In this document: in pieces, positions 1-64,000 of the stretch
Numbering within the stretch: position 1 is the stretch's first letter
Layout of the letters: every line of letters starts with the position of its first letter
Assembly: GCA_902615715.1 (NCBI GenBank)
Contig: CACMQA010000001.1
Span: forward strand, 124,001-188,000
Reading direction: 5' to 3'
DNA from: an uncultured Pelagibacteraceae bacterium
Lineage (GTDB): Bacteria; Pseudomonadota; Alphaproteobacteria; Pelagibacterales; Pelagibacteraceae
Length of the DNA: 64,000 nucleotides
Position numbers and translations under genes: made by a program
The notes under the pieces: generated by a model
Databases searched by the model: none
Seen by the model: only the letters and a program-made list of their open reading frames with translations
Told to the model about the DNA's origin: nothing

Positions 1-231
1 AGTGATGTTATGGAAAAATTAATTCCTTACATACAAGAAGAGACTTCAAAAGGTGTACAATTAAATCATATCATGAGACACACTGTGGGATTATTTCACG
101 GACAAAATGGTTCTAGAACATGGAAACAATATCTTTCTAAAAATATGTGCATCAGAGATGCTGATCTTCAAAAAGTAAATCATATAATGGACCAGGTTAG
201 AAAAACAAATCCTGTTTCTTTAGAAAGATAA
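1..231 (+). CDS. dusA: tRNA-dihydrouridine synthase A, C-terminal end (partial)
   Basis: The reading frame is open from base 1 to the TAA at 229-231, so this is the 3' end of a gene that begins outside the window. The visible residues contain VQLNHIMRHTVGLFHGQNG followed by WKQYLS. This matches the helical C-terminal region of DusA, where a QLNHI.RH.LGLFHG.PG..WR..L stretch is characteristic. DusA reduces specific uridines in the tRNA D-loop with FMN and NADPH. The catalytic barrel is not in the window, so only the tail supports the call. The downstream permease gene begins 2 nt after the stop. Confidence 0.85.
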   Translation, partial: SDVMEKLIPYIQEETSKGVQLNHIMRHTVGLFHGQNGSRTWKQYLSKNMCIRDADLQKVNHIMDQVRKTNPVSLER

Positions 232-233
232 TT

Positions 234-1064
234 TTGGATATTCTTTTCCAATCAGAAACTCTTTATCTAATTTTAATAATGGTCATGACAGCTATCCCCG
301 CTGGATTTGCTGCAGGTTTATTCGGAATTGGGGGAGGGTTAATCACTGTACCAATTCTATTTTATATTTTTGGTGCAGCTGGTATAGAGCCAGAGTATCT
401 AATGCATTTAGCAGTTGGAACTTCATTTGGAATTATTATTCCAACGTCAATTGTTTCAGTTTTAACACATCATCAGCATAATGCAGTCGATTTTAGTGTT
501 GTGAAAGGCTATGGAGTATTTGTTATTATTGGAGTGATACTTGGTACAATTTTAGCTGCTGGTTTAAAAACAAAACCTTTAATATTATTTTTTACTATCG
601 TTGTTTATATTCTCGCTTTTTATTTATTATTTTTAAAAGAGAAAGAGTCTGATCTTTCAATTAAGATGGGTTTACCTGCTAAAATAATCTCAGGGATCAT
701 AACAGGTTTTGTTTCAGCTCCTATGGGTATAGGTGGTGCAGTAATGAATGTTCCAATATTAAAGTTTTTTGGCTATCCAATCAATAAAGCCATAGGAAGT
801 GCTGCTGCAATAGGTTTCATAATAGCTTTATTTGGCACGATAGGTTTTCTTTTTTCAGGCAATTATTTAAACGCTAATTTACCTTTAAGTATTGGATTTT
901 TAAATATTCCAGCATTTTTAATATTTTTCCCAATAACTGCATTTATGGCAAGGCTGGGAGCAAAAGCTAGTCATAGAATTAATAAAAAAAAGATGACAAA
1001 ATATTTTGGACTTTTTTTAATCGTTATTGGGACAAAATTTTTATACGAGTATTTTAATCTTTAA
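234..1064 (+). CDS. TauE/SafE-family membrane permease (sulfite/anion export family)
   Basis: This 276-residue, very hydrophobic protein has about eight predicted membrane segments. It shows the repeated glycine-rich signature of the TauE/SafE (DUF81) family: GLFGIGGGLITVPIL near residues 29-43, and a second repeat, SAPMGIGGAVMNVPIL, near 162-177. Family members are linked to export of sulfite, sulfoacetate or other anions, but the substrate cannot be read from sequence. The best start is a TTG at 234, two bases after the dusA stop; a downstream ATG would remove part of the first helix. The 3' end overlaps the convergent mutase gene by 4 bp. The gene probably rides on the dusA transcript. Confidence 0.8.
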   Translation: MDILFQSETLYLILIMVMTAIPAGFAAGLFGIGGGLITVPILFYIFGAAGIEPEYLMHLAVGTSFGIIIPTSIVSVLTHHQHNAVDFSVVKGYGVFVIIGVILGTILAAGLKTKPLILFFTIVVYILAFYLLFLKEKESDLSIKMGLPAKIISGIITGFVSAPMGIGGAVMNVPILKFFGYPINKAIGSAAAIGFIIALFGTIGFLFSGNYLNANLPLSIGFLNIPAFLIFFPITAFMARLGAKASHRINKKKMTKYFGLFLIVIGTKFLYEYFNL

Positions 1065-2503
1065 ATTTTCTGATCGTATTCACCAATTTTTCCGGTTTCT
1101 TGTAATAATTTATTTATAAAATTAAAAATATTTTTCTTTCTTTCATTTGAAGTAGGACTTTCAGTAACTACGACGAGAGAGGGTTTATTTGATGAAGCTC
1201 TAATTAAACCCCAAGATCCATCTGTTAAAGAAAATCTTACTCCGTTAACGGTTAAAACTTCCGTGATCGATAGATTATCTATTTTAATATTCTGTTTTTT
1301 TATATCTTCAACTTTTTTAATCATTTCCTCTACTACTTTATACTTCACTTCATCCTTGCAGAATGGAGCCATAGTTGGAGATTGATATGTTTTGGGTAAC
1401 TCATTAATGATCTCACTCATCTTCTTATTTCGGTTAGTTAATAAATGACAAACTTGTATCGCTGAATTTATCCCATCATCATATCCGTATCCCAAAGGTT
1501 GATTAAAAAAGAAATGACCGCTTTTTTCAAATCCTGCTAAAGCTTTTTCTAGATTTACTTTCCTTTTTATATGTGAGTGTCCAGTCTTCCAATAAATTGT
1601 CTTACAGTTATTTTCTAAAAGAATTTTATCTTTAGCATAAAGACCTGTTGATTTTACATCCACAACGAATTTTGAGTTTTGATGTTTAGATGCTAAGTTT
1701 CTAGCAATTAATAATCCTATTTTATCAGAGTATATTTCATTTCCTTTATCATCAATTACCCCACATCTATCACCATCTCCATCAAAACCAAATCCAACAT
1801 CTGCATTGTTTTCTTTTACTGCTTTTGCTATTGCGTGAAGCATTTCAAGATCTTCAGGGTTAGGGTTATATTTTGGAAAAGACCAGTCTAGATTACAATC
1901 TAATTCTATTACTTCGCAACCAATACCTCTTAAGATTTCAGGTGCAAAAACTCCTGCTGTTCCATTACCGCACGCAACAACAGCTTTAATTTTCTTACTG
2001 ATCTTATTTTTTTTTATTAAATCATTTGAATAAACATTCTTAAAATTATCTATTTTTTTAATCGAACCCTTTCCATTAACAAACTTTTTATTCAAGGTGA
2101 TATCTTTTAGTTCACTCATTTCTTCAGGTGCATGGGTTAGCCCTTTTTTGATACCCATCTTTACTCCAGTCCAACCATTTTCATTGTGACTAGCCGTAAC
2201 CATTGCAATGGCATCAGAATTTAAATTAAATTGCGCAAAGTAAACAGTAGGAGACAGTGATAAGCCTACATCTTCTATATGACACCCTGTTGAGGATAAG
2301 CCATTGACAAGAGCTTTTTTAATATCTTCACTGTAGGACCTATAATCATGACCTACTATCACTCTTGGATTTGCTTTTTTAGTATGACTAATTATTTGAG
2401 AACCTAGTCCTTTTCCCAAATCGGTGATTCCCTCTAAATCGATGTCTTTTTCATAGAGCCATCTAGCGTCGTATTCTCTAAAACCGTTTGGATTGATTTT
2501 CAT
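1061..2503 (-). CDS. Phosphomannomutase/phosphoglucomutase (alpha-D-phosphohexomutase family)
   Basis: The 480-residue protein has the hallmarks of the alpha-D-phosphohexomutase superfamily. These are the phosphoserine loop TASHNENGWTG (Ser about 105), the Mg-binding loop DGDGDR (about 241-246), and a sugar-binding loop, FEKSGHFFF, near 325. It would interconvert hexose 1- and 6-phosphates (mannose and/or glucose) and feed nucleotide-sugar and surface-polysaccharide synthesis. The length fits the PMM/PGM (AlgC/ManB) subfamily better than GlmM. It is transcribed away from nrdA, sharing the 186-bp divergent region, and ends in a 4-bp overlap with the permease gene. Which sugar it prefers cannot be decided from sequence. 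Confidence 0.85.
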   Translation of the reverse strand: MKINPNGFREYDARWLYEKDIDLEGITDLGKGLGSQIISHTKKANPRVIVGHDYRSYSEDIKKALVNGLSSTGCHIEDVGLSLSPTVYFAQFNLNSDAIAMVTASHNENGWTGVKMGIKKGLTHAPEEMSELKDITLNKKFVNGKGSIKKIDNFKNVYSNDLIKKNKISKKIKAVVACGNGTAGVFAPEILRGIGCEVIELDCNLDWSFPKYNPNPEDLEMLHAIAKAVKENNADVGFGFDGDGDRCGVIDDKGNEIYSDKIGLLIARNLASKHQNSKFVVDVKSTGLYAKDKILLENNCKTIYWKTGHSHIKRKVNLEKALAGFEKSGHFFFNQPLGYGYDDGINSAIQVCHLLTNRNKKMSEIINELPKTYQSPTMAPFCKDEVKYKVVEEMIKKVEDIKKQNIKIDNLSITEVLTVNGVRFSLTDGSWGLIRASSNKPSLVVVTESPTSNERKKNIFNFINKLLQETGKIGEYDQKI

Positions 2504-2530
2504 TAACTATAAATACTAAAGAATAAGGGC

Positions 2531-2668
2531 TTTTGTTATTAAATGTTTATTAACAAAACTTTCCACTTGCAAAATTATTTAAATGTTCTTATAATGTTCT
2601 ATTGATTTAGATGTTATATAGTATATTAACATTACTGTAACACAACATGTAGTTGTTTTGTTAATAAA
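2531..2668. promoter_or_regulatory. Divergent control region with three copies of a TTTTGTTAWTAAA motif
   Basis: Between the mutase gene and nrdA a 13-base motif recurs. TTTTGTTATTAAA lies at 2531-2543 on the plus strand. TTTTGTTAATAAA lies at 2546-2558 on the minus strand, and an identical copy at 2656-2668 on the plus strand. The first two form an inverted pair, with 8-bp perfect arms at 2531-2538 and 2551-2558. The two identical copies face outward in opposite orientations, about 22 bp before the nrdA start and about 43 bp before the mutase start. This could be an operator shared by both genes. The A+T-rich background lowers its significance, and no known regulator is assigned. Confidence 0.4.
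2640..2655 (+). promoter_or_regulatory. Candidate NrdR box upstream of nrdA
   Basis: ACACAACATGTAGTTG matches 12 of 16 positions of the NrdR-box consensus as I recall it (acaCwAtATaTwGtgt). It contains a perfect inverted repeat, ACAAC-5nt-GTTGT, at 2642-2656. It lies 34 bp upstream of the nrdA start. NrdR is the usual ATP-cone repressor of ribonucleotide reductase genes and often uses two boxes spaced by whole helical turns. I see only a weak second candidate near 2604, so the assignment is tentative. Confidence 0.45.
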
Positions 2669-2689
2669 TCGAAGTAAATAAGTAAAAAT

Positions 2690-4639
2690 ATGAATAAAAA
2701 CTTATCATTGGCAATAGAGAAAGCTGTCGGCAGTATAAGCCATAAGCACCAAAATGATCAAAGAAATAATGGACCTAAAAAGCCAGATTTATTCTCTTTA
2801 TCAGGTGAAACTGAGCTGTTTCAGAATGATAGAGGTATCACAATTAAGATTGATAGATCTAGGGATGCCAATTTGACTGATTTTGGAAAGGCGACTCTTA
2901 CCGATCGATATTTAGGTCAAAATGAGAGCTTTCAAGATTTATTTGCAAGAGTGGCTAGCGTATACGCCGATGATAATTTACATGCGCAAAGAATTTATAA
3001 CTACATAAGTAATTTATGGTTTATGCCCGCTACACCTGTTTTATCAAATGGTGGAACAGAAAGAGGTTTGCCAATCTCATGCTTTTTAAATGAAGCTAAC
3101 GACAGCTTAGAAGGTATCACAAATCTTTGGGAGGAAAATGTATGGCTTGCAGCAAGAGGCGGAGGTATAGGAAGTTATTGGGGCAACCTAAGATCTATTG
3201 GTGAAAAGATTGGTAAAGTTGGAAAAACTTCTGGAATCATACCATTTATTAAAGTCATGGACTCTTTAACTTTAGCTATTAGCCAAGGTTCTTTAAGAAG
3301 GGGTTCAGCAGCTTGTTATTTACAGATTGATCATCCTGAAATCGAAGAATTTATTGAGATGAGAAGACCAACAGGTGGAGATGTTAATAGAAGATCGCTT
3401 AACCTACATCATGGAGTATTAGTTACCGATGAGTTTATGAGAGCTGTAGAAACAGGAGATCAGTGGGCATTGAGAAGTCCTTATGATGGAACGGTTCAAT
3501 CTACAATACCTGCAAGAAATTTATGGATTAGATTATTAACTGCAAGGATTGAAACAGGTGAACCATATATAGTTTTTATCGACACTGTTAACAGACAAAT
3601 TCCACAACACCATAAACTTGCTGGTTTAAAAGTTAAAACTTCAAATCTATGTAGTGAAATTACTTTACCAACTGGTCAAGATAATGAGGGAAATCAAAGA
3701 ACAGCAGTTTGTTGTTTATCATCTTTAAATTTAGATACTTATGATCAATGGAGCGAAGATTCTCAGTTTGTAGAAGATGTAATGAGATTTCTAGATAACG
3801 TCATGACTGATTTTATTAATAGAGCACCAGATGAATTTGCACACGCAAAGTATTCGGCAATGAGAGAGCGAAGTGTTGGTCTTGGTGTAATGGGATTACA
3901 TTCTTATTTCCAGCAGAAAAATATTCCTTTTGGATCAGTTATGAGTAAAGTTTGGAATAAAAAAATATTTAAAAATATTCAAGAGAAAGTTGATGCAGCA
4001 TCAATTAGCCTTGCCGAAGAAAGAGGAGCTTGCCCCGATGCCGCAGAGTACGGGATCAAAGAAAGATTTTCTAATAAAACTGCAATTGCTCCAACTGCTT
4101 CAATTTCAATTATTTGCGGAGGTTCATCACCAGGAATTGAGCCCATTGCAGCTAACAGCTACACGCATAAAACTTTGTCTGGTTCTTTTAACGTTAGAAA
4201 TAAATATCTTAAGAAAATTCTTGAAAAATATAAAAAAAATACTGATGAAGTTTGGTCAAGTATTACAACTAATCAAGGTTCAGTATCTCACTTAGACTTT
4301 TTAACCGCTGAAGAAAAAGACACTTTTAAAACAGCATTTGAAATCGATCAAAGATGGGTTGTGGAATTAGGAGCTGATAGAACTCCTCATATTTCACAAG
4401 CTCAATCTGTAAATATATTTATACCTGCAGATATTCATAAAAAAGATTTACATGATCTTCATTTCCAAGCTTGGAAAAAAGGATTAAAGAGTCTTTATTA
4501 CTGCAGATCTAAATCAATCCAAAGAGCCGAGAATGTAAACAATACATCACAAACTGATGTTACAAAAAACGTTTATTCAAACGGACAAAAATCAAACAAT
4601 GAGTCAAATAACTATGAGGAGTGTTTATCATGTCAGTAG
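2690..4639 (+). CDS. nrdA: Class I ribonucleoside-diphosphate reductase, large (alpha) subunit
   Basis: NrdA reduces ribonucleoside diphosphates to deoxyribonucleotides together with NrdB. The 649-residue protein carries the catalytic motif NLCSEI (Asn319, Cys321, Glu323). Active-site disulfide partners are Cys131 in PISCFL and the Cys341/342 pair in AVCCLSS. The C-terminal redox pair is ECLSC (Cys645, Cys648). The N-terminus goes straight from a short, low-complexity region into the ten-stranded barrel. No ATP-cone allosteric domain is recognisable, and the protein is shorter than the roughly 760 residues of E. coli NrdA. The last 10 bases overlap nrdB, indicating translational coupling. A candidate NrdR box lies upstream. 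Confidence 0.93.
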   Translation: MNKNLSLAIEKAVGSISHKHQNDQRNNGPKKPDLFSLSGETELFQNDRGITIKIDRSRDANLTDFGKATLTDRYLGQNESFQDLFARVASVYADDNLHAQRIYNYISNLWFMPATPVLSNGGTERGLPISCFLNEANDSLEGITNLWEENVWLAARGGGIGSYWGNLRSIGEKIGKVGKTSGIIPFIKVMDSLTLAISQGSLRRGSAACYLQIDHPEIEEFIEMRRPTGGDVNRRSLNLHHGVLVTDEFMRAVETGDQWALRSPYDGTVQSTIPARNLWIRLLTARIETGEPYIVFIDTVNRQIPQHHKLAGLKVKTSNLCSEITLPTGQDNEGNQRTAVCCLSSLNLDTYDQWSEDSQFVEDVMRFLDNVMTDFINRAPDEFAHAKYSAMRERSVGLGVMGLHSYFQQKNIPFGSVMSKVWNKKIFKNIQEKVDAASISLAEERGACPDAAEYGIKERFSNKTAIAPTASISIICGGSSPGIEPIAANSYTHKTLSGSFNVRNKYLKKILEKYKKNTDEVWSSITTNQGSVSHLDFLTAEEKDTFKTAFEIDQRWVVELGADRTPHISQAQSVNIFIPADIHKKDLHDLHFQAWKKGLKSLYYCRSKSIQRAENVNNTSQTDVTKNVYSNGQKSNNESNNYEECLSCQ

Positions 4640-5637
4640 CAGAAAAAATTAAGCCAGGAATAATCCAACCAAAAAAAATGGGATTATTAGTAGAAAATCC
4701 AGTTTACAAACCGTTTAGATACCCATGGTGTTATGATGCCTGGTTAACGCAACAAAGAATTCACTGGCTACCAGAAGAAGTGCCACTAGGAGATGATGTC
4801 AGAGACTGGCAGAAAAATTTATCTGTAGAAGAAAAAAATTTACTAACTCACATTTTCAGATTCTTTACGCAAGCTGATGTTGAAGTTAACAACTGCTATC
4901 TAAGACACTACACAACAGTTTTCAAACCTACTGAAGTGTTAATGATGATGACTGCTTTTGCAGCCATGGAAACAGTTCATATAGCGGCTTATTCCCATCT
5001 ATTGGATACGATTGGAATGCCAGAAACAGAGTACTCTGCTTTCATGAAATATAAAGAAATGAAAGATAAATATGATTACATGCAAGGTTTTGACGTTAAA
5101 TCAAAACATAACATTGCTATGACAATGGCAGTGTTTTCTGCGTTTACTGAAGGCCTTCAATTATTTGCAAGTTTTGCAATTCTTTTGAACTTTCCAAGGT
5201 TCAATAAGATGAAAGGTATGGGTCAGATTGTAACTTGGTCAGTTAGAGATGAAACTCTCCACTGCAATTCTATGATTAGGTTATTCAAAGATTTCATTAA
5301 AGAAGAACCACAAATTTGGAATGATAAATTAAAAAATGAAATTTATGATGCTTGTAAAACAATCGTACATCACGAAGATGCTTTCATTGATTTAGCTTTT
5401 CAAATGGGTTCGTTGGAAGGTTTAACAGCTGAAGAAGTTAAGCAGTACATTAGATTTATTGGAAATAGAAGACTTGAGCAATTAGGATTAAGTCCAATTT
5501 ATGATGTTAAGAAAAACCCATTAACTTGGTTAGATACAATGTTAAATGGAGTTGAACACATGAACTTTTTTGAAGGTAGAGCAACTGAATACTCTAAAGC
5601 TTCTACAAAAGGAAGTTGGGGCGAAGTTTTTGTTTAA
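4630..5637 (+). CDS. nrdB: Class I ribonucleoside-diphosphate reductase, small (beta) subunit
   Basis: NrdB carries the metal/tyrosyl-radical cofactor that starts NrdA catalysis. Counting from the ATG at 4630, the metal ligands and radical tyrosine follow the classical order: Asp83 (FTQADVEVNN), Glu114, His117 and Tyr121 (METVHIAAYSH), a Glu in FTEGLQLF, then Glu and His in VRDETLHCN. The spacing is almost identical to E. coli NrdB. I chose the ATG at 4630, inside the end of nrdA, over the GTG at 4621 because a GAGGA ribosome-binding sequence lies about 8 nt upstream of it. The C-terminal tail ends in an acidic/aromatic stretch, as expected for docking to NrdA. Confidence 0.93.
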   Translation: MSVAEKIKPGIIQPKKMGLLVENPVYKPFRYPWCYDAWLTQQRIHWLPEEVPLGDDVRDWQKNLSVEEKNLLTHIFRFFTQADVEVNNCYLRHYTTVFKPTEVLMMMTAFAAMETVHIAAYSHLLDTIGMPETEYSAFMKYKEMKDKYDYMQGFDVKSKHNIAMTMAVFSAFTEGLQLFASFAILLNFPRFNKMKGMGQIVTWSVRDETLHCNSMIRLFKDFIKEEPQIWNDKLKNEIYDACKTIVHHEDAFIDLAFQMGSLEGLTAEEVKQYIRFIGNRRLEQLGLSPIYDVKKNPLTWLDTMLNGVEHMNFFEGRATEYSKASTKGSWGEVFV

Positions 5638-5640
5638 TAT

Positions 5641-6288
5641 TTGAGTCTGAATTACAAAAGTTATTGGAGAAAATCTGGCTTAAAAGGAAAATGGGGAAAT
5701 ATTTTTCTTGAAAGGCTTTCAAAACATAATCCAAAAAATGTTTTAGAGATTGGGGTTTTTTGCGGCGTTACTGCAAGAAATATTTGTGATTTTTTGTATA
5801 AAAAAAATAATATCAACTTTAGCTATATAGGAGTTGATTTATTTGGAAGTGACAAAGCCCAAAAAAAAGATGAAATTGAGCCTACCTTTTTAAAAAACCA
5901 AAAATTTTCTAATCTGCTTAAAAATATTTACTATAATTATATTTTAAAAGAAAATTTAAATTCGATTGAAAGTGTAAAAAAACTTCTAAAAAAGTACAGT
6001 CAAAATATAAAATTAATTGCAGGCGACACTAATAAAGTTTTAAAAAAGATAGATCTACAAAAAATCGATTTCGTTTTTTTAGATGGTGGACACAGTTATG
6101 AAACTGTAACAAATGATCTCTCAATTTTATATGCAAGTATGAAAGATCAAAAGAAAGTAATTTTATGTGATGATTATGGAAAAGAAAGTCATATTTCAGA
6201 GGTAGAAAAAGCAATAAATGATTTCACAAAAAAAAAAAATCTAAAATTTAATTTAATAGAAAATAGATTTGTAGAAATAATTACCTAA
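5641..6288 (+). CDS. Class I SAM-dependent methyltransferase, FkbM/Methyltransf_24-like
   Basis: The 215-residue protein begins with a TTG codon 3 nt after the nrdB stop. It has a Rossmann-type methyltransferase core: motif I VLEIGVFCGVTARN near residue 35, an acidic end of strand 2 in YIGVDLFG, and a post-core FLDGGHSYETV motif near 147-157. The DGGHSYE signature is typical of small-molecule or glycan methyltransferases in the Methyltransf_24 group, but the substrate is unknown. It may be co-transcribed with nrdAB, although no functional link is apparent. About 95 bp separate it from proX1. Confidence 0.7.
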   Translation: MSLNYKSYWRKSGLKGKWGNIFLERLSKHNPKNVLEIGVFCGVTARNICDFLYKKNNINFSYIGVDLFGSDKAQKKDEIEPTFLKNQKFSNLLKNIYYNYILKENLNSIESVKKLLKKYSQNIKLIAGDTNKVLKKIDLQKIDFVFLDGGHSYETVTNDLSILYASMKDQKKVILCDDYGKESHISEVEKAINDFTKKKNLKFNLIENRFVEIIT

Positions 6289-6383
6289 GTAAATTATTCT
6301 CATTTTTAATATTTCTGCGACAATACTCTCTTTTAATCTAAATATTTAATACTTTAAAATAATAATAAACAAAAGGATCAAAA

Positions 6384-7325
6384 ATGAAACTATTTAAATT
6401 ATTTTTAGTAACAACTTTTATTTCATTGTTTAATATTTCGTTAAATGCAAAAGAAATAAAGATGGGAAAAGCTGATTGGGACACAGGATATTTTCAAGCA
6501 GAAGTTTATAAAAAAGCACTTGAGAAAATGGGTTATAAAGTTACTGGTCCAACTGTTATGAAACCACAGGTTTTCTACGTTGCTGCAGCGGCTGGGGATA
6601 TGGATCTCTGGGTAAATGGATGGTTTGGAAACCATGACTCTTATGTAAAAGAAGCTATGGGCAAGGTTAAACCTGTAGGTTATGTTGCAAAAAGTGGTGG
6701 CTTGCAAGGTTACTTAATTGACAAAAAAACTGCAGACAAATTTAATATAAAATCTGTAATGGACATAAAAAACCACGCCAAAGAGTTTGACTCAAATGGC
6801 GATGGTAAAGCAGATATGGTTGCTTGTCATCCAGGATGGGGTTGCGAAAAAATTATATCAAGACATTTTGAAGAGCTTGGTCTGGGTGAATTTATTAATC
6901 CAATAAAAGCAGATTATTCAGCTGCTATGGCAGACATAATTTCAAGATATAAAAATGGTAAATCAGTATTATTTTATACTTGGACTCCGAATTGGACAGT
7001 TGGAACTTTAAAATTAGGAGAAGATGTAGTTTGGATTGAAGCTCCTTTTAGCGAAACAAAAGTTGTAAGTGTACCAAATGCAACAAAGTCAAAACTTAAT
7101 ATGGGATTTGGTGTAAACGACATTAGACCAGCTGCAAATGTTGATTTTTTAAAAGCTAATCCAAAAGTAGAAAAGTTTTTAAAAAAAGCATCTATACCTT
7201 TAGCAGATATTGCTGCTCAAAACTTAAAAATGAATAAGGGTGAGAAAAGCGAAAAAGCAATAAAGAAACACGCTGAAGAATGGATCAAATCAAATCAAAA
7301 AACTTTTAATAGTTGGATAAATTAA
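6384..7325 (+). CDS. proX: Glycine betaine/proline betaine ABC transporter substrate-binding protein, copy 1
   Basis: The 313-residue periplasmic protein has an N-terminal signal peptide ending near SLNA/KE (about residue 22). The mature part is OpuAC/ProX type. It shows DSNGDGKADMVACHPGWGC (136-154), which closely follows E. coli ProX and includes the two cysteines of its disulfide. It also has aromatic ligand-cage candidates Trp76/Trp80 (LWVNGW), Trp152 and Trp200/Trp204 (YTWTPNW). Such proteins capture betaine-type osmolytes for import. A near-identical paralogue and a permease follow. The start is an ATG preceded by AAAGGA. In SAR11, betaines are both osmolytes and methyl and carbon sources. 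Confidence 0.9.
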   Translation: MKLFKLFLVTTFISLFNISLNAKEIKMGKADWDTGYFQAEVYKKALEKMGYKVTGPTVMKPQVFYVAAAAGDMDLWVNGWFGNHDSYVKEAMGKVKPVGYVAKSGGLQGYLIDKKTADKFNIKSVMDIKNHAKEFDSNGDGKADMVACHPGWGCEKIISRHFEELGLGEFINPIKADYSAAMADIISRYKNGKSVLFYTWTPNWTVGTLKLGEDVVWIEAPFSETKVVSVPNATKSKLNMGFGVNDIRPAANVDFLKANPKVEKFLKKASIPLADIAAQNLKMNKGEKSEKAIKKHAEEWIKSNQKTFNSWIN

Positions 7326-7347
7326 GAATAAATTAGCAAATAAGAAA

Positions 7348-7371
7348 ATATGCGCACGTTTGTGCGCATAT
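7348..7371 (+). other. Perfect 10-bp stem-loop between the two proX genes
   Basis: The arms ATATGCGCAC (7348-7357) and GTGCGCATAT (7362-7371) are perfectly complementary around a GTTT loop. The G+C-rich core stands out in this A+T-rich DNA. It lies 23 bp after the proX1 stop and is not followed by a T-run, so it does not look like a simple intrinsic terminator. It may instead stabilise the 3' end of the proX1 message, mark a processing site, or act as a partial terminator that sets expression of the downstream genes. Confidence 0.6.
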
Positions 7372-7453
7372 AAGACATATCTCACTTTTTAGTTGTATTA
7401 CGGTTACATTAAAATTTTTTACATGTTAAAATTTTTAAAATTTAGGAGGAAAG

Positions 7454-8395
7454 ATGAGATATTTAAAACATTTAGTATCAATAATTGCAGTTCTTACTAT
7501 TAGTAGTGCTGTATATGCTAACGAGATCAAAATGGGTAAGGCAGACTGGGATACAGGTTATTTTCAGGCTGAGATCTATAAAGCGGCTCTTGAAAAAATG
7601 GGTTACAAAGTTTCAGGCCCAACTGTAATGAAACCTCAAGTGTTTTATGTAGCAGCAACATCAGGCGATGTTGATTTATGGGTGAACGGCTGGTTCGGCA
7701 CTCATGATGGCTACATATCAGAGTCTAAAGGGAAAGTTAAACCAGTTGGTTATGTAATGAAGGGTGGAGGAGCCCAAGGTTACTTAATTGATAAAAAATC
7801 AGCAGATAAATTTGGTATCAAAAGCGTAATGGATATCAAAAAACATGCAAAAGAGTTTGACTCTAATGGTGACGGAAAAGCGGACATGGTAGCTTGTCCT
7901 CCTGGTTGGGGTTGTGAAAAACAAATCACAAAACACTTTGATGAGCTTGGATTAGCTGATTTTATCAATCCCGTAAAGGCAGACTACTCAGCTTCAATGG
8001 CAGATGCAGTGTCTAAATACAAAAATGGAAAATCTATTCTATTTTATACGTGGACACCTAACTGGACTGTTGGTGCTTTAAAACTTGGTAAAGATGTAGT
8101 TTGGATTGAAGTTCCATACAGTAAAACAAAACCTACTAAGATCGCTAACGCGACAAAGTCTAAAGTAAATTTAGGTTTTGGTGCTGATGATATTAGACCA
8201 GCAGCGAATGTAGACTTTCTTAAAGCAAATCCAAAGGTAGAAAAGATGCTAAAAAAAGCCTCTATACCTCTTGGAGATATTGCTGCTCAGAACTTGAAGA
8301 TGAACAAGGGTGAGAAAAGTGAAAAAGCTATTAAGAAACACGCAGCTGAATGGATAAAAGCTAATCAAAGTACGTTTGATAGTTGGATCAAGTAA
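7454..8395 (+). CDS. proX: Glycine betaine/proline betaine ABC transporter substrate-binding protein, copy 2
   Basis: This second ProX-type protein also has 313 residues and aligns without gaps to the upstream copy. It shares the signal peptide (ending near VYA/NE), the DSNGDGKADMVAC-PPGWGC segment, and the same Trp positions. The differences are scattered, for example VACPPGWG for VACHPGWG and VPYSKTK for APFSETK. This indicates an old tandem duplication whose copies may have different ligand preferences. A strong AGGAGGA Shine-Dalgarno sequence stands just before the ATG, unlike most genes here, and suggests high expression. It is 18 nt from proW, so the two are probably co-transcribed. Confidence 0.9.
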   Translation: MRYLKHLVSIIAVLTISSAVYANEIKMGKADWDTGYFQAEIYKAALEKMGYKVSGPTVMKPQVFYVAATSGDVDLWVNGWFGTHDGYISESKGKVKPVGYVMKGGGAQGYLIDKKSADKFGIKSVMDIKKHAKEFDSNGDGKADMVACPPGWGCEKQITKHFDELGLADFINPVKADYSASMADAVSKYKNGKSILFYTWTPNWTVGALKLGKDVVWIEVPYSKTKPTKIANATKSKVNLGFGADDIRPAANVDFLKANPKVEKMLKKASIPLGDIAAQNLKMNKGEKSEKAIKKHAAEWIKANQSTFDSWIK

Positions 8396-8413
8396 GGATC
8401 AAGGTTAATTTTA

Positions 8414-9265
8414 ATGAGTTTAAAATTAGCCCCTTCAGATTACGAAATATACATTCCAATTGGTGAATGGATAGAAGGAAATATTAAAGAGTGGCTATTT
8501 GAACAAAGGCCACTCTTTAAAAAGATTTCAGCACCAATAGACACAGTTCTAAATAGTTTAGACTCTCTTTTTAATTTTATTCCTTTTCCAATAATTCTTT
8601 TAATATTTGTTTTTTTTGCATATAGGACAAACGGTTTAAAGTTTGCAATCTTTTCTTTTATAAGTTTAGTTTTTATAGATCTAGTTGATCTTTGGTCTGA
8701 GAGTATGACAACATTAGCAATGATCTTCACTGCAGTATTATTTTGTATGTTAATCGGTATACCGCTAGGTATTCTTGCATCTAGAAGCAATACTTTTGAA
8801 ATTATCTTACGCCCAATACTTGATATAATGCAAACAATACCAAGTTTTGTTTATTTAATACCTGTAGTTATGCTTTTTGGAGTTGGTTTAACACCTGGTG
8901 TAGTAGCTACAATCATATTTGCTTTACCACCAATCATTCGATTAACAAATTTAGGAATAAGGCAAGTTGGTAAAGGATTTAAAGAGGCAGGATCAAGTTT
9001 AGGACTTACAAAATTTTTAATACTAATTAAAATTGAAATTCCTTTGTCTTTAAAAACTATAATGGCAGGAGTTAATCAAACATTGATGCTTGCATTGTCG
9101 ATGGTAGTGATTGCAGCTCTTATAGGAGCTGGAGGGTTAGGTTTAACTGTATATATAGCACTAGGAAGACTTGACGTTGGTTCTGCAGTTATCGGAGGAA
9201 CAGGAATAGTAATTTTAGCAATTATTTTAGATAGAATTACACAAAAAATAATTAAATCACACTAA
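8414..9265 (+). CDS. proW: Glycine betaine/proline betaine ABC transporter permease
   Basis: The 283-residue integral membrane protein has an N-terminal cytoplasmic/periplasmic segment, as in ProW, then about six membrane helices. It carries the EAA-loop signature GKGFKEAGSSLGLTKFLILIKIEIPLS near residues 190-216, where the ATPase would dock, and the GAGGLG motif typical of BPD_transp_1 permeases. It would form the channel for substrate delivered by the two upstream ProX proteins. No ProV ATPase gene is next to it: the following gene is convergent and unrelated. The energising subunit must be encoded elsewhere or shared. The 3' end overlaps the next gene by 9 bp. Confidence 0.9.
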   Translation: MSLKLAPSDYEIYIPIGEWIEGNIKEWLFEQRPLFKKISAPIDTVLNSLDSLFNFIPFPIILLIFVFFAYRTNGLKFAIFSFISLVFIDLVDLWSESMTTLAMIFTAVLFCMLIGIPLGILASRSNTFEIILRPILDIMQTIPSFVYLIPVVMLFGVGLTPGVVATIIFALPPIIRLTNLGIRQVGKGFKEAGSSLGLTKFLILIKIEIPLSLKTIMAGVNQTLMLALSMVVIAALIGAGGLGLTVYIALGRLDVGSAVIGGTGIVILAIILDRITQKIIKSH

Positions 9266-10165
9266 AGACTTTAATTTTTTAATATGTTTTGGAGTAATTT
9301 CACAACATCCTCCAATAATGTTAGCTCCCTTACTTTTTAATTTTTTACAAATTTCAAGGAATTTTTGGGGAGTGAGGTCTTTTCTTTTTCCAAGCTGAAC
9401 CTTAGGATTATTCGAGTCAGGTTTCCAACCTGGTGGAATATGTTCAAAGGCATTGATTTTAAATCCAAATGGAATTTTTAGTTTTTTTGCGTCTTTCATC
9501 ACCTCATTTAAATCCTCAAATGAAACACAAGAGGCTATAATCCCAATAGGTTTATGTCTTTGGACTTTTTTTGCTACAGTTATAAATTTTTCTCCAGAGG
9601 GCAACAACCCTTTACTCCTAATATGGATACCGACTAAAATTTTTTTTTTGTATTTTTTAATAGCATTTAAACCTAACGAACACTCTTTCCAGCTACTCAT
9701 TACATCTAAATAAAAAAAATCCACATATGGATTGAGATATTTTGCTTGGGATCTAAAACTTTCTTTTATAAACTTTAGATCTTTTCCAAGATCAGCAAAA
9801 TAAGTAAAATTTTGAGGTGGTAAACTTCCAGCGATTAAAACTTTTTTTTTAGACATAGCTACAGCTCTTTTAGCTAGTTTTCCTGCAAGAACGTTCAAAT
9901 TTTTATATTCTTTTACTAAATTATTTTCGATTAGCCTTCTTTTTCTGCTACCGAAGCTATTAGTTACTATGATTTCTGCTCCAGCTTTTATAAAATCTAA
10001 ATGAGTTCTGATAACTGTTTTATGATATTTTCGTATAAATAAAGCCGAGGCTCCCCATAAAGTTCCATGTGGTTTAACTCCTCGATTAAGAAGTTCTTGG
10101 CCCATGCCACCGTCTAAAATTCTTGTTTTTTGAAAAAAATAATTATCCAGAAACTTCAATTCCAA
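9257..10165 (-). CDS. Homocysteine S-methyltransferase-family protein
   Basis: The protein (about 302 residues) belongs to the PF02574 family. It has the opening motif RILDGGMGQELLNRG and the zinc-thiolate residues Cys in IIASCVSFED and the Cys-Cys pair in IIGGCCEI near the C-terminus. Family members move a methyl group from a donor (S-methylmethionine, betaine, SAM) to homocysteine or a related thiol/selenol. The donor cannot be told from sequence, but the convergent betaine-transport genes make a betaine-type donor worth considering. No ATG is available before the conserved core. A TTG at 10165, or one two codons later, is the likely start, overlapping the small upstream gene by about 23 bp. 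Confidence 0.75.
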   Translation of the reverse strand: MELKFLDNYFFQKTRILDGGMGQELLNRGVKPHGTLWGASALFIRKYHKTVIRTHLDFIKAGAEIIVTNSFGSRKRRLIENNLVKEYKNLNVLAGKLAKRAVAMSKKKVLIAGSLPPQNFTYFADLGKDLKFIKESFRSQAKYLNPYVDFFYLDVMSSWKECSLGLNAIKKYKKKILVGIHIRSKGLLPSGEKFITVAKKVQRHKPIGIIASCVSFEDLNEVMKDAKKLKIPFGFKINAFEHIPPGWKPDSNNPKVQLGKRKDLTPQKFLEICKKLKSKGANIIGGCCEITPKHIKKLKSLV

Positions 10166-10328
10166 AGAGAGTAGATAAAAAAATTACGATTGCGAATATT
10201 GCAAACCACATAAACCATTGAGACGCTACTTTGACCAAAGAACCTTTATCTATACCTTTCCAAGGCATAAACGTGTATGTGGCCAGAGTAACTAAAATCA
10301 AAAATAAAAGTAAATTAGTTAAAGTCAT
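10143..10328 (-). CDS. Small two-helix membrane protein, unknown function
   Basis: This 61-residue ORF starts with an ATG directly adjacent to the prpC stop and has two clear hydrophobic segments, about residues 4-22 and 38-57, separated by WKGIDKGSLVKVASQ. It resembles small conserved alphaproteobacterial membrane proteins of the 'twin transmembrane' kind, but I do not recognise a named family. Its tight packing between prpC and the homocysteine methyltransferase gene, in the same direction, supports real expression as part of a prpB-prpC-small ORF-methyltransferase operon. No function is assigned. Confidence 0.6.
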   Translation of the reverse strand: MTLTNLLLFLILVTLATYTFMPWKGIDKGSLVKVASQWFMWFAIFAIVIFLSTLFGIEVSG

Positions 10329-11453
10329 TTATCTTTGGTTCAACAACATTACTTCTCTTACCTCAGCACCTCTGTATTTAGATAATGGTCTAATTAATTT
10401 ATTAGAAGCATGTTGTTCCATGATGTGTGCTGACCAACCAGTAATTCGCGACATAACGAAAATTGGTGTATAAAAATCAATATCTATCCCCATCATGTAA
10501 TAAGTTGGACCACAAGGGAAATCTACATTAGGGTATATTTTCTTTTTATCTATCATAACCTTTTCTAAGATTTCATAAATTTTTGTATACTTTTCTTTTT
10601 TTAAAAGCTTAGCAACTTTGAACATATAATGTTTCATCGTAGGCACTCTAGAGTCTCCAGTCCTATAAACTCTGTGACCAAATCCCATAACAACTTTCTT
10701 TTTATCTAATGCATTTTCAATCCAAGCTTTAGCTTTTTCTGGTTTTCCTATTTCTTTCATCATATGCATTACAGCTTCATTTGCTCCACCATGTAATGGA
10801 CCTTTTAGGGAAGCTATGGCTCCAGTAATTGCGCCGTGCAAATCTGATAAACTTGAAGTAATTGTTCTAGCTGTAAAAGTTGAAACATTAAAACTATGCT
10901 CAGCATATAAAATTAATGAGATATCAAATGCTCTGACTATTTCTTTATCTGGCACTTTATTAAACATCATTTTAAAGAAATTTTCTGAGAAAGATAAATT
11001 TTTACTTGGGGAGATTATACTTTTACCTTTTCTTGCTCTAAAATACGCAGCAACTGCAGTAGGAGTTTTAGCAAAAATTCTCATTGCTTTTCTCATGTTT
11101 GCTTTAGGAGAATTATCTTTGGTATCTTTATCTTCTAATGCCATTAAACTTACACAGGTTCTAATCACATCCATAGGGTGTGCATTTTTTGGCATCTTTT
11201 TAATATCGTTTAATATTTGTTTTGAAAGTTTTCTCTCAGATCTTTCTTGTTTTATAAATTTTTTTAGCTGGTTTTTATTTGGAAGTTCACCATTAAGAAC
11301 AAGATATGCCACTTCTTCAAAATCACACTTATCACATAGTTCTTGAACTGTGTAACCTCTGTATGTTAGTGCACTTAACTCAGGAACTACGTGCGAAATC
11401 GTCGTTTCATCAACAACTATACCAAGTAATCCTTTTTTAATTTCTTCACTCAT
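10329..11453 (-). CDS. prpC: 2-methylcitrate synthase/citrate synthase family
   Basis: The 374-residue protein is a short bacterial citrate-synthase-fold enzyme. Its active-site landmarks are LHGGANEAVM (first His), GFGHRVYRTGDSR (second His) and GIDIDFYTPIF (catalytic Asp). The length and N-terminus (KKGLLGIVVDETTISHVVPE...LTYRGY) fit methylcitrate synthases rather than the longer hexameric GltA. The immediate upstream neighbour is prpB, with stop and start sharing one base (TAATG). This makes condensation of propionyl-CoA with oxaloacetate the best call. Some enzymes of this group also use acetyl-CoA. No prpD is in the window. Confidence 0.85.
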   Translation of the reverse strand: MSEEIKKGLLGIVVDETTISHVVPELSALTYRGYTVQELCDKCDFEEVAYLVLNGELPNKNQLKKFIKQERSERKLSKQILNDIKKMPKNAHPMDVIRTCVSLMALEDKDTKDNSPKANMRKAMRIFAKTPTAVAAYFRARKGKSIISPSKNLSFSENFFKMMFNKVPDKEIVRAFDISLILYAEHSFNVSTFTARTITSSLSDLHGAITGAIASLKGPLHGGANEAVMHMMKEIGKPEKAKAWIENALDKKKVVMGFGHRVYRTGDSRVPTMKHYMFKVAKLLKKEKYTKIYEILEKVMIDKKKIYPNVDFPCGPTYYMMGIDIDFYTPIFVMSRITGWSAHIMEQHASNKLIRPLSKYRGAEVREVMLLNQR

Positions 11454-12349
11454 TATTCATGTCCCTCTGTAGAAAAATCAGTAATTTTTTTATCTGGGGT
11501 ATTGTATTTCTCATATTCTACTAACTCGTACAACCTTTTTCTAGTCTGCATTTTGTCTATAATATTGTTTTGATGACCATCATTAAATATAGATTTTAAA
11601 CCTATTTCTACATTTTGCATTGCAAGACGTTGTGTGCTCACAGGATAAATTACAAGGTTATAACCTAAATTTTCTAATTGTTTTTTATCTAACAACTTAG
11701 ATTTTCCAAACTCAGTCATGTTAGCTAGCAAGTACCCTTTAGCTGCTTTTCTAACTTTTTCAAATTCACTTTCATCTTTCATGGCTTCAGGAAAAATCAT
11801 ATCAGCCCCAGCATCTTCATAAGCTTTAATTCTCTCTAAAGTTTTATCTAATCCTTCAACTGAGTTTGCATCCGTCCTTGCAATGATTAAAAAATTTGCA
11901 TCTTTTCTAGCTTTTATAGCTTCTTGAATCTTTTTTACCATTTCATCTTTGGAAACTAGTTCCTTGTTGTCTAGGTGACCGCATCTCTTTTCTGCAATCT
12001 GATCCTCTAAATGACATCCGGCTAGACCTTTATTTTCAAACACTTCTATAGTTTTTTTGCAATCCCCAAAACCTGTATCAATATCAACAATCGTTGGAAG
12101 ATCAGTAACTCTTGCTATTTGCCCGCTTCTATAACTAACTTGATCTAGTGTTGTTAATCCAATGTCAGGCAAACCTAGATCGTTAGACATAACTCCGCCA
12201 GAAACATAAACACCATCGAAACCAATTTCAGCAATTAGTTTTGCACAAAGCGGATTGTAAGCCCCAGGAAATCTTAACAGTTTTTTTGTTTTAAGTGCTT
12301 CAATTAAATCTGAACGTTTCTCAGATACTATTTTTTTAGTAAAATGCAT
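11453..12349 (-). CDS. prpB: 2-methylisocitrate lyase
   Basis: The 298-residue protein belongs to the PEP mutase/isocitrate lyase superfamily. It contains GFDGVYVSGGVMSN, the metal-binding DIDTGFGD, and the catalytic-loop signature EKRCGHLDNKE (KRCGH with the catalytic Cys). These fit PrpB, which cleaves 2-methylisocitrate to pyruvate and succinate. It is the first gene of the prp operon here, read away from nearby plus-strand DNA. It overlaps prpC by a single base, so translation is probably coupled. Related oxaloacetate or phosphonopyruvate lyases are possible alternatives, but the PrpC neighbour argues against them. Confidence 0.87.
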   Translation of the reverse strand: MHFTKKIVSEKRSDLIEALKTKKLLRFPGAYNPLCAKLIAEIGFDGVYVSGGVMSNDLGLPDIGLTTLDQVSYRSGQIARVTDLPTIVDIDTGFGDCKKTIEVFENKGLAGCHLEDQIAEKRCGHLDNKELVSKDEMVKKIQEAIKARKDANFLIIARTDANSVEGLDKTLERIKAYEDAGADMIFPEAMKDESEFEKVRKAAKGYLLANMTEFGKSKLLDKKQLENLGYNLVIYPVSTQRLAMQNVEIGLKSIFNDGHQNNIIDKMQTRKRLYELVEYEKYNTPDKKITDFSTEGHE

Positions 12350-12390
12350 TCGAAGAGATTTATATTAGAGCAAGATAAAAAAATCAAAGA

Positions 12391-12990
12391 TTATTTAAGT
12401 AATATAAATAAACCAGTTAATACCAACAGAACTGCAAGTATATATTCAATAATTTTTTTTGTTTTTATATCTGTAATAAATTTTCTTAAACCACTACCAA
12501 AAAGTGCCCATAAACTTATTGTTGGAAAACATATTATCGCAGCTGTTATTGTTACAAATGCAACTCCAATAAAAATATTTTCCTCTGTAGGAAAAAAACC
12601 CGAAGCAACTGTCACAGCAATAGACCAAGCTTTGGGATTTATAAATTGGAATAAAGAAGCTTCATAAAATCTTAAAGGCCTACCTGATTCTCTTTGAGTC
12701 ATGCTAAATGAACCAATCATTTGCCATCCTAAGTAAATCAAATAAATGAAACATAAAATTTTCATATAGAATTGAACTTGAGGATAAAGTAAAAACAAAT
12801 TAGCTAAACCAAAACAAGTTAAACCAATTTGAAAAATATGACCTAATGGAATTCCAATTAAATGAGGCAATGTTCTTACAAATCCAAACTTCATTCCTGA
12901 AGCAGTAAGCATCGCGTTATTTGGGCCAGGTGTAAAAAACATTGTAAAATAAAAAGCTGATAATGCTGAGAATAAAGCAAAAGTAATCAT
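12391..12990 (-). CDS. LysE/RhtB-family amino-acid exporter
   Basis: The 199-residue, six-helix membrane protein has the family's N-terminal signature FTPGPNNAMLTASGMKFG (GPN motif after helix 1). It ends in a hydrophobic helix, VLLVLTGLFILLK, and has the usual LysE/RhtB length. It would export amino acids or similar small metabolites; the substrate is not predictable. It overlaps the upstream HAD phosphatase gene by 4 bp (ATGA), indicating a two-gene transcriptional unit. A 41-bp gap separates its end from the prpB start. Confidence 0.85.
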   Translation of the reverse strand: MITFALFSALSAFYFTMFFTPGPNNAMLTASGMKFGFVRTLPHLIGIPLGHIFQIGLTCFGLANLFLLYPQVQFYMKILCFIYLIYLGWQMIGSFSMTQRESGRPLRFYEASLFQFINPKAWSIAVTVASGFFPTEENIFIGVAFVTITAAIICFPTISLWALFGSGLRKFITDIKTKKIIEYILAVLLVLTGLFILLK

Positions 12991-13649
12991 AAATATTTTT
13001 CTATAATTTTTTCAAATCCTATAAAGTCATTAATCAATTCATCATGCTTTATTTCATTTTCAGATTTTTCAGTATATCCATCTTTAACTAATACGAATGG
13101 AAGGTTTGCGTTATAAGCTGAATTAGCGTCAACTTCACTATCTCCAACCATAATTGTTTTCTTTAAATCTCCACCAACGATTTCGACTACATCAGTTAAA
13201 TGTCGAGGATCAGGTTTATTAAATGAAAAGGTGTCACAACCTGCAACGTATTCAAAGTACTTGTAAATATCTAATTTTTTTAAAAGATCAACTGCTAATT
13301 TTTCTTGTTTGTTTGTGCACACACTCATTGATATATTTTTATTTTTTGCCCAATTAAAAAATTCAATAGATCCTTTTAACGGTTGACTGTGTTTATCAAT
13401 ATTTTTTGCGTAATAATCCAGAAACTCTTTAATCATTTTTTTTTTAATTTTTTCATCTTTTATCTCCTCCTTAAAAGATCTTTGCATCATAACCCAAGCA
13501 CCCTTGCCTGCCAGGGATTTAATATCTGATAGTCTCTTTTCAGCGTAACCAAATTTTTTCATTACATGATTGTGAGCCGCCATTAAGTCGGGGGCAGTAT
13601 TTACTATTGTTCCGTCTAAATCAAAAAGAATTGTGTAAATTTGAGTCAT
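12987..13649 (-). CDS. gph: HAD-superfamily phosphatase, phosphoglycolate phosphatase-like
   Basis: The 220-residue protein has HAD motif I at the N-terminus (LFDLDGTIVNTAPD, nucleophile Asp about 10). Motif II is in SVCTNK (Ser/Thr), the conserved Lys is in SFNKPDPRHL, and motif IV is MVGDSEVDANSA. The helical cap between motifs I and II is of the Gph/PGMB type. Phosphoglycolate phosphatase removes the 2-phosphoglycolate made during DNA repair or photorespiration-like chemistry, but related enzymes act on other sugar phosphates. It is divergent from the GlmU-like gene and overlaps the LysE-type gene by 4 bp. Confidence 0.8.
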   Translation of the reverse strand: MTQIYTILFDLDGTIVNTAPDLMAAHNHVMKKFGYAEKRLSDIKSLAGKGAWVMMQRSFKEEIKDEKIKKKMIKEFLDYYAKNIDKHSQPLKGSIEFFNWAKNKNISMSVCTNKQEKLAVDLLKKLDIYKYFEYVAGCDTFSFNKPDPRHLTDVVEIVGGDLKKTIMVGDSEVDANSAYNANLPFVLVKDGYTEKSENEIKHDELINDFIGFEKIIEKYL

Positions 13650-13718
13650 TTTAAAAGTATTAAAAAGAAATATTTTGTGACTTATTTCAGTTACATTATT
13701 AATGTAAAGAAATTTTTA

Positions 13719-14363
13719 ATGAAAAGAAATAATAAACTTAATAAAGCTAATGCTTATCGCCTTTCTCAAGAAGTTTTAAGAAACAAAGCTTTGTTGAAAG
13801 GTGTAAATTTGATAGCTCCAGAGACAATCTTTTTGTCTAAAGACACATCATTCGGTAAAAATGTTACAGTGGAACCCTACGTTGTTTTTGGACCTAAAGT
13901 AAAAATTGGCGACAACTCTTTTATCAAATCTTTTAGTCATTTAGAGGGAACAAAAATAGAAAAAAATGTTGTTGTAGGGCCATATGCTAGGTTAAGAGAA
14001 GGAACAGTTTTAAAAGAAAAAACTAAAATTGGAAATTTCGTAGAAACAAAAAAATCAATCATAAATAAAAATTCAAAAGTCAATCATCTATCTTATATTG
14101 GAGATACATTAATAGGAAAAAAATCAAATATAGGTGCGGGAACGATCACTTGTAACTATGATGGTATTAAAAAATCTAAAACAAATATTTCTGATAATGT
14201 TTTCATTGGATCGAATTCTTCTTTAGTTGCACCAGTTAAAATAGATAAAAATAGTGTTGTAGGTGCTGGGTCTGTAATTACTAAAAATGTTAAAAAGAAA
14301 ACATTAGCTTTAACAAGAGCTTCTCAACTTGAAATTAAAAATTACAGACGAAAGAAAAAATAA
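13719..14363 (+). CDS. Stand-alone GlmU C-terminal acetyltransferase domain
   Basis: The protein (about 214 residues from the ATG at 13719) matches only the second half of bacterial GlmU. It starts at the linker helix (NAYRLSQEVLRNKALLKGV), continues with the left-handed beta-helix of hexapeptide repeats, and has the acetyltransferase signatures GPYARLREGT, NHLSYIGD, GAGTITCNYDG and FIGSNSSLVAPV. The N-terminal uridylyltransferase domain (about 230 residues) is absent, and nothing like it lies upstream, where a HAD gene diverges. A longer start at 13641 would overlap that gene. It should acetylate glucosamine-1-phosphate to GlcNAc-1-phosphate. glmS follows after 2 nt, tying it to amino-sugar synthesis. 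Confidence 0.85.
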   Translation: MKRNNKLNKANAYRLSQEVLRNKALLKGVNLIAPETIFLSKDTSFGKNVTVEPYVVFGPKVKIGDNSFIKSFSHLEGTKIEKNVVVGPYARLREGTVLKEKTKIGNFVETKKSIINKNSKVNHLSYIGDTLIGKKSNIGAGTITCNYDGIKKSKTNISDNVFIGSNSSLVAPVKIDKNSVVGAGSVITKNVKKKTLALTRASQLEIKNYRRKKK

Positions 14364-14365
14364 TA

Positions 14366-16183
14366 ATGTGTGGAATAATTGGTATAGCTAGTAATAAACC
14401 TGTTTCAATAAATATAATTAATTCACTCAAAAAACTTGAGTACAGAGGTTATGATTCTGCTGGACTTGCAACTTTGACAGACAATACTATTAATGAAAAA
14501 AAATGTTCAGGTAGGGTAGATGAGTTAGAGAAAATTTTATTTAAAACACCTTCAAATGGCAATATTGGTATTGGACACGTAAGATGGGCTACTCATGGAA
14601 TTCCGAATGTAGTAAATGCTCATCCGCACTCTTCAGAACAAGTATCTGTGGTTCATAATGGTATAATAGAAAATTCTGATGAAATAAAAAAAGAACTAGA
14701 AGATAAAGGAATTAAATTTAAATCTCAGACAGACACAGAGGTAGTAACATTATTAATTACTGAGGCTTTAAAAGAAAATAAGCCGTTAGAATCAGTATTT
14801 AAAACGTTGAAAAAACTTAAAGGCAGTTTTGCGCTAGGAATAATTTTCAAAAATTTTTCGAATATTATTATAGGGGCAAGAAGAGGAAGTCCTTTAGCAG
14901 TTGGATATTCAAAAGAGGAAAATTATATAGGCTCAGACTCTTACGCTTTGAAATCCATGACAAACAAAATTTCTTATCTTGAAGATGGAGAATTGTGTGT
15001 AATAACAAAAGATGAAGTTAATTTTTATGATGTAAGTCTTAAGAAAATAAATAAAAAAATTCTCACAATGTCAGAAGACAAAGATCCAGCTGATAAAGGA
15101 GAATACAAACATTTTATGTTAAAGGAAATCATTGAACAACCGGAAACTGTAAAAAATTGTATAGACGAATACGTTGATAGTCTTAAAAAAAATATCAATA
15201 TACTTAATTTTCCAATTGAGCCTCAAAAAATAAATAAGATCATTTTGATAGGTTGTGGCACAGCATATAATTCATGCTTAACAGCAAAATATTGGTTTGA
15301 AGAATTAACTTCAATTGATATCGAAATAGATATTGCATCTGAATTTAGATATAGAAAACTAAAATTTAATTCAAACAATCTTTATTTTTTTGTTTCTCAA
15401 TCAGGAGAAACAGCTGACACTGCAGCTGCACTTGATATATGCAAAAAAAATAATGTAAAGACATGTTCAATTGTAAATGTAATTGAAAGCACAATCGCGA
15501 GGAATTCTGACTGGGTTTTACCTATTCATGCTGGAATAGAAATTGGTGTTGCATCGACTAAAGCATTTTTAGGTCAGCTCACTGTTCTTTATATATTATG
15601 TTTAAAATTAGGTTTTTTAAGAAAAGATATAAACGAAAATATATATACAAAAAATATTAGTAATTTAAACAAACTTCCTGAAGCAATTAAGAAATGCATC
15701 AAAAATCAAAACGAAGTTCAACTTATGGCAAAAGAATTTATTTCAGCAAAGGGATCAATGTTTTTGGGAAGAGGTTCTTCTTTTCCAATTGCTTTAGAAG
15801 GTGCATTAAAATTAAAAGAATTATCTTATTTACATGCAGAGGGTTACCCAGCAGGTGAAATGAAACATGGGCCTTTAGCTTTAATTGAAGAGGGGTTACC
15901 TGTAATAGTTATTGCACCTAAGGATAAGTATTTTGAAAAAACAATGTCTAATATGCAAGAGGTTATTGCAAGAGGTGGAAAAATACTTCTTATTACAGAT
16001 AATAAAAAGGAATCTTTAAATGAAAATATAAGATTTGGTTTAAGAGTTCCGCACATTGATAACTTGCTATCACCAATATTATTAACGTTACCTTTACAAA
16101 TGCTTGCCTATCATGTTGCCTTATTAAAAAATTGTGATGTAGATAAACCTAGAAACTTAGCAAAATCAGTTACAGTTGAGTAA
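14366..16183 (+). CDS. glmS: Glutamine--fructose-6-phosphate aminotransferase (isomerizing)
   Basis: GlmS makes glucosamine-6-phosphate from fructose-6-phosphate and glutamine, the first step to UDP-GlcNAc. The 605-residue protein starts MCGIIGIAS, with the N-terminal nucleophile Cys2 of class II amidotransferases. It shows YRGYDSAGLA and GHVRWATHG in the glutaminase domain, and two SIS domains with GCGTAYNS, SQSGETADT and GRGSSFPIALEGALKLKE. It ends DKPRNLAKSVTVE, the standard GlmS C-terminus. The start is 2 nt after the acetyltransferase gene. No glmS ribozyme or leader is apparent upstream. Confidence 0.95.
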   Translation: MCGIIGIASNKPVSINIINSLKKLEYRGYDSAGLATLTDNTINEKKCSGRVDELEKILFKTPSNGNIGIGHVRWATHGIPNVVNAHPHSSEQVSVVHNGIIENSDEIKKELEDKGIKFKSQTDTEVVTLLITEALKENKPLESVFKTLKKLKGSFALGIIFKNFSNIIIGARRGSPLAVGYSKEENYIGSDSYALKSMTNKISYLEDGELCVITKDEVNFYDVSLKKINKKILTMSEDKDPADKGEYKHFMLKEIIEQPETVKNCIDEYVDSLKKNINILNFPIEPQKINKIILIGCGTAYNSCLTAKYWFEELTSIDIEIDIASEFRYRKLKFNSNNLYFFVSQSGETADTAAALDICKKNNVKTCSIVNVIESTIARNSDWVLPIHAGIEIGVASTKAFLGQLTVLYILCLKLGFLRKDINENIYTKNISNLNKLPEAIKKCIKNQNEVQLMAKEFISAKGSMFLGRGSSFPIALEGALKLKELSYLHAEGYPAGEMKHGPLALIEEGLPVIVIAPKDKYFEKTMSNMQEVIARGGKILLITDNKKESLNENIRFGLRVPHIDNLLSPILLTLPLQMLAYHVALLKNCDVDKPRNLAKSVTVE

Positions 16184-16184
16184 G

Positions 16185-16598
16185 ATGAAATCAAAATATA
16201 AAGCTATGGTTTTATCATGCATTGATCCTAGATTTCAGCCGATTGTTTTTAACTACCTTAAGAAAAAAAAATTAAGCGGAAGATACAGTTCTTTTACTAT
16301 AGCAGGGGCAGCTATAGGAGTTACTGCAAACAGGTTCAAAAAATGGCACAAAGTTTTTTGGGATAATATTGATACCTCAATTAAACTACATAAAATAAAG
16401 AGACTTATAGTAATAAATCATAGAGACTGTGGGGCGGCAAAGATTATCAATGGCAAGAAAGAATTTTCAAAAATTAAAGAAACAAAAATACACAAAAATT
16501 CTTTTCAAAAAATAAAAAAAATATTTAAAAAAAGATATCCAAAATTGAAAATTACATTAAAACTCATCTCACTAAACAAAAAAATCGAAAATTTTTAA
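16185..16598 (+). CDS. Minimal beta-type carbonic anhydrase-like protein
   Basis: From the ATG at 16185 the protein has about 137 residues. It keeps the zinc/catalytic pattern of beta-carbonic anhydrases: CIDPR (Cys12, Asp14, Arg16) and HRDCG (His79, Cys82). It also has the GAAIGV segment after the first motif. It is shorter than typical beta-CAs (about 200 residues), lacking the N-terminal helices and ending in a Lys-rich tail. It may be a catalytically active short form or an uncharacterised zinc protein. The start overlaps no coding sequence if ATG is used; a TTG at 16176 would overlap the glmS end. It converges with the gluconolactonase gene. Confidence 0.7.
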   Translation: MKSKYKAMVLSCIDPRFQPIVFNYLKKKKLSGRYSSFTIAGAAIGVTANRFKKWHKVFWDNIDTSIKLHKIKRLIVINHRDCGAAKIINGKKEFSKIKETKIHKNSFQKIKKIFKKRYPKLKITLKLISLNKKIENF

Positions 16599-17260
16599 AT
16601 AATTTTATAAATTATAGTATTCTTTTTATTTAAATTATTTACAGGAATTTTTTTTCCTTCTTTTTTCTTTTTTAAATAAATCATTGATATAGACTTATTA
16701 TTTAACCATAGTAAAATTTTCTTTGAACTATTGATTATATTTAAACCAATAGTAATTCTACTAAAATCTTTTCTCATTACTGGTTTAGTAATAAACTTTT
16801 TATATAAATTTTTAGAATTTGGAAAAAGAGATGCGATGTGACCATCTTTTCCCATTCCAAGCAAACAATAATCAAAATAAATTTTTTTGTTTCTAAAATA
16901 TTTTTTAATTATTTTTGAGTATTCATTAGAACATTCTGAAATTTTTTTTGTTGTATTAATAGGAAATATATTTTTTTTATTTATTCTGATCTTTTTAATA
17001 AATTCATTTTTTGCCAAATTAAAATTAGAATTTTTAGATAGCTGATGAACATATCTTTCGTCTCCCCAAAACAAATCAACATAATTCCAATCAATATTGA
17101 CTTTGGCAAGGTTTCTGTAAAGTTTTCTTGGGCTTTCACCACCAGTTAAAACTATGCTAAATCTTTTATTTTGTTTTCTAATCCTTAGATAATCTTTTTT
17201 AAAATTACTGATAAATTCTTTTATTAATGATTTTTCGCTTTTTTTATTAATTATTCTCAT
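16595..17260 (-). CDS. pgl: 6-phosphogluconolactonase
   Basis: The 221-residue protein has the DevB/Pgl signatures LTGGESPRKLYRNL near residue 40, FWGDERYV near 68, and LLGMGKDGHIASLFP near 133. This is the glucosamine-6-P isomerase/6-phosphogluconolactonase fold in its Pgl form. It would hydrolyse 6-phosphogluconolactone in the oxidative pentose-phosphate branch or a related sugar-acid route. The sequence is very Lys/Ile-rich. It overlaps the carbonic anhydrase-like gene by 4 bp tail to tail and diverges from the DAHP synthase gene. No zwf or gnd lies nearby. Confidence 0.82.
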   Translation of the reverse strand: MRIINKKSEKSLIKEFISNFKKDYLRIRKQNKRFSIVLTGGESPRKLYRNLAKVNIDWNYVDLFWGDERYVHQLSKNSNFNLAKNEFIKKIRINKKNIFPINTTKKISECSNEYSKIIKKYFRNKKIYFDYCLLGMGKDGHIASLFPNSKNLYKKFITKPVMRKDFSRITIGLNIINSSKKILLWLNNKSISMIYLKKKKEGKKIPVNNLNKKNTIIYKII

Positions 17261-17329
17261 AATTTATTCTTAATATATTAATTTAGCTTTGAAATTTTAC
17301 TCAATCATTATATATACTACCAGTTGAAT

Positions 17330-18706
17330 ATGAAAAAATGGAATTTAAATAGTTGGACAAAATTTCCTGCTAAACATCTGCCAGTTTATCAGGATAAAGA
17401 CGAACTTGATCTGGTTTTAAGTAAAATTAAAAAATATCCTCCATTAGTGTTTGCTGGTGAGTCTAGATCTCTAAAAAAATCTTTAGCTGAGGTTTCTGAA
17501 GGTAAGGCATTTTTATTACAAGGTGGAGATTGTGCAGAAAGTTTTGCTGAGTTTCATCCTGATAATATTAGAGATACGTTTAAAGTTCTTTTACAAATGT
17601 CTTTAGTTTTGACAGCATCAGCCTCAGTGCCTGTTGTAAAGGTTGGTAGGATAGCTGGACAATTTTCGAAACCAAGAAGTGCTCCAACTGAAAAAAAAGA
17701 TGGTAAAGAATTGCCAAGTTATCTTGGTGACAACATTAATGGTATGGAATTTACTGAAAAAGCAAGAATTCCAGATGCAAAAAGATTGTTCAGAGCATAT
17801 TCACAATCAGCTTCTACACTAAATTTATTAAGAGCTTTTTCCCAAGGAGGATTTGCTGATCTTAGACAAGTGCATTTATGGAATTTAGGATTTATTAAAG
17901 ATAAAACCAAAGGCAAATATAAAGAGATTGAAGATAAGATAAGTGATGCACTTGCTTTTATGGAAGCTTGTGGAATTAATTCGGACAACAACAGACGATT
18001 AAGAACTGTAAACTTTTATACTTCACACGAAGCTTTACATTTACCATTCGAGGAATCCATGACTCGAGTAGACTCCACAACTGGAGAATATCATGATACT
18101 TCAGCACATTTTGTATGGATAGGTGATAGAACAAGACAACCTGAAGGTGCCCACGTAGAATTTTGTAGAGGCATAAAAAATCCCATAGGGCTTAAATGTG
18201 GTCCAACGTTAAAACCAGAAGAATTAATTAATTTATGTAACATTCTCAATCCAGAAAACGAAGCTGGTAGATTAACATTAATTTCAAGATTTGGGGCTGA
18301 TAGTGTTCAAAAATATTTACCAAAATTAATGCAAGCAATAAAAAAAGAGGGTCTTAAAGTTATTTGGTCATGTGATCCTATGCACGGAAATACAATTAAA
18401 GCAGCTACAGGATTTAAAACTAGGCCTTTTGAAAATGTTCTTAAAGAAGTAAAAAATTTCTTTGCAGTTAGTCATGCAGAAAAAAGTTATGCTGGCGGAC
18501 TTCATATCGAGATGACTGGTCAAGATGTAACTGAATGTACAGGTGGAGCTCAAAAAATATCTGAGAAAGATCTCTCAAGTAGATACAGAACTCACTGTGA
18601 TCCAAGATTAAATGCAGATCAAGCTTTAGAGTTAGCTTTCTTGATTTCTGAAGAAATTAAGAAAAATTCAAAAATCTCAAATAAAATTATTCAAGCTGCG
18701 TCTTAA
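17330..18706 (+). CDS. 3-deoxy-7-phosphoheptulonate (DAHP) synthase, class II
   Basis: This enzyme condenses phosphoenolpyruvate and erythrose-4-phosphate in the first step of the shikimate pathway. The protein (about 458 residues) is clearly class II (plant/Mycobacterium type): [12 protein letters not shown] (metal-ligand Cys), [19 protein letters not shown] (metal His) and [13 protein letters not shown] used the ATG at 17330; a TTG two codons upstream would be the only alternative. It diverges from pgl across about 70 bp of A+T-rich promoter DNA. A long perfect hairpin covers its stop codon. Confidence 0.92.
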
Positions 18707-18728
18707 TAATTATTGTAATTATTAAGAC
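18700..18728 (+). terminator. Perfect 13-bp hairpin over the DAHP synthase stop codon
   Basis: The arms GTCTTAATAATTA (18700-18712) and its exact complement at 18716-18728 enclose a 3-nt loop, TTG. The TAA stop of the DAHP synthase gene lies inside the left arm. The stem is mostly A-T and has no T-run after it, so it may be a weak terminator, an RNA-processing signal or a 3'-end stabiliser before nadE. Confidence 0.55.
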
Positions 18729-18731
18729 CAA

Positions 18732-18752
18732 ACCTTAGAAAAGAGGTAAGGT
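18732..18752 (+). promoter_or_regulatory. Stem-loop around the nadE ribosome-binding site
   Basis: ACCTTA (18732-18737) can pair with TAAGGT (18747-18752). The 9-nt loop contains AGAGG, the only Shine-Dalgarno-like sequence before the nadE ATG at 18760. Such a fold would tuck the ribosome-binding site into a hairpin and could modulate NadE translation. The stem is only 6 bp, so chance is possible. Confidence 0.35.
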
Positions 18753-18759
18753 ATTAATT

Positions 18760-19497
18760 ATGAATGTGAAAAAAAGAGCCAAAGTAATAACCGACTGGAT
18801 AGACAACTATTGCAATGATGCTTCTTATAAGCCAAAATCTTTAATAGTTGGAATATCTGGAGGAATTGACTCTTCTGTAGTTAGTACTTTATGTGCAAAC
18901 ACTGGTAGAAAAACAATTGTGTTAACAATGCCAATTAAACAAATTAAATCTCAACATGATTTAAGTTTGACACATGCTAAATGGTTAAAACAAAAATATA
19001 AAAATGTTGAACACCATTTGTTGGAGATGGATAAAATCTTTAACTCATTTTCTCAAGTTTTAAATAAATTTGATAATGAACATGGATATGCAAACTCAAG
19101 AGCAAGGTTGAGAATGGCGACTTTATACCAAGTAGCAGCAGCAAATAATGGAATTGTTGTTGGAACAGGTAACAAAGTCGAAGATTTTGGCATTGGTTTT
19201 TATACTAAATATGGTGATGGTGGGGTTGATATCTCCCCTATAGCTGACTGCAACAAATCTCAAGTGTGGGAGTTAGGCAGACATCTTGGTGTGTCCGAAG
19301 AAATAATTAATGCTCAACCCACAGATGGTCTATGGGATGATGGAAGAAACGACATAGAACAACTTGGAATGAGTTATGCAGATTTAGAGAAAGCTATGGA
19401 AAATAAGGACGATCCAAACTATCAAAAATATTTAAAAATAAGAGAAAAAAATTTACACAAAATGAATCCGATACCGGTATGTACATTTAATGAATAG
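18760..19497 (+). CDS. nadE: NH3-dependent NAD+ synthetase
   Basis: NadE amidates nicotinic acid adenine dinucleotide to NAD+ in the last step of NAD synthesis. The 245-residue protein is the short, ammonia-using form without a glutaminase domain. It has the PP-loop SGGIDSSVV near residues 30-38, RARLRMATLYQVA near 115 and GTGNKVEDFGIGFYTKYGDGGVDISPIADCNKSQVWELGR, the NAD-synthase substrate and dimer region. Its last 8 bases overlap cysS, so the two are translationally coupled. A stem-loop may cover its ribosome-binding site. Confidence 0.92.
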   Translation: MNVKKRAKVITDWIDNYCNDASYKPKSLIVGISGGIDSSVVSTLCANTGRKTIVLTMPIKQIKSQHDLSLTHAKWLKQKYKNVEHHLLEMDKIFNSFSQVLNKFDNEHGYANSRARLRMATLYQVAAANNGIVVGTGNKVEDFGIGFYTKYGDGGVDISPIADCNKSQVWELGRHLGVSEEIINAQPTDGLWDDGRNDIEQLGMSYADLEKAMENKDDPNYQKYLKIREKNLHKMNPIPVCTFNE

Positions 19498-20839
19498 CTT
19501 AAAATTAACAAATTCTCTAACAAGAAAAAAAGAAGTATTTAAGCCAAATAATATAAAAAAGATTTCCTTATATGCCTGTGGCCCGACTGTATATGAGAGT
19601 CCCCATGTAGGTAATGCAAGAACCCTAGTAGTGTTTGACGTTTTATTTAGAGTTTTAAAGATTCTGTACAATTCAAATGTAACGTACGTAAGAAATATTA
19701 CTGATGTAGATGACAAGATAATAGAAGCTTCTCAAAATAATAAAGAAGATATAAATGAAATTACTAATAGGGTGATTAAAATTTTTCATGAAAATTGCAA
19801 GAAATTAAACTGTTTAAAACCAACGATAGAACCAAAAGCCACAGAACATGTAAAAGAAATGATTGAAATGACATCTTCATTAATCACAAAGGGATTTGCT
19901 TATGAAAATAAAAACCATGTTTTTTTTGCTGTAAGCAAATTTAAAGATTATGGAAAATTGTCAAATAAAAATTTAGATGAGTTAAAGGCAGGTAGCAGAA
20001 TAGAAATTTCTGATCTAAAAAAAAATCCAATGGACTTTGTTTTATGGAAGCCATCAAAAGAAAAAGACCCTGGTTGGGAGTCACCTTGGGGAAGAGGTAG
20101 ACCGGGCTGGCATCTTGAATGTTCAACAATGAGTGAAAAATACCTTGGTAAAAATTTAGATATTCATGGCGGCGGTCTTGATTTAATTTTTCCTCATCAT
20201 GAAAATGAGATAGCCCAATCTTGTTGTAACAATAATACGAAAAACTTTGCAAACTATTGGGTTCATAATGGATTTGTAACAATTAATAAAGAAAAGATGT
20301 CAAAGTCTTTAGGTAATATAATTTCTATAACTGAAGCAGTTAAAAAATATTCCGGTCAGGTCGTTAGGTTAGCATTATTAAGTGCTCACTATAGTCAACC
20401 ATTAGATTGGAACGATAAACTTTTAGAAAATCAACGAGCAACCATTGAAAAATGGTATCAATTATATGAGGAAAATAATGAAGAAATACCTTTGAAAGAA
20501 ATAGACATGTTACTCGATGATTTAAATACCCCTGGTTTCATTGCTAAAATTCACGAACTTTATGCAAACGCAAATAAAGGTGATGAAAAAAGTAAGAAAT
20601 TTTTTAATAGTGCTTGTAAATTAATTGGTTTATTTGATTTAACAAAAAATGAGTGGGAAGAGTTAAAAAAAATAGATAAAGATATTTCAGAAGAATTTAT
20701 TGAAAAAAAAATTAAAGAAAGATTGGTCGCAAAACAAAAGGGAGATTATAAACTTGCTGATAAAATAAGAGTTGAACTAGAAAGTAAAGGAGTAATCATA
20801 GAAGATAAAAAAGTAAAGACAACTTGGAAATTTAAATGA
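19490..20839 (+). CDS. cysS: Cysteinyl-tRNA synthetase
   Basis: CysRS charges tRNA-Cys with cysteine. The 449-residue class I synthetase has the zinc/HIGH region YACGPTVYESPHVGNAR (Cys30, HVGN at 39-42), the WHLECSTMS zinc segment, the HHENEIAQS motif, and the KMSKS loop (KEKMSKSLGN). The length is normal for CysRS. The ATG at 19490 lies inside the end of nadE, and the stop overlaps the next gene by 4 bp (ATGA). This places it in a nadE-cysS-cimA-RNA methyltransferase transcription unit. Confidence 0.96.
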   Translation: MNSLKLTNSLTRKKEVFKPNNIKKISLYACGPTVYESPHVGNARTLVVFDVLFRVLKILYNSNVTYVRNITDVDDKIIEASQNNKEDINEITNRVIKIFHENCKKLNCLKPTIEPKATEHVKEMIEMTSSLITKGFAYENKNHVFFAVSKFKDYGKLSNKNLDELKAGSRIEISDLKKNPMDFVLWKPSKEKDPGWESPWGRGRPGWHLECSTMSEKYLGKNLDIHGGGLDLIFPHHENEIAQSCCNNNTKNFANYWVHNGFVTINKEKMSKSLGNIISITEAVKKYSGQVVRLALLSAHYSQPLDWNDKLLENQRATIEKWYQLYEENNEEIPLKEIDMLLDDLNTPGFIAKIHELYANANKGDEKSKKFFNSACKLIGLFDLTKNEWEELKKIDKDISEEFIEKKIKERLVAKQKGDYKLADKIRVELESKGVIIEDKKVKTTWKFK

Positions 20840-22440
20840 GTAAAGAGAAAATATATATATTTGATACCACTTTGAGAGATGGAGCTCAGACAGAAGGTGT
20901 TGATTTCTCAATAGAAGATAAAAATAAAATAGCAAAAGTTTTATCAGACATAGGTGTAGATTACGTAGAGGGAGGATGGCCTGGGGCAAATCCTGTTGAT
21001 ACAAAATTTTTTTCTAGCCCACCCAAAATGCAACAAACTTTATTTACTGCATTTGGTATGACCAAAAAAACTGGTCGAAGTGCAGAAAACGATCCCGGTT
21101 TAGCTTCTTTAATGAATGCGAATACACCAGCAGTTTGTGTAGTAGGAAAATCTTGGGATTTTCATGTAAAAGTTGCTTTAGGAATCCAAAAAGAGGAAAA
21201 TTTAGAAAACATAAAAGAAACAGCAAAACATTTTGTTAAAAACAAGAAAGAATTTTTGTTTGATGCAGAACATTTTTTTGACGGTTATAAGGCTAACCCA
21301 GAATATGCAATTGACTGCTTAAAGCAAGCCTACGATAATGGTGCTAGATGGGTTGTATTATGTGATACTAATGGTGGCACATTACCGAATGAGGTCAGAG
21401 AAATTGTTACAAAAGTTTCAAAAATAATACCTGGAAACAATCTTGGAATTCATGCGCATAACGATACAGAAAATGCTGTGGCTAATTCTTTAGCTGCAGT
21501 TGAAAGCGGCGTGAGACATATTCAAGGAACTATTAATGGTTTAGGGGAGAGATGCGGCAATGCAAATTTGATGTCAATTATTCCTAACTTATGTTTAAAA
21601 AAATCTTTTAGCGATAAGTATGAAATTAACATTAAAAAAGATAAACTTTCTTCATTAACTGAATGTTCAAGATTGTTAGATGAAATACTAAATAGAAAAC
21701 CTAATAAAAATATGGCTTATGTTGGTGCCTCAGCTTTTTCTCACAAGGGAGGTCTTCACGTTTCAGCAGTGAAGAAAGATCCAAAAACTTACGAACACAT
21801 TGATCCAAAAACAATTGGAAATCATAGAAATATTATTGTTTCAAATCAAGCTGGTCGATCAAATATTTTATCAAGACTAAAACAATACGGAGTTAAAATT
21901 GATTCTAAAGATCCAAAAATTCAAAAAATTTTGGATGAGGTAAAAGACAGAGAATTTAGTGGTTATTCGTACGATGGAGCTGATGCTTCATTTGAATTAT
22001 TAGCTAATAGATTATTAGGTAAAGTTCCTGAATATTTAAAAGTAAAAAGTTACGATGTAAATGTTTCAAAGTTTGACAAAATACAAACAAAAGCAAGCGT
22101 AGTTTTCCTGATAGATGGAAAAGAAATTGAGTGTCATGGTGAAGGTAATGGACCTGTTAATGCATTAGATAATGCAATTAGATCTAATTTTAAAAAAGTA
22201 ACAAAATACTATAATTTTTTTTCAGATTTAAAGTTACTTGATTATAAAGTTAGAATTCTGAATACTGGTACTGAGGCAACAACAAGAGTCTTAATTGAAA
22301 GTACTGATAAAACAGGTGTGAGTTGGTTTACGGTTGGTGTATCTCCAAATATTATTGAAGCTTCATTTAAAGCATTAATTGATAGCTTGGATTATAAACT
22401 TTATAAAGAAAAAGCTCCTGCTAATTCAAATGAGCAATAA
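20836..22440 (+). CDS. cimA: (R)-citramalate synthase
   Basis: The 534-residue protein is a DRE-TIM metallolyase. It has FDTTLRDGAQTEGVDFS at the N-terminus, VEGGWPGANP, the metal-binding GIHAHNDTENAVANS and NGLGERCGNANL, and a C-terminal LeuA-dimer-type regulatory domain (from about 410). The GWPGANPVD segment and overall length fit citramalate synthases rather than LeuA. It would condense acetyl-CoA and pyruvate, opening the threonine-independent route to isoleucine. The regulatory domain suggests isoleucine feedback. It is coupled to cysS and overlaps the next gene by 11 bp. Confidence 0.88.
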   Translation: MSKEKIYIFDTTLRDGAQTEGVDFSIEDKNKIAKVLSDIGVDYVEGGWPGANPVDTKFFSSPPKMQQTLFTAFGMTKKTGRSAENDPGLASLMNANTPAVCVVGKSWDFHVKVALGIQKEENLENIKETAKHFVKNKKEFLFDAEHFFDGYKANPEYAIDCLKQAYDNGARWVVLCDTNGGTLPNEVREIVTKVSKIIPGNNLGIHAHNDTENAVANSLAAVESGVRHIQGTINGLGERCGNANLMSIIPNLCLKKSFSDKYEINIKKDKLSSLTECSRLLDEILNRKPNKNMAYVGASAFSHKGGLHVSAVKKDPKTYEHIDPKTIGNHRNIIVSNQAGRSNILSRLKQYGVKIDSKDPKIQKILDEVKDREFSGYSYDGADASFELLANRLLGKVPEYLKVKSYDVNVSKFDKIQTKASVVFLIDGKEIECHGEGNGPVNALDNAIRSNFKKVTKYYNFFSDLKLLDYKVRILNTGTEATTRVLIESTDKTGVSWFTVGVSPNIIEASFKALIDSLDYKLYKEKAPANSNEQ

Positions 22441-23140
22441 ATTTGGTTTCGTTCTAGTTAAACCGCAATTGGGTGAAAATATAGGTGCATGTGCCAGAGC
22501 AATGAAAAATTTTGGTTTCTCAAAACTTCACATTGTAGAGCCTAAAATTAATTTTCCAAATCATAAAGCTAAAGCAACATCCGTAGGAGCGTATGATATT
22601 ATAAATAAAGCGAAAGTATTTAATAATATTAAAGATGCAATAGAGCCTTTTAATTTGGTTATATCTTTAAGTGCAAGACGTAGAGACATAAATAAAAAAA
22701 ATATTTCACTTAGAGAATTTCAAAAAATAATCAAAAGAAGAAATCTTAACTTGGGTTTAATGTTTGGCCCTGAAGCATCAGGTTTATCAAATAAAGATTT
22801 GTCATTTTCTAATTATATTTTACAAATTCCAACTTCACCAAAATTTAAATCTTTAAACTTATCGCATTCTTTGATTATTATTTGTTACGAGATTTTTAAA
22901 TCACTTAATGATAAAAAAATTAAGAATAATGAACTGAGTCTAAAAGTTTCATCTAAATCAAAAATATCTTCTTTATTAGCTCATTTAATAAGCCTTTTAG
23001 AAAAAAAAGACTTTTTTATCCCTAAAGAGAAAAGGCACTCGATGATAATAAATATAAATAATTTAATTTATAGATTAGAACCAAACGATAAAGAATTAAG
23101 GATTTTAGCTAGTATTATAAGTACATTGAGTAAAAAATAA
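22430..23140 (+). CDS. TrmH/SpoU-family RNA 2'-O-methyltransferase, TrmJ-like
   Basis: From the ATG at 22430, the last codons of cimA, the protein has 236 residues. SPOUT-family motifs are PQLGENIGACARAMKNFG (motif 1, catalytic Arg/Asn region), LGLMFGPEASGLSN (motif 2) and LNLSHSLIIICYEIF (motif 3). The N-terminal position of the SPOUT fold and the C-terminal helical extension match TrmJ/LasT, which methylates nucleotide 32 of several tRNAs. The RNA target is inferred from family only. An earlier start at 22379 would add 17 residues that merely overlap cimA, so I rejected it. Confidence 0.82.
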   Translation: MSNKFGFVLVKPQLGENIGACARAMKNFGFSKLHIVEPKINFPNHKAKATSVGAYDIINKAKVFNNIKDAIEPFNLVISLSARRRDINKKNISLREFQKIIKRRNLNLGLMFGPEASGLSNKDLSFSNYILQIPTSPKFKSLNLSHSLIIICYEIFKSLNDKKIKNNELSLKVSSKSKISSLLAHLISLLEKKDFFIPKEKRHSMIININNLIYRLEPNDKELRILASIISTLSKK

Positions 23141-23153
23141 CATTAAAGCTTAA

Positions 23154-23181
23154 TTGACAAACCATTAGTAAAGCTTATAAA
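23154..23181 (+). promoter_or_regulatory. Sigma-70-type promoter of rpsD
   Basis: A perfect -35 box, TTGACA (23154-23159), is followed after 16 nt by TATAAA (23176-23181), 15 bp before the rpsD ATG. This is one of the best-formed promoters in the window. It implies a very short 5' leader, with little room for an S4-binding autoregulatory structure of the enterobacterial kind. Confidence 0.65.
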
Positions 23182-23196
23182 ACACATTTATTTAAT

Positions 23197-23814
23197 ATGA
23201 CTAAAAGACTCAAATCTAAACATAAAGTTGACCGAAGACTTAAAGCTAATATTTGGGGAAGACCAAAGAGTCCATTCAACTCTAGAGCTTATCCTCCTGG
23301 CCAGCATGGGCAAAATAAAAAAGGTAAGCCAACAGATTATGGAATTCAGCTGCAAGCAAAACAAAAACTAAAAGCTTATTACGGTAATATAAATGAAAGA
23401 CAGTTTAGAAATATTTATAGAAAAGCTCTTTCTAAAAGAGGTGACACAACAGAAAATTTAATTGCTCTTCTTGAGAGCAGGTTGGATACAGTTATCTACA
23501 GAGCTAAATTTGCTCCAACAGTATTTGCCGCTCGTCAAATGATAAATCACGGGCACATAAAAGTTAATAATAAAAGAGTAAATATTGCGAGTTATGTAGT
23601 TAAAAGTTCTGACTCAATAGAGATTAGAGAAAAATCAAAAAAATTAACTGTAATAGATGGTTCATTACAAAGTAAAGAAAGAGATGTTCCTGAATATATT
23701 CAGTTGGATGATAAAAATAAGACGGCAAAACTTATAAGAATTCCAAAATTTGCCGAAGTTCCTTTTCCTGTTATAATGGAACCAAGTTTAGTAATCGAGT
23801 ATTATTCAAGATAG
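23197..23814 (+). CDS. rpsD: 30S ribosomal protein S4
   Basis: S4 is a primary 16S rRNA-binding protein. The 205-residue sequence has the N-terminal [19 protein letters not shown]...PGQHG region and the S4 RNA-binding domain [33 protein letters not shown] (residues about 93-125). It ends in the usual IEYYSR C-terminus. In this genome it stands alone with its own promoter, not in the alpha operon. It abuts the convergent glutaredoxin gene with no intergenic space. Confidence 0.97.
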
Positions 23815-24132
23815 TTAAATTATTTTTTTTTCTTCTAATAATTTTTTAAGCTCACCTTTTTCAAACATTTCTTTAACTATATCACAGCCTCCCACAAATT
23901 CTTTTTTAATATAAAGTTGGGGTATAGTTGGCCAATCACTAAATTCTTTAATACCTTGTCTTAAGTTTTCATCTTCTAACACATTTACACCTTTAAATTT
24001 TACATTTAAATGTTTAAGGACATTCGATACCGCCATAGAGAAACCGCACTGCGGCGAGTCTGGAGTGCCTTTCATAAATAAACAAACTTCATTTTCATTT
24101 ATTAAATTTTCAATTTTTTTATTAATTTCCAT
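23815..24132 (-). CDS. grxD: Monothiol glutaredoxin (Grx4/GrxD type)
   Basis: The 105-residue protein has the monothiol CGFS active site in PQCGFSMAVSNVL, preceded by FMKGTPDSP and followed by WPTIPQLYIKKEFVGGCDI. This is the standard Grx4 glutathione- and Fe-S-binding framework. Grx4 proteins bind a [2Fe-2S] cluster with BolA and deliver or sense iron-sulfur. The bolA gene lies immediately upstream, with coordinates sharing one base, which supports a Grx-BolA complex. The operon continues upstream from the purine genes. Confidence 0.95.
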   Translation of the reverse strand: MEINKKIENLINENEVCLFMKGTPDSPQCGFSMAVSNVLKHLNVKFKGVNVLEDENLRQGIKEFSDWPTIPQLYIKKEFVGGCDIVKEMFEKGELKKLLEEKKII

Positions 24133-24362
24133 TATTTTCCCTCGGTAGTTATTGAAAGAGCATGTAATTCATTTCCCATTTTACCTTTTAAAGATTTATA
24201 TACAAGTTTGTGTTGTTCAATTTTACTTAAGTTATTAAATTTAGAAGATTTAATTGTCGCAGCATAATGATTACTATCACCCATCAGATCTTTTATTTCA
24301 ATTGTAGCGTCCGGAATTGATTCTGTTATAAGTTTTTTTATTTCTTCGATAGGTAAAGGCAT
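24132..24362 (-). CDS. bolA: BolA-family protein
   Basis: This 76-residue protein has the BolA fold signature: IKKLITESIPDATIEIKDLMGDSNHYAATIKSSKFNNLSKIEQHKLVYKSLKGKMGNELHALSI in outline, with the conserved His in NHYA and the invariant His near ELHAL. BolA proteins pair with monothiol glutaredoxins around a shared [2Fe-2S] cluster. The gene is sandwiched between purL and grxD with one-base overlaps at both ends, so all three are surely co-translated. The short form lacks C-terminal extensions. Confidence 0.92.
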   Translation of the reverse strand: MPLPIEEIKKLITESIPDATIEIKDLMGDSNHYAATIKSSKFNNLSKIEQHKLVYKSLKGKMGNELHALSITTEGK

Positions 24363-26542
24363 TAGTATTTATTATACCATTCATTATTAATTTTAAATAA
24401 ATCTTTTGTTAAAATATTTAATTCACCCTCGATCTCAAATTTTTCTTTTTGTGTAAATCCTATATTTTCATAATATATCTTGTCATCTTTTAAAATTTTT
24501 TCCACTTTAGGTAAATTTTCAGCCTCTATTTCAATTATATATCTGCCTTGATCCTCTCCAAAAAAGTACTTAAACATATTGGTTAACTTTTTAGGTTTGT
24601 AAATTTTAGCCCCAAAATTTGATGAAAAAGTCATTTCACAAAGTGCAGTAATCAATCCACCATTAGAAATGTCGTGAGATGATAAAACCAAATTCTTTTC
24701 TATCAATTTTAACAAACTCTCACCATTATTTTTCTCATTTAATAAATTTATTTCTGGTGGTAAACCTTCATTAATAGAATAATTTTCTTTTAAAAAACAG
24801 CTTTGCTCAATATGACCAATAGTTTTTCCTATAACGATTATAGAACTATTTTCTTTCTTGAAGTAATGATTTATGGGTTTTGTTAATTTTTGAATTAATC
24901 CAACGCCACCAATAACTGGTGTAGGGTAAATATTTTTATTGTTTGTTCCATTATAAAATGAAACGTTTCCAGAAACGACTGGGTAATTTAAAAATTCACA
25001 GGCTTCTTTAATGCCATTAATACATTCAGCAAATTCTCCCATAATTTCTTTATTTTCAGGATTGCCAAAGTTTAAACAATTAGTAATCGCTAAAGGCTTA
25101 GCCCCTACAGCTATTAAATTTCTCCAGTTTTCACAAACTATTTGTTTTCCACCTGTTAAAGGAGAGGATTTACAATAATTTGCAGAAGAATCAACAGAAA
25201 CTGCAATAGCTTTATCTTTGTTATGTATTCTTATTATTGCTGCATCTGATCCTGACTTTTGAGCGGTATCACACATCACCATTTGATCATACTGATTTGT
25301 TACCCAACTTTTATTAGAATGATTAGGAGAAGATAAAATTTTAATTAAAGCATCTTCAATCTTAATCTTTTTAAGATTTTTTAAATCAACTTTTATTTTA
25401 GAGGGTTTTTTTTTAATCCATTTCCTATCATAAACAGGGGCTTTAGATGCAAGAGCTTCTATGGGAATTTCGCCTTCAATCTTGTTGTTAAACTTAAGAA
25501 TTAATTTGTTAGTATTTGTAGTTTTCCCGATGATTACAAAATCTAAATCCCATTTATCAAAAATTTTTTTTGCTGAATTCTCCTTTCCATCTTCAAGAAT
25601 TATTAACATTCTTTCTTGACTTTCAGATAACATCATTTCATATGGGGTCATATTTTCCTCTCTGCAAGGAACTTTTTCAAGATCCAGTTCTATACCTAAT
25701 GAGCCTTTTGATGCCATTTCTACACTCGAAGAAGTTAAACCTGCAGCACCCATATCTTGAATAGAGATAATTGAGTTATCTTTCATTAATTCTAGACAAG
25801 CTTCCATCAAAAGTTTTTCGGTAAAAGGATCACCAACTTGAACGGTAGGTTTCTTTTCTTCTGACTCCTCGTCAAATTCTGCTGATGCCATTGATGCACC
25901 GTGAATTCCATCTCGACCAGTTTTAGAACCAACATACACAACAGACTTATTCAAACCTTTAGCTTTTGAATAAAAAATTTTATTTTTTTTCGCGTGCCCA
26001 ACTGCCATGGCATTAACTAAAATATTTTCATTATAAGTTTCATTAAACTTAGTTTCTCCTCCCACTGTAGGTATTCCGATACAATTTCCATACCCACCAA
26101 TCCCTGACACAACACCATTAAGCAAACTTTTAGTTTTTGGGTGATCTGGTGCACCAAAATGTATTGAATTTAATAAAGCTATAGGCCTTGCTCCCATTGT
26201 AAATACATCTCGTAATATTCCTCCAACACCAGTTGCTGCACCTTGATAAGGTTCAATGTATGAAGGATGGTTATGACTTTCAATTTTAAACACTATTGCA
26301 TCATCATCACCAATATCAATAACACCTGCGTTTTCCCCTGGTCCTTGAATTACTTGCTCTCCTGCAATTGGTAGTTTTTTTAAGTGTAAACGTGAAGATT
26401 TATACGAACAATGTTCATTCCACATTGCCGAAAAAATTCCAAGCTCAAGTAGATTGGGTTCTCTTCCTAATAATTTTTTAATGTTTTCGAATTCGTCTTT
26501 TTTTAAGCCATGTTTTTCAACTAATTGATCTGTAATTTTCAT
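24362..26542 (-). CDS. purL: Phosphoribosylformylglycinamidine synthase, PurL subunit
   Basis: PurL converts FGAR to FGAM, using ammonia supplied by PurQ in a PurLQS complex. The 726-residue protein is the small PurL form. It has the catalytic His region [11 protein letters not shown] (His44), the ATP/Mg segments KIESHNHPS and [33 protein letters not shown], and a second AIRS half with [17 protein letters not shown]. purQ lies 1 nt upstream and purS follows, so the three subunits come from one operon in the order purB-purC-purS-purQ-purL. Confidence 0.96.
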
Positions 26543-26543
26543 C

Positions 26544-27221
26544 TTAATTTAGCAAACTAGAAAATAAATTTACCCCATCCTTATTAGATATTATTTCGTC
26601 CACCATTCTTTCTGGATGGGGCATCATTCCTAATATATTTTTTTTTGAATTAAAAATTCCAGCAATATTTTCTAAAGATCCATTAGGGTTGTAAAAATCA
26701 TTTATAGATCCTTTTTCGTCACAATATCTAAATGCAATTAGATTATTATTTTTTAATTCATCTAAATGTTTTTGATCAGTAAAATAATTACCCTCATTAT
26801 GAGCAATATTAAGATTTAAAATTTGGTCCTTTTTATATTTATTGGTAAATTTTGAATTATTATTTGTAACTTTTACATAAACGTCTTTATTAATAAACTT
26901 TAAATTTTTGTTTCTGAGCAATGTTCCTCTCAAAAGACCTGTCTCAGTTAAAATTTGAAATCCATTACAGATACCCAAAATTAAACAGCCAGAATTTGCT
27001 GCATTTTTTACTTCGTTAATAATTAATGATTTACCAGCGATTGCACCTGATCTTAAATAATCGCCATATGAAAAACCTCCAGGGATTACTATTAAATCAG
27101 ATTTAGGCAATTTGGTTTCTTTATGCCAAACCATTTGATTTTTAAATTGCATTTTTTCCAAGGCTACAGCGATATCTCGATCACAATTTGAACCAGGAAA
27201 AACAATTACAGATGATCTCAT
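26544..27221 (-). CDS. purQ: Phosphoribosylformylglycinamidine synthase, glutaminase PurQ subunit
   Basis: PurQ hydrolyses glutamine and channels ammonia to PurL. The 225-residue class I amidotransferase has [15 protein letters not shown], the nucleophile Cys in [10 protein letters not shown], and the His/Glu of the triad in [10 protein letters not shown] at the C-terminus. It starts [16 protein letters not shown], a typical PurQ N-terminus. It overlaps purS by 4 bp and ends 1 nt before purL. Confidence 0.96.
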
Positions 27222-27460
27222 TTGATAATGTTTATTTTATAATCTTCAATAATAAGGTTTACTAAAAGTTTTCTACACATCTCATCGATTTTTTTTTTTG
27301 CTACTGTTAATTCTTTTTCATTTATATCAATCTCAAAATGTTTTCCTTGCCTAATGCTTTTTAGGTTATTTATTCCCATATTAACCAAAGTGTTCTGAAC
27401 AACTTTTCCTTGAGGATCTAAGACATCTTCTTTTAGAGTAACTGTTACAGAGAATTTCAA
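27218..27460 (-). CDS. purS: Phosphoribosylformylglycinamidine synthase, PurS subunit
   Basis: PurS bridges PurL and PurQ in the PurLQS complex. The core KFSVTVTLKEDVLDPQGKVVQNTLVNMGI followed by VRQGKHFEI-type sequence is diagnostic. I chose the TTG at 27460, one base after the purC stop; this gives the usual 80 residues beginning MKFSVTV. A TTG at 27499 would add 13 residues that overlap purC and match nothing in the family. Both starts are non-ATG, so translation probably depends on coupling to purC. Confidence 0.88.
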   Translation of the reverse strand: MKFSVTVTLKEDVLDPQGKVVQNTLVNMGINNLKSIRQGKHFEIDINEKELTVAKKKIDEMCRKLLVNLIIEDYKINIIK

Positions 27461-27461
27461 T

Positions 27462-28253
27462 TTATTTTTTTTTGAATTTAATTGGAATTGTTTTGCCAAA
27501 ATTTACTTCACTAATATTGGTTTCTTCAGGCATAATTCCAAGTCTTCTTGCTACTTCTTGGTAGCCTTGAATAATATTTCCTAAGTCTTTTCTAAATCTA
27601 TCTTTATCTAATTTTTTTTCTGTTTTTGAATCCCATAAACGACAAGTATCTGGACTGATTTCGTCTGCTAAAATTATTTGTTTTTGTTCTGTATCTTTGT
27701 CCCAAGCTTTCCCATATTCTATCTTAAAGTCCACAAGTTTTATTCCAATTCCTCTAAACATACCTACTAATAAATCATTTATTCTTAAAGTCATTGCATC
27801 AATTTGCTTGATTTCTTCTTCAGTAGCCCAACTGAATGAAAAAATATGTTCTTTTGAAATTAAAGGATCATCTAACTCGTCTTTTTTGTAACAATATTCT
27901 AACAAAGGTTTTTCTAAGATAGTTCCTTCTGGAATACCAAGTCTTTTCGTTAACGAACCAGTAGCAATATTTCGCACAATAAACTCTATAGGAAAAATTT
28001 CAGCCTTTTTAATTAGTTGTTCTCGCATATTTAATCTTTTAATAAAATGAGTTTTAATTCCACACTGAGAAAGGTTCGTCAAAATATATTCTGATATTCT
28101 ATTGTTAAGCACGCCTTTTCCTTCGACGCTTGCTTTTTTTAAATTATTAAAAGCTGTGGCGTCGTCTTTAAAGTGTTGTATGATTAAATCTTTATCTTTA
28201 GTTTCATAAAGAATTTTTGCTTTACCTTCGTATAATTTCTTGCCTTTATTCAT
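27462..28253 (-). CDS. purC: Phosphoribosylaminoimidazole-succinocarboxamide synthase
   Basis: PurC joins CAIR and aspartate to SAICAR, using ATP. The 263-residue protein has LYEGKAKILYET at the N-terminus (phosphate loop), IEFIVRNIATGSLTKRLGIPEG, and LVDFKIEYGKAWDKDTEQKQIILADEISPDTCRLWD, all standard SAICAR synthetase motifs. The length is slightly above the 240-residue norm because of a C-terminal extension. It lies between purB (4-nt gap) and purS. Confidence 0.96.
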   Translation of the reverse strand: MNKGKKLYEGKAKILYETKDKDLIIQHFKDDATAFNNLKKASVEGKGVLNNRISEYILTNLSQCGIKTHFIKRLNMREQLIKKAEIFPIEFIVRNIATGSLTKRLGIPEGTILEKPLLEYCYKKDELDDPLISKEHIFSFSWATEEEIKQIDAMTLRINDLLVGMFRGIGIKLVDFKIEYGKAWDKDTEQKQIILADEISPDTCRLWDSKTEKKLDKDRFRKDLGNIIQGYQEVARRLGIMPEETNISEVNFGKTIPIKFKKK

Positions 28254-28257
28254 TTGA

Positions 28258-29553
28258 TTATTTTTTCAGACTTCTACTGAAAATTATATTAATTTTTTTT
28301 GTATGGTAACTAAAATCAAATAGTTTTCTTAGTTTATTAACAGATATTTTGTTTGTAATTTTTTTATCAGATATAATTTTATCATAAAAAGAAGAGTTTT
28401 CCTTCCATGCTTTCATCGCATTTTTTTGCACAATCTTATATGATTCTTCTCTTGTAAAACCGACAGTAGTTAACTCTAAAAGTACTCTCTGTGAAAAAAA
28501 AATACCATTTGTTATATTTAAATTTCTTCTCATATTTTTAGAGTAAACGTTTAAATTCTTAACAACATTACTTAATCTATTAAGAGCAAAATCTAAAGCT
28601 ATTGTTGAGTCAGGACCAATATTTCTTTCTACAGCGGAGTGCGAAATATCTCTTTCATGCCACAAGGCAATATTTTCCAAAGCTGGCATTACGTTACTTC
28701 TTATTAATCTTGCTAAACCAGTTAGGTTTTCACTTAAAATTGGATTTTTTTTATGAGGCATTGCTGAGGATCCTTTTTGTTTTTTTCCAAAAAATTCCTC
28801 AACTTCTAAAACTTCTGTCCTTTGCAGATGCCTTATTTCAATTGCAAATCTCTCAATAGAGCTTGCAACTATTCCTAAAGTTGAAAAAAATTGGGCGTGC
28901 CTATCTCTAGGTATAACTTGTGTTGAAACAGGTTCAATTTTTAGTTTTAATTTTTTTGCAACATATTGTTCTACCCGCGGATCAATATTAGCAAAAGTTC
29001 CAACAGCACCAGATATTGCACAAGTTGATATTTCCTTGATCGAGTCCTCTAATCTTTTTTTGTTTCTTAAAAATTCTTGATAAAAAGTTAGCATCTTCAA
29101 ACCAAAAGTTATTGGTTCTGCATGAATACCGTGGCTTCTACCTATGCATAAAGTATATTTATGTTTAACTGCTTGTTTTTTTATAGATTGGAGTAGGAGA
29201 TTAATATCATTGATTAATATTTCACCAGACTGTTTTAATTGAAGATTAAAACAAGTATCTAATACATCTGATGACGTCATTCCTTTGTGAAGATACCTTG
29301 CTTCTTTTCCAGCTTTTTCAGTAATAGATGTTAAAAAAGCAATTATATCATGTTTTACTTTTTCCTCTATTTGTAAAATTCTTTTTGGGTTAATTTTTGC
29401 TTTTGATCTAACTTTTTTTACAACACCTTTTGGAATTATTTTTAATTTTTCCATAGCTTCAGCTGCTGCCAATTCAATCTCTAACCAGATTGAATATCTA
29501 TTATAATCATCCCAAATATTTTTAATTTCTTTTCTGCTATATCTCTCGATCAT
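28258..29553 (-). CDS. purB: Adenylosuccinate lyase
   Basis: PurB releases fumarate from SAICAR and from adenylosuccinate. The 431-residue protein has the fumarase/ASL superfamily signature GSSAMPHKKNPILSENLTGLAR (flexible catalytic loop, Ser in SSAMP). It also has KGMTSSDVLDTC and the catalytic His region GRSHGIHAEPITFG. It is the first gene of the purB-C-S-Q-L run on this strand, preceded by map after a 15-nt gap. It fits the short bacterial (Bacillus/Thermotoga-like) PurB subgroup. Confidence 0.95.
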   Translation of the reverse strand: MIERYSRKEIKNIWDDYNRYSIWLEIELAAAEAMEKLKIIPKGVVKKVRSKAKINPKRILQIEEKVKHDIIAFLTSITEKAGKEARYLHKGMTSSDVLDTCFNLQLKQSGEILINDINLLLQSIKKQAVKHKYTLCIGRSHGIHAEPITFGLKMLTFYQEFLRNKKRLEDSIKEISTCAISGAVGTFANIDPRVEQYVAKKLKLKIEPVSTQVIPRDRHAQFFSTLGIVASSIERFAIEIRHLQRTEVLEVEEFFGKKQKGSSAMPHKKNPILSENLTGLARLIRSNVMPALENIALWHERDISHSAVERNIGPDSTIALDFALNRLSNVVKNLNVYSKNMRRNLNITNGIFFSQRVLLELTTVGFTREESYKIVQKNAMKAWKENSSFYDKIISDKKITNKISVNKLRKLFDFSYHTKKINIIFSRSLKK

Positions 29554-29568
29554 AAAAACTAGTTAATT

Positions 29569-30312
29569 TTATTTTTGGGTAAAAATTTCACAACCATCTT
29601 TTGTTACTCCTATTGTATGTTCAAATTGTGCTGACAAAGACTTATCTTTAGTAACAGCTGTCCAACCATCATTTAGCGTTCTTGTTTCATAATTTCCAAG
29701 ATTTATCATTGGTTCTATTGTGAATATCATGCCTTCTTTTATTTTTTCTCCAGTTCCTTTTTCTCCGTAATGCAATACGTTTGGTTCTTTATGAAATGAC
29801 TGACCAATTCCATGTCCACAAAAATCCTGCACAACTGAAAATCCTTTAGACTCAACATGAGTTTGTATAGTAGATCCAATATCACCTAAATACACTCCGT
29901 CTTTAATTATGCTTATTGCTTTCATCATAGATTCGTAAGTAGCATTAATTAATTTTTCTGCTTTTATTGAAACTTCTCCTACTTTAAACATTCTACTGGT
30001 ATCCCCGTGCCAACCATATTTAAAAGCTGTAACATCTACATTAACAATATCTCCCTCTTTTAAAATTTTCTCAGAAGGTATTCCATGACAAACAACGTGA
30101 TTAGTCGAAGTGCAACAGGATTTTGGATATCCTCTATAAAATAATGGAGCTGAATATGCCTTCATATCATTTATATATTCATAGCAAACTTTATCAATTT
30201 TATCTGTTGATATTCCAGGTTTTATAATTTTACTAACTTCATCTAATGCACCTGCAGCAATAGATCCAGCTATTTTAGTTTTTTCAAATCCTTCTTTAAA
30301 ACTTGTAGTCAT
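29569..30312 (-). CDS. map: Methionine aminopeptidase, type I
   Basis: MAP removes the initiator methionine from new proteins. The 247-residue enzyme has the five metal ligands in order: Asp in NVDVTAFKYGWHGD, Asp in GDTSRMF, His in CGHGIGQSFHKEP, Glu in FTIEPMIN, and Glu in AQFEHTIGV. The catalytic His is in VVCHGIP. There is no N-terminal zinc-finger extension. It overlaps sfsA by 4 bp upstream and is followed by the purine genes. Confidence 0.96.
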   Translation of the reverse strand: MTTSFKEGFEKTKIAGSIAAGALDEVSKIIKPGISTDKIDKVCYEYINDMKAYSAPLFYRGYPKSCCTSTNHVVCHGIPSEKILKEGDIVNVDVTAFKYGWHGDTSRMFKVGEVSIKAEKLINATYESMMKAISIIKDGVYLGDIGSTIQTHVESKGFSVVQDFCGHGIGQSFHKEPNVLHYGEKGTGEKIKEGMIFTIEPMINLGNYETRTLNDGWTAVTKDKSLSAQFEHTIGVTKDGCEIFTQK

Positions 30313-31007
30313 TTATTTTTAAATTTTATTTTATTATGAAGTTTTATTCCTTTTGAGGAAAATTTACAATCGTAGCAAAGTATATTTAGTTTATTTTTAA
30401 TAGCTTTGTTTAAAGCATGTGCGTAATTTGGATCTATGTCTTTTGCCACTGAGAAAATTTTACAATCATCTCGTTGAATCAAGAAAAGAATAAAAATTTT
30501 ATAATTTTTTTTACTTGCTTTAATGAGTTCATTAATGTGTTTTAAACCTCTTGAAGTTATTGCATCAGGAAATTCAGCTAATCCTTTTTTTCTTGATAAA
30601 GTGACATTTTTAACCTCCATAAATATTTTATTTTTTTTATCTAAAATCAAAAAATCAAATCTAGTGTTACTTCCAAATTTAGTCTCTGGTTTTATTTTTA
30701 AAGTATTCTTAAATTCTTTAATCAAATTGTTCTGAAGGGCATGCAGAGCAATTTTATTTGCAGAGTGAGTGTTGACTCCAACTTTTGAGTAATTATCCTC
30801 AATAATTTCTAAAGTATATTTTAATTTACGTTTTGGATTATTGGATTTACTAATCCACACTTTATTATTTTTCTTTATAAGACCATACATCGAACCAGTA
30901 TTTGGACAATGAGCTGTTATAATTTGTTTGTTAATTTTTATATCAACAAAAAAACGCTTGTATCTTTTTACTAATAGTCCTGGTATTAATTTATTTTCAA
31001 ATTTCAT
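30309..31007 (-). CDS. sfsA: SfsA family protein (sugar fermentation stimulation protein homologue)
   Basis: The 232-residue protein follows SfsA throughout: PGLLVKRYKRFFVDI with TAHCPNTGSMYGL (residues about 9-44), NTHSANKIALHAL, then the nuclease-like RFDFLILDKKNKIFMEVKNVTL and FPDAITSRGLKHINEL. The second part resembles a PD-(D/E)xK core with the family's conserved D and ExK (FMEVKN). The cellular role of SfsA is poorly defined; DNA binding has been reported for the E. coli protein. It is divergent from the CinA-like gene across only 17 bp. Confidence 0.88.
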   Translation of the reverse strand: MKFENKLIPGLLVKRYKRFFVDIKINKQIITAHCPNTGSMYGLIKKNNKVWISKSNNPKRKLKYTLEIIEDNYSKVGVNTHSANKIALHALQNNLIKEFKNTLKIKPETKFGSNTRFDFLILDKKNKIFMEVKNVTLSRKKGLAEFPDAITSRGLKHINELIKASKKNYKIFILFLIQRDDCKIFSVAKDIDPNYAHALNKAIKNKLNILCYDCKFSSKGIKLHNKIKFKNK

Positions 31008-31024
31008 ATATATTTATAACTTCT

Positions 31025-31783
31025 ATGAAGAAAAAAATAAAAAAAATAAATGCTGCAATTTTAATAATTGGTAATGAAATCCTTTCAGGAAGAACACAGG
31101 ATAAAAATATAGCATTTTTAACTAATTGGCTGAATTTAAACTGTGGAATTTCTGTAAATGAAGTTAGAATTATACCTGATGAAGAAAAAATAATTGTTAA
31201 AAATATTTTAACTTTATCAAAAAAATTCAATTATGTTTTCACCACTGGGGGCATTGGACCAACACATGATGATATTACAGCGCAATCAATTTCTAAAGCC
31301 TTCAAAGTTAAATATGAATATCATAGAGAAGCTTATGCAATCTTAGAAAAATATTACGGTAAAGAAAAATTTAATGACGGAAGAAAAAAAATGGCAAAGA
31401 TGCCTAAAGGCGCAAAACTTATTTACAATCCATCGAGTGCTGCACCAGGGTTTATTACTAAAAATGTTTTATCATTACCAGGTGTTCCTTCAATTTTAAA
31501 TTCTATGATTGAAAATTGTAAAAAATATTTAGACAAAGGATCGAAAGTTCATAGTAAAACTATAAATATTTATACTGTAGAAAGTAATATCTCTGAAAAA
31601 TTAGGGTTAATTCAAAAAAAATACAAAAAATTCGTTGAAATTGGAAGTTATCCCTTTTTTAGACTTGGCAAGATTGGGGTTGCTATTGTCACAAGATCAA
31701 ATTCATTATCAAAATTAAGATCTGTTAATAAAGAGTTAATTAAATTTATTAAATCAAAAAAAATAAAGATATTAAATATTTAG
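31025..31783 (+). CDS. CinA-type MoCF domain protein
   Basis: The 252-residue protein consists of the molybdopterin-binding (MoCF_biosynth) domain of CinA: AAILIIGNEILSGRTQDKN at the N-terminus, TTGGIGPTHDDITAQSIS (the TGGxGPTxDD motif) near residue 80, and LPGVPSILNSMI. The NMN-deamidase domain of full-length CinA (about 160 residues) is absent. It may act in nucleotide-sugar or NAD-related pyrophosphate chemistry, or competence-related pathways, but no function is established for the stand-alone domain. It overlaps the convergent glycosyltransferase gene by 4 bp. Confidence 0.8.
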   Translation: MKKKIKKINAAILIIGNEILSGRTQDKNIAFLTNWLNLNCGISVNEVRIIPDEEKIIVKNILTLSKKFNYVFTTGGIGPTHDDITAQSISKAFKVKYEYHREAYAILEKYYGKEKFNDGRKKMAKMPKGAKLIYNPSSAAPGFITKNVLSLPGVPSILNSMIENCKKYLDKGSKVHSKTINIYTVESNISEKLGLIQKKYKKFVEIGSYPFFRLGKIGVAIVTRSNSLSKLRSVNKELIKFIKSKKIKILNI

Positions 31784-32733
31784 ATTAAATCATAGACATC
31801 ATCTACAGTTATAGATTCAATATCAGAAGTGTTATAAATTTTTTTACTATCTAAAATTTTTGTGTAATTATTTTTTGGTGCAAATTTATGAGAATTAGTT
31901 GGGCCAAATAAAACAATCATTGGTATGTTTGCAAGCGCCATCATATGCATTACACCATTATCAATTGATACAGCTTGATCCAATCTTGCAGATAGAGCTG
32001 TAACTAAAGCAGGGCATGATAATTTGGAATGGATTTCAGGAAATAACGCATTTGGTACTTGGTTTTTAATTTTTTCTATTATGTGTTCTTGATTTTTTTC
32101 TATAAAAAAGACTGGTATTTTATTTTTAATCAAAGACTTGTTTGCTAAAGATATAAATTTATAAATAGACCAGCTTTTTTTTCTATATTCATTCCCTTGA
32201 GTAATTGAGAAACCAATATAATTTGTTTTTGGTAGCAATCTTTTAGCTTCATTAATAAGAATTTTAGGTAATTTATTATAGTTAAAACTTATTGGTTTTA
32301 ATTTTTCATTTAAAAAAATTATTAAATTCTCTAAATTGTCCTTTGATGTAAACTTTACCTTTTTAGTAGAAAAAAAATTATTAAAAGTTGTGCTGAAAAA
32401 ATCATCGTGAGGAATTCTTTTTAAAATCAAAGAATTTCTAAATTTTGATTGAAGATCAATGATTAAATTGAATTTTGCAAAATTTTTCAATTTAAAATTC
32501 CTCTTAACAAATAATAAATGCCACCATCTAAAACCAAAATATTTTAATTGAAGCTCAAGTGTTTCAATATTTATATTATATTCTTTTAATTTATCTTCAA
32601 AATGATTCGGATGAGCTCCCAAATAATATAATTTTGATTTTTTATAATGGTTTTTAAGACTTAAAATTAAAGGAATTAATTGAATACTATCCCCCAATCC
32701 ACCTCCAGAATTGTATAGTAAAATTCTATCCAT
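31780..32733 (-). CDS. Glycosyltransferase family 9 (heptosyltransferase-like)
   Basis: The 317-residue GT-B protein opens with YNSGGGLGDSIQLIPLILSLK, the N-terminal glycine loop of GT9 enzymes. It carries the C-terminal donor-site segment VSIDNGVMHMMALANIPMIVLFGPTNSHKFAP, with a D-NG..H signature. GT9 enzymes add heptose or other sugars to lipopolysaccharide core. Here it opens a surface-glycan gene cluster together with the methyltransferase and GT61 genes on the other strand. The acceptor and donor are unknown. Confidence 0.8.
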   Translation of the reverse strand: MDRILLYNSGGGLGDSIQLIPLILSLKNHYKKSKLYYLGAHPNHFEDKLKEYNINIETLELQLKYFGFRWWHLLFVKRNFKLKNFAKFNLIIDLQSKFRNSLILKRIPHDDFFSTTFNNFFSTKKVKFTSKDNLENLIIFLNEKLKPISFNYNKLPKILINEAKRLLPKTNYIGFSITQGNEYRKKSWSIYKFISLANKSLIKNKIPVFFIEKNQEHIIEKIKNQVPNALFPEIHSKLSCPALVTALSARLDQAVSIDNGVMHMMALANIPMIVLFGPTNSHKFAPKNNYTKILDSKKIYNTSDIESITVDDVYDLI

Positions 32734-32795
32734 AATAAATTTTTAACTTATTTAATTTTATTTTATATATATGTATAACTTCTAAAAGATAATTT

Positions 32796-33488
32796 ATGAA
32801 CTACAAAAATAATAAATATATTTTAAAATTTAAAAGATTTTTATACTACATTTATGGTGAAAAATTTTTTAAACAACTCGATTATAATTGGTCAGATTAT
32901 CCGTCAAGAAGTGAAATAATAAATAAATTAATAGCTACAAAAAAATATAGCTCCTTTTTAGAAATTGGTTGTGATAAAAACGTAAATTTTTCTAATGTAT
33001 CAATCTCTAGAAAAGTTGGTGTAGATCCTAATTCCGGAGGAACTCATAAAATGACTAGTGATGAATTTTTTAAAATTAATAAAGAAAAATTTGATTTAAT
33101 TTTCATAGATGGTCTTCACGTTACTTCTCAAGTTGATCGAGATATTGATAATTCTTTAAAATGTATTAATAAAAATGGATTAATATTATTACATGATTGT
33201 TTGCCAAAAAAAATTTGGCACCAGGTTGTCCCATGTATTTATCCAAAATGGAATGGAGATGTGTGGAAATCAATCGTAAAATCAAGAACTAGAGATGATA
33301 TAAATACTTATACAATTATAGCAGATCATGGCATAGGACTTATTATCAAAGAGAAAAATAAAAAGATTTTAAATCTGAGTAAAGAAAAATTAAAGAAACT
33401 TAAATTTAAAGATTATTTTAATAATCATTCTGAATATATGAATTTAATTAGTGTTGAAAAATTTTTTGATATAGTAAAACAGCAGTGA
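32796..33488 (+). CDS. Methyltransf_24-type SAM-dependent methyltransferase
   Basis: The 230-residue protein has motif I SFLEIGCDKNVNFSN, strand-2 acidic residue KVGVDPNSGGTHKMTSDEFF, and LIFIDGLHVTSQVDRDIDNSL followed by GLILLHDCLPKK. The IDGLH...D.D.SL pattern is typical of Methyltransf_24 proteins in polysaccharide gene clusters. It probably methylates a sugar or glycan intermediate. It is 6 nt upstream of the GT61 gene and divergent from GT9 across 62 bp, consistent with a surface-glycan locus. Confidence 0.72.
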   Translation: MNYKNNKYILKFKRFLYYIYGEKFFKQLDYNWSDYPSRSEIINKLIATKKYSSFLEIGCDKNVNFSNVSISRKVGVDPNSGGTHKMTSDEFFKINKEKFDLIFIDGLHVTSQVDRDIDNSLKCINKNGLILLHDCLPKKIWHQVVPCIYPKWNGDVWKSIVKSRTRDDINTYTIIADHGIGLIIKEKNKKILNLSKEKLKKLKFKDYFNNHSEYMNLISVEKFFDIVKQQ

Positions 33489-33494
33489 TAAAAA

Positions 33495-34589
33495 TTGAAA
33501 AAAATTTTTAATATAGTTTCCTCAAAAATATCTAAGTTAATTAATAAAAATCTTAAAACTTATCATTTTAAAAAAGATGGTTTTATCAGTAGAAGAAAAA
33601 TAAAAAAATTTAAAAATTTAAATATATTTTTCATCAAAAAAGGAAAAATATTTACGAATTCAAATGAAGATGCAGCATACCTAAAAGATAATTATGTTTT
33701 GGTTGACCCATCTTATCAATATAGAAATTCAAAAAATTCAAATATAAAAAAGAATTTTATTTTTAAAAATGGAATAAATAGATTTAAGAAAAAATTTAAT
33801 GGAAAAATTATTTCAATAATTTCTGGTGGTGCAGCTAAAACTAATTACGGTCATTGGTTATTTGACTCAATTTCAAGATTATTAATAATATTAAAAAACA
33901 AGAGTACCAATAATTTTGATTATTTATATGTCCCCTCATTTAAATATAAATATCAAAAAGAAATATTTAAATATTTAAATATTTCCACAAAAAAAGTTAT
34001 TTCTAGTGAAAAAAATAAGTATATTGAGGGCGATGAAATTATTTGTACAAATCATCCGTTTGAGCATAGATTTGACAAAATTTCTAAATCAATAATTAGA
34101 GTAATAAGAAATACTTTTCTTAAATTTGGTTCAAAAAGTAATATTAAGTGTTATAAAAAAATTTATATAGAACGAGACTATTCAAAATTTAATCTTAAAG
34201 GTGATTTGTCTAAATATAAAGATAATAGAATATTGATTAATAATGATGAGATTAAAAATTATTTAAAAAAAAAAGGATTTAAAAGTTATAAGTTCAACTC
34301 CCTTACATTTGCTGATCAAATAAAAATTTTTTCTAATGCAAAAATAATTATTAGTATGTTTGGAGCTGAACTTTCTAATTTAGTTTTTTGTAACAAAGGG
34401 ACAAAAGTTATTGAAATTAAAAATAAGAAAGAATTAAATGAATTTAAAAATATTTCAAAATTATGTAGGCTAAAACATACACAGATTAGCATCAAACCAT
34501 TGTATAAATCTATACCTTTTCAAAATGGGATTTTAAAATGTAATTTAGCAAAATTAAAAAATTTACTTAGATCCAATCAAAAACGGTAG
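33495..34589 (+). CDS. Glycosyltransferase family 61 protein (DUF563)
   Basis: The 364-residue protein shows the GT61 signatures SGGAAKTNYGHWLFDSISRLLIIL near residues 111-134 and, near the C-terminus, ISMFGAELSNLVFCNKGTKVIEI, where bacterial and plant GT61 proteins carry a G(A/G)xLxNxxF motif. There are also IYIERDYSKF and NNDEIKNYLKKKGFK segments. It would transfer a sugar (possibly a pentose) to a surface glycan. A TTG at 33495 is the likely start. It is the last gene before the tRNA-Leu-bounded island and is strongly Lys/Asn-rich. Confidence 0.75.
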   Translation: MKKIFNIVSSKISKLINKNLKTYHFKKDGFISRRKIKKFKNLNIFFIKKGKIFTNSNEDAAYLKDNYVLVDPSYQYRNSKNSNIKKNFIFKNGINRFKKKFNGKIISIISGGAAKTNYGHWLFDSISRLLIILKNKSTNNFDYLYVPSFKYKYQKEIFKYLNISTKKVISSEKNKYIEGDEIICTNHPFEHRFDKISKSIIRVIRNTFLKFGSKSNIKCYKKIYIERDYSKFNLKGDLSKYKDNRILINNDEIKNYLKKKGFKSYKFNSLTFADQIKIFSNAKIIISMFGAELSNLVFCNKGTKVIEIKNKKELNEFKNISKLCRLKHTQISIKPLYKSIPFQNGILKCNLAKLKNLLRSNQKR

Positions 34590-34664
34590 ATAAAATTAAA
34601 AAATTTTACTTATTACTCTTGTTCAATTATAAATATTAGCATAAATACTCATGAAATTCTTTAA

Positions 34665-34704
34665 TGCCCTCGTGGTGAAATTGGTAGACACAAAGGACTT
34701 AAAA
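34665..34704 (+). pseudogene. tRNA-Leu 5'-half fragment, left attachment site
   Basis: Forty bases are identical to the 5' end, D-arm and anticodon loop of the tRNA-Leu(TAA) at 40043. The first base precedes the mature tRNA; the last lies at the 3' edge of the anticodon loop. The rest of the tRNA is missing: the next bases, CCCTAGGGATAG, do not fold as a tRNA. It is best read as attL of an integrated element. If the original tRNA promoter still lies upstream, this fragment may be transcribed. Confidence 0.85.
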
Positions 34705-34727
34705 CCCTAGGGATAGAGTAAGATTAG

Positions 34728-34757
34728 AGTCTCAGACAGTCTCAGATAGTCTCAAAA
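34728..34757 (+). repeat. Three tandem 10-bp repeats (AGTCTCAGAY) near attL
   Basis: AGTCTCAGAC, AGTCTCAGAT and AGTCTCAAAA follow each other without gaps, beginning 24 bp inside the left end of the island. A 10-bp period places each copy on the same DNA face, as for cooperative binding by a recombinase or accessory protein. Confidence 0.7.
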
Positions 34758-34830
34758 CATTATCAATCCTCATTTAATTATTTAGCCCTTCAATTTATAT
34801 TAGAAATCAAGGCAAATTTATTTGTGCAGT

Positions 34831-34852
34831 CTAGAAGATAACTAGAAGACAG
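34831..34852 (+). repeat. Tandem 11-bp repeat CTAGAAGAYA(A), left copy
   Basis: CTAGAAGATAA (34831-34841) is followed directly by CTAGAAGACAG (34842-34852). The same paired unit occurs near the right end of the island (39941-39961), and in degenerate form in its middle (36450-36471). The 327-bp interval 34590-34916 otherwise holds only the tRNA fragment and the 10-bp repeats; I see no gene in it. Confidence 0.7.
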
Positions 34853-34916
34853 AAAGGGAAAATTTGGTAAGATTATTTATTGAAAAAACTTTTAAAATAT
34901 AAATAAGGAGGTTGAT

Positions 34917-35231
34917 ATGGGAATACTAGTCAAAGGTGAAATTACAATTACTAAAGGATTTAAAACATGGAAAGAGATGGTCTATGCGCAGGATGGAAAA
35001 TTAAAAGAGCATGGAATAAAATTTGTTTTTGCAGGCACACAAAAAGATGACCCGACAAAACTTCATACAGTAATGCAATTTCCAAACATGGAAGCACTCC
35101 AAGCTTTTAAGGATGATAAGGAACTTGCTGAGAAAAGAAAGGAAGCTGGAGCTGTTTTAGAAACTGCTGTAATGACTCCAATTTCAGATGAGCATCTTGC
35201 TAACTATCCAGATACATATATTAAAAATTAA
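34917..35231 (+). CDS. Small alpha/beta-barrel-type protein (DUF3764-like), unknown function
   Basis: This 104-residue soluble protein has two repeats of beta-alpha-beta type: GEITITKGFKTWKEMVYAQDGKLKEHGIKFVFAGTQKDDPTKLHTVMQFPNMEALQAFKDD in outline. It resembles dimeric ferredoxin-like alpha/beta-barrel proteins (antibiotic monooxygenase/DUF3764 kind). The family link is by pattern only, and no catalytic residues are evident. An unusually strong AAGGAGG Shine-Dalgarno (34905-34911) precedes the ATG, pointing to high expression. It is the first gene of the island, and its stop abuts the serine hydrolase start, so the two are probably co-expressed. Confidence 0.6.
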   Translation: MGILVKGEITITKGFKTWKEMVYAQDGKLKEHGIKFVFAGTQKDDPTKLHTVMQFPNMEALQAFKDDKELAEKRKEAGAVLETAVMTPISDEHLANYPDTYIKN

Positions 35232-36422
35232 ATGAAAAAACTTTTAGCGATCGTGGTTCTAGGTTTGTTGTGGAGCACCACCTTAATTGCAACACCACCA
35301 AAAAATAAATGGTCTCCTTCGTTAGAAAGATGGAAGAAGGATTTTCCAAAAGCAGAATACCCTCCTAATGATTGCAAGTTTTGCACAGAAAGACACGATT
35401 ATTGGGCTCATGGCTATTACCGTAAAGCAAGTTTGAAAAATAGAGATCACAAAAATAATGGAGGGTTAAAAAGAATTGTAATACAACCAGCAAAAAAAAC
35501 AATCAGACCAATTAAAAAAAATATAAAACCTCTTCCAAAAGAAATTTATGATTATGTATATTACAGAGATATCTCTAGTTTGATGGTATTTGATAAAGGA
35601 GAATTAATTCACGATTGGAAAAGAGATTATATTTTTAATAACAAACCTATAAATGGTGAGTCTAGGAGCAAATCAATAGTTGGTGTTGCTGCTTTAAAAA
35701 TGGCTTGTCAAAATATTTTAGATTTAGATAAAACTCATGGTGATTACTCTCCAGAAATTAAAGACTCATTTTATGGCCATGTAAAATTAAAAGACTCCTT
35801 AAATATGTTGGCTAGAGATCAATTTGTAATAAATTATAATATTTTAAAGGAAACGCACAGAAAGAAATCTGACTTAACAACTATTCTTAATAAGCACCCT
35901 AAAAAATTAGAAACAGAAGGACCAAAAGAATTTAAATACTCAAATCCTAATACTGATTTAATAACATTAGATATGATCAATGTATTAGGAGGAAAAAAGA
36001 AGTTTGCTAAATGGTTTCAAAAAAATATTTCAGAAACTGCAGGTTTTGAGTCAAAGGGTAAAATATTATTAGACAAAAAGGGAGTTCCAATATCATCGTC
36101 ATCTATCATGCTTACTAGAGAAGATTGGCTAAGGTTTGGAATATACGTTATTGAATTAATGAAGGATAAAAACTCTTGTGAGGCAAAAAAGTTACAAGAG
36201 GCTTTTAAGAATGCCGTTCCCACTAAGAAAAAATTTGCTCCTAAATATGCAATGTTCTTTTGGTTAAATGGGTATAATGTAGAAAATTTAGTTCAAATGA
36301 GAGGACACGGTTTAAGACTATCTTTAATTGATTGGAAAAATGACAAAATAATTCAGACGAATGGTTTTGCTATTAGTTGGAAACCTCAAGAATTAGTAAA
36401 TCTTGTTTGGAAACAAAACTAA
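35232..36422 (+). CDS. Secreted beta-lactamase-fold serine hydrolase
   Basis: The 396-residue protein has a signal peptide, MKKLLAIVVLGLLWSTTLIA (cleavage near residue 20). The mature protein shows class C beta-lactamase/PBP-like motifs: SRSK (Ser144-x-x-Lys147), YSN (236-238) and a HG motif (359-360) in the KTG position. A Cys-rich segment, CKFCTERHDYWAHGYY, lies near residue 48. Such enzymes include esterases, D-peptidases and amidases; the substrate is unknown. It starts directly after the preceding stop. The first 36 coding bases are partly duplicated at 37483, suggesting that the signal sequence has moved as a cassette. Confidence 0.72.
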   Translation: MKKLLAIVVLGLLWSTTLIATPPKNKWSPSLERWKKDFPKAEYPPNDCKFCTERHDYWAHGYYRKASLKNRDHKNNGGLKRIVIQPAKKTIRPIKKNIKPLPKEIYDYVYYRDISSLMVFDKGELIHDWKRDYIFNNKPINGESRSKSIVGVAALKMACQNILDLDKTHGDYSPEIKDSFYGHVKLKDSLNMLARDQFVINYNILKETHRKKSDLTTILNKHPKKLETEGPKEFKYSNPNTDLITLDMINVLGGKKKFAKWFQKNISETAGFESKGKILLDKKGVPISSSSIMLTREDWLRFGIYVIELMKDKNSCEAKKLQEAFKNAVPTKKKFAPKYAMFFWLNGYNVENLVQMRGHGLRLSLIDWKNDKIIQTNGFAISWKPQELVNLVWKQN

Positions 36423-36423
36423 C

Positions 36424-36471
36424 TTATTGTCCTATAAAATATGGGAAGACTAGGTGCAAACTAGAAGATAA
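36424..36471 (+). repeat. Internal copy of the island-end repeat
   Basis: Bases 36424-36453 match 39915-39944 with one mismatch over 30 bp (TTATTGTC, then TATAAAATATGGGAAGACTAG). They are followed by a degenerate CTAGGTGCAAA (36450-36460) and an intact CTAGAAGATA (36461-36470) in the same 11-bp register. It lies 2 bp after the serine hydrolase stop. It looks like an old element end, suggesting the island formed from two insertions. Confidence 0.7.
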
Positions 36472-36518
36472 TTTTTACTTTTCATAAATATTTAATACTG
36501 ATAATTTAAATTTTAACG

Positions 36519-37481
36519 ATGAAAAGTTTGTCTATATTTTTATTATTTTTTCTCTTTTTAAATAATTCATATGCTGATCCAATAGTGTGGAAAGAATTAG
36601 CTGGAAGCAAAGGTAGTGGTAATAGTCGTTTAATTAATTTACCTGATAATGTTCTTGAAGGTAAAAAATTAAGAATGAACCATTGGGATTCATGCTGGCA
36701 AAATGGTAAAGGACCTGATCACTGTTTGATAATCACAGATGAAATTTCAAGAGATGATAATATCTCTATTAAATTTGAAAGTCATCCAGGTGATTGTGGG
36801 ATATACAAGAAATCAAATGATAGCATAAATAACTGGAACAATTGCTATGAGGGAGCACGACGAGTTTTTATAGGAACAAAGTATCGGGATTGGGGAAGTA
36901 AATGGCTTTCATTTTCCGTATTAATCCCTAAAAATTATATTCATTCAAATACGCCACTTATATTCAATCAAATACATAGAAAAGGCAAAGGTGCACATTA
37001 TAGAATGGGTATTTCACCTGAAGGAATTGTAAATGTACAGTTAAGAAGTTTTCTTCACGACAATGAGTGCGTGAAAATTAGCAAAAAACTTCTGGGAAAA
37101 AATATTTGTAGAAAAATAAGCGAAAAATATCACGATCCTCCTTTTTTTGATTTAAAACATTTTTCTAATCACTTAGGAAAGTGGATAGATGTAATAGTAC
37201 ATACACCAAATAAGAAAAGTTTATTCATATGGGTTAACGGCAAAAAAATTGTAGATATGCAAAATAAAATGCCAGGAAACTCATCACTCTCGTCAACAAA
37301 TTTTGGTATTTATCAAGACAGAGCAAATCAAATAAAGGCTAAAGGAAAAAAAGTGAAAACTAAATGGAAGTATGAGGAAGCGTCAACAGTTCAAATTTTG
37401 TACATAGATGAAATAAGATTTGCAGATCAATGTAATAAATTAAACCTAATAAATTTAGGGTACAATTGTAATAAACTTTAA
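36519..37481 (+). CDS. Secreted heparin-lyase-I-like/PL20-type polysaccharide lyase fold protein
   Basis: The 320-residue protein has a signal peptide, MKSLSIFLLFFLFLNNSYA/DP. The mature part resembles the concanavalin-like fold of the PF14099 (heparin lyase I; PL20 glucuronan lyase) family: GSKWLSFSVLIPKNY, PLIFNQIHRKGKG, RMGISPEGIV, LGKWIDVIVHTP with FIWVNGKKI, NFGIYQDR and VQILYIDEIRFAD. Several cysteines suggest disulfides. It could cleave or bind an acidic glycan outside the cell, or act in export of the organism's own surface polymer. Catalytic residues cannot be assigned without alignment. It sits in the middle of the island. Confidence 0.62.
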   Translation: MKSLSIFLLFFLFLNNSYADPIVWKELAGSKGSGNSRLINLPDNVLEGKKLRMNHWDSCWQNGKGPDHCLIITDEISRDDNISIKFESHPGDCGIYKKSNDSINNWNNCYEGARRVFIGTKYRDWGSKWLSFSVLIPKNYIHSNTPLIFNQIHRKGKGAHYRMGISPEGIVNVQLRSFLHDNECVKISKKLLGKNICRKISEKYHDPPFFDLKHFSNHLGKWIDVIVHTPNKKSLFIWVNGKKIVDMQNKMPGNSSLSSTNFGIYQDRANQIKAKGKKVKTKWKYEEASTVQILYIDEIRFADQCNKLNLINLGYNCNKL

Positions 37482-37482
37482 A

Positions 37483-37521
37483 ATGAAAAAACTTTTAGCA
37501 ATCGTGGTTCTGGATTTATAA
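37483..37521 (+). pseudogene. Truncated copy of a signal-peptide coding sequence
   Basis: ATGAAAAAACTTTTAGC and ATCGTGGTTCT here repeat the first 36 bases of the serine hydrolase gene at 35232, with three substitutions. The frame then closes at a TAA after 12 codons (MKKLLAIVVLDL). It begins one base after the stop of the lyase-like gene. It is best read as the remnant of a deleted secreted-protein gene or a stray signal-sequence cassette. Confidence 0.7.
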
Positions 37522-37535
37522 GATATTAAATTAGC

Positions 37536-38750
37536 ATGAATTTAAAATCTTATAAATTTTCTCTTTATGATTTTGCTAATTCTGCCTTTACAACAGTTAT
37601 TATAACTTTTGTTTTCTCAAATTATTTTGCGGAGTCAATTGTTCAAGATATGGTTAATGGCCAGGCATATTGGGGTTGGGCCATTTCAGTATCAGGACTA
37701 TGCATTGCATTAAGCGGACCCTTTTTAGGAAATTTAGCTGATAAGAAGAATTTAAACTCAATTATCTTAAAATCAAGCACCTATTTGTGTATTTTTTTTA
37801 CAGCAGCATTATGGTTTGCAAAACCATCTACTGAATATATTTTATTTACCTTAATCATAGTTTGTTTGGCAAACTATTTTTATGAACTAAGTTCTATTTT
37901 CTATAATTCATTATTAATTCATTCAGCGGATAAACAACATGTGGGAAAGGTGTCTGGTTTTGCTTTTGCGCTGGGGTATTTAGGTGGCATTATCACACTT
38001 ATTTTGACCATTATTTTATTAATTCAATCAAATTATTTAATCGATTTAGATCAAAAAATTAATTTTAGATCCACTGCCATTTTTGTAGCCCTTTGGTTTT
38101 TCATTTTTTCCTATCCACTATTAAGTCAAACAAAATATAAAAAAGTTGAACCAAACAAAAAAAAATCAAATAGTTTAAAAAAGATTCTTTGGAATAATGG
38201 TCTAACTAACACAACTCGTTTTTTGTTTGCACGGCTACTTTATGCTGATGGTTTAAATACCATTTTTGTCATGGGAGGTATTTTTGCTGTTGGGGTATTT
38301 AAACTATCAATAAATGAACTTTTAATGATGTCTGTTTTAATGAATGTTGCTGCTTTAATAGGTGCTAGTTTTGGTGGATATTTCAATGATAAATATAATT
38401 CAAAAAAAACAATTTCCTTTTCCTTGATATGTCTTATTTTCTTCTCCATTTTAATCATTTTTACACAGTCAAAAATTAGTTTTTTTATTTTTTCATTTTT
38501 CTTGGGATTATTTATAGGACCAATACAATCAGCTAGTAGGGTCATGATAACTAAATTAACAAAAATTGAGGATCAGAATAAAGCCTTTGGTTTATTTGCT
38601 ACTTCTGGAAAGCTAACGTCTTTTTTTGGCCCATTTTTAGTAGGAACCATTACTTTCATAACTGAAAATCAAAGGATAGGTTTTGCCTCAGTTCTTTTAC
38701 TGCTCTTTTTTGGATGGATCATATTGCATAGAACCAAGGGATTAAAATAA
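37536..38750 (+). CDS. MFS transporter, UMF1/Atg22-like
   Basis: The 404-residue protein has about twelve membrane segments and starts KSYKFSLYDFANSAFTTVIITFVFSNYFAESI, the hallmark of the UMF1/Atg22 (PF11700) family (YDxANSAF). It also has LGNLADKKN between helices 2 and 3 and GKVSGFAFALGYLGGII in the middle. Family members move amino acids or other small metabolites; the substrate is unknown. The gene shares one base with the following GDPD gene (TAATG), a two-gene unit inside the island. Confidence 0.82.
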   Translation: MNLKSYKFSLYDFANSAFTTVIITFVFSNYFAESIVQDMVNGQAYWGWAISVSGLCIALSGPFLGNLADKKNLNSIILKSSTYLCIFFTAALWFAKPSTEYILFTLIIVCLANYFYELSSIFYNSLLIHSADKQHVGKVSGFAFALGYLGGIITLILTIILLIQSNYLIDLDQKINFRSTAIFVALWFFIFSYPLLSQTKYKKVEPNKKKSNSLKKILWNNGLTNTTRFLFARLLYADGLNTIFVMGGIFAVGVFKLSINELLMMSVLMNVAALIGASFGGYFNDKYNSKKTISFSLICLIFFSILIIFTQSKISFFIFSFFLGLFIGPIQSASRVMITKLTKIEDQNKAFGLFATSGKLTSFFGPFLVGTITFITENQRIGFASVLLLLFFGWIILHRTKGLK

Positions 38751-39369
38751 TGTTTATACACAGAGGATTAATTGAAAAAAACTTTAGAGAAAATCATATT
38801 ACTTCATTTAAAGAGTGTATAAAAAAAAAGTTTAATATTGAGACTGATATTCACTTTACCCAAAACAATACACCCATTTGCTTTCATGATTATAGCTTAA
38901 GAAGGTTATTCAATATCAGAAAAAAAACTAGAACAATTCTTGATAAGAATTTAAAAAAATACAAGATAACAAAACTATGTGATCTTTTAAAAATTTTAAC
39001 TGTAAATACAAAAGTGTTAGTTGAGATTAAGCCTCTGCTTAGGAAAAATACTTTAAATCGATTGCTTGAAACATGTAATGGTTTTAAGAAGAATGTTTAT
39101 TTTATTTCTTTTAAAGAAAGCAATCTAGTCAAGATTAGAGGCATCACAAAAGATTTTAAACTTGGTTTAATATTACATAGTCATCGAAAAAATGGTAAAA
39201 TTAACCAAAAACTAAATAAAAATCATATTAATTTCCTTGTTTTTCATACTCAATTTTTATTTATTTCCAAAATAAAAAAAATAAAAAAAAAAAATATTTT
39301 TACACATTTAAAAATATAAGAATGAATGATGCTAAATCAAATTATATTATTGAAAATATCATAAAATAA
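38750..39369 (+). CDS. Glycerophosphodiester phosphodiesterase-family protein, probable frameshift near the 3' end
   Basis: The frame beginning at 38750 encodes 189 residues with GDPD motifs: HRGLIEKNFRENHITSFKECIKKKFNIETDIHFT (His-Arg, Glu-x-Asp-x-His) and ICFHDYSLRRL. Such enzymes cut glycerophosphodiesters to glycerol-3-phosphate and an alcohol. The frame closes at 39319 just after a run of 12 A (39283-39294). The -1 frame from that run stays open to a TAA at 39367-39369, encoding KYFYTFKNIRMNDAKSNY and a few more residues, which looks like the missing end of the barrel. Either a base was lost, the read is wrong, or slippage at the A-run restores the frame. I give the extended end. Confidence 0.65.
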
Positions 39370-39602
39370 TGAAAATAATATTCTCTAAAACAGTTCAATT
39401 CAATGAGATAAACTCATTTTCTTTATCGTTGTATGGCCACATTATTTAAGCTCCTTAGGGAAGATAAAATAATAAATCTTTTTTAATATTTTTTTTAGTT
39501 TAAACATAAGTAATTAGAACATCTAATTATTAAGCCTATATTACAAAATATTTAATCTTTTATTAAAGAGGATTATATTTTTAAATATTAAATTAAGTAG
39601 GA
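39370..39602. other. Non-coding stretch inside the island
   Basis: No convincing gene is visible between the GDPD remnant and the small minus-strand gene. A 26-codon ORF (39369-39449) has no supporting features. An 8-bp inverted repeat, TAATTAGA-ACA-TCTAATTA, lies at 39511-39529. The composition is very A+T-rich, as expected of decaying or regulatory DNA. Confidence 0.5.
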
Positions 39603-39621
39603 GCGTTCTGTTGCCAGGTGC
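39603..39621 (+). repeat. 19-bp direct repeat flanking a small gene, left copy
   Basis: GCGTTCTGTTGCCAGGTGC here and GCGTTCTGTTGCCAGTTGC at 39875-39893 differ at one base. They bracket the 71-codon minus-strand gene, the left copy ending exactly at its stop codon. The repeat is much richer in G+C than its surroundings. The pair resembles the edges of a small single-gene cassette. Confidence 0.7.
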
Positions 39622-39837
39622 TTAATATTTCTTTTTTTTACCTTTAGTTAATATTTGAGAAATTTTTTCCCAATTAGCAATTAAACTTCCGATAGAAAAA
39701 ATTGCTAAGCCGTGATGTGAAGCAAAATCATCAAATTCATGGAGTCCAAGTTCTGCACCTATTTCTATCAGAGCAGAACATAATAATATTCCATAAGTGA
39801 ATAATGCTAATTTAGGATTTTTTTTAAAATCAATCAT
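39622..39837 (-). CDS. Small membrane protein, unknown function
   Basis: The 71-residue protein starts MIDFKKNPKLALFTYG and has two likely membrane helices, about residues 10-30 and 41-58. They are joined by LHEFDDFASHHGL, and a basic tail (TKGKKKKY) follows. I recognise no family. It is the only gene of the island on the minus strand, and direct repeats of 19 bp flank it. A duplicated ATCATGCTTRATT unit (39833-39845 and 39850-39862, 17 bp apart) overlaps and precedes its start. Anti-phage or regulatory roles are possible for a small cassette protein but nothing supports either. Confidence 0.55.
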   Translation of the reverse strand: MIDFKKNPKLALFTYGILLCSALIEIGAELGLHEFDDFASHHGLAIFSIGSLIANWEKISQILTKGKKKKY

Positions 39838-39874
39838 GCTTGATTATTTATCATGCTTAATTGTAGGTCAAGGT

Positions 39875-39893
39875 GCGTTCTGTTGCCAGTTGC
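39875..39893 (+). repeat. 19-bp direct repeat flanking a small gene, right copy
   Basis: This is the second copy of the GCGTTCTGTTGCCAG-type repeat (one mismatch to 39603-39621), upstream of the minus-strand small gene. It continues into CCGCGGAC, a G+C-rich stretch unusual for this DNA. Confidence 0.7.
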
Positions 39894-39914
39894 CGCGGAC
39901 AGAAAAAAACTCAT

Positions 39915-39961
39915 TTATTGTCATATAAAATATGGGAAGACTAGAAGACAACTAGAAGATA
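39915..39961 (+). repeat. Island right-end repeat with tandem CTAGAAGAYA units
   Basis: The first 30 bp match 36424-36453 with one mismatch. They run into CTAGAAGACAA (39941-39951) and CTAGAAGATA (39952-39961), the same 11-bp tandem unit seen near the left end. The block ends 80 bp before the right tRNA-Leu attachment repeat. This is where arm-type integrase sites would be expected in an integrated element. Confidence 0.7.
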
Positions 39962-40042
39962 GAGACGTAAAATAAATTATTTTTACTTATTTAAAACACT
40001 TGTGTATTAATATATTAACAATAATAACAAAAACAACGACGT

Positions 40043-40128
40043 GCCCTCGTGGTGAAATTGGTAGACACAAAGGACTTAAAATCCTTGCCCTTTTGGGAGT
40101 GCCAGTTCGAGTCTGGCCGAGGGCACCA
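40043..40128 (+). tRNA. tRNA-Leu(TAA)
   Basis: The 86-nt class II tRNA has a GCCCTCG/CGAGGGC acceptor stem and an AAGGA/TCCTT anticodon stem. The loop is CTTAAAA with anticodon TAA at 40077-40079. It also has a variable arm, a GTTCGAG T-loop and an encoded CCA. Its first 39 bases plus one upstream base are duplicated at 34665, marking it as the island's insertion site. A protein gene starts 7 nt after the CCA, so tRNA and mRNA probably share a transcript. It reads UUA/UUG leucine codons, likely heavily used in such an A+T-rich genome. Confidence 0.97.
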
Positions 40129-40135
40129 CCCTTAA

Positions 40136-41434
40136 ATGAAGAAAAAAATAAATAAAATATTTGACGAATTGTTTCCAATTCTGAGGAGTATAACTGGAGA
40201 TGGATATAGAAAGTCTCTTAATATTCTTTCTAAACATATGAATTTTAAGAAATTAGAATACAAGTCAGGTAAAAAAGTTTTTGACTGGGTGGTGCCTAAA
40301 GAGTGGGTTATTAAAGATGCTTTTATTAATTTTAACGGAAAGAAAATTATCGATTACAAAAAAAATAACCTTCATATTTTAAATTATTCAGCTCCAATAA
40401 ATAAGAAATTAAATTTAAGCGAATTAAATAAATATTTATACTCAATTAAAAAATATCCTAAATTAATTCCCTATGTAACAAGTTATTATAAAAAAAATGT
40501 TGGATTTTGTTTGAAAGAACAACAAAGAAAAAAACTCAAAAGAGGAGATTATCAAATTGTAGTTAACTCCAAATTTATTAATGGAAAAGTAGTGAATGGT
40601 TTTTCAAAAATTAGGGGTAAAACAAAAAAAGTGATACTATTAAGCTCCTACCTATGTCATCCAAGTCTAGCAAATAATGAGCTTAGCGGTCCTCTAGTTT
40701 TATTAGGTTTATATGATAAAATAAAAAAATGGAAGAAAAGAAAATTTACATATTATTTTCTCATTAATCCTGAAACAATTGGATCTATTTGTTTTATTCA
40801 TCAATATAAATCTCATTTAAAAAAACATTTAGAAGCAGGATTAGTTTTGACATGTTTAGGGGGGCCGAAAAATATTCTTTCATATAAAAAAACAAGATCT
40901 GGAAATTCAAGTTTAGATAAAATATTTATGAACCTTAATAGACAAAATAAGATTAAGGTTAGAGAATTTGACCCTACTACCGGTAGTGATGAGAGACAAT
41001 ATAATTCCGCAGAACTAAACTTGCCTGTAGGTCAAATATCTAGAACACTATATGGATCATATCATCAATACCATAATTCTGGCGATGATAAAAATTTTAT
41101 GAAAATTTCAAAAATAATAAAATCAATAAATGAGATAGAGAAGATTTTAAAGCTCAATGAAAATCTTAAACCTCTAAAAAGAACAATGCCTTTCTGTGAA
41201 ATTCAATTAGGAAAAAGAGGATTGTATCCTAATATTAATTCTTTCAAAACATGGAAGGATAGTTCAGACACTATATTAAAAAGAAAAAAACAGCTTAAAA
41301 TATTACAATATTTATTTTCTTATGCTGATGGAAAACACAATATTTTAGACATTTCAAATTTGTCTGGTTTTAAAATAAATGAAATTGAAAAAGTTTTGAA
41401 GATAGCTATAAAAAGAAAGTTAATTAAAATTTAA
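40136..41434 (+). CDS. DUF4910 aminopeptidase-like protein (surface-polysaccharide locus)
   Basis: The 432-residue protein resembles the DUF4910 group (aminopeptidase-like domain plus a C-terminal winged helix). It has LFPILRSITGDGYR at the N-terminus, SSYLCHPSLANNELSGPLVL (candidate metal region, His175), LINPETIGSI and TTGSDERQYNSAELNLPVGQISRTLYG, and ends with a wHTH-like segment (DGKHNILDISNLSGFKINEIEKVLKIA). Such proteins occur in polysaccharide-synthesis clusters and resemble M28 peptidases, but no activity is established. It starts 7 nt after tRNA-Leu and is followed after 1 nt by a formyltransferase gene, suggesting a role in modifying an aminosugar polymer. Confidence 0.72.
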   Translation: MKKKINKIFDELFPILRSITGDGYRKSLNILSKHMNFKKLEYKSGKKVFDWVVPKEWVIKDAFINFNGKKIIDYKKNNLHILNYSAPINKKLNLSELNKYLYSIKKYPKLIPYVTSYYKKNVGFCLKEQQRKKLKRGDYQIVVNSKFINGKVVNGFSKIRGKTKKVILLSSYLCHPSLANNELSGPLVLLGLYDKIKKWKKRKFTYYFLINPETIGSICFIHQYKSHLKKHLEAGLVLTCLGGPKNILSYKKTRSGNSSLDKIFMNLNRQNKIKVREFDPTTGSDERQYNSAELNLPVGQISRTLYGSYHQYHNSGDDKNFMKISKIIKSINEIEKILKLNENLKPLKRTMPFCEIQLGKRGLYPNINSFKTWKDSSDTILKRKKQLKILQYLFSYADGKHNILDISNLSGFKINEIEKVLKIAIKRKLIKI

Positions 41435-41435
41435 A

Positions 41436-42242
41436 ATGTTTATTTTATTAACAGGAAATCATCCTAGGCATCTATATTTTGTAAAATCCTTATCAAAAAC
41501 TTATAAAGACATTACTTGGATTCATGAAAAAAGAGAGCCTTTTAAACCCAAAATCGATAAAAATTACAATTTTGAAATACAAAAGTTACAAAAATTACAT
41601 TTCAACAAAAGGGAAGAAGCCGAAAATACTTTTTTTGGAGACAATGAGATCGTATTTAATTCTCCAAATATTAATCAAATTATTGAAATTACAAAGGATG
41701 ATATTTTTAATGGTAAATTAAAAAAAATCCTCCTAAGTCAAAAAAATAAAAATCTTATAACTTATGGATGTAGTAAACTTCCTAGCAATATTGTTAAATT
41801 AATTTCAGGATATAAATGGAATGTGCATGGCGGATTATCTCCATGGTATAGAGGTGTAATTACACATTTTTGGCCTTCATATATGCTTGAGCCAGAGTAT
41901 ACCGGTGTAACACTACATGAATTAACAGAAGACATAGACGGTGGAGATATTATTCATCAAACTGTTGCAGAAATTAACATTAAAGACGGAATTCATGAAA
42001 ACGCATGTAGACTAGTAAAAAACTTTAGTGATAAATTACCTAAACTAATAAAAAAGAAGCTACTTAAAAAAAAATTATTACCAATTAAAAGTAATACCAC
42101 TGGAAGAATTTGGACAGGTAGAATGTGGTCACCAATTCATCTAAAATTAATCTATAAAGTATACAATGATAAAATTAACAAATATTGTATTGAAAATAAA
42201 AAAATTAAAAAACCAAAAATTAAATCAATTTTAATCAAATGA
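41436..42242 (+). CDS. Formyltransferase-family protein (sugar N-formyltransferase-like)
   Basis: The 268-residue protein has the formyltransferase core WNVHGGLSPWYRGVITHFWP (Asn-x-His and the SPWYRG loop) and GVTLHELTEDIDGGDIIHQ with the catalytic Asp. These resemble methionyl-tRNA and sugar formyltransferases using 10-formyl-tetrahydrofolate. It lacks the tRNA-binding C-terminal domain of Fmt, so a sugar or other small amine is the likelier acceptor. It lies between the DUF4910 gene (1-nt gap) and nadK (4-bp overlap). With the neighbouring genes it suggests formylated aminosugars in a surface glycan. Confidence 0.75.
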   Translation: MFILLTGNHPRHLYFVKSLSKTYKDITWIHEKREPFKPKIDKNYNFEIQKLQKLHFNKREEAENTFFGDNEIVFNSPNINQIIEITKDDIFNGKLKKILLSQKNKNLITYGCSKLPSNIVKLISGYKWNVHGGLSPWYRGVITHFWPSYMLEPEYTGVTLHELTEDIDGGDIIHQTVAEINIKDGIHENACRLVKNFSDKLPKLIKKKLLKKKLLPIKSNTTGRIWTGRMWSPIHLKLIYKVYNDKINKYCIENKKIKKPKIKSILIK

Positions 42243-43003
42243 AGAAATTTCCAATAATTATATCTGATAGAAATAAATATTCTCTAATATTAAAATCCAA
42301 AGTAAAAAAAATTATAGAAAAGCTTACAATTACAAAATCAAATTTAATTATTGTTATAGGTGGAGATGGATTTATGTTACAAACTTTAAAATCTAATAAA
42401 AATAAGCAAAGTATTTTTTACGGCATTAATTCAGGTTCTTACGGATTTCTAATGAATAAATTTTCTGAGAAAGCAATAAGAAATTTATCTAATGCAAAGA
42501 AAGTTAGCATCTCTCCTTTAGAAATGACAGTTTCATCAAAAAATAAAATTCAAAAAAGTTTAGCTATAAATGAAGTTTCAATTTTGAGACAAAGCCGTCA
42601 GACTGCAAACTTATCAATTAAATGCAATGCTAATTATCTAATAAAAAAATTAGTTTCCGATGGAGTTCTTGTATCGACACCAGCTGGAAGCACAGCTTAT
42701 AATTTTTCTGTTAAAGGACCAATATTAAATTTAAATTCAAAAAAAATTTCTGTGGCACCAATAAGTGCTTTTAGGCCTAGAGGATGGAAAGGTAAAATAA
42801 TTTCCGATAAATCAAAAATTACAATTTTTAATCTCGATTTTAAAAAAAGACCAATAAGTGCTGTAGCAGACAATTTTGAAGTAAGAAATGCAAAAAAAAT
42901 ATCTATTAAAATTAAAAATAAAATTAAGATAAATTTATTGTATGACAAGGGAATAAGTTTACAAAAAAAAATTCTTATAGAACAATTAAGAAAGAACCGA
43001 TAA
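42239..43003 (+). CDS. nadK: NAD kinase
   Basis: NadK phosphorylates NAD to NADP. The 254-residue protein has the diacylglycerol-kinase-like GGDGF motif (41-45; usual GGDGT/GGDGS), GINSGSYGFLMN, NEVSILR, and SDGVLVSTPAGSTAYNFSVKGPI, the conserved NadK sequence. The GGDGF variant is slightly unusual. It overlaps the formyltransferase gene by 4 bp and abuts the next methyltransferase gene, so an essential housekeeping gene is embedded in an otherwise glycan-type cluster. This may anchor the accessory region in place. Confidence 0.9.
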   Translation: MKKFPIIISDRNKYSLILKSKVKKIIEKLTITKSNLIIVIGGDGFMLQTLKSNKNKQSIFYGINSGSYGFLMNKFSEKAIRNLSNAKKVSISPLEMTVSSKNKIQKSLAINEVSILRQSRQTANLSIKCNANYLIKKLVSDGVLVSTPAGSTAYNFSVKGPILNLNSKKISVAPISAFRPRGWKGKIISDKSKITIFNLDFKKRPISAVADNFEVRNAKKISIKIKNKIKINLLYDKGISLQKKILIEQLRKNR

Positions 43004-43765
43004 ATGAAATCATTATTTTCAATTGCAAAAAAATTAAATACAACAAAAAAAGAGGTTGGTTATATTGAAATATACGATCAATATTTAAAAAACTTTAAAA
43101 ATAAAAAAATAAATTTCTTAGAAATTGGTTTCTCAAAGGACTCATTAATGCTCTATAAAGCTTTTTTACCTAAAGCAAATATTATTGGATTAGATTTAGC
43201 CTATAGAGAGAAAGACAAGTATAAAAAAGCTGATCTATTTTATGGCCATCAAAATGACTATGAAATCCTAAATAAAATTATAAAAAAATATAAAAAATTT
43301 GATGTAATCATTGATGATGGAAGTCACATTAATTCACACATTATTAAAACATTTAATTATCTTTTTAAGTTTTTAAAAAACAATGGTTTATATTTTATTG
43401 AAGATCTGCAAACAAGTTATATTTCAAGGTGGGGTTATGGAGGAGATCCAATAAATCATAATAATAAAAAAACGACAATGAATTTTATAAGATCATTAGC
43501 TGACAGAATGCACTATCAAGAATTTGATAACCCTTTCTATAAAAACAATCCTTTTGATGGTCAAATAGGCTATGTTCATTATTTTAGAAATATTGCTATA
43601 ATCCAAAAGAAAAAAAATTTTTATAAAAGTAATATGAGTCATAAAAATTCTGTTTATTTAGGAATGATAAAAAAAAGAAAAGATTTTGATTTAAAAAATT
43701 TTCGAGATATTAAAAATTATTTAAGATATTTTCTTAGTTATATTTTTAGTAAATTTAAATTTTAA
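43004..43765 (+). CDS. Class I SAM-dependent methyltransferase (MycE-like)
   Basis: The 253-residue protein has FLEIGFSKDSLMLYKAFLPKANIIGLDLA (motif I and strand 2), FDVIIDDGSHINSHIIKTF, and GLYFIEDLQTSYISRWGYGG. The DDGSH...EDLQTSY pattern is shared with mycinamicin methyltransferase MycE and rhamnosyl O-methyltransferase/cephalosporin hydroxylase-like proteins, which act on sugars. It is directly adjacent to nadK and is the last gene of the glycan-type cluster, ending 1 bp before the minus-strand tRNA-Thr. Confidence 0.72.
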   Translation: MKSLFSIAKKLNTTKKEVGYIEIYDQYLKNFKNKKINFLEIGFSKDSLMLYKAFLPKANIIGLDLAYREKDKYKKADLFYGHQNDYEILNKIIKKYKKFDVIIDDGSHINSHIIKTFNYLFKFLKNNGLYFIEDLQTSYISRWGYGGDPINHNNKKTTMNFIRSLADRMHYQEFDNPFYKNNPFDGQIGYVHYFRNIAIIQKKKNFYKSNMSHKNSVYLGMIKKRKDFDLKNFRDIKNYLRYFLSYIFSKFKF

Positions 43766-43766
43766 A

Positions 43767-43842
43767 TGGTGCCCTCACACGGACTCGAACCGCGAACCTA
43801 TTGATTACAAATCAATTGCTCTACCAATTGAGCTATGAGGGC
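43767..43842 (-). tRNA. tRNA-Thr(TGT)
   Basis: On the minus strand the 76-nt gene has a GCCCTCA acceptor stem paired to TGAGGGC, a D-arm AGCTCAATTGGTAGAGC, an anticodon stem ATTGA/TCAAT with loop TTTGTAA (anticodon TGT), a GGTTCGAGTCC T-arm and an encoded CCA. It lies tail to tail with the methyltransferase gene and about 60 bp from the RlmB-type gene. Confidence 0.95.
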
Positions 43843-43900
43843 TTAAGAAGTTCTTTAAAATAAATTTAAGTAAAAAACAATATAATTTAGAGGTTTATTA

Positions 43901-44644
43901 TTATTTAATTGATTGAAATATATGATGACAAACAACAGAAACAGTATTTGATATGTTTAAACTTTCTATATTGTTATCCATTTTTACCTTAAATTTGAAA
44001 TCAGAATTTTCTAGCGTTTTAGCTTTAATACCAAAACCCTCTGAACCAAAGAGCAAAATGTTTTTTCCTGCCCAATTATGATCGGTAAAATCTTTTTTTG
44101 CGCTAATATCGAATGCACTAACCCAGAATTCTTTAGTTTTTAAAAATTTAAGCGTTGTGTTTATATTCGCTACTTTAAAAATATTTATATGTTCTGTTCC
44201 ACCACTAGCACTTTTATAAAGAAGTTTACTTTTGGCGGGGAAAGATCTTTCCTTAACAATTAGCCCATCAATTTTAAAAGCAACAGCACTTCTTATTATC
44301 GAACCTATATTTCTAGGGTCAGTAACTTCTTCTAAGGCAATAAGGTTAATATTATCCTTTTTATTTTCTATTATGAATTCTTTTAAATTAATCTCTTCTA
44401 GCTGTTCAACTTCAGCCACTAAACCCTGGTGAGCTGTTTCATCTCTACCGCAAAGATTGTCTAGCTCTTTCCTTGATTTATAAAATACATTCACCTTTTT
44501 AAATAAATTTAAGTTTTGATTTTCTCTATTAAGTTTTTTTTGGGAGTCCTCTGTAACAAAAACTCTCTCAATTTTTCTTAAGGGGTTCTTAAGCGCTTCT
44601 AAAACAGCATGTTTTCCTACAATTAAAAAGGTCGTTTTTTTCAT
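43901..44644 (-). CDS. rlmB: 23S rRNA 2'-O-ribose methyltransferase, RlmB/TrmH-family
   Basis: The 247-residue protein has an N-terminal substrate-binding domain (FLIVGKHAVLEALKNPLRKIERVFV) and a C-terminal SPOUT domain. The three family motifs are DPRNIGSIIRSAVAF, NILLFGSEGFGI and ESLNISNTVSVVCHHIF. This layout matches RlmB, which methylates G2251 of 23S rRNA, though TrmH-type alternatives exist. It is divergent from the tRNA-Tyr-tuf transcription unit. Confidence 0.87.
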   Translation of the reverse strand: MKKTTFLIVGKHAVLEALKNPLRKIERVFVTEDSQKKLNRENQNLNLFKKVNVFYKSRKELDNLCGRDETAHQGLVAEVEQLEEINLKEFIIENKKDNINLIALEEVTDPRNIGSIIRSAVAFKIDGLIVKERSFPAKSKLLYKSASGGTEHINIFKVANINTTLKFLKTKEFWVSAFDISAKKDFTDHNWAGKNILLFGSEGFGIKAKTLENSDFKFKVKMDNNIESLNISNTVSVVCHHIFQSIK

Positions 44645-44699
44645 GATTTTAATGGCTTAATACTCCAATTTTTAGCATATTTTAAGGTAAAATGATTTA

Positions 44700-44727
44700 T
44701 TGCAATTGTTAGATAAATGCTTATAAA
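44700..44727 (+). promoter_or_regulatory. Candidate promoter of the tRNA-Tyr/tRNA-Gly/tuf unit
   Basis: TTGCAA (44700-44705) and TATAAA (44722-44727) are separated by 16 nt and lie about 50 bp before tRNA-Tyr. The position fits a promoter for a transcript carrying tRNA-Tyr, tRNA-Gly, tuf, tRNA-Trp, secE and nusG. Confidence 0.5.
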
Positions 44728-44776
44728 ACGCTTGTTGTTAAATGCTTTTTAAGTTAGTGGGTATCCCCAAGATTAA

Positions 44777-44862
44777 GGAGGGGTACCAAAGCGGTCAAAT
44801 GGGGCGGGCTGTAAACCCGTTGACTTCGGTCTTCGAAAGTTCGAATCTTTCCCCCTCCACCA
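44777..44862 (+). tRNA. tRNA-Tyr(GTA)
   Basis: The 86-nt class II tRNA has a GGAGGGG/CCCCTCC acceptor stem, the anticodon stem-loop CGGGCTGTAAACCCG with anticodon GTA, a long variable arm, the T-loop GTTCGAATC and an encoded CCA. It is the first gene of the tuf transcription unit, 46 bp before tRNA-Gly. Confidence 0.96.
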
Positions 44863-44908
44863 AACTTAAAATCTTTTAATAATGAAGAGCGCGATAAGTT
44901 TGGATATT

Positions 44909-44982
44909 GCGGGTGTAGTTCAATGGTAGAACGCTAGCCTTCCAAGCTGGATGTAAGGGTTCGATTCCCTTTACCCGCTCCA
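44909..44982 (+). tRNA. tRNA-Gly(TCC)
   Basis: The 74-nt tRNA has a GCGGGTG/TACCCGC acceptor stem with a terminal G-T pair, D-arm AGTTCAATGGTAGAAC, anticodon loop CTTCCAA (anticodon TCC), T-arm GGGTTCGATTCCC and an encoded CCA. It lies 37 bp before tuf, the usual arrangement in which tRNA-Tyr and tRNA-Gly precede tuf. Confidence 0.96.
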
Positions 44983-45019
44983 AAATTAAAAATTAAAATA
45001 TAAAGTGAGGAAAAAATAG

Positions 45020-46219
45020 ATGTCAAAAGAAAAGTTTAACCGAACCAAACCACATTGTAATATTGGTACAATCGGGCACGTTGATCATGGTAAAACAACA
45101 TTAACTGCTGCGATAACGAAAGTTTTATCTGAAGCTGGAGGATCAAGCTCTGCTAACTTTGTTGCTTATGACCAAATCGATAAAGCACCTGAGGAAAAAG
45201 AAAGAGGTATCACAATTTCAACAGCCCACGTAGAATATGAAACAGATAAAAGACACTATGCCCACGTAGACTGCCCAGGTCACGCTGACTATGTAAAAAA
45301 TATGATTACAGGTGCCGCTCAAATGGATGGAGCAATTTTAGTTGTTAATGCTGCCGATGGGCCGATGCCACAAACCAGAGAACATATTCTTTTAGCGAGA
45401 CAGGTAGGTGTACCTGCAATAGTAGTTTTCCTAAACAAAATTGATACAGTTAAAGACAAAGAACTTGTTGACTTAGTAGAAGAAGAAATTAGAGAGCTTT
45501 TAACATCTTACAAGTTTCCAGGTGATAAAATTCCAATAATTAAAGGATCTGCACTTAACGCTGTTGAAGGTAAGGATGAAGCTACTGGAAAAAATGCAAT
45601 AATGGAATTAATGAAAGCTGTTGATGAAACAATACCTCAACCAGATAGACCAAAAGATAAACCTTTCTTAATGCCAGTGGAGGACGTTTTTTCTATCTCA
45701 GGAAGAGGAACTGTTGTAACTGGAAGAGTTGAGTCAGGAGTTATTAAAGTTGGAGAGGAAATCGAAATTGTCGGTATTAGAGATACAAAAAAATCTGTTT
45801 GTACTGGTGTAGAAATGTTCAGAAAACTTTTAGATAGCGGAGAAGCAGGAGATAACATAGGTGCTCTTCTTAGAGGTGTAGAAAGAACTGATGTTGAACG
45901 AGGGCAAGTTCTTTGTAAACCTGGTTCAATTACTCCACATACAGAATTTGAATGTCAGGCTTATATATTGAAAAAAGAGGAAGGCGGAAGACATACACCG
46001 TTCTTTACAAAATATAGACCTCAGTTTTATTTTAGAACTACAGACGTTACTGGTGAAGTAACATTGCCATCAGGTACTGAAATGGTAATGCCAGGTGATG
46101 ATGGAAAGTTCACAGTTAAATTAATCACACCTATTGCAATGAACGAAAACTTAAATTTTGCAATAAGAGAGGGTGGTAAAACAGTTGGAGCTGGAGTAGT
46201 AACTAAAATAATTAAGTAA
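45020..46219 (+). CDS. tuf: Elongation factor Tu
   Basis: EF-Tu delivers aminoacyl-tRNA to the ribosome. The 399-residue protein has GTPase motifs GHVDHGKT (19-26), GITI in switch I, DCPGH, and NKID, then domains II and III, ending VVTKIIK. It starts [19 protein letters not shown]. It lies between tRNA-Gly and tRNA-Trp. No tuf follows fusA in this window, so this is probably the only copy. The ATG is preceded by GTGAGGA. Confidence 0.98.
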
Positions 46220-46224
46220 CGCTT

Positions 46225-46300
46225 AGGAGCGTAGTTCAATTGGTAGAGCGCCGGTCTCCAAAACCGGAGGTTGTGGGTTCGAGTCCCTCCGCTCCTGCCA
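46225..46300 (+). tRNA. tRNA-Trp(CCA)
   Basis: The 76-nt gene has an AGGAGCG/CGCTCCT acceptor stem, D-arm AGTTCAATTGGTAGAG, anticodon stem CCGGT/ACCGG with loop CTCCAAA (anticodon CCA), T-arm GGGTTCGAGTCCC and an encoded CCA. It starts 5 bp after the tuf stop and ends 15 bp before secE, so it must be excised from the tuf-secE transcript. Confidence 0.97.
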
Positions 46301-46315
46301 AACTTATAAAGCCAT

Positions 46316-46507
46316 ATGATAAATCCTTTAAAATTCATCCAGGAAGTAAAGCAAGAAACTTTTAGAATAACTTGGCCAACAAAAAAAGACACAATGATGG
46401 GGGCAGTTATGGTATTTGCTTTAGCATCAATAGCTGCAATCTTTTTTTTGATTTTAGATCAAATTTTAAGGTTCTTTTTGAATTTGGTCTTAACAATTAA
46501 TTTCTAA
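46316..46507 (+). CDS. secE: Preprotein translocase subunit SecE
   Basis: The 63-residue protein has an amphipathic N-terminal segment, FIQEVKQETFRITWPTKKD, and one membrane helix (about residues 24-50). This is the short, single-span SecE form. SecE clamps SecY in the protein-export channel. The position between tRNA-Trp and nusG is the classical bacterial order. Confidence 0.95.
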   Translation: MINPLKFIQEVKQETFRITWPTKKDTMMGAVMVFALASIAAIFFLILDQILRFFLNLVLTINF

Positions 46508-46508
46508 A

Positions 46509-47033
46509 ATGAATTGGTATATCGTACAAGCATACTCTGGTTTCGAAAAAAAAGTTGTAGAGTTAATCAAAGAAGAGCTAAAAAAACATAAGCTATCTGA
46601 AAAACTAGAGGAAATTTTAGTGCCAACACATCAGGTAACTGAGGTTAAAAAAGGCAAGAGAACGAAAAAAGAAAAAAAGTTTTTTCCAGGCTATGTTTTG
46701 ATTAAGATTGAATTAACTAAAGAAATTTATCATATGATTAAAAATCTTCAAAAAGTGAGTGGCTTTTTAGGATCTGCTGATAAGCCGACGCCAATATCTG
46801 ACAGCGAAATAAAGAGAATACTAGGTCAAGTTTCTGAGAGTGCTGTAACTCAAAAAGCCGGCATTAGTTTTGAAATTGGAGAGAAAGTTAAAGTTTGTGA
46901 TGGGCCATTTGCGTCATTTAATGGATTAATTGAAGAAATTGATGAAGAAAAATCTAGACTTAAAGTGTCTGTTTCTATATTTGGTAGAGCTACTCCTGTA
47001 GATTTAGAATTTAATCAAGTGGAGAAAAATTAG
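46509..47033 (+). CDS. nusG: Transcription termination/antitermination protein NusG
   Basis: The 174-residue protein starts MNWYIVQAYSGFEKKVVELIKEEL (NGN domain). It has VKKGKRTKKEKKFFPGYVLI and ends with the KOW domain (EIGEKVKVCDGPFASFNGLIEEIDEEKSRLKV). NusG binds RNA polymerase and couples it to Rho or the ribosome. It abuts rplK with no gap, and secE lies 1 nt upstream. Confidence 0.97.
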   Translation: MNWYIVQAYSGFEKKVVELIKEELKKHKLSEKLEEILVPTHQVTEVKKGKRTKKEKKFFPGYVLIKIELTKEIYHMIKNLQKVSGFLGSADKPTPISDSEIKRILGQVSESAVTQKAGISFEIGEKVKVCDGPFASFNGLIEEIDEEKSRLKVSVSIFGRATPVDLEFNQVEKN

Positions 47034-47459
47034 ATGGCAAAAGAAATAGTAGGTTACGTTAAATTACAAATTAAAGGTGGTCAAGCAAACCCAGCACCTC
47101 CTGTAGGTCCAGCGTTGGGTCAAAGAGGAATAAATATTATGGAATTTTGTAAAGCTTTTAACGAAAAGACAAAAGCTTTCATGGGTAAACCTGTGCCGGT
47201 TGTAATAACTGTTTATAAAGATAAAAAATTTGATTTTATAATTAAATCACCTCCGGCATCACATTTTATAAGAGAAGCAGCAAAATTAAAAAGTGGTTCA
47301 AAAGAACCGGGAAGAGTTGTTGCAGGGTCTATTACTATGAAACAAGCCGAAGCTATTGCAAAAGAGAAAATGAAAGACTTAAACGCTTTTGATATAAAAG
47401 AAGCAACAAAAATTATTTGTGGCTCAGCAAGATCAATGGGAATTGAAGTAAAAGAATAA
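47034..47459 (+). CDS. rplK: 50S ribosomal protein L11
   Basis: The 141-residue protein has the L11 signatures [31 protein letters not shown] (N-terminal domain) and a C-terminal rRNA-binding domain ending [16 protein letters not shown]11 forms the GTPase-associated centre of the large subunit with 23S rRNA. It starts directly at the nusG stop and is followed after 2 nt by rplA. Confidence 0.98.
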
Positions 47460-47461
47460 TT

Positions 47462-48148
47462 ATGAAAAAAAAATCTAAAAGATACAGAGAAATTTCAAAA
47501 AATATTATTAAAGATAAAAAAACTAATATTAAAGATCTATTGGATTTAGTAAAAAAAAATTCAACTACCAAATTTGACGAGTCAATTGATGTATCTTTAA
47601 GATTAAACTTAAAACAATCAAAAGGTGGAGATTTTAGTCTAAGAACTGTTGTTAATTTACCTAATGGATCTGGAAAAAAAAATATTATAGCGGTTTTATG
47701 TGAACCAGATAAAAGTAACGAAGCTAAAAAGGCTGGAGCAGATATAGTTGGCTCAGATGATTTAATAGAAAAAATTGCATCAGGAAAATTTAATTTTACT
47801 AAATTAATTTGTACACCAGCCATGATGAATAAAATTGGTAAGCATGGTAAAGTTTTAGGACCAAAGGGTTTAATGCCAAATCCTAAATTAGGAACTGTAG
47901 CAATTGATTTAACTAAAGCAGTTAAAGATATCAAAACCGGATTAGTTGAAATTAGAAATGATAAAGATGGCAATTTGTCTTCTTCGATTGGAAGAAAAAG
48001 TTTTTCCTCTGATAATTTATTAGAGAACTTCAATCATTTTATCGAAAGTGTTAAAAAAGAAAAACCTGAGTCAATTAAAGGTGAATTTATAAAAAGTACC
48101 TTTATTACTTCTACAATGGGTATTTCTTATAAAATTGGGGCTAAATAA
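47462..48148 (+). CDS. rplA: 50S ribosomal protein L1
   Basis: The 228-residue protein starts MKKKSKRYREISKNI and contains the L1 core FDESIDVSLRLNL, LPNGSGK, KVLGPKGLMPNPKLGTVA and the C-terminal STMGISYKI. L1 forms the stalk that helps release deacylated tRNA. It shares the rplKA unit. I see no obvious L1 operator-like structure in the short gaps. Confidence 0.97.
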   Translation: MKKKSKRYREISKNIIKDKKTNIKDLLDLVKKNSTTKFDESIDVSLRLNLKQSKGGDFSLRTVVNLPNGSGKKNIIAVLCEPDKSNEAKKAGADIVGSDDLIEKIASGKFNFTKLICTPAMMNKIGKHGKVLGPKGLMPNPKLGTVAIDLTKAVKDIKTGLVEIRNDKDGNLSSSIGRKSFSSDNLLENFNHFIESVKKEKPESIKGEFIKSTFITSTMGISYKIGAK

Positions 48149-48154
48149 AATATT

Positions 48155-48667
48155 ATGATGTCAAAAGAAGCAAAGAAAAATTACGTTGAAGAGATGAAAA
48201 AGAACTTTACTGAAAATGAGTCAGTAATGATTGCACAATATCAAGGTCTTAATGTTAATGAGTTAGATGCATTACGAAAAGAATTAAGAAAAAAAGGTAT
48301 TCTATTTAAGATCACCAAAAATAGAATCACAAAAATAGCTCTAAAAGAAACCCCAAAAAAAGATCTAGAAAAATATTTCACAGGACCAACAGCTGCAGCT
48401 ATTTCTTCTGACCCAATATCTACGGCAAAAATTTTGACGAAATTTTCAAAATCAAACGATAAGTTAAAAATAATTGCTGGGTTCATGGATGGTAAGGTTT
48501 TAGATGAAAAAGAGGTGTCTGTTATTGCCACACTACCTTCATTGGAAGAGGCTAGAGCTAAAATAGTGGGTATATTGGCCACACCAGCCCAAAAATTAGT
48601 AAGTATTTTACTTGCACCTGGCTCAAAAATTGCTAATTTAGCGCGCGCGAAGAGTTTAAAAAATTAA
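48155..48667 (+). CDS. rplJ: 50S ribosomal protein L10
   Basis: The 170-residue protein has the L10 N-terminal rRNA-binding domain (NYVEEMKKNFTENESVMIAQYQGLNVNELDALRKELRKKGILFKITKNRITKIAL) and the alpha-helical tail that binds L7/L12 dimers. Two ATGs lie in tandem at 48155 and 48158; either may be used. Only 6 nt separate it from rplA, so the long L10 leader of enterobacteria is absent. Confidence 0.96.
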   Translation: MMSKEAKKNYVEEMKKNFTENESVMIAQYQGLNVNELDALRKELRKKGILFKITKNRITKIALKETPKKDLEKYFTGPTAAAISSDPISTAKILTKFSKSNDKLKIIAGFMDGKVLDEKEVSVIATLPSLEEARAKIVGILATPAQKLVSILLAPGSKIANLARAKSLKN

Positions 48668-48682
48668 TTCACAGGATTAAAA

Positions 48683-49054
48683 ATGGCAGACTTAAATAAA
48701 ATTATAGATGAACTCTCTTCTTTGACAGTAGTTGAAGCAGCAGAGTTATCTAAACAACTTGAGGAAAAATGGGGTGTGACAGCAGCGGCCCCAGTTGCAG
48801 CAGCACCAGCAGGTGGAGCAGCAGCACCTGCAGGAGAAGAAAAATCTGAATTTTCAATTTTCTTAGCATCAGCAGGTGATAAAAAAATTAATGTAATAAA
48901 AGAAGTTAGAGCAATAACTGGTTTAGGTTTAAAAGAAGCTAAAGATTTAGTAGAGGCAGCACCAAAAGAAGTTAAAGGTGGTGTCGCTAAAAAAGATGCT
49001 GAAGAATTTAAGAAAAAACTTGAAGCAGCTGGAGCTAAAGTAGAATTAAAGTAA
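48683..49054 (+). CDS. rplL: 50S ribosomal protein L7/L12
   Basis: The 123-residue protein has an N-terminal dimerisation domain ([32 protein letters not shown]), an Ala-rich hinge and the C-terminal factor-binding domain with [33 protein letters not shown]. It forms the stalk recruiting translation GTPases. A hairpin follows in the gap before rpoB. Confidence 0.98.
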
Positions 49055-49076
49055 ACAAAATTAAAGACTAAATTTT

Positions 49077-49099
49077 ATTGCAAAGTAATAATTTGCAAT
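49077..49099 (+). terminator. Attenuator-like hairpin between rplL and rpoB
   Basis: The arms ATTGCAAA (49077-49084) and TTTGCAAT (49092-49099) form a perfect 8-bp stem with a 7-nt loop, followed at once by GAAATTTTTTATA. This looks like a weak intrinsic terminator, positioned where many bacteria partly end transcription so that ribosomal proteins exceed RNA polymerase subunits. Confidence 0.6.
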
Positions 49100-49116
49100 G
49101 AAATTTTTTATATTTG

Positions 49117-52100
49117 ATGCAATTATCTTTTACGCAAAAGAAACATATAAGAAAAAATTTTGGTAAATTAGTAGAGGGACTATCCATTCCTAACTTAATT
49201 GAAGTCCAAAAAAATTCTTATAACGAATTTCTTCAATCTAAATCTCTTAGTGAACAATTAAGTGAATTATCTAAAGGTATAGATAAGGTTTTTAAAAGTA
49301 TTTTCCCCATTGAGGACGGAAACGATAAATCAACTTTAGAATATATCTCTTATAAATTAGAAAAACCAAAATTTGATGTAATTGAATGTAAACAAAGAAG
49401 TTTATCATATGCTGCTGCTCTTAAAGCTAATTTAAGATTAGTCGTTTACGATATAGATACAGAAAACAATACAAAACAAATACTTTCTGCAAAAGAACAA
49501 GAAGTTTTTATAGGTGATCTTCCTTTAATGACACCAAGCGCGACTTTCATCACTAATGGTGTTGAAAGAGTAGTGGTTAATCAAATGCATAGAAGTCCTG
49601 GAGTATTTTTTGATCACGACAAAGGAAAAACGCATGCTAGTGGTAAATTGTTGTTTAATTGTAGAATAATCCCTGGCCGAGGTTCATGGTTGGATTTTGA
49701 ATTTGATCCAAAAGATATTTTATATTTTAGAATAGATAGAAAGAAAAAACTTCCAATCACTACTTTTTTATTTGCACTCGGATTTACGAAAGAAAAAATT
49801 ATTGAGACTTTTTATGCAACGAGCAAATATTCTTATAATCAAGAAAGTAAAAGCTGGATCACAAATTTTGATTTAGAAAATTATAAAAGACCTATAAAAT
49901 TATCTTATGATTTAATTGATGCCAAAAATAATAAAAAGGTTTTAGGCAAAGGTGAAAAACTAAATATTGTAATAGCAAAAAAACTTCTTGAAAAAGGACT
50001 TAATTCAATTTCTATACCTAACGAACAAATAATTGGAAAATATTTAGGTAAAGATATAAAAGATAAAAATGGTGAGTTATTAGTTGGTGCTGGTTTTGAT
50101 ATTACAGAAGAACAATTAGAAAAAATACTTTCTTTAGGACAGAAAGAATTAAACATTGTTAACATTGATCCAATTAATAAAGGTCCTTATATTCTTGAGA
50201 GTCTTAAAATTGATAAAAATTTAAATAAAAATGATGCACTTAATGATATCTATAAAGTATTGAGACCTGGTGAAGCGCCTTCAGTAGAAATAGCTGAAGA
50301 AATATTTAAGAATTTATACTTTTCTAAAGATAGATATGATTTATCTGAAGTTGGTAGAGTTAAACTTAATTCAAAATTAGATTTAAAAATTAGTCCTAAA
50401 AAAACTATATTAGAAACCACAGATGTTATTGCTATTATAAAATTTATGTTAGATTTACGAGATGGTAAAGGTGACGTTGATGATATAGATCATTTAGGAA
50501 ATAGAAGAGTGAGATCAGTTGGAGAATTAGTAGAAAATCAATTTAGAATTGGTCTTTTGAGAATGGAAAGAACTGTAAAAGAAAAAATGTCTACTTTTCT
50601 TGAAATAGAGTCAGCAATGCCACAAGATTTAATCAATGCCAAACCAATTACGACATCTTTAAAAGATTTTTTTGCAACCTCACAGCTGTCTCAATTTATG
50701 GATCAAACTAATCCTTTATCAGAAATAACACACAAAAGAAGAGTTTCTGCATTAGGCCCAGGAGGATTAACAAGAGAAAGAGCAGGCTTTGAAGTTAGAG
50801 ACGTTCACCCAACTCATTACGGAAGAATTTGTCCTATAGAAACACCTGAAGGTCCAAATATCGGGTTAATTAATAGTTTAGCTACTTATTGTAGAGTTAA
50901 TAAGTTTGGTTACATTGAAAGCCCTTACAAAAAAGTATTAAATGGCAAAGTAACCTCTGAAATTAAATATCTTTCTGCAATTGAAGAAGAAAAATATACA
51001 ATTGCACAAGCTAATTCAGCAATCAATAAAGACGGATCATTCGTTGATGAATTGGTAGCCTGCAGAAAAAATTTAAACTTCGAATTGTCCTCAAGAGAAA
51101 GCATAGATTTTATTGATGTATCTCCTAAACAGTTAGTGTCAGTTGCTGCAGCTTTAATACCTTTTTTAGAAAATGACGATGCTAACAGAGCTTTAATGGG
51201 ATCAAATATGATGAGACAGGCGGTTCCTTTGTTGAAACCTGAGTCTCCTTTAGTTGGAACAGGTATAGAGTCAGATGTTGCATTAGACTCTGGAGTTACA
51301 ATCGTAGCAAGAAGAAGTGGTATAGTAGACAAAATAGATGGAAAAAGAATAGTCGTAAAAGTAACTGATGTAACGGATCTTTCACAGTCAGCAGTTGATA
51401 TTTATAATTTATCGAAATTTCAGAGATCAAATCAAAATACTTGCATAAATCAAAAACCATTAGTTAAAGTTGGAGATAAAATTAAAAAAGGTGATATTAT
51501 AGCGGATGGTCCCGCTACAAAACTTGGTGAGTTAGCACTAGGAAAAAATGTTACAGTAGCATTTATGCCTTGGCAAGGTTATAATTTTGAGGACTCAATT
51601 TTAATTTCTGAAAGATGCGTGACCGATGATGTATTTACTTCTGTTCACATCGAAGAATACGAGTCTATGGCTAGAGATACTAAGCTTGGCGCAGAAGAAA
51701 TCACTAGAGATATACCAAATGTAAGTGAAGAAAGTCTAAGGAACCTTGATGAGTCAGGAATTGTTTACGTAGGTGCAGAAGTAAAACCTGGAGATATTTT
51801 AGTTGGAAAGGTTACACCTAAAAGCGAAACATCATCAAGCCCCGAGGAAAAATTATTACGTTCAATTTTTGGGGAAAAAGCTACTGACGTCAGAGATTCA
51901 TCATTAAAATTACCATCTGGAAGTACCGGTGTTGTTATTGATGTTAGAGTATTTAATAGACATGGAATCGAAAAAGACGAGAGATCTATCGCAATAGAGA
52001 GAGCTGAGATTGAGTCAGTTCAAGAGGACAAAAAAGTTGAAGAAGAAATACTTAATCGTAATATAAAGTTAAGAGCAATAGATTTGCTAAATGGTCAAAG

Positions 52101-53208
52101 TATAAATAAACAGTTTAAGGATTTAAAACCAGGAACAACACTGAATCAAAATGATTTTGAGAACATTACTCTTAAAGATCTTTTTAAAATACCTTTACAA
52201 AAACAAGAGCTAAATACTGATTTAGAAAAACTTAAAAATCAATACGACAACGCATCAGAAGATATCAGATTGAGATTTGAAGACAAAGTAACTAAAATAC
52301 AACAAGGCGATGACTTGCTTCCAACTGTAATGAAAGTTGTTAAAGTTTTCGTTGCAGTTAAGAGAAGATTAATGCCTGGAGATAAAATGGCTGGAAGGCA
52401 TGGTAACAAAGGAGTTGTAAGTAAAATTGTACCAGTTGAAGATATGCCCTACATGGAAAGCGGAAAGCCAGTTGATATAGTTTTAAATCCACTAGGTGTT
52501 CCGAGCAGGATGAATGTAGGACAAATTTTAGAAACACATTTAGGGTGGTCTTGCTCAGAACTTGGTGATCAAATAAAAGAATATTTAAAAAATTTTAATA
52601 AAGAAATAGATAGAATAAAAGATAAATTAAAAGAGATTTACGGTAATTCTTATTACGATGAAGTTATTTCAAAATTATCAAATAAAGAAGTAGCAGAATT
52701 AGTTCAAAACTTATCTAATGGAGTTCCAATAGCTACACCAGTTTTTGATGGAGCTAGCACAGAAGATATAACCAAAATGTTAGATCTTGCTAAACTTCCT
52801 AATACTGGGCAGACGCATTTATGGAATGGTCAAACAGGTGAAAGATTTGATAGACCAGTTACTGTTGGAATAATTTATATGCTTAAATTGAACCACCTTG
52901 TGGAGGATAAAATTCACGCAAGATCGACAGGTCCTTATAGTTTAGTAACACAACAGCCACTTGGAGGGAAAGCTCAACTAGGCGGTCAAAGATTTGGTGA
53001 AATGGAAGTTTGGGCTTTAGAAGCTTACGGAGCTTCTTACACATTGCAAGAAATTTTGACTGTAAAATCTGATGATGTAGCTGGAAGGACAAAAGTTTAC
53101 GAAACAATTGTAAAAGGAAATAATAATTTTGAATCTGGTGTTCCTGAGTCTTTTAACGTTTTAATAAAAGAGATTAGGGCACTTGGTTTAAATATCGAAC
53201 TAAATTAA
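49117..53208 (+). CDS. rpoB: DNA-directed RNA polymerase beta subunit
   Basis: The protein (1363 residues from the ATG at 49117; a TTG lies one codon earlier) has the RpoB landmarks. These include [62 protein letters not shown] (fork loop and rifampicin region), [23 protein letters not shown], and the C-terminal [24 protein letters not shown]. Residues in the classical rifampicin pocket (QFMDQ, HKRR) look like the sensitive type. It precedes rpoC by 2 nt. Confidence 0.98.
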
Positions 53209-53210
53209 AT

Positions 53211-56200
53211 ATGGAAAAAAATATAACAAAAAGTCTAGACAATCAAAATATTGTTCAAGAGAATAATTTTGACAGTATAAAGATTACCTTAGCGAGCCCA
53301 GAAAAGATTAAATCATGGTCATACGGTGAAATTAAAAAACCCGAAACAATTAATTACCGAACTTTTAGACCAGAAAAAGACGGTTTGTTTTGTTCAAGAA
53401 TATTTGGTCCTGTAAAAGACTACGAGTGTTTGTGCGGTAAATATAAAAGAATGAAATTCAGAGGAATAATTTGCGAAAAATGTGGTGTTGAAGTTACTAA
53501 ATCAAATGTAAGACGAGAAAGAATGGGTCATATTGATCTTGCTTGTCCAGTAGCACATATTTGGTTTTTAAAATCATTACCAAGTAGAATTTCATTAGCA
53601 ATTGATATGAAATTAAAAGAAGTTGAGAAAGTTCTTTATTTTGAAAGTTTTATTATTGTAGAGCCTGGTTTAACAAATTTAAAAAAAGGTCAATTAATTT
53701 CAGAGGAAGCTTTATTAAGAGCTCAAGATGAATTTGGGGAAGATGCTTTTACAGCAGGAATCGGCGCAGAAGCCGTAAGAGAAATACTGGTAAATTTAGA
53801 TCTAAAAAAAGAACAACAAAAATTAAGAGAATCCTTAAAAGATATTAAATCAAAAGTAACTGAGGAAAGAACGATCAAAAGATTAAAACTAATAGAATCG
53901 TTTATAAATTCTGGAAATAAACCAGAGTGGATGATTTTAACTTCTGTTCCAGTTATACCACCAGAACTTAGGCCTTTGGTCCCACTTGATGGTGGAAGAT
54001 TTGCAACATCAGATTTAAATGATTTATATAGAAGGGTAATTAACAGAAATAATAGACTTAAAAGACTATTAGATTTAAAAGCCCCAGATATTATCGTACG
54101 AAATGAGAAGAGAATGCTTCAAGAGTCTGTTGATGCGTTATTTGACAATGGAAGAAGAGGAAGAGTTATAACAGGAACCGGAAAACGTCCGCTTAAATCT
54201 TTAGCGGAAATGCTCAAAGGAAAACAAGGAAGATTTAGACAGAACCTATTAGGTAAAAGAGTAGATTATTCAGGTAGATCAGTAATTGTTGTTGGACCAG
54301 AACTAAAATTACATCAATGTGGATTACCAAAAAAAATGGCTTTAGAATTATTCAAACCATTTTTGTACGCAAGATTAGACAAATTAGGTCTCGCAACCAC
54401 AATCAAACAAGCAAAAAGATTAGTTGAAAAAGAAAAAAGTGAAGTTTGGGACTCTCTTGAACATATAATTAGAGAACATCCTATACTTTTAAATCGTGCC
54501 CCTACATTACATAGATTAGGCGTTCAGGCCTTTGAAGCGAAATTAATTGAGGGTAATGCTATTGAATTACATCCTTTAGTTTGTGCTGCTTTTAATGCAG
54601 ATTTTGACGGCGATCAAATGGCAGTTCATATACCTTTAAGTTTAGAAGCTCAACTGGAAGCAAGAGTTTTAATGATGTCAACAAATAATATTTTAAGTCC
54701 ATCTAATGGAAAACCAATAATTGTACCAAGTCAAGATATAGTATTAGGAATTTATTACCTTTCACAAGCAGAAGAAAATGATAAAAAACCAAAAGGTATT
54801 TTTTCTAGTTTGGATGAAATTGAACAAGCATTAGAAAATAAATCTATAAGCTTACATTCTAAAATAGTTTCTACATTTAAAACTGTCGATAAAGAGGGGA
54901 ATTCAATTTCTGAAAAATATACAAGTACTGCAGGAAGGTTTTTATTAGCCAGCGTTCTGCCAAAAAACTATAATATTAAATTCTCTTTAATTAATAAATT
55001 ATTAACCAAGAAAAATGTCTCAGAGGTAATAGATACTATTTTTAGATATTGTGGGCAAAAAGAAACAGTGATTTTTTGTGACAGAATTAAAACACTTGGT
55101 TTTAAACATGCCTTTAAAGCAGGAATTTCTTTCGGAAAAGATGATTTAATTATTCCAAAAACAAAAGAAAGCTTAATAAGTAGTACAAAAAAACAAATTG
55201 AAGAATACGAGAAACAATATTCTGACGGCTTAATTACCAGAGGAGAAAAGTATAATAAAGTTGTTGACGTATGGTCTAAATGTACTGATACAGTAGCTAA
55301 CGAGATGATGAAAGAGATCTCTTCAGCAGAAAAAATTTATGAAGACGACAGAATAGAAACTAATTCGGTCTATATGATGGCTGACTCAGGTGCACGAGGA
55401 TCTCAAGCGCAAATGAAGCAATTAGCTGGAATGAGAGGATTAATTGCAAAACCATCAGGTGAAATTATTGAAACACCAATTATTGCAAATTTTAAAGAAG
55501 GGCTTTCAGTTTTGGAATATTTTAATTCCACTCACGGTGCTAGAAAAGGTCTTGCGGACACTGCATTAAAGACAGCTAACTCGGGTTATTTAACAAGAAG
55601 ATTATGTGATGTAGCTCAAGACGTACAAATCACAAAAAAAGAGTGCGATTGCAAAACAAAATCCTCAGTAACTATTTCTGAAATTATTGAAGGTGGAAAT
55701 ATTTTAGTAAGTTTATCTGAAAGAGTTTTAGGAAGAGTTATAGCTGAGAATATAAAAAATCCTGTAACTGGAGAAATTATTATTAAAAAGGAAAAATTAA
55801 TAGATGAAAATGATTGTGAAAAAATAGATGCTGCTGGAGTTAAATCGGTAAATGTTTACTCAGTTATTACCTGCGGTTCTACTAGAGGTGTTTGTGCAAT
55901 GAGTTATGGCAGAGATCTCGCTAGAGGTAAGCTTGTAAGCGTTGGAGAAGCTGTTGGTATGATTGCAGCACAATCAATCGGAGAACCTGGTACACAATTA
56001 ACTATGAGAACTTTCCATGTTGGTGGTACTGCTCAAATTAAAGAGGAGTCACAAATAACGTCTCAAACAAAAGGAAAATTGAATATTATTAATAAAAATT
56101 TAATCGAAGACTCTAAAAAAAATATTATTGTTATGGGTAGAAACACTCAACTTAGTATTGAAGATGACAATGGAAGGCAATTAGCTATATACAAAGTAAA

Positions 56201-57398
56201 TTATGGATCTAAACTATTTTTTAAAGATGGAGATGTAATTGAAAAAGGTAAGAAGATAGCGGAGTGGGACCCATATACTTTACCAGTTATCGCAGAAACG
56301 GGAGGTATAGTAAATTATATGGATTTAATGGAGGGAAGCTCTTTAACTGAAACTTTAGATGATGCTACTGGATTGTCATCAAAATCAGTTACTGATTGGA
56401 AATCTTCTTCTAAAAACTCTGAGTTAAAACCAAGAATAACTCTAAGAAATGAAAAAGGTGAAATAATTAAAAAGGCAGACGGAAATGAAGCTAGATATTA
56501 CTTAGTACCAGACACAATATTATCAGTTAAGGATGGGCAAAAAATTTCTGCTGGAGATGTTTTAGCACGATTACCAAAAGAAACATCTAAAACAAAAGAT
56601 ATTACTGGAGGTTTGCCTAGAGTAGCTGAACTATTTGAAGCTAGAAGGCCAAAAGATAGTGCGATTATTGCAGAGAATGATGGAGTTATTGAATTTGGAA
56701 AAGAGGTAAGAGGTAAACAAAAAATCTCAATAGTCTCAAATAATGGAGAAACTTCAAATTATTTAATACCTAAAGGTAAACATGTAAATTTCAATCAGGG
56801 TGAAAAAATTAAAAAAGGAGAATACCTATTAGATGGAAGCCCTGCTCCTCATGATATTTTACGAATATTAGGAGTTGAAAAACTTACCGAATACTTTGTA
56901 TCAGAAGTTCAAGAGGTTTACAGACTTCAAGGTGTTGTTATAAATGACAAACATATAGAGACAATTGTCCGTCAAATGCTAAAAAGGGTTGAAATCAAAG
57001 ATCCTGGTGACTCGGAACTTTTAGTTGGGGAAGTAATTGATTTATTAGATATAAATGTGATTAACGACAATCTTAGAAAAAATAAAAAGAAACCAGCTGT
57101 TTTTGAAAGAGTATTGCTAGGCATAACAAAAGCGTCACTTCAAACTAACTCGTTTATCTCTGCAGCATCCTTCCAAGAAACAACGCGGGTTTTAACAGAT
57201 GCGTCAATTAAGGGAAAAACAGACTCATTAGAGGGTCTAAAAGAGAACGTTATAGTGGGCAGATTAGTTCCAGCCGGAACAGGATTGACTAAAATTGAAT
57301 GGGATAAACAAGCTAACGCTCAAGATAAAGCAAGATTAGCAGAACTTAAAAAACAGGAGCTAGAATCCGCATCTGAAGCGCCTGAACCAACAGCTTAA
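53211..57398 (+). CDS. rpoC: DNA-directed RNA polymerase beta' subunit
   Basis: The 1395-residue protein has the N-terminal zinc site [23 protein letters not shown], the bridge and catalytic motif [12 protein letters not shown] (three Asp holding Mg), the second zinc region with CDC...[13 protein letters not shown], and C-terminal [27 protein letters not shown]. It ends with an acidic/Pro tail. A 151-bp gap with a promoter separates it from rpsL. Confidence 0.98.
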
Positions 57399-57422
57399 AA
57401 ATCATTTAAATTGGCTTAAATA

Positions 57423-57450
57423 TTGACTTTTATCAATTCGGTGCTAGTTT
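57423..57450 (+). promoter_or_regulatory. Candidate promoter of the rpsL-rpsG-fusA unit
   Basis: TTGACT (57423-57428) and TAGTTT (57445-57450), with a 16-nt spacer, lie about 100 bp before rpsL. The long leader that would follow contains short complementary stretches (AAGGT...ACCTT; AAAACC...GGTTTT), which could form a regulatory structure for S12/S7, but they are weak. Confidence 0.45.
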
Positions 57451-57549
57451 ACGGCAAATTTTGAATGTTAGAAGTAAGGTGGATTAAAACCTTAAACACT
57501 AACAAAAATCACTAAAGGGTTTTCCTTATTTCAACTTCAAAATAATATT

Positions 57550-57921
57550 ATGCCGACTATTAATCAATTGATTAAGAAAAGTAGAGTTAAACCTGTTGCT
57601 AGAAACAAGGTTCCTGCGCTTGAAAGACAGCCTCTTAAGCGAGGTGTTTGTGTTAAAGTTTATACAACTACACCAAAAAAACCTAATTCAGCTTTAAGAA
57701 AGGTTGCAAGAGTTAGACTATCTAATGGCTTTGAGGTAACTGCTTATATTCCTGGAGAGGGGCATAATTTACAAGAACACTCTGTAGTTTTATTAAGAGG
57801 AGGTCGTGTTAAAGATTTGCCTGGTGTGAGATACCACATATTAAGAGGAAATTTAGATACACAAGGAGTAGCAAATCGTAAACAAAGAAGATCTCTTTAC
57901 GGAGCAAAAAAACCTAAATAA
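57550..57921 (+). CDS. rpsL: 30S ribosomal protein S12
   Basis: The 123-residue protein has the invariant S12 motifs [31 protein letters not shown] (the Lys of PKKPNS is the usual streptomycin-sensitive position), [33 protein letters not shown]12 acts in decoding at the A site. It begins the str-type unit and is 4 nt from rpsG. Confidence 0.98.
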
Positions 57922-57925
57922 ATTT

Positions 57926-58396
57926 ATGTCTAGAAAAAGAAAAGCTCCAATCAGAAAAGTTTATCCAGATCCTAAATTTCACTCCGAGGTAGTGTCAAAG
58001 TTTATTAATTCAATAATGTATGATGGAAAAAGGTCTACCGCTGAAAAAATTCTTTACGATGCTCTTGAAAAAATTAAATCCAAAAATAACGAAGATCCAT
58101 TAAAAATTTTTAATACAGCTATCAGTAACGTGAAACCTAATCTTGAGTGTAGATCGCGAAGAGTAGGAGGCGCAACCTATCAAGTTCCAGTAGAGGTAAA
58201 AGCAAAAAGAGCACAAGCATTAGCTTTAAGGTGGATAATGGATGCTACTAGAAAAAGAAAAAATAAAACAATGGCAGAGAAATTATATGCAGAAATTTTA
58301 GACGCGTCACAAAATAAAGGTTCGGCAATAAAAAAAAGGGAAGATACACATAAAATGGCAGAGTCAAACAAAGCCTTTGCACATTTTAGATGGTAG
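57926..58396 (+). CDS. rpsG: 30S ribosomal protein S7
   Basis: The 156-residue protein has [15 protein letters not shown] at the N-terminus, the S7 signature [37 protein letters not shown], and the C-terminal [20 protein letters not shown]7 nucleates assembly of the 30S head. It lies between rpsL and fusA with only a few bases on each side. Confidence 0.98.
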
Positions 58397-58402
58397 AAAT
58401 TT

Positions 58403-60475
58403 ATGAGTAAGTACACTTTAGATAAGTATAGAAACATCGGTATCATGGCTCATATAGATGCTGGCAAAACTACAACTACTGAAAGAGTTTTATACTATAC
58501 AGGAAAAAGTCATAAAATTGGTGAAGTACATGATGGGGCGGCAACAATGGATTGGATGGAACAAGAACAAGAGAGAGGTATAACTATCACATCAGCAGCT
58601 ACCACTTGTTTTTGGAGAGATCATAGAATTAATATTATTGATACGCCAGGACATGTAGATTTTACTATTGAAGTAGAAAGATCTTTAAAAGTTTTAGATG
58701 GTGCAGTTGCTGTCTTTGATGGTGTGGCCGGTGTAGAACCACAATCTGAAACTGTATGGAGACAAGCTGATAAATATAAAGTACCGAGAATTTGCTTCGT
58801 TAATAAACTTGATAGAACTGGTGCGGATTTTTATCGATGTGTAGATATGATTAAAGAACGTTTAGGATGCAAGCCTCTACCTTTACAATTACCCATAGGA
58901 GCAGAGGCAGATTTAAAGGGTGTAGTTGATCTGGTTAAAATGAAAGGCGTTGTTTGGCAAAATGAGGATCTTGGTGCTAAATTTGATTATGTAGATATTC
59001 CAGAAGATCTAAAAGATAAAGCGAAAGAGTACAGACAAAATCTTGTCGAGACAGCAGTCGAAGAAGATGAAAAACTAATGGAAGCTTATTTAGAAGGCAA
59101 AGAACCATCTGAGAAAGATTTAATTAAATGTATTAGAAAAGGAACATTAGATTTTAATTTTGTGCCAATTTTAACCGGTTCAGCTTTTAAAAACAAAGGT
59201 GTTCAGCCTTTATTAGATGCGGTAATTGATTATTTACCAAGTCCAAAAGATATAGGATCAATTGATGCAACTAAGTTAAACTCTGAAGATAAAATTCAAA
59301 TGAAATTTGAAGATAATGAGCCGTTTTCTGCTCTAGCTTTTAAAGTTGCAAACGACCCATTTGTTGGTTCATTAACTTTTATTCGTATTTATTCTGGAAA
59401 ACTACAGGCCGGTACAGCTGTTTATAATTCATCGACAGAGAAATCTGAAAGAGTAGGCAGAATGTTATTAATGCACGCGAATTCTCGAGAAGACATTAAA
59501 GAGGCAACGACTGGAGATATTGTAGCACTAGCAGGATTAAAAAACACAATTACAGGGCACACTTTATGTGATCAGAATAAACCAGTTTTATTAGAGCCTA
59601 TGGAATTTCCTGATCCAGTCATTGAGATTGCTGTGGAGCCAAAAACTAAAGGAGACCAAGAGAAAATGGGTGAAGCCTTAAATAGATTAGCAAAAGAGGA
59701 TCCATCATTTAGAGTTAGTTCTGATGAAGAGTCTGGCCAAACAATTATCAAAGGAATGGGTGAACTTCATCTAGATATTATTGTAGATAGAATGAAAAGA
59801 GAATTTAAAGTAGAAGCTAATGTAGGAGCACCTCAAGTAGCTTACAGAGAGACTATTCTTGGTTCATCAGAGGTTACTTACATTCATAAAAAACAAAGTG
59901 GTGGATCAGGTCAATTCGCTAAAGTTACTTTAAGTGTTGAACCTTTAGATCCCGGTAAAGGAAGGGAAGTTGATAATAAAATTAAAGGTGGAGCAATTCC
60001 AAAAGAATTTATTCCAGGAGTAGAAAAAGGTGTTTTAAGCGTAGCTGATAGTGGAATTTTAGCCGGTTTTCCAGTAATTGATTACAAAGTAACAATCTTA
60101 GATGGTTTACATCACGATGTTGACTCGAGCGTCCTTGCATTTGAAATTGCTTCAAGGATGTGTTTTAGAGAAGCTTGTACAAAAGCTACTTTGAAATTAC
60201 TTGAACCTATGATGAAGGTTGAAGTTGTAACTCCAGAGGAATTTATGGGTGACGTAATAGGAGATTTAAATAGCAGAAGAGGACAAGTTGCTTCTACAGA
60301 GGCAAGAGGTAATGCAACAGCAATTAATGCGACAGTTCCTTTGGCTAATATGTTTGGGTATATAAATAATTTACGTTCTTCTACTCAAGGAAGAGCACAA
60401 TACACAATGCAATTTAGTCATTATGATAAAGTTCCTCAAAATGTACAGGATGAAGTAACAAAAAAATTAGCTTAA
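58403..60475 (+). CDS. fusA: Elongation factor G
   Basis: EF-G translocates the ribosome. The 690-residue protein has GTPase motifs [30 protein letters not shown] and [10 protein letters not shown], followed by domains II-V with GMGELHLDI and the C-terminal [12 protein letters not shown]. It starts [21 protein letters not shown]. It is directly followed by rpsJ with no tuf between, so str-type and S10 units are fused here. Confidence 0.98.
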
Positions 60476-60478
60476 TTT

Positions 60479-60787
60479 ATGGAAAATCAGAATATTAGAA
60501 TACATTTAAAAGCTTATGACAATAAAATTCTCGATTTGTCTACTGAAGAAATTGTTAATACAGCTAAGAGAACAGGAGCTCAAGTCAAAGGACCAATCCC
60601 TTTACCAACTCGAATTGAGAGGTATACAGTTTTAAGATCTCCTCATATTGATAAAAAAAGCAGAGAACAATTTGAGTCAAGAACCCACAAAAGATTAATT
60701 GATATAATAGAACCAACACCTCAAACAGTGGAAGCTCTAATGAAATTAGATTTAGCTTCAGGTGTAGACATAGAAATAAAGATTTAA
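60479..60787 (+). CDS. rpsJ: 30S ribosomal protein S10
   Basis: The 102-residue protein has the S10 core [61 protein letters not shown] in outline, including the extended loop that also contacts NusB/NusG in antitermination. It starts 3 nt after the fusA stop and opens the S10-type operon. Confidence 0.98.
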
Positions 60788-60790
60788 GTT

Positions 60791-61495
60791 ATGAGTATTG
60801 GATTAATAGGAACAAAAATAGGGATGACCAGAGAATTTATGGAAAGCGGTCAATCAGTACCTGTTACAGTAATAAAAGTAGAGAAAGGCAGAGTTCTAGA
60901 TGTGATTTCTAAAGAAAAAAGGGGATATGCAGCGGTCAAAATCGGATTTTTTAAGCTAAAAAATTCAAAATTAACTAAGCAGATGAAAGGTTATTTTGCA
61001 AAAAAAAATACTGAACCAAAAAAAATTCTTAAGGAATTTAGAGTAGAAAACAATGACCAATACAAAGAAGGAAACGAGTTAGGTTTAGAAATTTTTAAAG
61101 ATAAAAAGTTTTTAGATGTGAGATCTAAAACAATTGGAAAAGGTTTTGCCGGAGTAATGAAAAGATGGAATTTTGGTGGTTTAAGAGCTTCACACGGTGT
61201 TTCTGTTTCTCACAGATCTCATGGCTCAACAGGACAAAGACAAGATCCAGGTAAAGTGTTTAAAGGGAAAAAAATGGCTGGTCACATGGGGGATAAATTA
61301 AGAACAATGCTAAATTTAGAAATAGTAAGATCAGATTTAGAAAATAGTCTATTATATTTAAAAGGATCAATTCCAGGATCAAAAAATTCTACAGTTTTTT
61401 TAAGAGAGTCAGTAAAAAATGTAACAAGAAAAACTATTAAAGAAAAACATGATGCAAAAATTAAAGCTGTAGCTGCTAAGAAAGGAAAAAAATAA
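60791..61495 (+). CDS. rplC: 50S ribosomal protein L3
   Basis: The 234-residue protein has SIGLIGTKIGMTREF at the N-terminus and, in the L3 core, GFAGVMKRWNFGGLRASHGVSVSHRSHGSTGQRQDPGKVFKGKKMAGHMG. It ends in a Lys/Ala-rich tail. L3 helps shape the peptidyl-transferase centre. It is tightly packed between rpsJ and rplD. Confidence 0.97.
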   Translation: MSIGLIGTKIGMTREFMESGQSVPVTVIKVEKGRVLDVISKEKRGYAAVKIGFFKLKNSKLTKQMKGYFAKKNTEPKKILKEFRVENNDQYKEGNELGLEIFKDKKFLDVRSKTIGKGFAGVMKRWNFGGLRASHGVSVSHRSHGSTGQRQDPGKVFKGKKMAGHMGDKLRTMLNLEIVRSDLENSLLYLKGSIPGSKNSTVFLRESVKNVTRKTIKEKHDAKIKAVAAKKGKK

Positions 61496-62131
61496 ATGAA
61501 GTTTCCTCTCTTGAGTATCGACGGCACAAAAACAGTCCCTATAGAAATTTCTGACAAGCTAGTTAAGCTTAAAATAAATTATAAATTAATTAAGTTTGTC
61601 ATAGATTGGCAATTAAATCATGCAAAACCAAGAGTAGCTAAAACAAAGCAAAGAAATGAAATAAGAGGATCTACCAAAAAAATTGTACCTCAAAAAGGTG
61701 GTGGAGGTGCAAGACATGCTAGTAAAAAGGCTCCATTATTTGTTGGGGGAGGTGTTGCCCATGGACCAAAAGGATCTGAGTATAAAATAAAGAAAATAAA
61801 TAAAAAAGTCAGAAAACTTGCTCTTGCTCAGACTTTATCTAAGAAAAATTCTGATAAAAATTTACATATTTTAGCTGATGTAAAAAAGGAGATAAAAAAA
61901 ACAAAGGAATTTAATAAATTCCTTGAAAAAAATAAACTAGCTAACGTCTTAATAATTTCCGATAGTGACTCTATGAAAAATATTAATAAATCTGCTCGTA
62001 ATATTAAAAATGTGAAATTAATAAAAGACGAAGGAGCTAATATTTATGATCTATTTAAATATAAGAATGTAATAATAACTTCTTCTTCAGCAAAAAAAAT
62101 TCAAGAAAGGGTTCTTAATGAAAAAAATTAA
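61496..62131 (+). CDS. rplD: 50S ribosomal protein L4
   Basis: The 211-residue protein has the L4 signature region KPRVAKTKQRNEIRGSTKKIVPQKGGGGARHASKKAPLFVGGGVAHGPK, which lines the exit tunnel, and a C-terminal globular domain. Compared with the family, the N-terminal part is compact. It overlaps rplW by 14 bp. Confidence 0.96.
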   Translation: MKFPLLSIDGTKTVPIEISDKLVKLKINYKLIKFVIDWQLNHAKPRVAKTKQRNEIRGSTKKIVPQKGGGGARHASKKAPLFVGGGVAHGPKGSEYKIKKINKKVRKLALAQTLSKKNSDKNLHILADVKKEIKKTKEFNKFLEKNKLANVLIISDSDSMKNINKSARNIKNVKLIKDEGANIYDLFKYKNVIITSSSAKKIQERVLNEKN

Positions 62132-62411
62132 TTTTATAGACGCAATCAGAAACCCAATCATTACTGAAAAGGCTACAATTTTATCAGATCAAAATAAAAC
62201 TGTATTTAAAGTACACGAAAGAGCTAATAAAAAAACAATTAAGAAAAATATTGAAAAGCTTTTTAAAGTTAATGTTATTAAAGTAAATATTATTAATCAA
62301 AAATCTAAACTTAAAATGAAACAGGGAAAAAAATCGATTAAAAGCGGATATAAAAAAGCTATAATAACTCTAAAAAAAGGTCAAAGTATTGATCTAACTA
62401 CAGGAATTTAA
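62118..62411 (+). CDS. rplW: 50S ribosomal protein L23
   Basis: The 97-residue protein shows the L23 pattern [51 protein letters not shown]23 sits at the tunnel exit and docks trigger factor and SRP. It starts inside the end of rplD and ends 2 nt before rplB. Confidence 0.96.
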
Positions 62412-62413
62412 TA

Positions 62414-63247
62414 ATGGCATTAAAAACTTTTAAACCTTATACAAAATCTACTAGAGGAACTGTGGTTTTGGATAAAAGCAATCTATGGAAAGGTGCACCA
62501 CATAAACCCTTAACTAAAGGTCAAAATTTTACAGGTGGCAGAAATAATAACGGTCGTATCACTTCCAGACACATTGGCGGAGGATCAAAACATAAATATA
62601 GAGTTATAGACTTTTATAGAAAAAAGAAAAATGTTCCAGCCACAGTAGAGAGAATTGAGTACGATCCAAACAGAACTGCTCATATTGCATTAATTACTTA
62701 TAAAGATAATGAAAAGTCATATATCATAAGTCCTCAAGGCTTAAAACAAGGTGATGTAATTGAGTCTGGCAAAAACGTTGAAATCAAAGTTGGTAACTCA
62801 TTAGAATTAAAAGATATTCCACCAGGAACTTCTATACACAATGTAGAATTAATTCCTGGTAATGGCGCAAAATTGGCTAGGTCAGCAGGATCATCGGTAA
62901 CCCTATCAGGATATGACGGTGATTACGCTATTTTAAAACTCTCATCGGGGGAAACAAGAAAGGTAAGTAGTTCATGTACGGCAACTATTGGTACCGTATC
63001 TAACCCTGACCAAAAAAATGTAAAAATAGGTAAGGCTGGGAGAAATAGGTGGAGAGGCAAAAGACCTCAAACTAGAGGTGTTGCAATGAATCCAGTAGAT
63101 CACCCACACGGAGGAGGAGAAGGAAAAACCTCTGGTGGAAGAAGCCCCGTATCTCCTTGGGGACAATCTGCTAAAGGACTAAAAACAAGAAGACCTAAGA
63201 GAAGTGATAAATTAATCATCACTAGAAGAAAGAAAAGGAAAAAATAA
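62414..63247 (+). CDS. rplB: 50S ribosomal protein L2
   Basis: The 277-residue protein has [23 protein letters not shown], the central [26 protein letters not shown], and the C-terminal signature [31 protein letters not shown] (His of DHPHGGGEG). L2 is central to subunit association and peptidyl transfer. It shares its last base with rpsS (TAATG). Confidence 0.98.
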
Positions 63248-63561
63248 TGACAAGATCAGTCTGGAAAGGTCCATTTGTTCATCCTAGTTTATTAAAAAAA
63301 ATTGATAAACTTAAAGACGCTCCAAATAAAAAACCAATAAAAACTTGGTCGAGAAATTCTACAATAATTCCAGACTTTGTAGGTCACAGCTTTATGATTC
63401 ATAATGGAAAATCTTTTATACCAATAACAATCTCAGAAGAAATGGTTGGACATAAACTAGGAGAATTTGCTCCGACAAGAACTTTCAAAGGTCACACACC
63501 AGCTGATAAAAAAGCTGCTGCGCCAACCGCAACAGATAAACCAGCAGGAGAGAAAAAATAA
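63247..63561 (+). CDS. rpsS: 30S ribosomal protein S19
   Basis: The first 85-90 residues are standard S19: [72 protein letters not shown] in outline. The protein then carries an extra Ala/Pro/Lys tail ([19 protein letters not shown]), making it 104 residues rather than the usual 92. It overlaps both neighbours by one base. Confidence 0.97.
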
Positions 63562-63929
63562 TGGACAAAAATACGACTACAGTAAAAGCTATAAATAAAA
63601 ATGTTAGAACAAGTCCTAGGAAACTAGCTTTAGTGTGTAATTTCATAAAAGGAAAAAAAGCAGATATAGCATTGAGGGATTTGGAATTTTCAAGGAAAAG
63701 AATTGCTAAGGATGTAAGTAAAACAGTTAAATCTGCTATATCAAATGCTGAAAATAATTATCAATTTGATATTGATAATCTTTTTATTAAAGAAGCATAT
63801 GTTGGCAAATCACTCGTTATGAAAAGATTTAGACCTAGAGCTAAAGGAAGAGCAAGTCCAATAAAAAAACCATTTAGCAGAATAACAATAGTCTTAGAGG
63901 AAAAAAGGGACATAAAGGTAAGTAAATAA
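63561..63929 (+). CDS. rplV: 50S ribosomal protein L22
   Basis: The 122-residue protein has the L22 pattern VRTSPRKLALVCNFIKGKKADIALRDLEFSRKRIAKDVSKTVKSAISNAENN and the hairpin-loop segment MKRFRPRAKGRASPIKKPFSRITIVL that reaches into the exit tunnel. It shares a base with rpsS and with rpsC. Confidence 0.97.
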   Translation: MDKNTTTVKAINKNVRTSPRKLALVCNFIKGKKADIALRDLEFSRKRIAKDVSKTVKSAISNAENNYQFDIDNLFIKEAYVGKSLVMKRFRPRAKGRASPIKKPFSRITIVLEEKRDIKVSK

Positions 63930-64000
63930 TGGGTCAAAAAATTAATCCAATAGGTTTAAGGCTTGGTATCAATAGAGGTTGGGACTCTACCTGGTTTGCT
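63929..64000 (+). CDS. rpsC: 30S ribosomal protein S3, N-terminal end (partial)
   Basis: The last 72 bases encode MGQKINPIGLRLGINRGWDS and four more residues, the characteristic S3 N-terminus. The ATG overlaps the rplV TAA by one base (TAATG). The gene runs off the end of the window. Confidence 0.95.
   Translation, partial: MGQKINPIGLRLGINRGWDSTWFA

Follow-up and report, generated by a model that had tools for sequence, protein, structure and literature searches.

UDP-GlcNAc is required for peptidoglycan and lipid A, and GlmU, the E. coli type of which is described by the model TIGR01173, is usually treated as a single essential bifunctional target. In eukaryotes, acetylation and uridylylation reside on separate proteins, GNA1 and UAP1. 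A bacterial GlmU with only one of the two halves is described in the accessible part of PMC5615194: the GlmU of Rickettsia lacks the acetyltransferase half, and Rickettsia is believed to import GlcNAc-1-P.

We analyzed a 64,000-nucleotide stretch of a SAR11 genome (the window, G000:C1:124001-188000), which is part of a 1.06-Mb assembly in 14 contigs with a completeness of 95.25%. A gene at 13719..14363 on the plus strand (ATG at 13719, stop codon at 14361-14363), here called glmU-C, encodes 214 amino acids that comprise the GlmU linker and a complete hexapeptide-repeat acetyltransferase domain, as judged from TIGR01173, Pfam Hexapep and the alignment to PDB entries. Residues 4-214 matched positions 224-451 of the 452 positions of TIGR01173 with 250.5 bits (E = 3e-74), which is under the curated cut-off of 366.85 bits for bifunctional GlmU. 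The acetyltransferase half of the model is thus present and the uridylyltransferase half absent (the match at the locus starts at model position 223). Solved GlmU structures aligned over their C-terminal half only; in 2v0h, positions 227-452 aligned with residues 4-212. Compared to bifunctional GlmU, the SAR11 gene shares the whole acetyltransferase domain, the linker and the place before glmS, but it has no uridylyltransferase domain. The alignment to 2v0h and to full-length SAR11 GlmUs revealed that GlmU-C retains the stretches NHLSYIGD and GAGTITCNYDG, which agree with the pattern NH(L)xY(x)GD and GAGTxTCNYDG of GlmU C-domain acetyltransferases and which we take to be catalytic in this activity. 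This conservation suggests that GlmU-C is an active acetyltransferase, and we predict it to be a monofunctional glucosamine-1-phosphate N-acetyltransferase.

The original prediction, made from the window alone, held that this GlmU is reduced to its acetyltransferase half, that it begins in the linker and that the DNA upstream belongs to a divergent gene; the alignments and the neighboring reading frames agree with all three statements. The start of the protein falls within the linker, and an alternative, longer frame from a TTG at 13641 runs into the divergent gene and brings no extra domain. This neighbor, at 12987..13649 on the minus strand (220 aa, identified as an open reading frame and by synteny), probably encodes a phosphatase of the MupP kind, a name given by analogy. 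The two divergent starts are separated by 69 bp (13650..13718), so an N-domain cannot fit there, and tblastn with three SAR11 GlmU N-domains found no relic of one in this gap and no N-domain in window positions 10001-18000 (E up to 0.01). The nearest of the three N-domains matched the positive-control stretch for this search at E = 1e-102. The mupP-kind gene holds the same place in relatives with a full-length GlmU. In Caulobacter, MupP (CCNA_02390) and GlmU (CCNA_02389) carry neighboring numbers in the accessible part of PMC13046382. On the other side, a 605-aa reading frame at 14366..16183 on the plus strand starts two bases past the glmU-C stop. Relatives of this frame adjoin glmU in all 18 glmU-locus stretches searched with tblastn. 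We presumed it to be glmS from its sequence, with the MCGI start as the basis.

Elsewhere in this 95.25% complete genome a second GlmU was not found; the other 14 matches to TIGR01173 scored at most 64.1 bits. GlmM was present above its cut-off (522 bits). With the N-half absent, no full-length GlmU found and glmM in place, UDP-GlcNAc should come from a separate uridylyltransferase, as the original prediction had reasoned. It had proposed a search for a stand-alone enzyme: a GlmU-N was not recognized in the genome, whereas GalU and MurU emerged as candidates. Besides glmU-C, the nucleotidyltransferases of this genome are RmlA, GalU, an HddC-GmhB fusion, RfbF, ManC, a CBS-type enzyme, two KdsB-like proteins and MurU; the names come mostly from sequence and context, and those of GalU and MurU, like that of AmgK, also from family matches. 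The galU homologue (P0003, 271 aa) is located outside the window at G000:C1:201254-202069 and adjoins ugd. The murU homologue (P0002, 232 aa) is located at G000:C2:229664-230359, in a tsaE-amgK-murU cluster.

As in the eukaryotic GNA1/UAP1 split, the two activities in SAR11 would be carried by separate proteins; however, eukaryotes acetylate GlcN-6-P with an unrelated acetyltransferase, whereas SAR11 keeps the GlmU fold and probably GlcN-1-P as the substrate. Rickettsia, as depicted in the part of PMC5615194 available, is likewise a genome-reduced alphaproteobacterial lineage that lost one half of GlmU. It is the mirror image of SAR11: there the acetyltransferase half was lost, whereas in SAR11 the uridylyltransferase half is gone and its step has to be carried out by another enzyme of the cell. 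The original prediction had called the division of labor archaeal-like, a comparison that found no support; the archaeal model TIGR03992 (Arch_glmU, NCBIfam) is itself described as a bifunctional nucleotidylyltransferase/acetyltransferase, and the eukaryotic split and the mirror loss in Rickettsia are the closer analogies. In searches of the listed literature, we found no report of a GlmU in SAR11 that consists of the C-half only (C-only).

To describe the distribution of the two forms, we used a sample of 397 genomes of the order, in which f1 denotes the family of this genome, f2 the sister family, and a GlmU over the TIGR01173 cut-off counts as full. The cut-off was passed by 49 genomes: 40 of 53 in f2, 4/4 and 5/5 in genera g2 and g5 of f1, and 0/335 in the other seven f1 genera. 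The 13 genomes of f2 below the cut-off are all drafts that are 58-86% complete, and in two of these (G053 and G089) a partial match covers some of the N-half. Within the seven C-only genera, 282 of the 335 genomes match GlmU at E <= 1e-60, the range that a C-half gives; neither half is matched strongly in the remaining 53, each of which is a draft in several contigs, and this may reflect either gaps or real losses. Some of these drafts are 94-96% complete (G074, G080, G092 and G109). The genera g8 and g9, each represented by a single draft genome, were assigned as C-only by score, as were G005, G011, G013, G015 and G020; the matched range was seen for some of the other C-only genomes.

Twenty glmU-locus stretches were fetched, two of which were at a wrong place; in the 18 used, from 18 genomes, both the full and the halved glmU are flanked by mupP and glmS, one at each end. 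An intact glmU at this same place in g2, g5 and f2 indicates that the loss of the uridylyltransferase half is derived. The original prediction had named an intact two-domain gene in relatives as grounds for giving it up; such genes do exist, but they date the loss instead. We also inspected named SAR11 loci, the best 80 of 490 matches, which are titled Pelagibacteraceae except for one from Candidatus Pelagibacter ubique HIMB058 (L119). Among these best 80 of 490, MupP was found in 80 and glmS in 79, and the N-domain in none, flanking DNA included; the distance from mupP to glmU was less than 100 bp in 75 loci and around 2.1 kb in the other five (L128, L142, L149, L151 and L153; in L153, the one inspected, the gap contains a 676-aa open reading frame). 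In G282 and G301, long HMM ranges with stops hinted at intergenic relics of the N-domain; the gap in these two is no longer than in other genomes.

With an assembly in 14 contigs at the completeness given above, the N-half could be missing through a gap, a misassembly or a wrong start. We consider this extremely improbable. The sequence from mupP to glmS is unbroken, the same structure occurs in all of the best 80 of 490 named matches, and the single-contig genomes G003, G009 and G026 have the same halved glmU, which rules out the artefact. The C-only GlmU is not limited to one genome, and the loss of the uridylyltransferase half is real, old, derived and fixed across a large part of the SAR11 family. 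Decay of the N-domain preceding the loss was not seen in g2 and g5, where the motifs are intact in seven aligned sequences. The frame of the glmU N-domain is broken in the single-contig genome G157 (L227 and L217); we considered ongoing decay and rejected it, because amgK is in two frames as well, which makes sequence errors the likelier cause.

We calculated phylogenies to determine whether the half was lost once or twice. The C-only genera g1, g3, g6 and g7 are referred to as the main clade; the trees did not include g8 and g9. In the tree from GlmS, MupP, PGAM, GlmU-C and MurU, rooted with f2, the C-only genus g4 groups beside the full-length genus g2 (support 96/97), and it does so again when GlmS is omitted (97/98), which would imply that the half was lost twice. 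For one C-only clade as the alternative, the AU tests gave p = 0.047 and 0.099, which is weak. The main clade as one group is compatible with the AU test (p = 0.52) and monophyletic in the GalU tree (100/100) and the Ugd tree (85/85), whereas the tree from GlmS only splits it up. In the GalU and Ugd trees, which lack the f2 root, the full-length sequences group together and g4 falls outside. From these phylogenies, we favor two losses; one loss is possible.

For the pathway in C-only genomes we propose that GlmS and GlmM would supply glucosamine-1-phosphate, which GlmU-C would acetylate to GlcNAc-1-P, and that the UTP-dependent step would now be performed by a separate sugar nucleotidyltransferase that the genome already encoded. 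In the main clade, including the genome studied here, the most likely candidate is the GalU homologue, which would have changed to use GlcNAc-1-P besides, or instead of, glucose-1-P. The single-contig genomes G011 and G020, C-only by score, encode three PF00483 enzymes each (E <= 0.001), in frames of 402 or 407, 274, and 238 or 230 aa, which we read as ManC, GalU and MurU. We took the sites that are invariant in the full-length genomes G001, G007 and G157 and in the g4 genome G009, and counted those with a change that is fixed in seven main-clade genomes (3 to 8 main-clade rows per gene; AmgK without a g4 row). GalU has such changes at 12/117 sites, compared to 27/1192 for a pool of eight other genes (Fisher p = 7e-5). 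In a matched set of three against three genomes the values are 19/159 for GalU and 68/1536 elsewhere (p = 2.6e-4), with ManC (17/209) and MupP (8/118) next after GalU and also higher than most genes, which weighs against GalU. GalU was picked after the first site comparison had been seen; a prediction is tested solely by the second set of genomes. For this second set, the roughly conserved distance between glmU and galU, 54-74 kb in G000 and six single-contig genomes, was used to fetch more galU genes. Twenty stretches were requested and 15 obtained, eight from f1 and seven from f2; galU together with ugd was found in seven of the eight from f1 (not in G112) and in none of those from f2. The set adds six main-clade genomes and one full-length genome. 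Nine of the 12 GalU sites hold, versus 1/213 in the adjacent ugd (p = 3e-4), and these nine are changed in 13/13 main-clade genomes and 0/5 others. In GalU, a branch of 0.52 separates the main clade from the remaining sequences, compared to 0.11 in ugd.

Three of the changes, L109T, Y168W and Q227H, lie in motifs that presumably line the nucleotide and sugar pocket. All 13 main-clade GalUs have GTG, WG and EIH/EFH/EVH at these places, and the five others have the ancestral residues. The candidate aligns with bacterial GalU (TIGR01099) over its whole length; however, L, Y and Q (GLG, YG, EIQ/ELQ) are kept in the five PDB GalU alignments listed, of which a pair represents one protein, and we therefore read T, W and H as derived. 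L109T turns GLG into GTG where GlmU has LGTGHAV, with equal spacing to a Gln. We assume that GlgC-type enzymes likewise have T at this position, so the change would not be specific for GlcNAc. P0003 scores under the TIGR01099 cut-off (263.2 versus 326.8 bits), but so do full-length SAR11 lineages (239-272 bits, overlapping with 243-263 for main-clade GalU), so this cut-off does not separate the groups. Further observations speak against GalU as the replacement. G009, the sole g4 genome examined for GalU, is C-only yet has L, Y and Q as in the ancestral form, which means that g4 relies on a different solution or that the replacement does not require the three changes. In all seven stretches found by synteny, galU adjoins ugd, its usual pathway partner. 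The comparison group is also small (g2 with two near-identical genomes, g5 and one g4 genome), and the shift in GalU could concern another property. On balance, we put the chance that a modified GalU replaces the uridylyltransferase half in the main C-only clade, a substrate use deduced from sequence, just short of even.

The main rival to GalU is MurU, which would have taken over the uridylylation of GlcNAc-1-P besides its role in MurNAc-1-P recycling. The SAR11 protein matches the MurU family (NF045761; PDB 4y7t/u/v) along its length and has amgK next door in this genome, but P0002 scores 127.7 bits, below the cut-off of 250. The solved structures nearest to its structural model are MurU (Z 27.8 to 27.2; best 4y7v with Z 27.8, rmsd 1.9 and 215 aligned residues), followed by GMPP and GalU with Z about 25; the model predicts the fold and says nothing on the substrate. 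In favor of a second role, all 30 selected genomes, with either form of GlmU, have a MurU match at E <= 1e-20. Moreover, LDTGGG is replaced in g4 by LGTGGG, like LGTGHAV of GlmU, in 3/3 sequences versus 0/34 other MurUs. The two sugars are close, MurNAc being a lactyl ether of GlcNAc, and in the C-only genera g4 and g7, three genomes have murU apart from amgK. In P. putida, AmgK and MurU take MurNAc modified at the 2-N-acetyl position (accessible part of PMC5411481). Against it, MurU has no excess of clade-fixed changes (1/69 sites), and the pairwise identities, compared by eye, show no extra constraint in C-only lineages. The recycling route, which is of the Pseudomonas type, is also retained, with AnmK in all 40 genomes searched, full and halved alike, and AmgK in 361/397 (in 142/151 when only genomes with a completeness of at least 90% and no more than 5% contamination are counted). 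AmgK is next to MurU in 34/37 loci (one cut by a contig end, one in two frames), and the amgK neighbor, AnmK and MupP of the route are all present; recycling alone can therefore explain why MurU is kept. We regard a takeover by MurU as a rather unlikely, if serious, alternative. Still another enzyme, be it of the ManC type, the eukaryotic UDPGP type (PF01704) or an unrecognized family, might supply UDP-GlcNAc, or GalU and MurU might do so by lineage. The candidate changes do differ between g4 and the main clade, and ManC of g4 is strongly diverged, with 45 of 155 otherwise invariant sites changed. However, ManC has only 3/124 clade-fixed changes in the full set, despite the value in the three-against-three set, and G011 and G020 have only three PF00483 enzymes each at E <= 0.001; this reading seems improbable to us. 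A further reading, in which GalU became the UDP-GlcNAc pyrophosphorylase (possibly dual for Glc and GlcNAc) in the main clade and made half of GlmU dispensable, and an independent loss in g4 was solved via MurU, we likewise consider doubtful.

Several further observations concern these enzymes. The g4 ManC (G009:C1:526945-527775) lies within a 488-aa frame and is perhaps from a different ManC lineage. The murU genes apart from amgK (L218 and L215 from g4, L200 from g7) have an apparent argF or lpd as neighbor, and the amgK of these genomes is at another place. We had considered that g4 lost AmgK, which would have freed MurU, and rejected this because AmgK is encoded elsewhere in G009 (7.7e-101), G263 (4.9e-100) and G282 (4.0e-115); that MurU was kept despite a broken recycling route was dismissed on the presence of AnmK in 40/40 genomes searched. 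A MurU-like protein is found at E <= 0.001 in 394/397 genomes; some hits are weak and were taken for other nucleotidyltransferases. Some drafts (G129, G131, G137, G138, G139, G158, G159, G160 and others) have no amgK and, for MurU, nothing beyond weak hits of this kind, which looks like the absence of the entire amgK-murU stretch, through either a gap or a true loss.

A widespread clade without the uridylyltransferase half implies that this step can pass to another enzyme, with GalU and MurU as the candidates. The residues T109, W168 and H227 in GalU constitute a sequence-based prediction open to a simple assay. If GalU took over in the main clade and MurU in g4, one half of an enzyme essential for the cell wall would have been replaced repeatedly by non-homologous means, in a bacterial group that ranks among the most abundant. 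Automatic annotation may label glmU-C as bifunctional GlmU, which would mask the gap.

In a sample of the class, for which 337 genomes of 90% completeness or more were requested, 39 fell under the GlmU cut-off, and 31 of these were re-examined. GlmUs with only the N-half were found in three families: f39 (G433, G539, G619 and G686), f77 (G471, G564 and G642) and f49 (G443 and G625). Their loci (L256, L258 and L261-L267) match the model at about 2-243, and the genomes have no match to the C-half at E <= 1e-12. These proteins resemble the Rickettsia case, as far as the accessible part of PMC5615194 describes it. In G542 and G622 of family f123 (L259 and L260), the C-half follows about 170 residues that resemble a decayed N-domain without LAAGxGTRM, which may represent a further loss of uridylyltransferase activity within the class.
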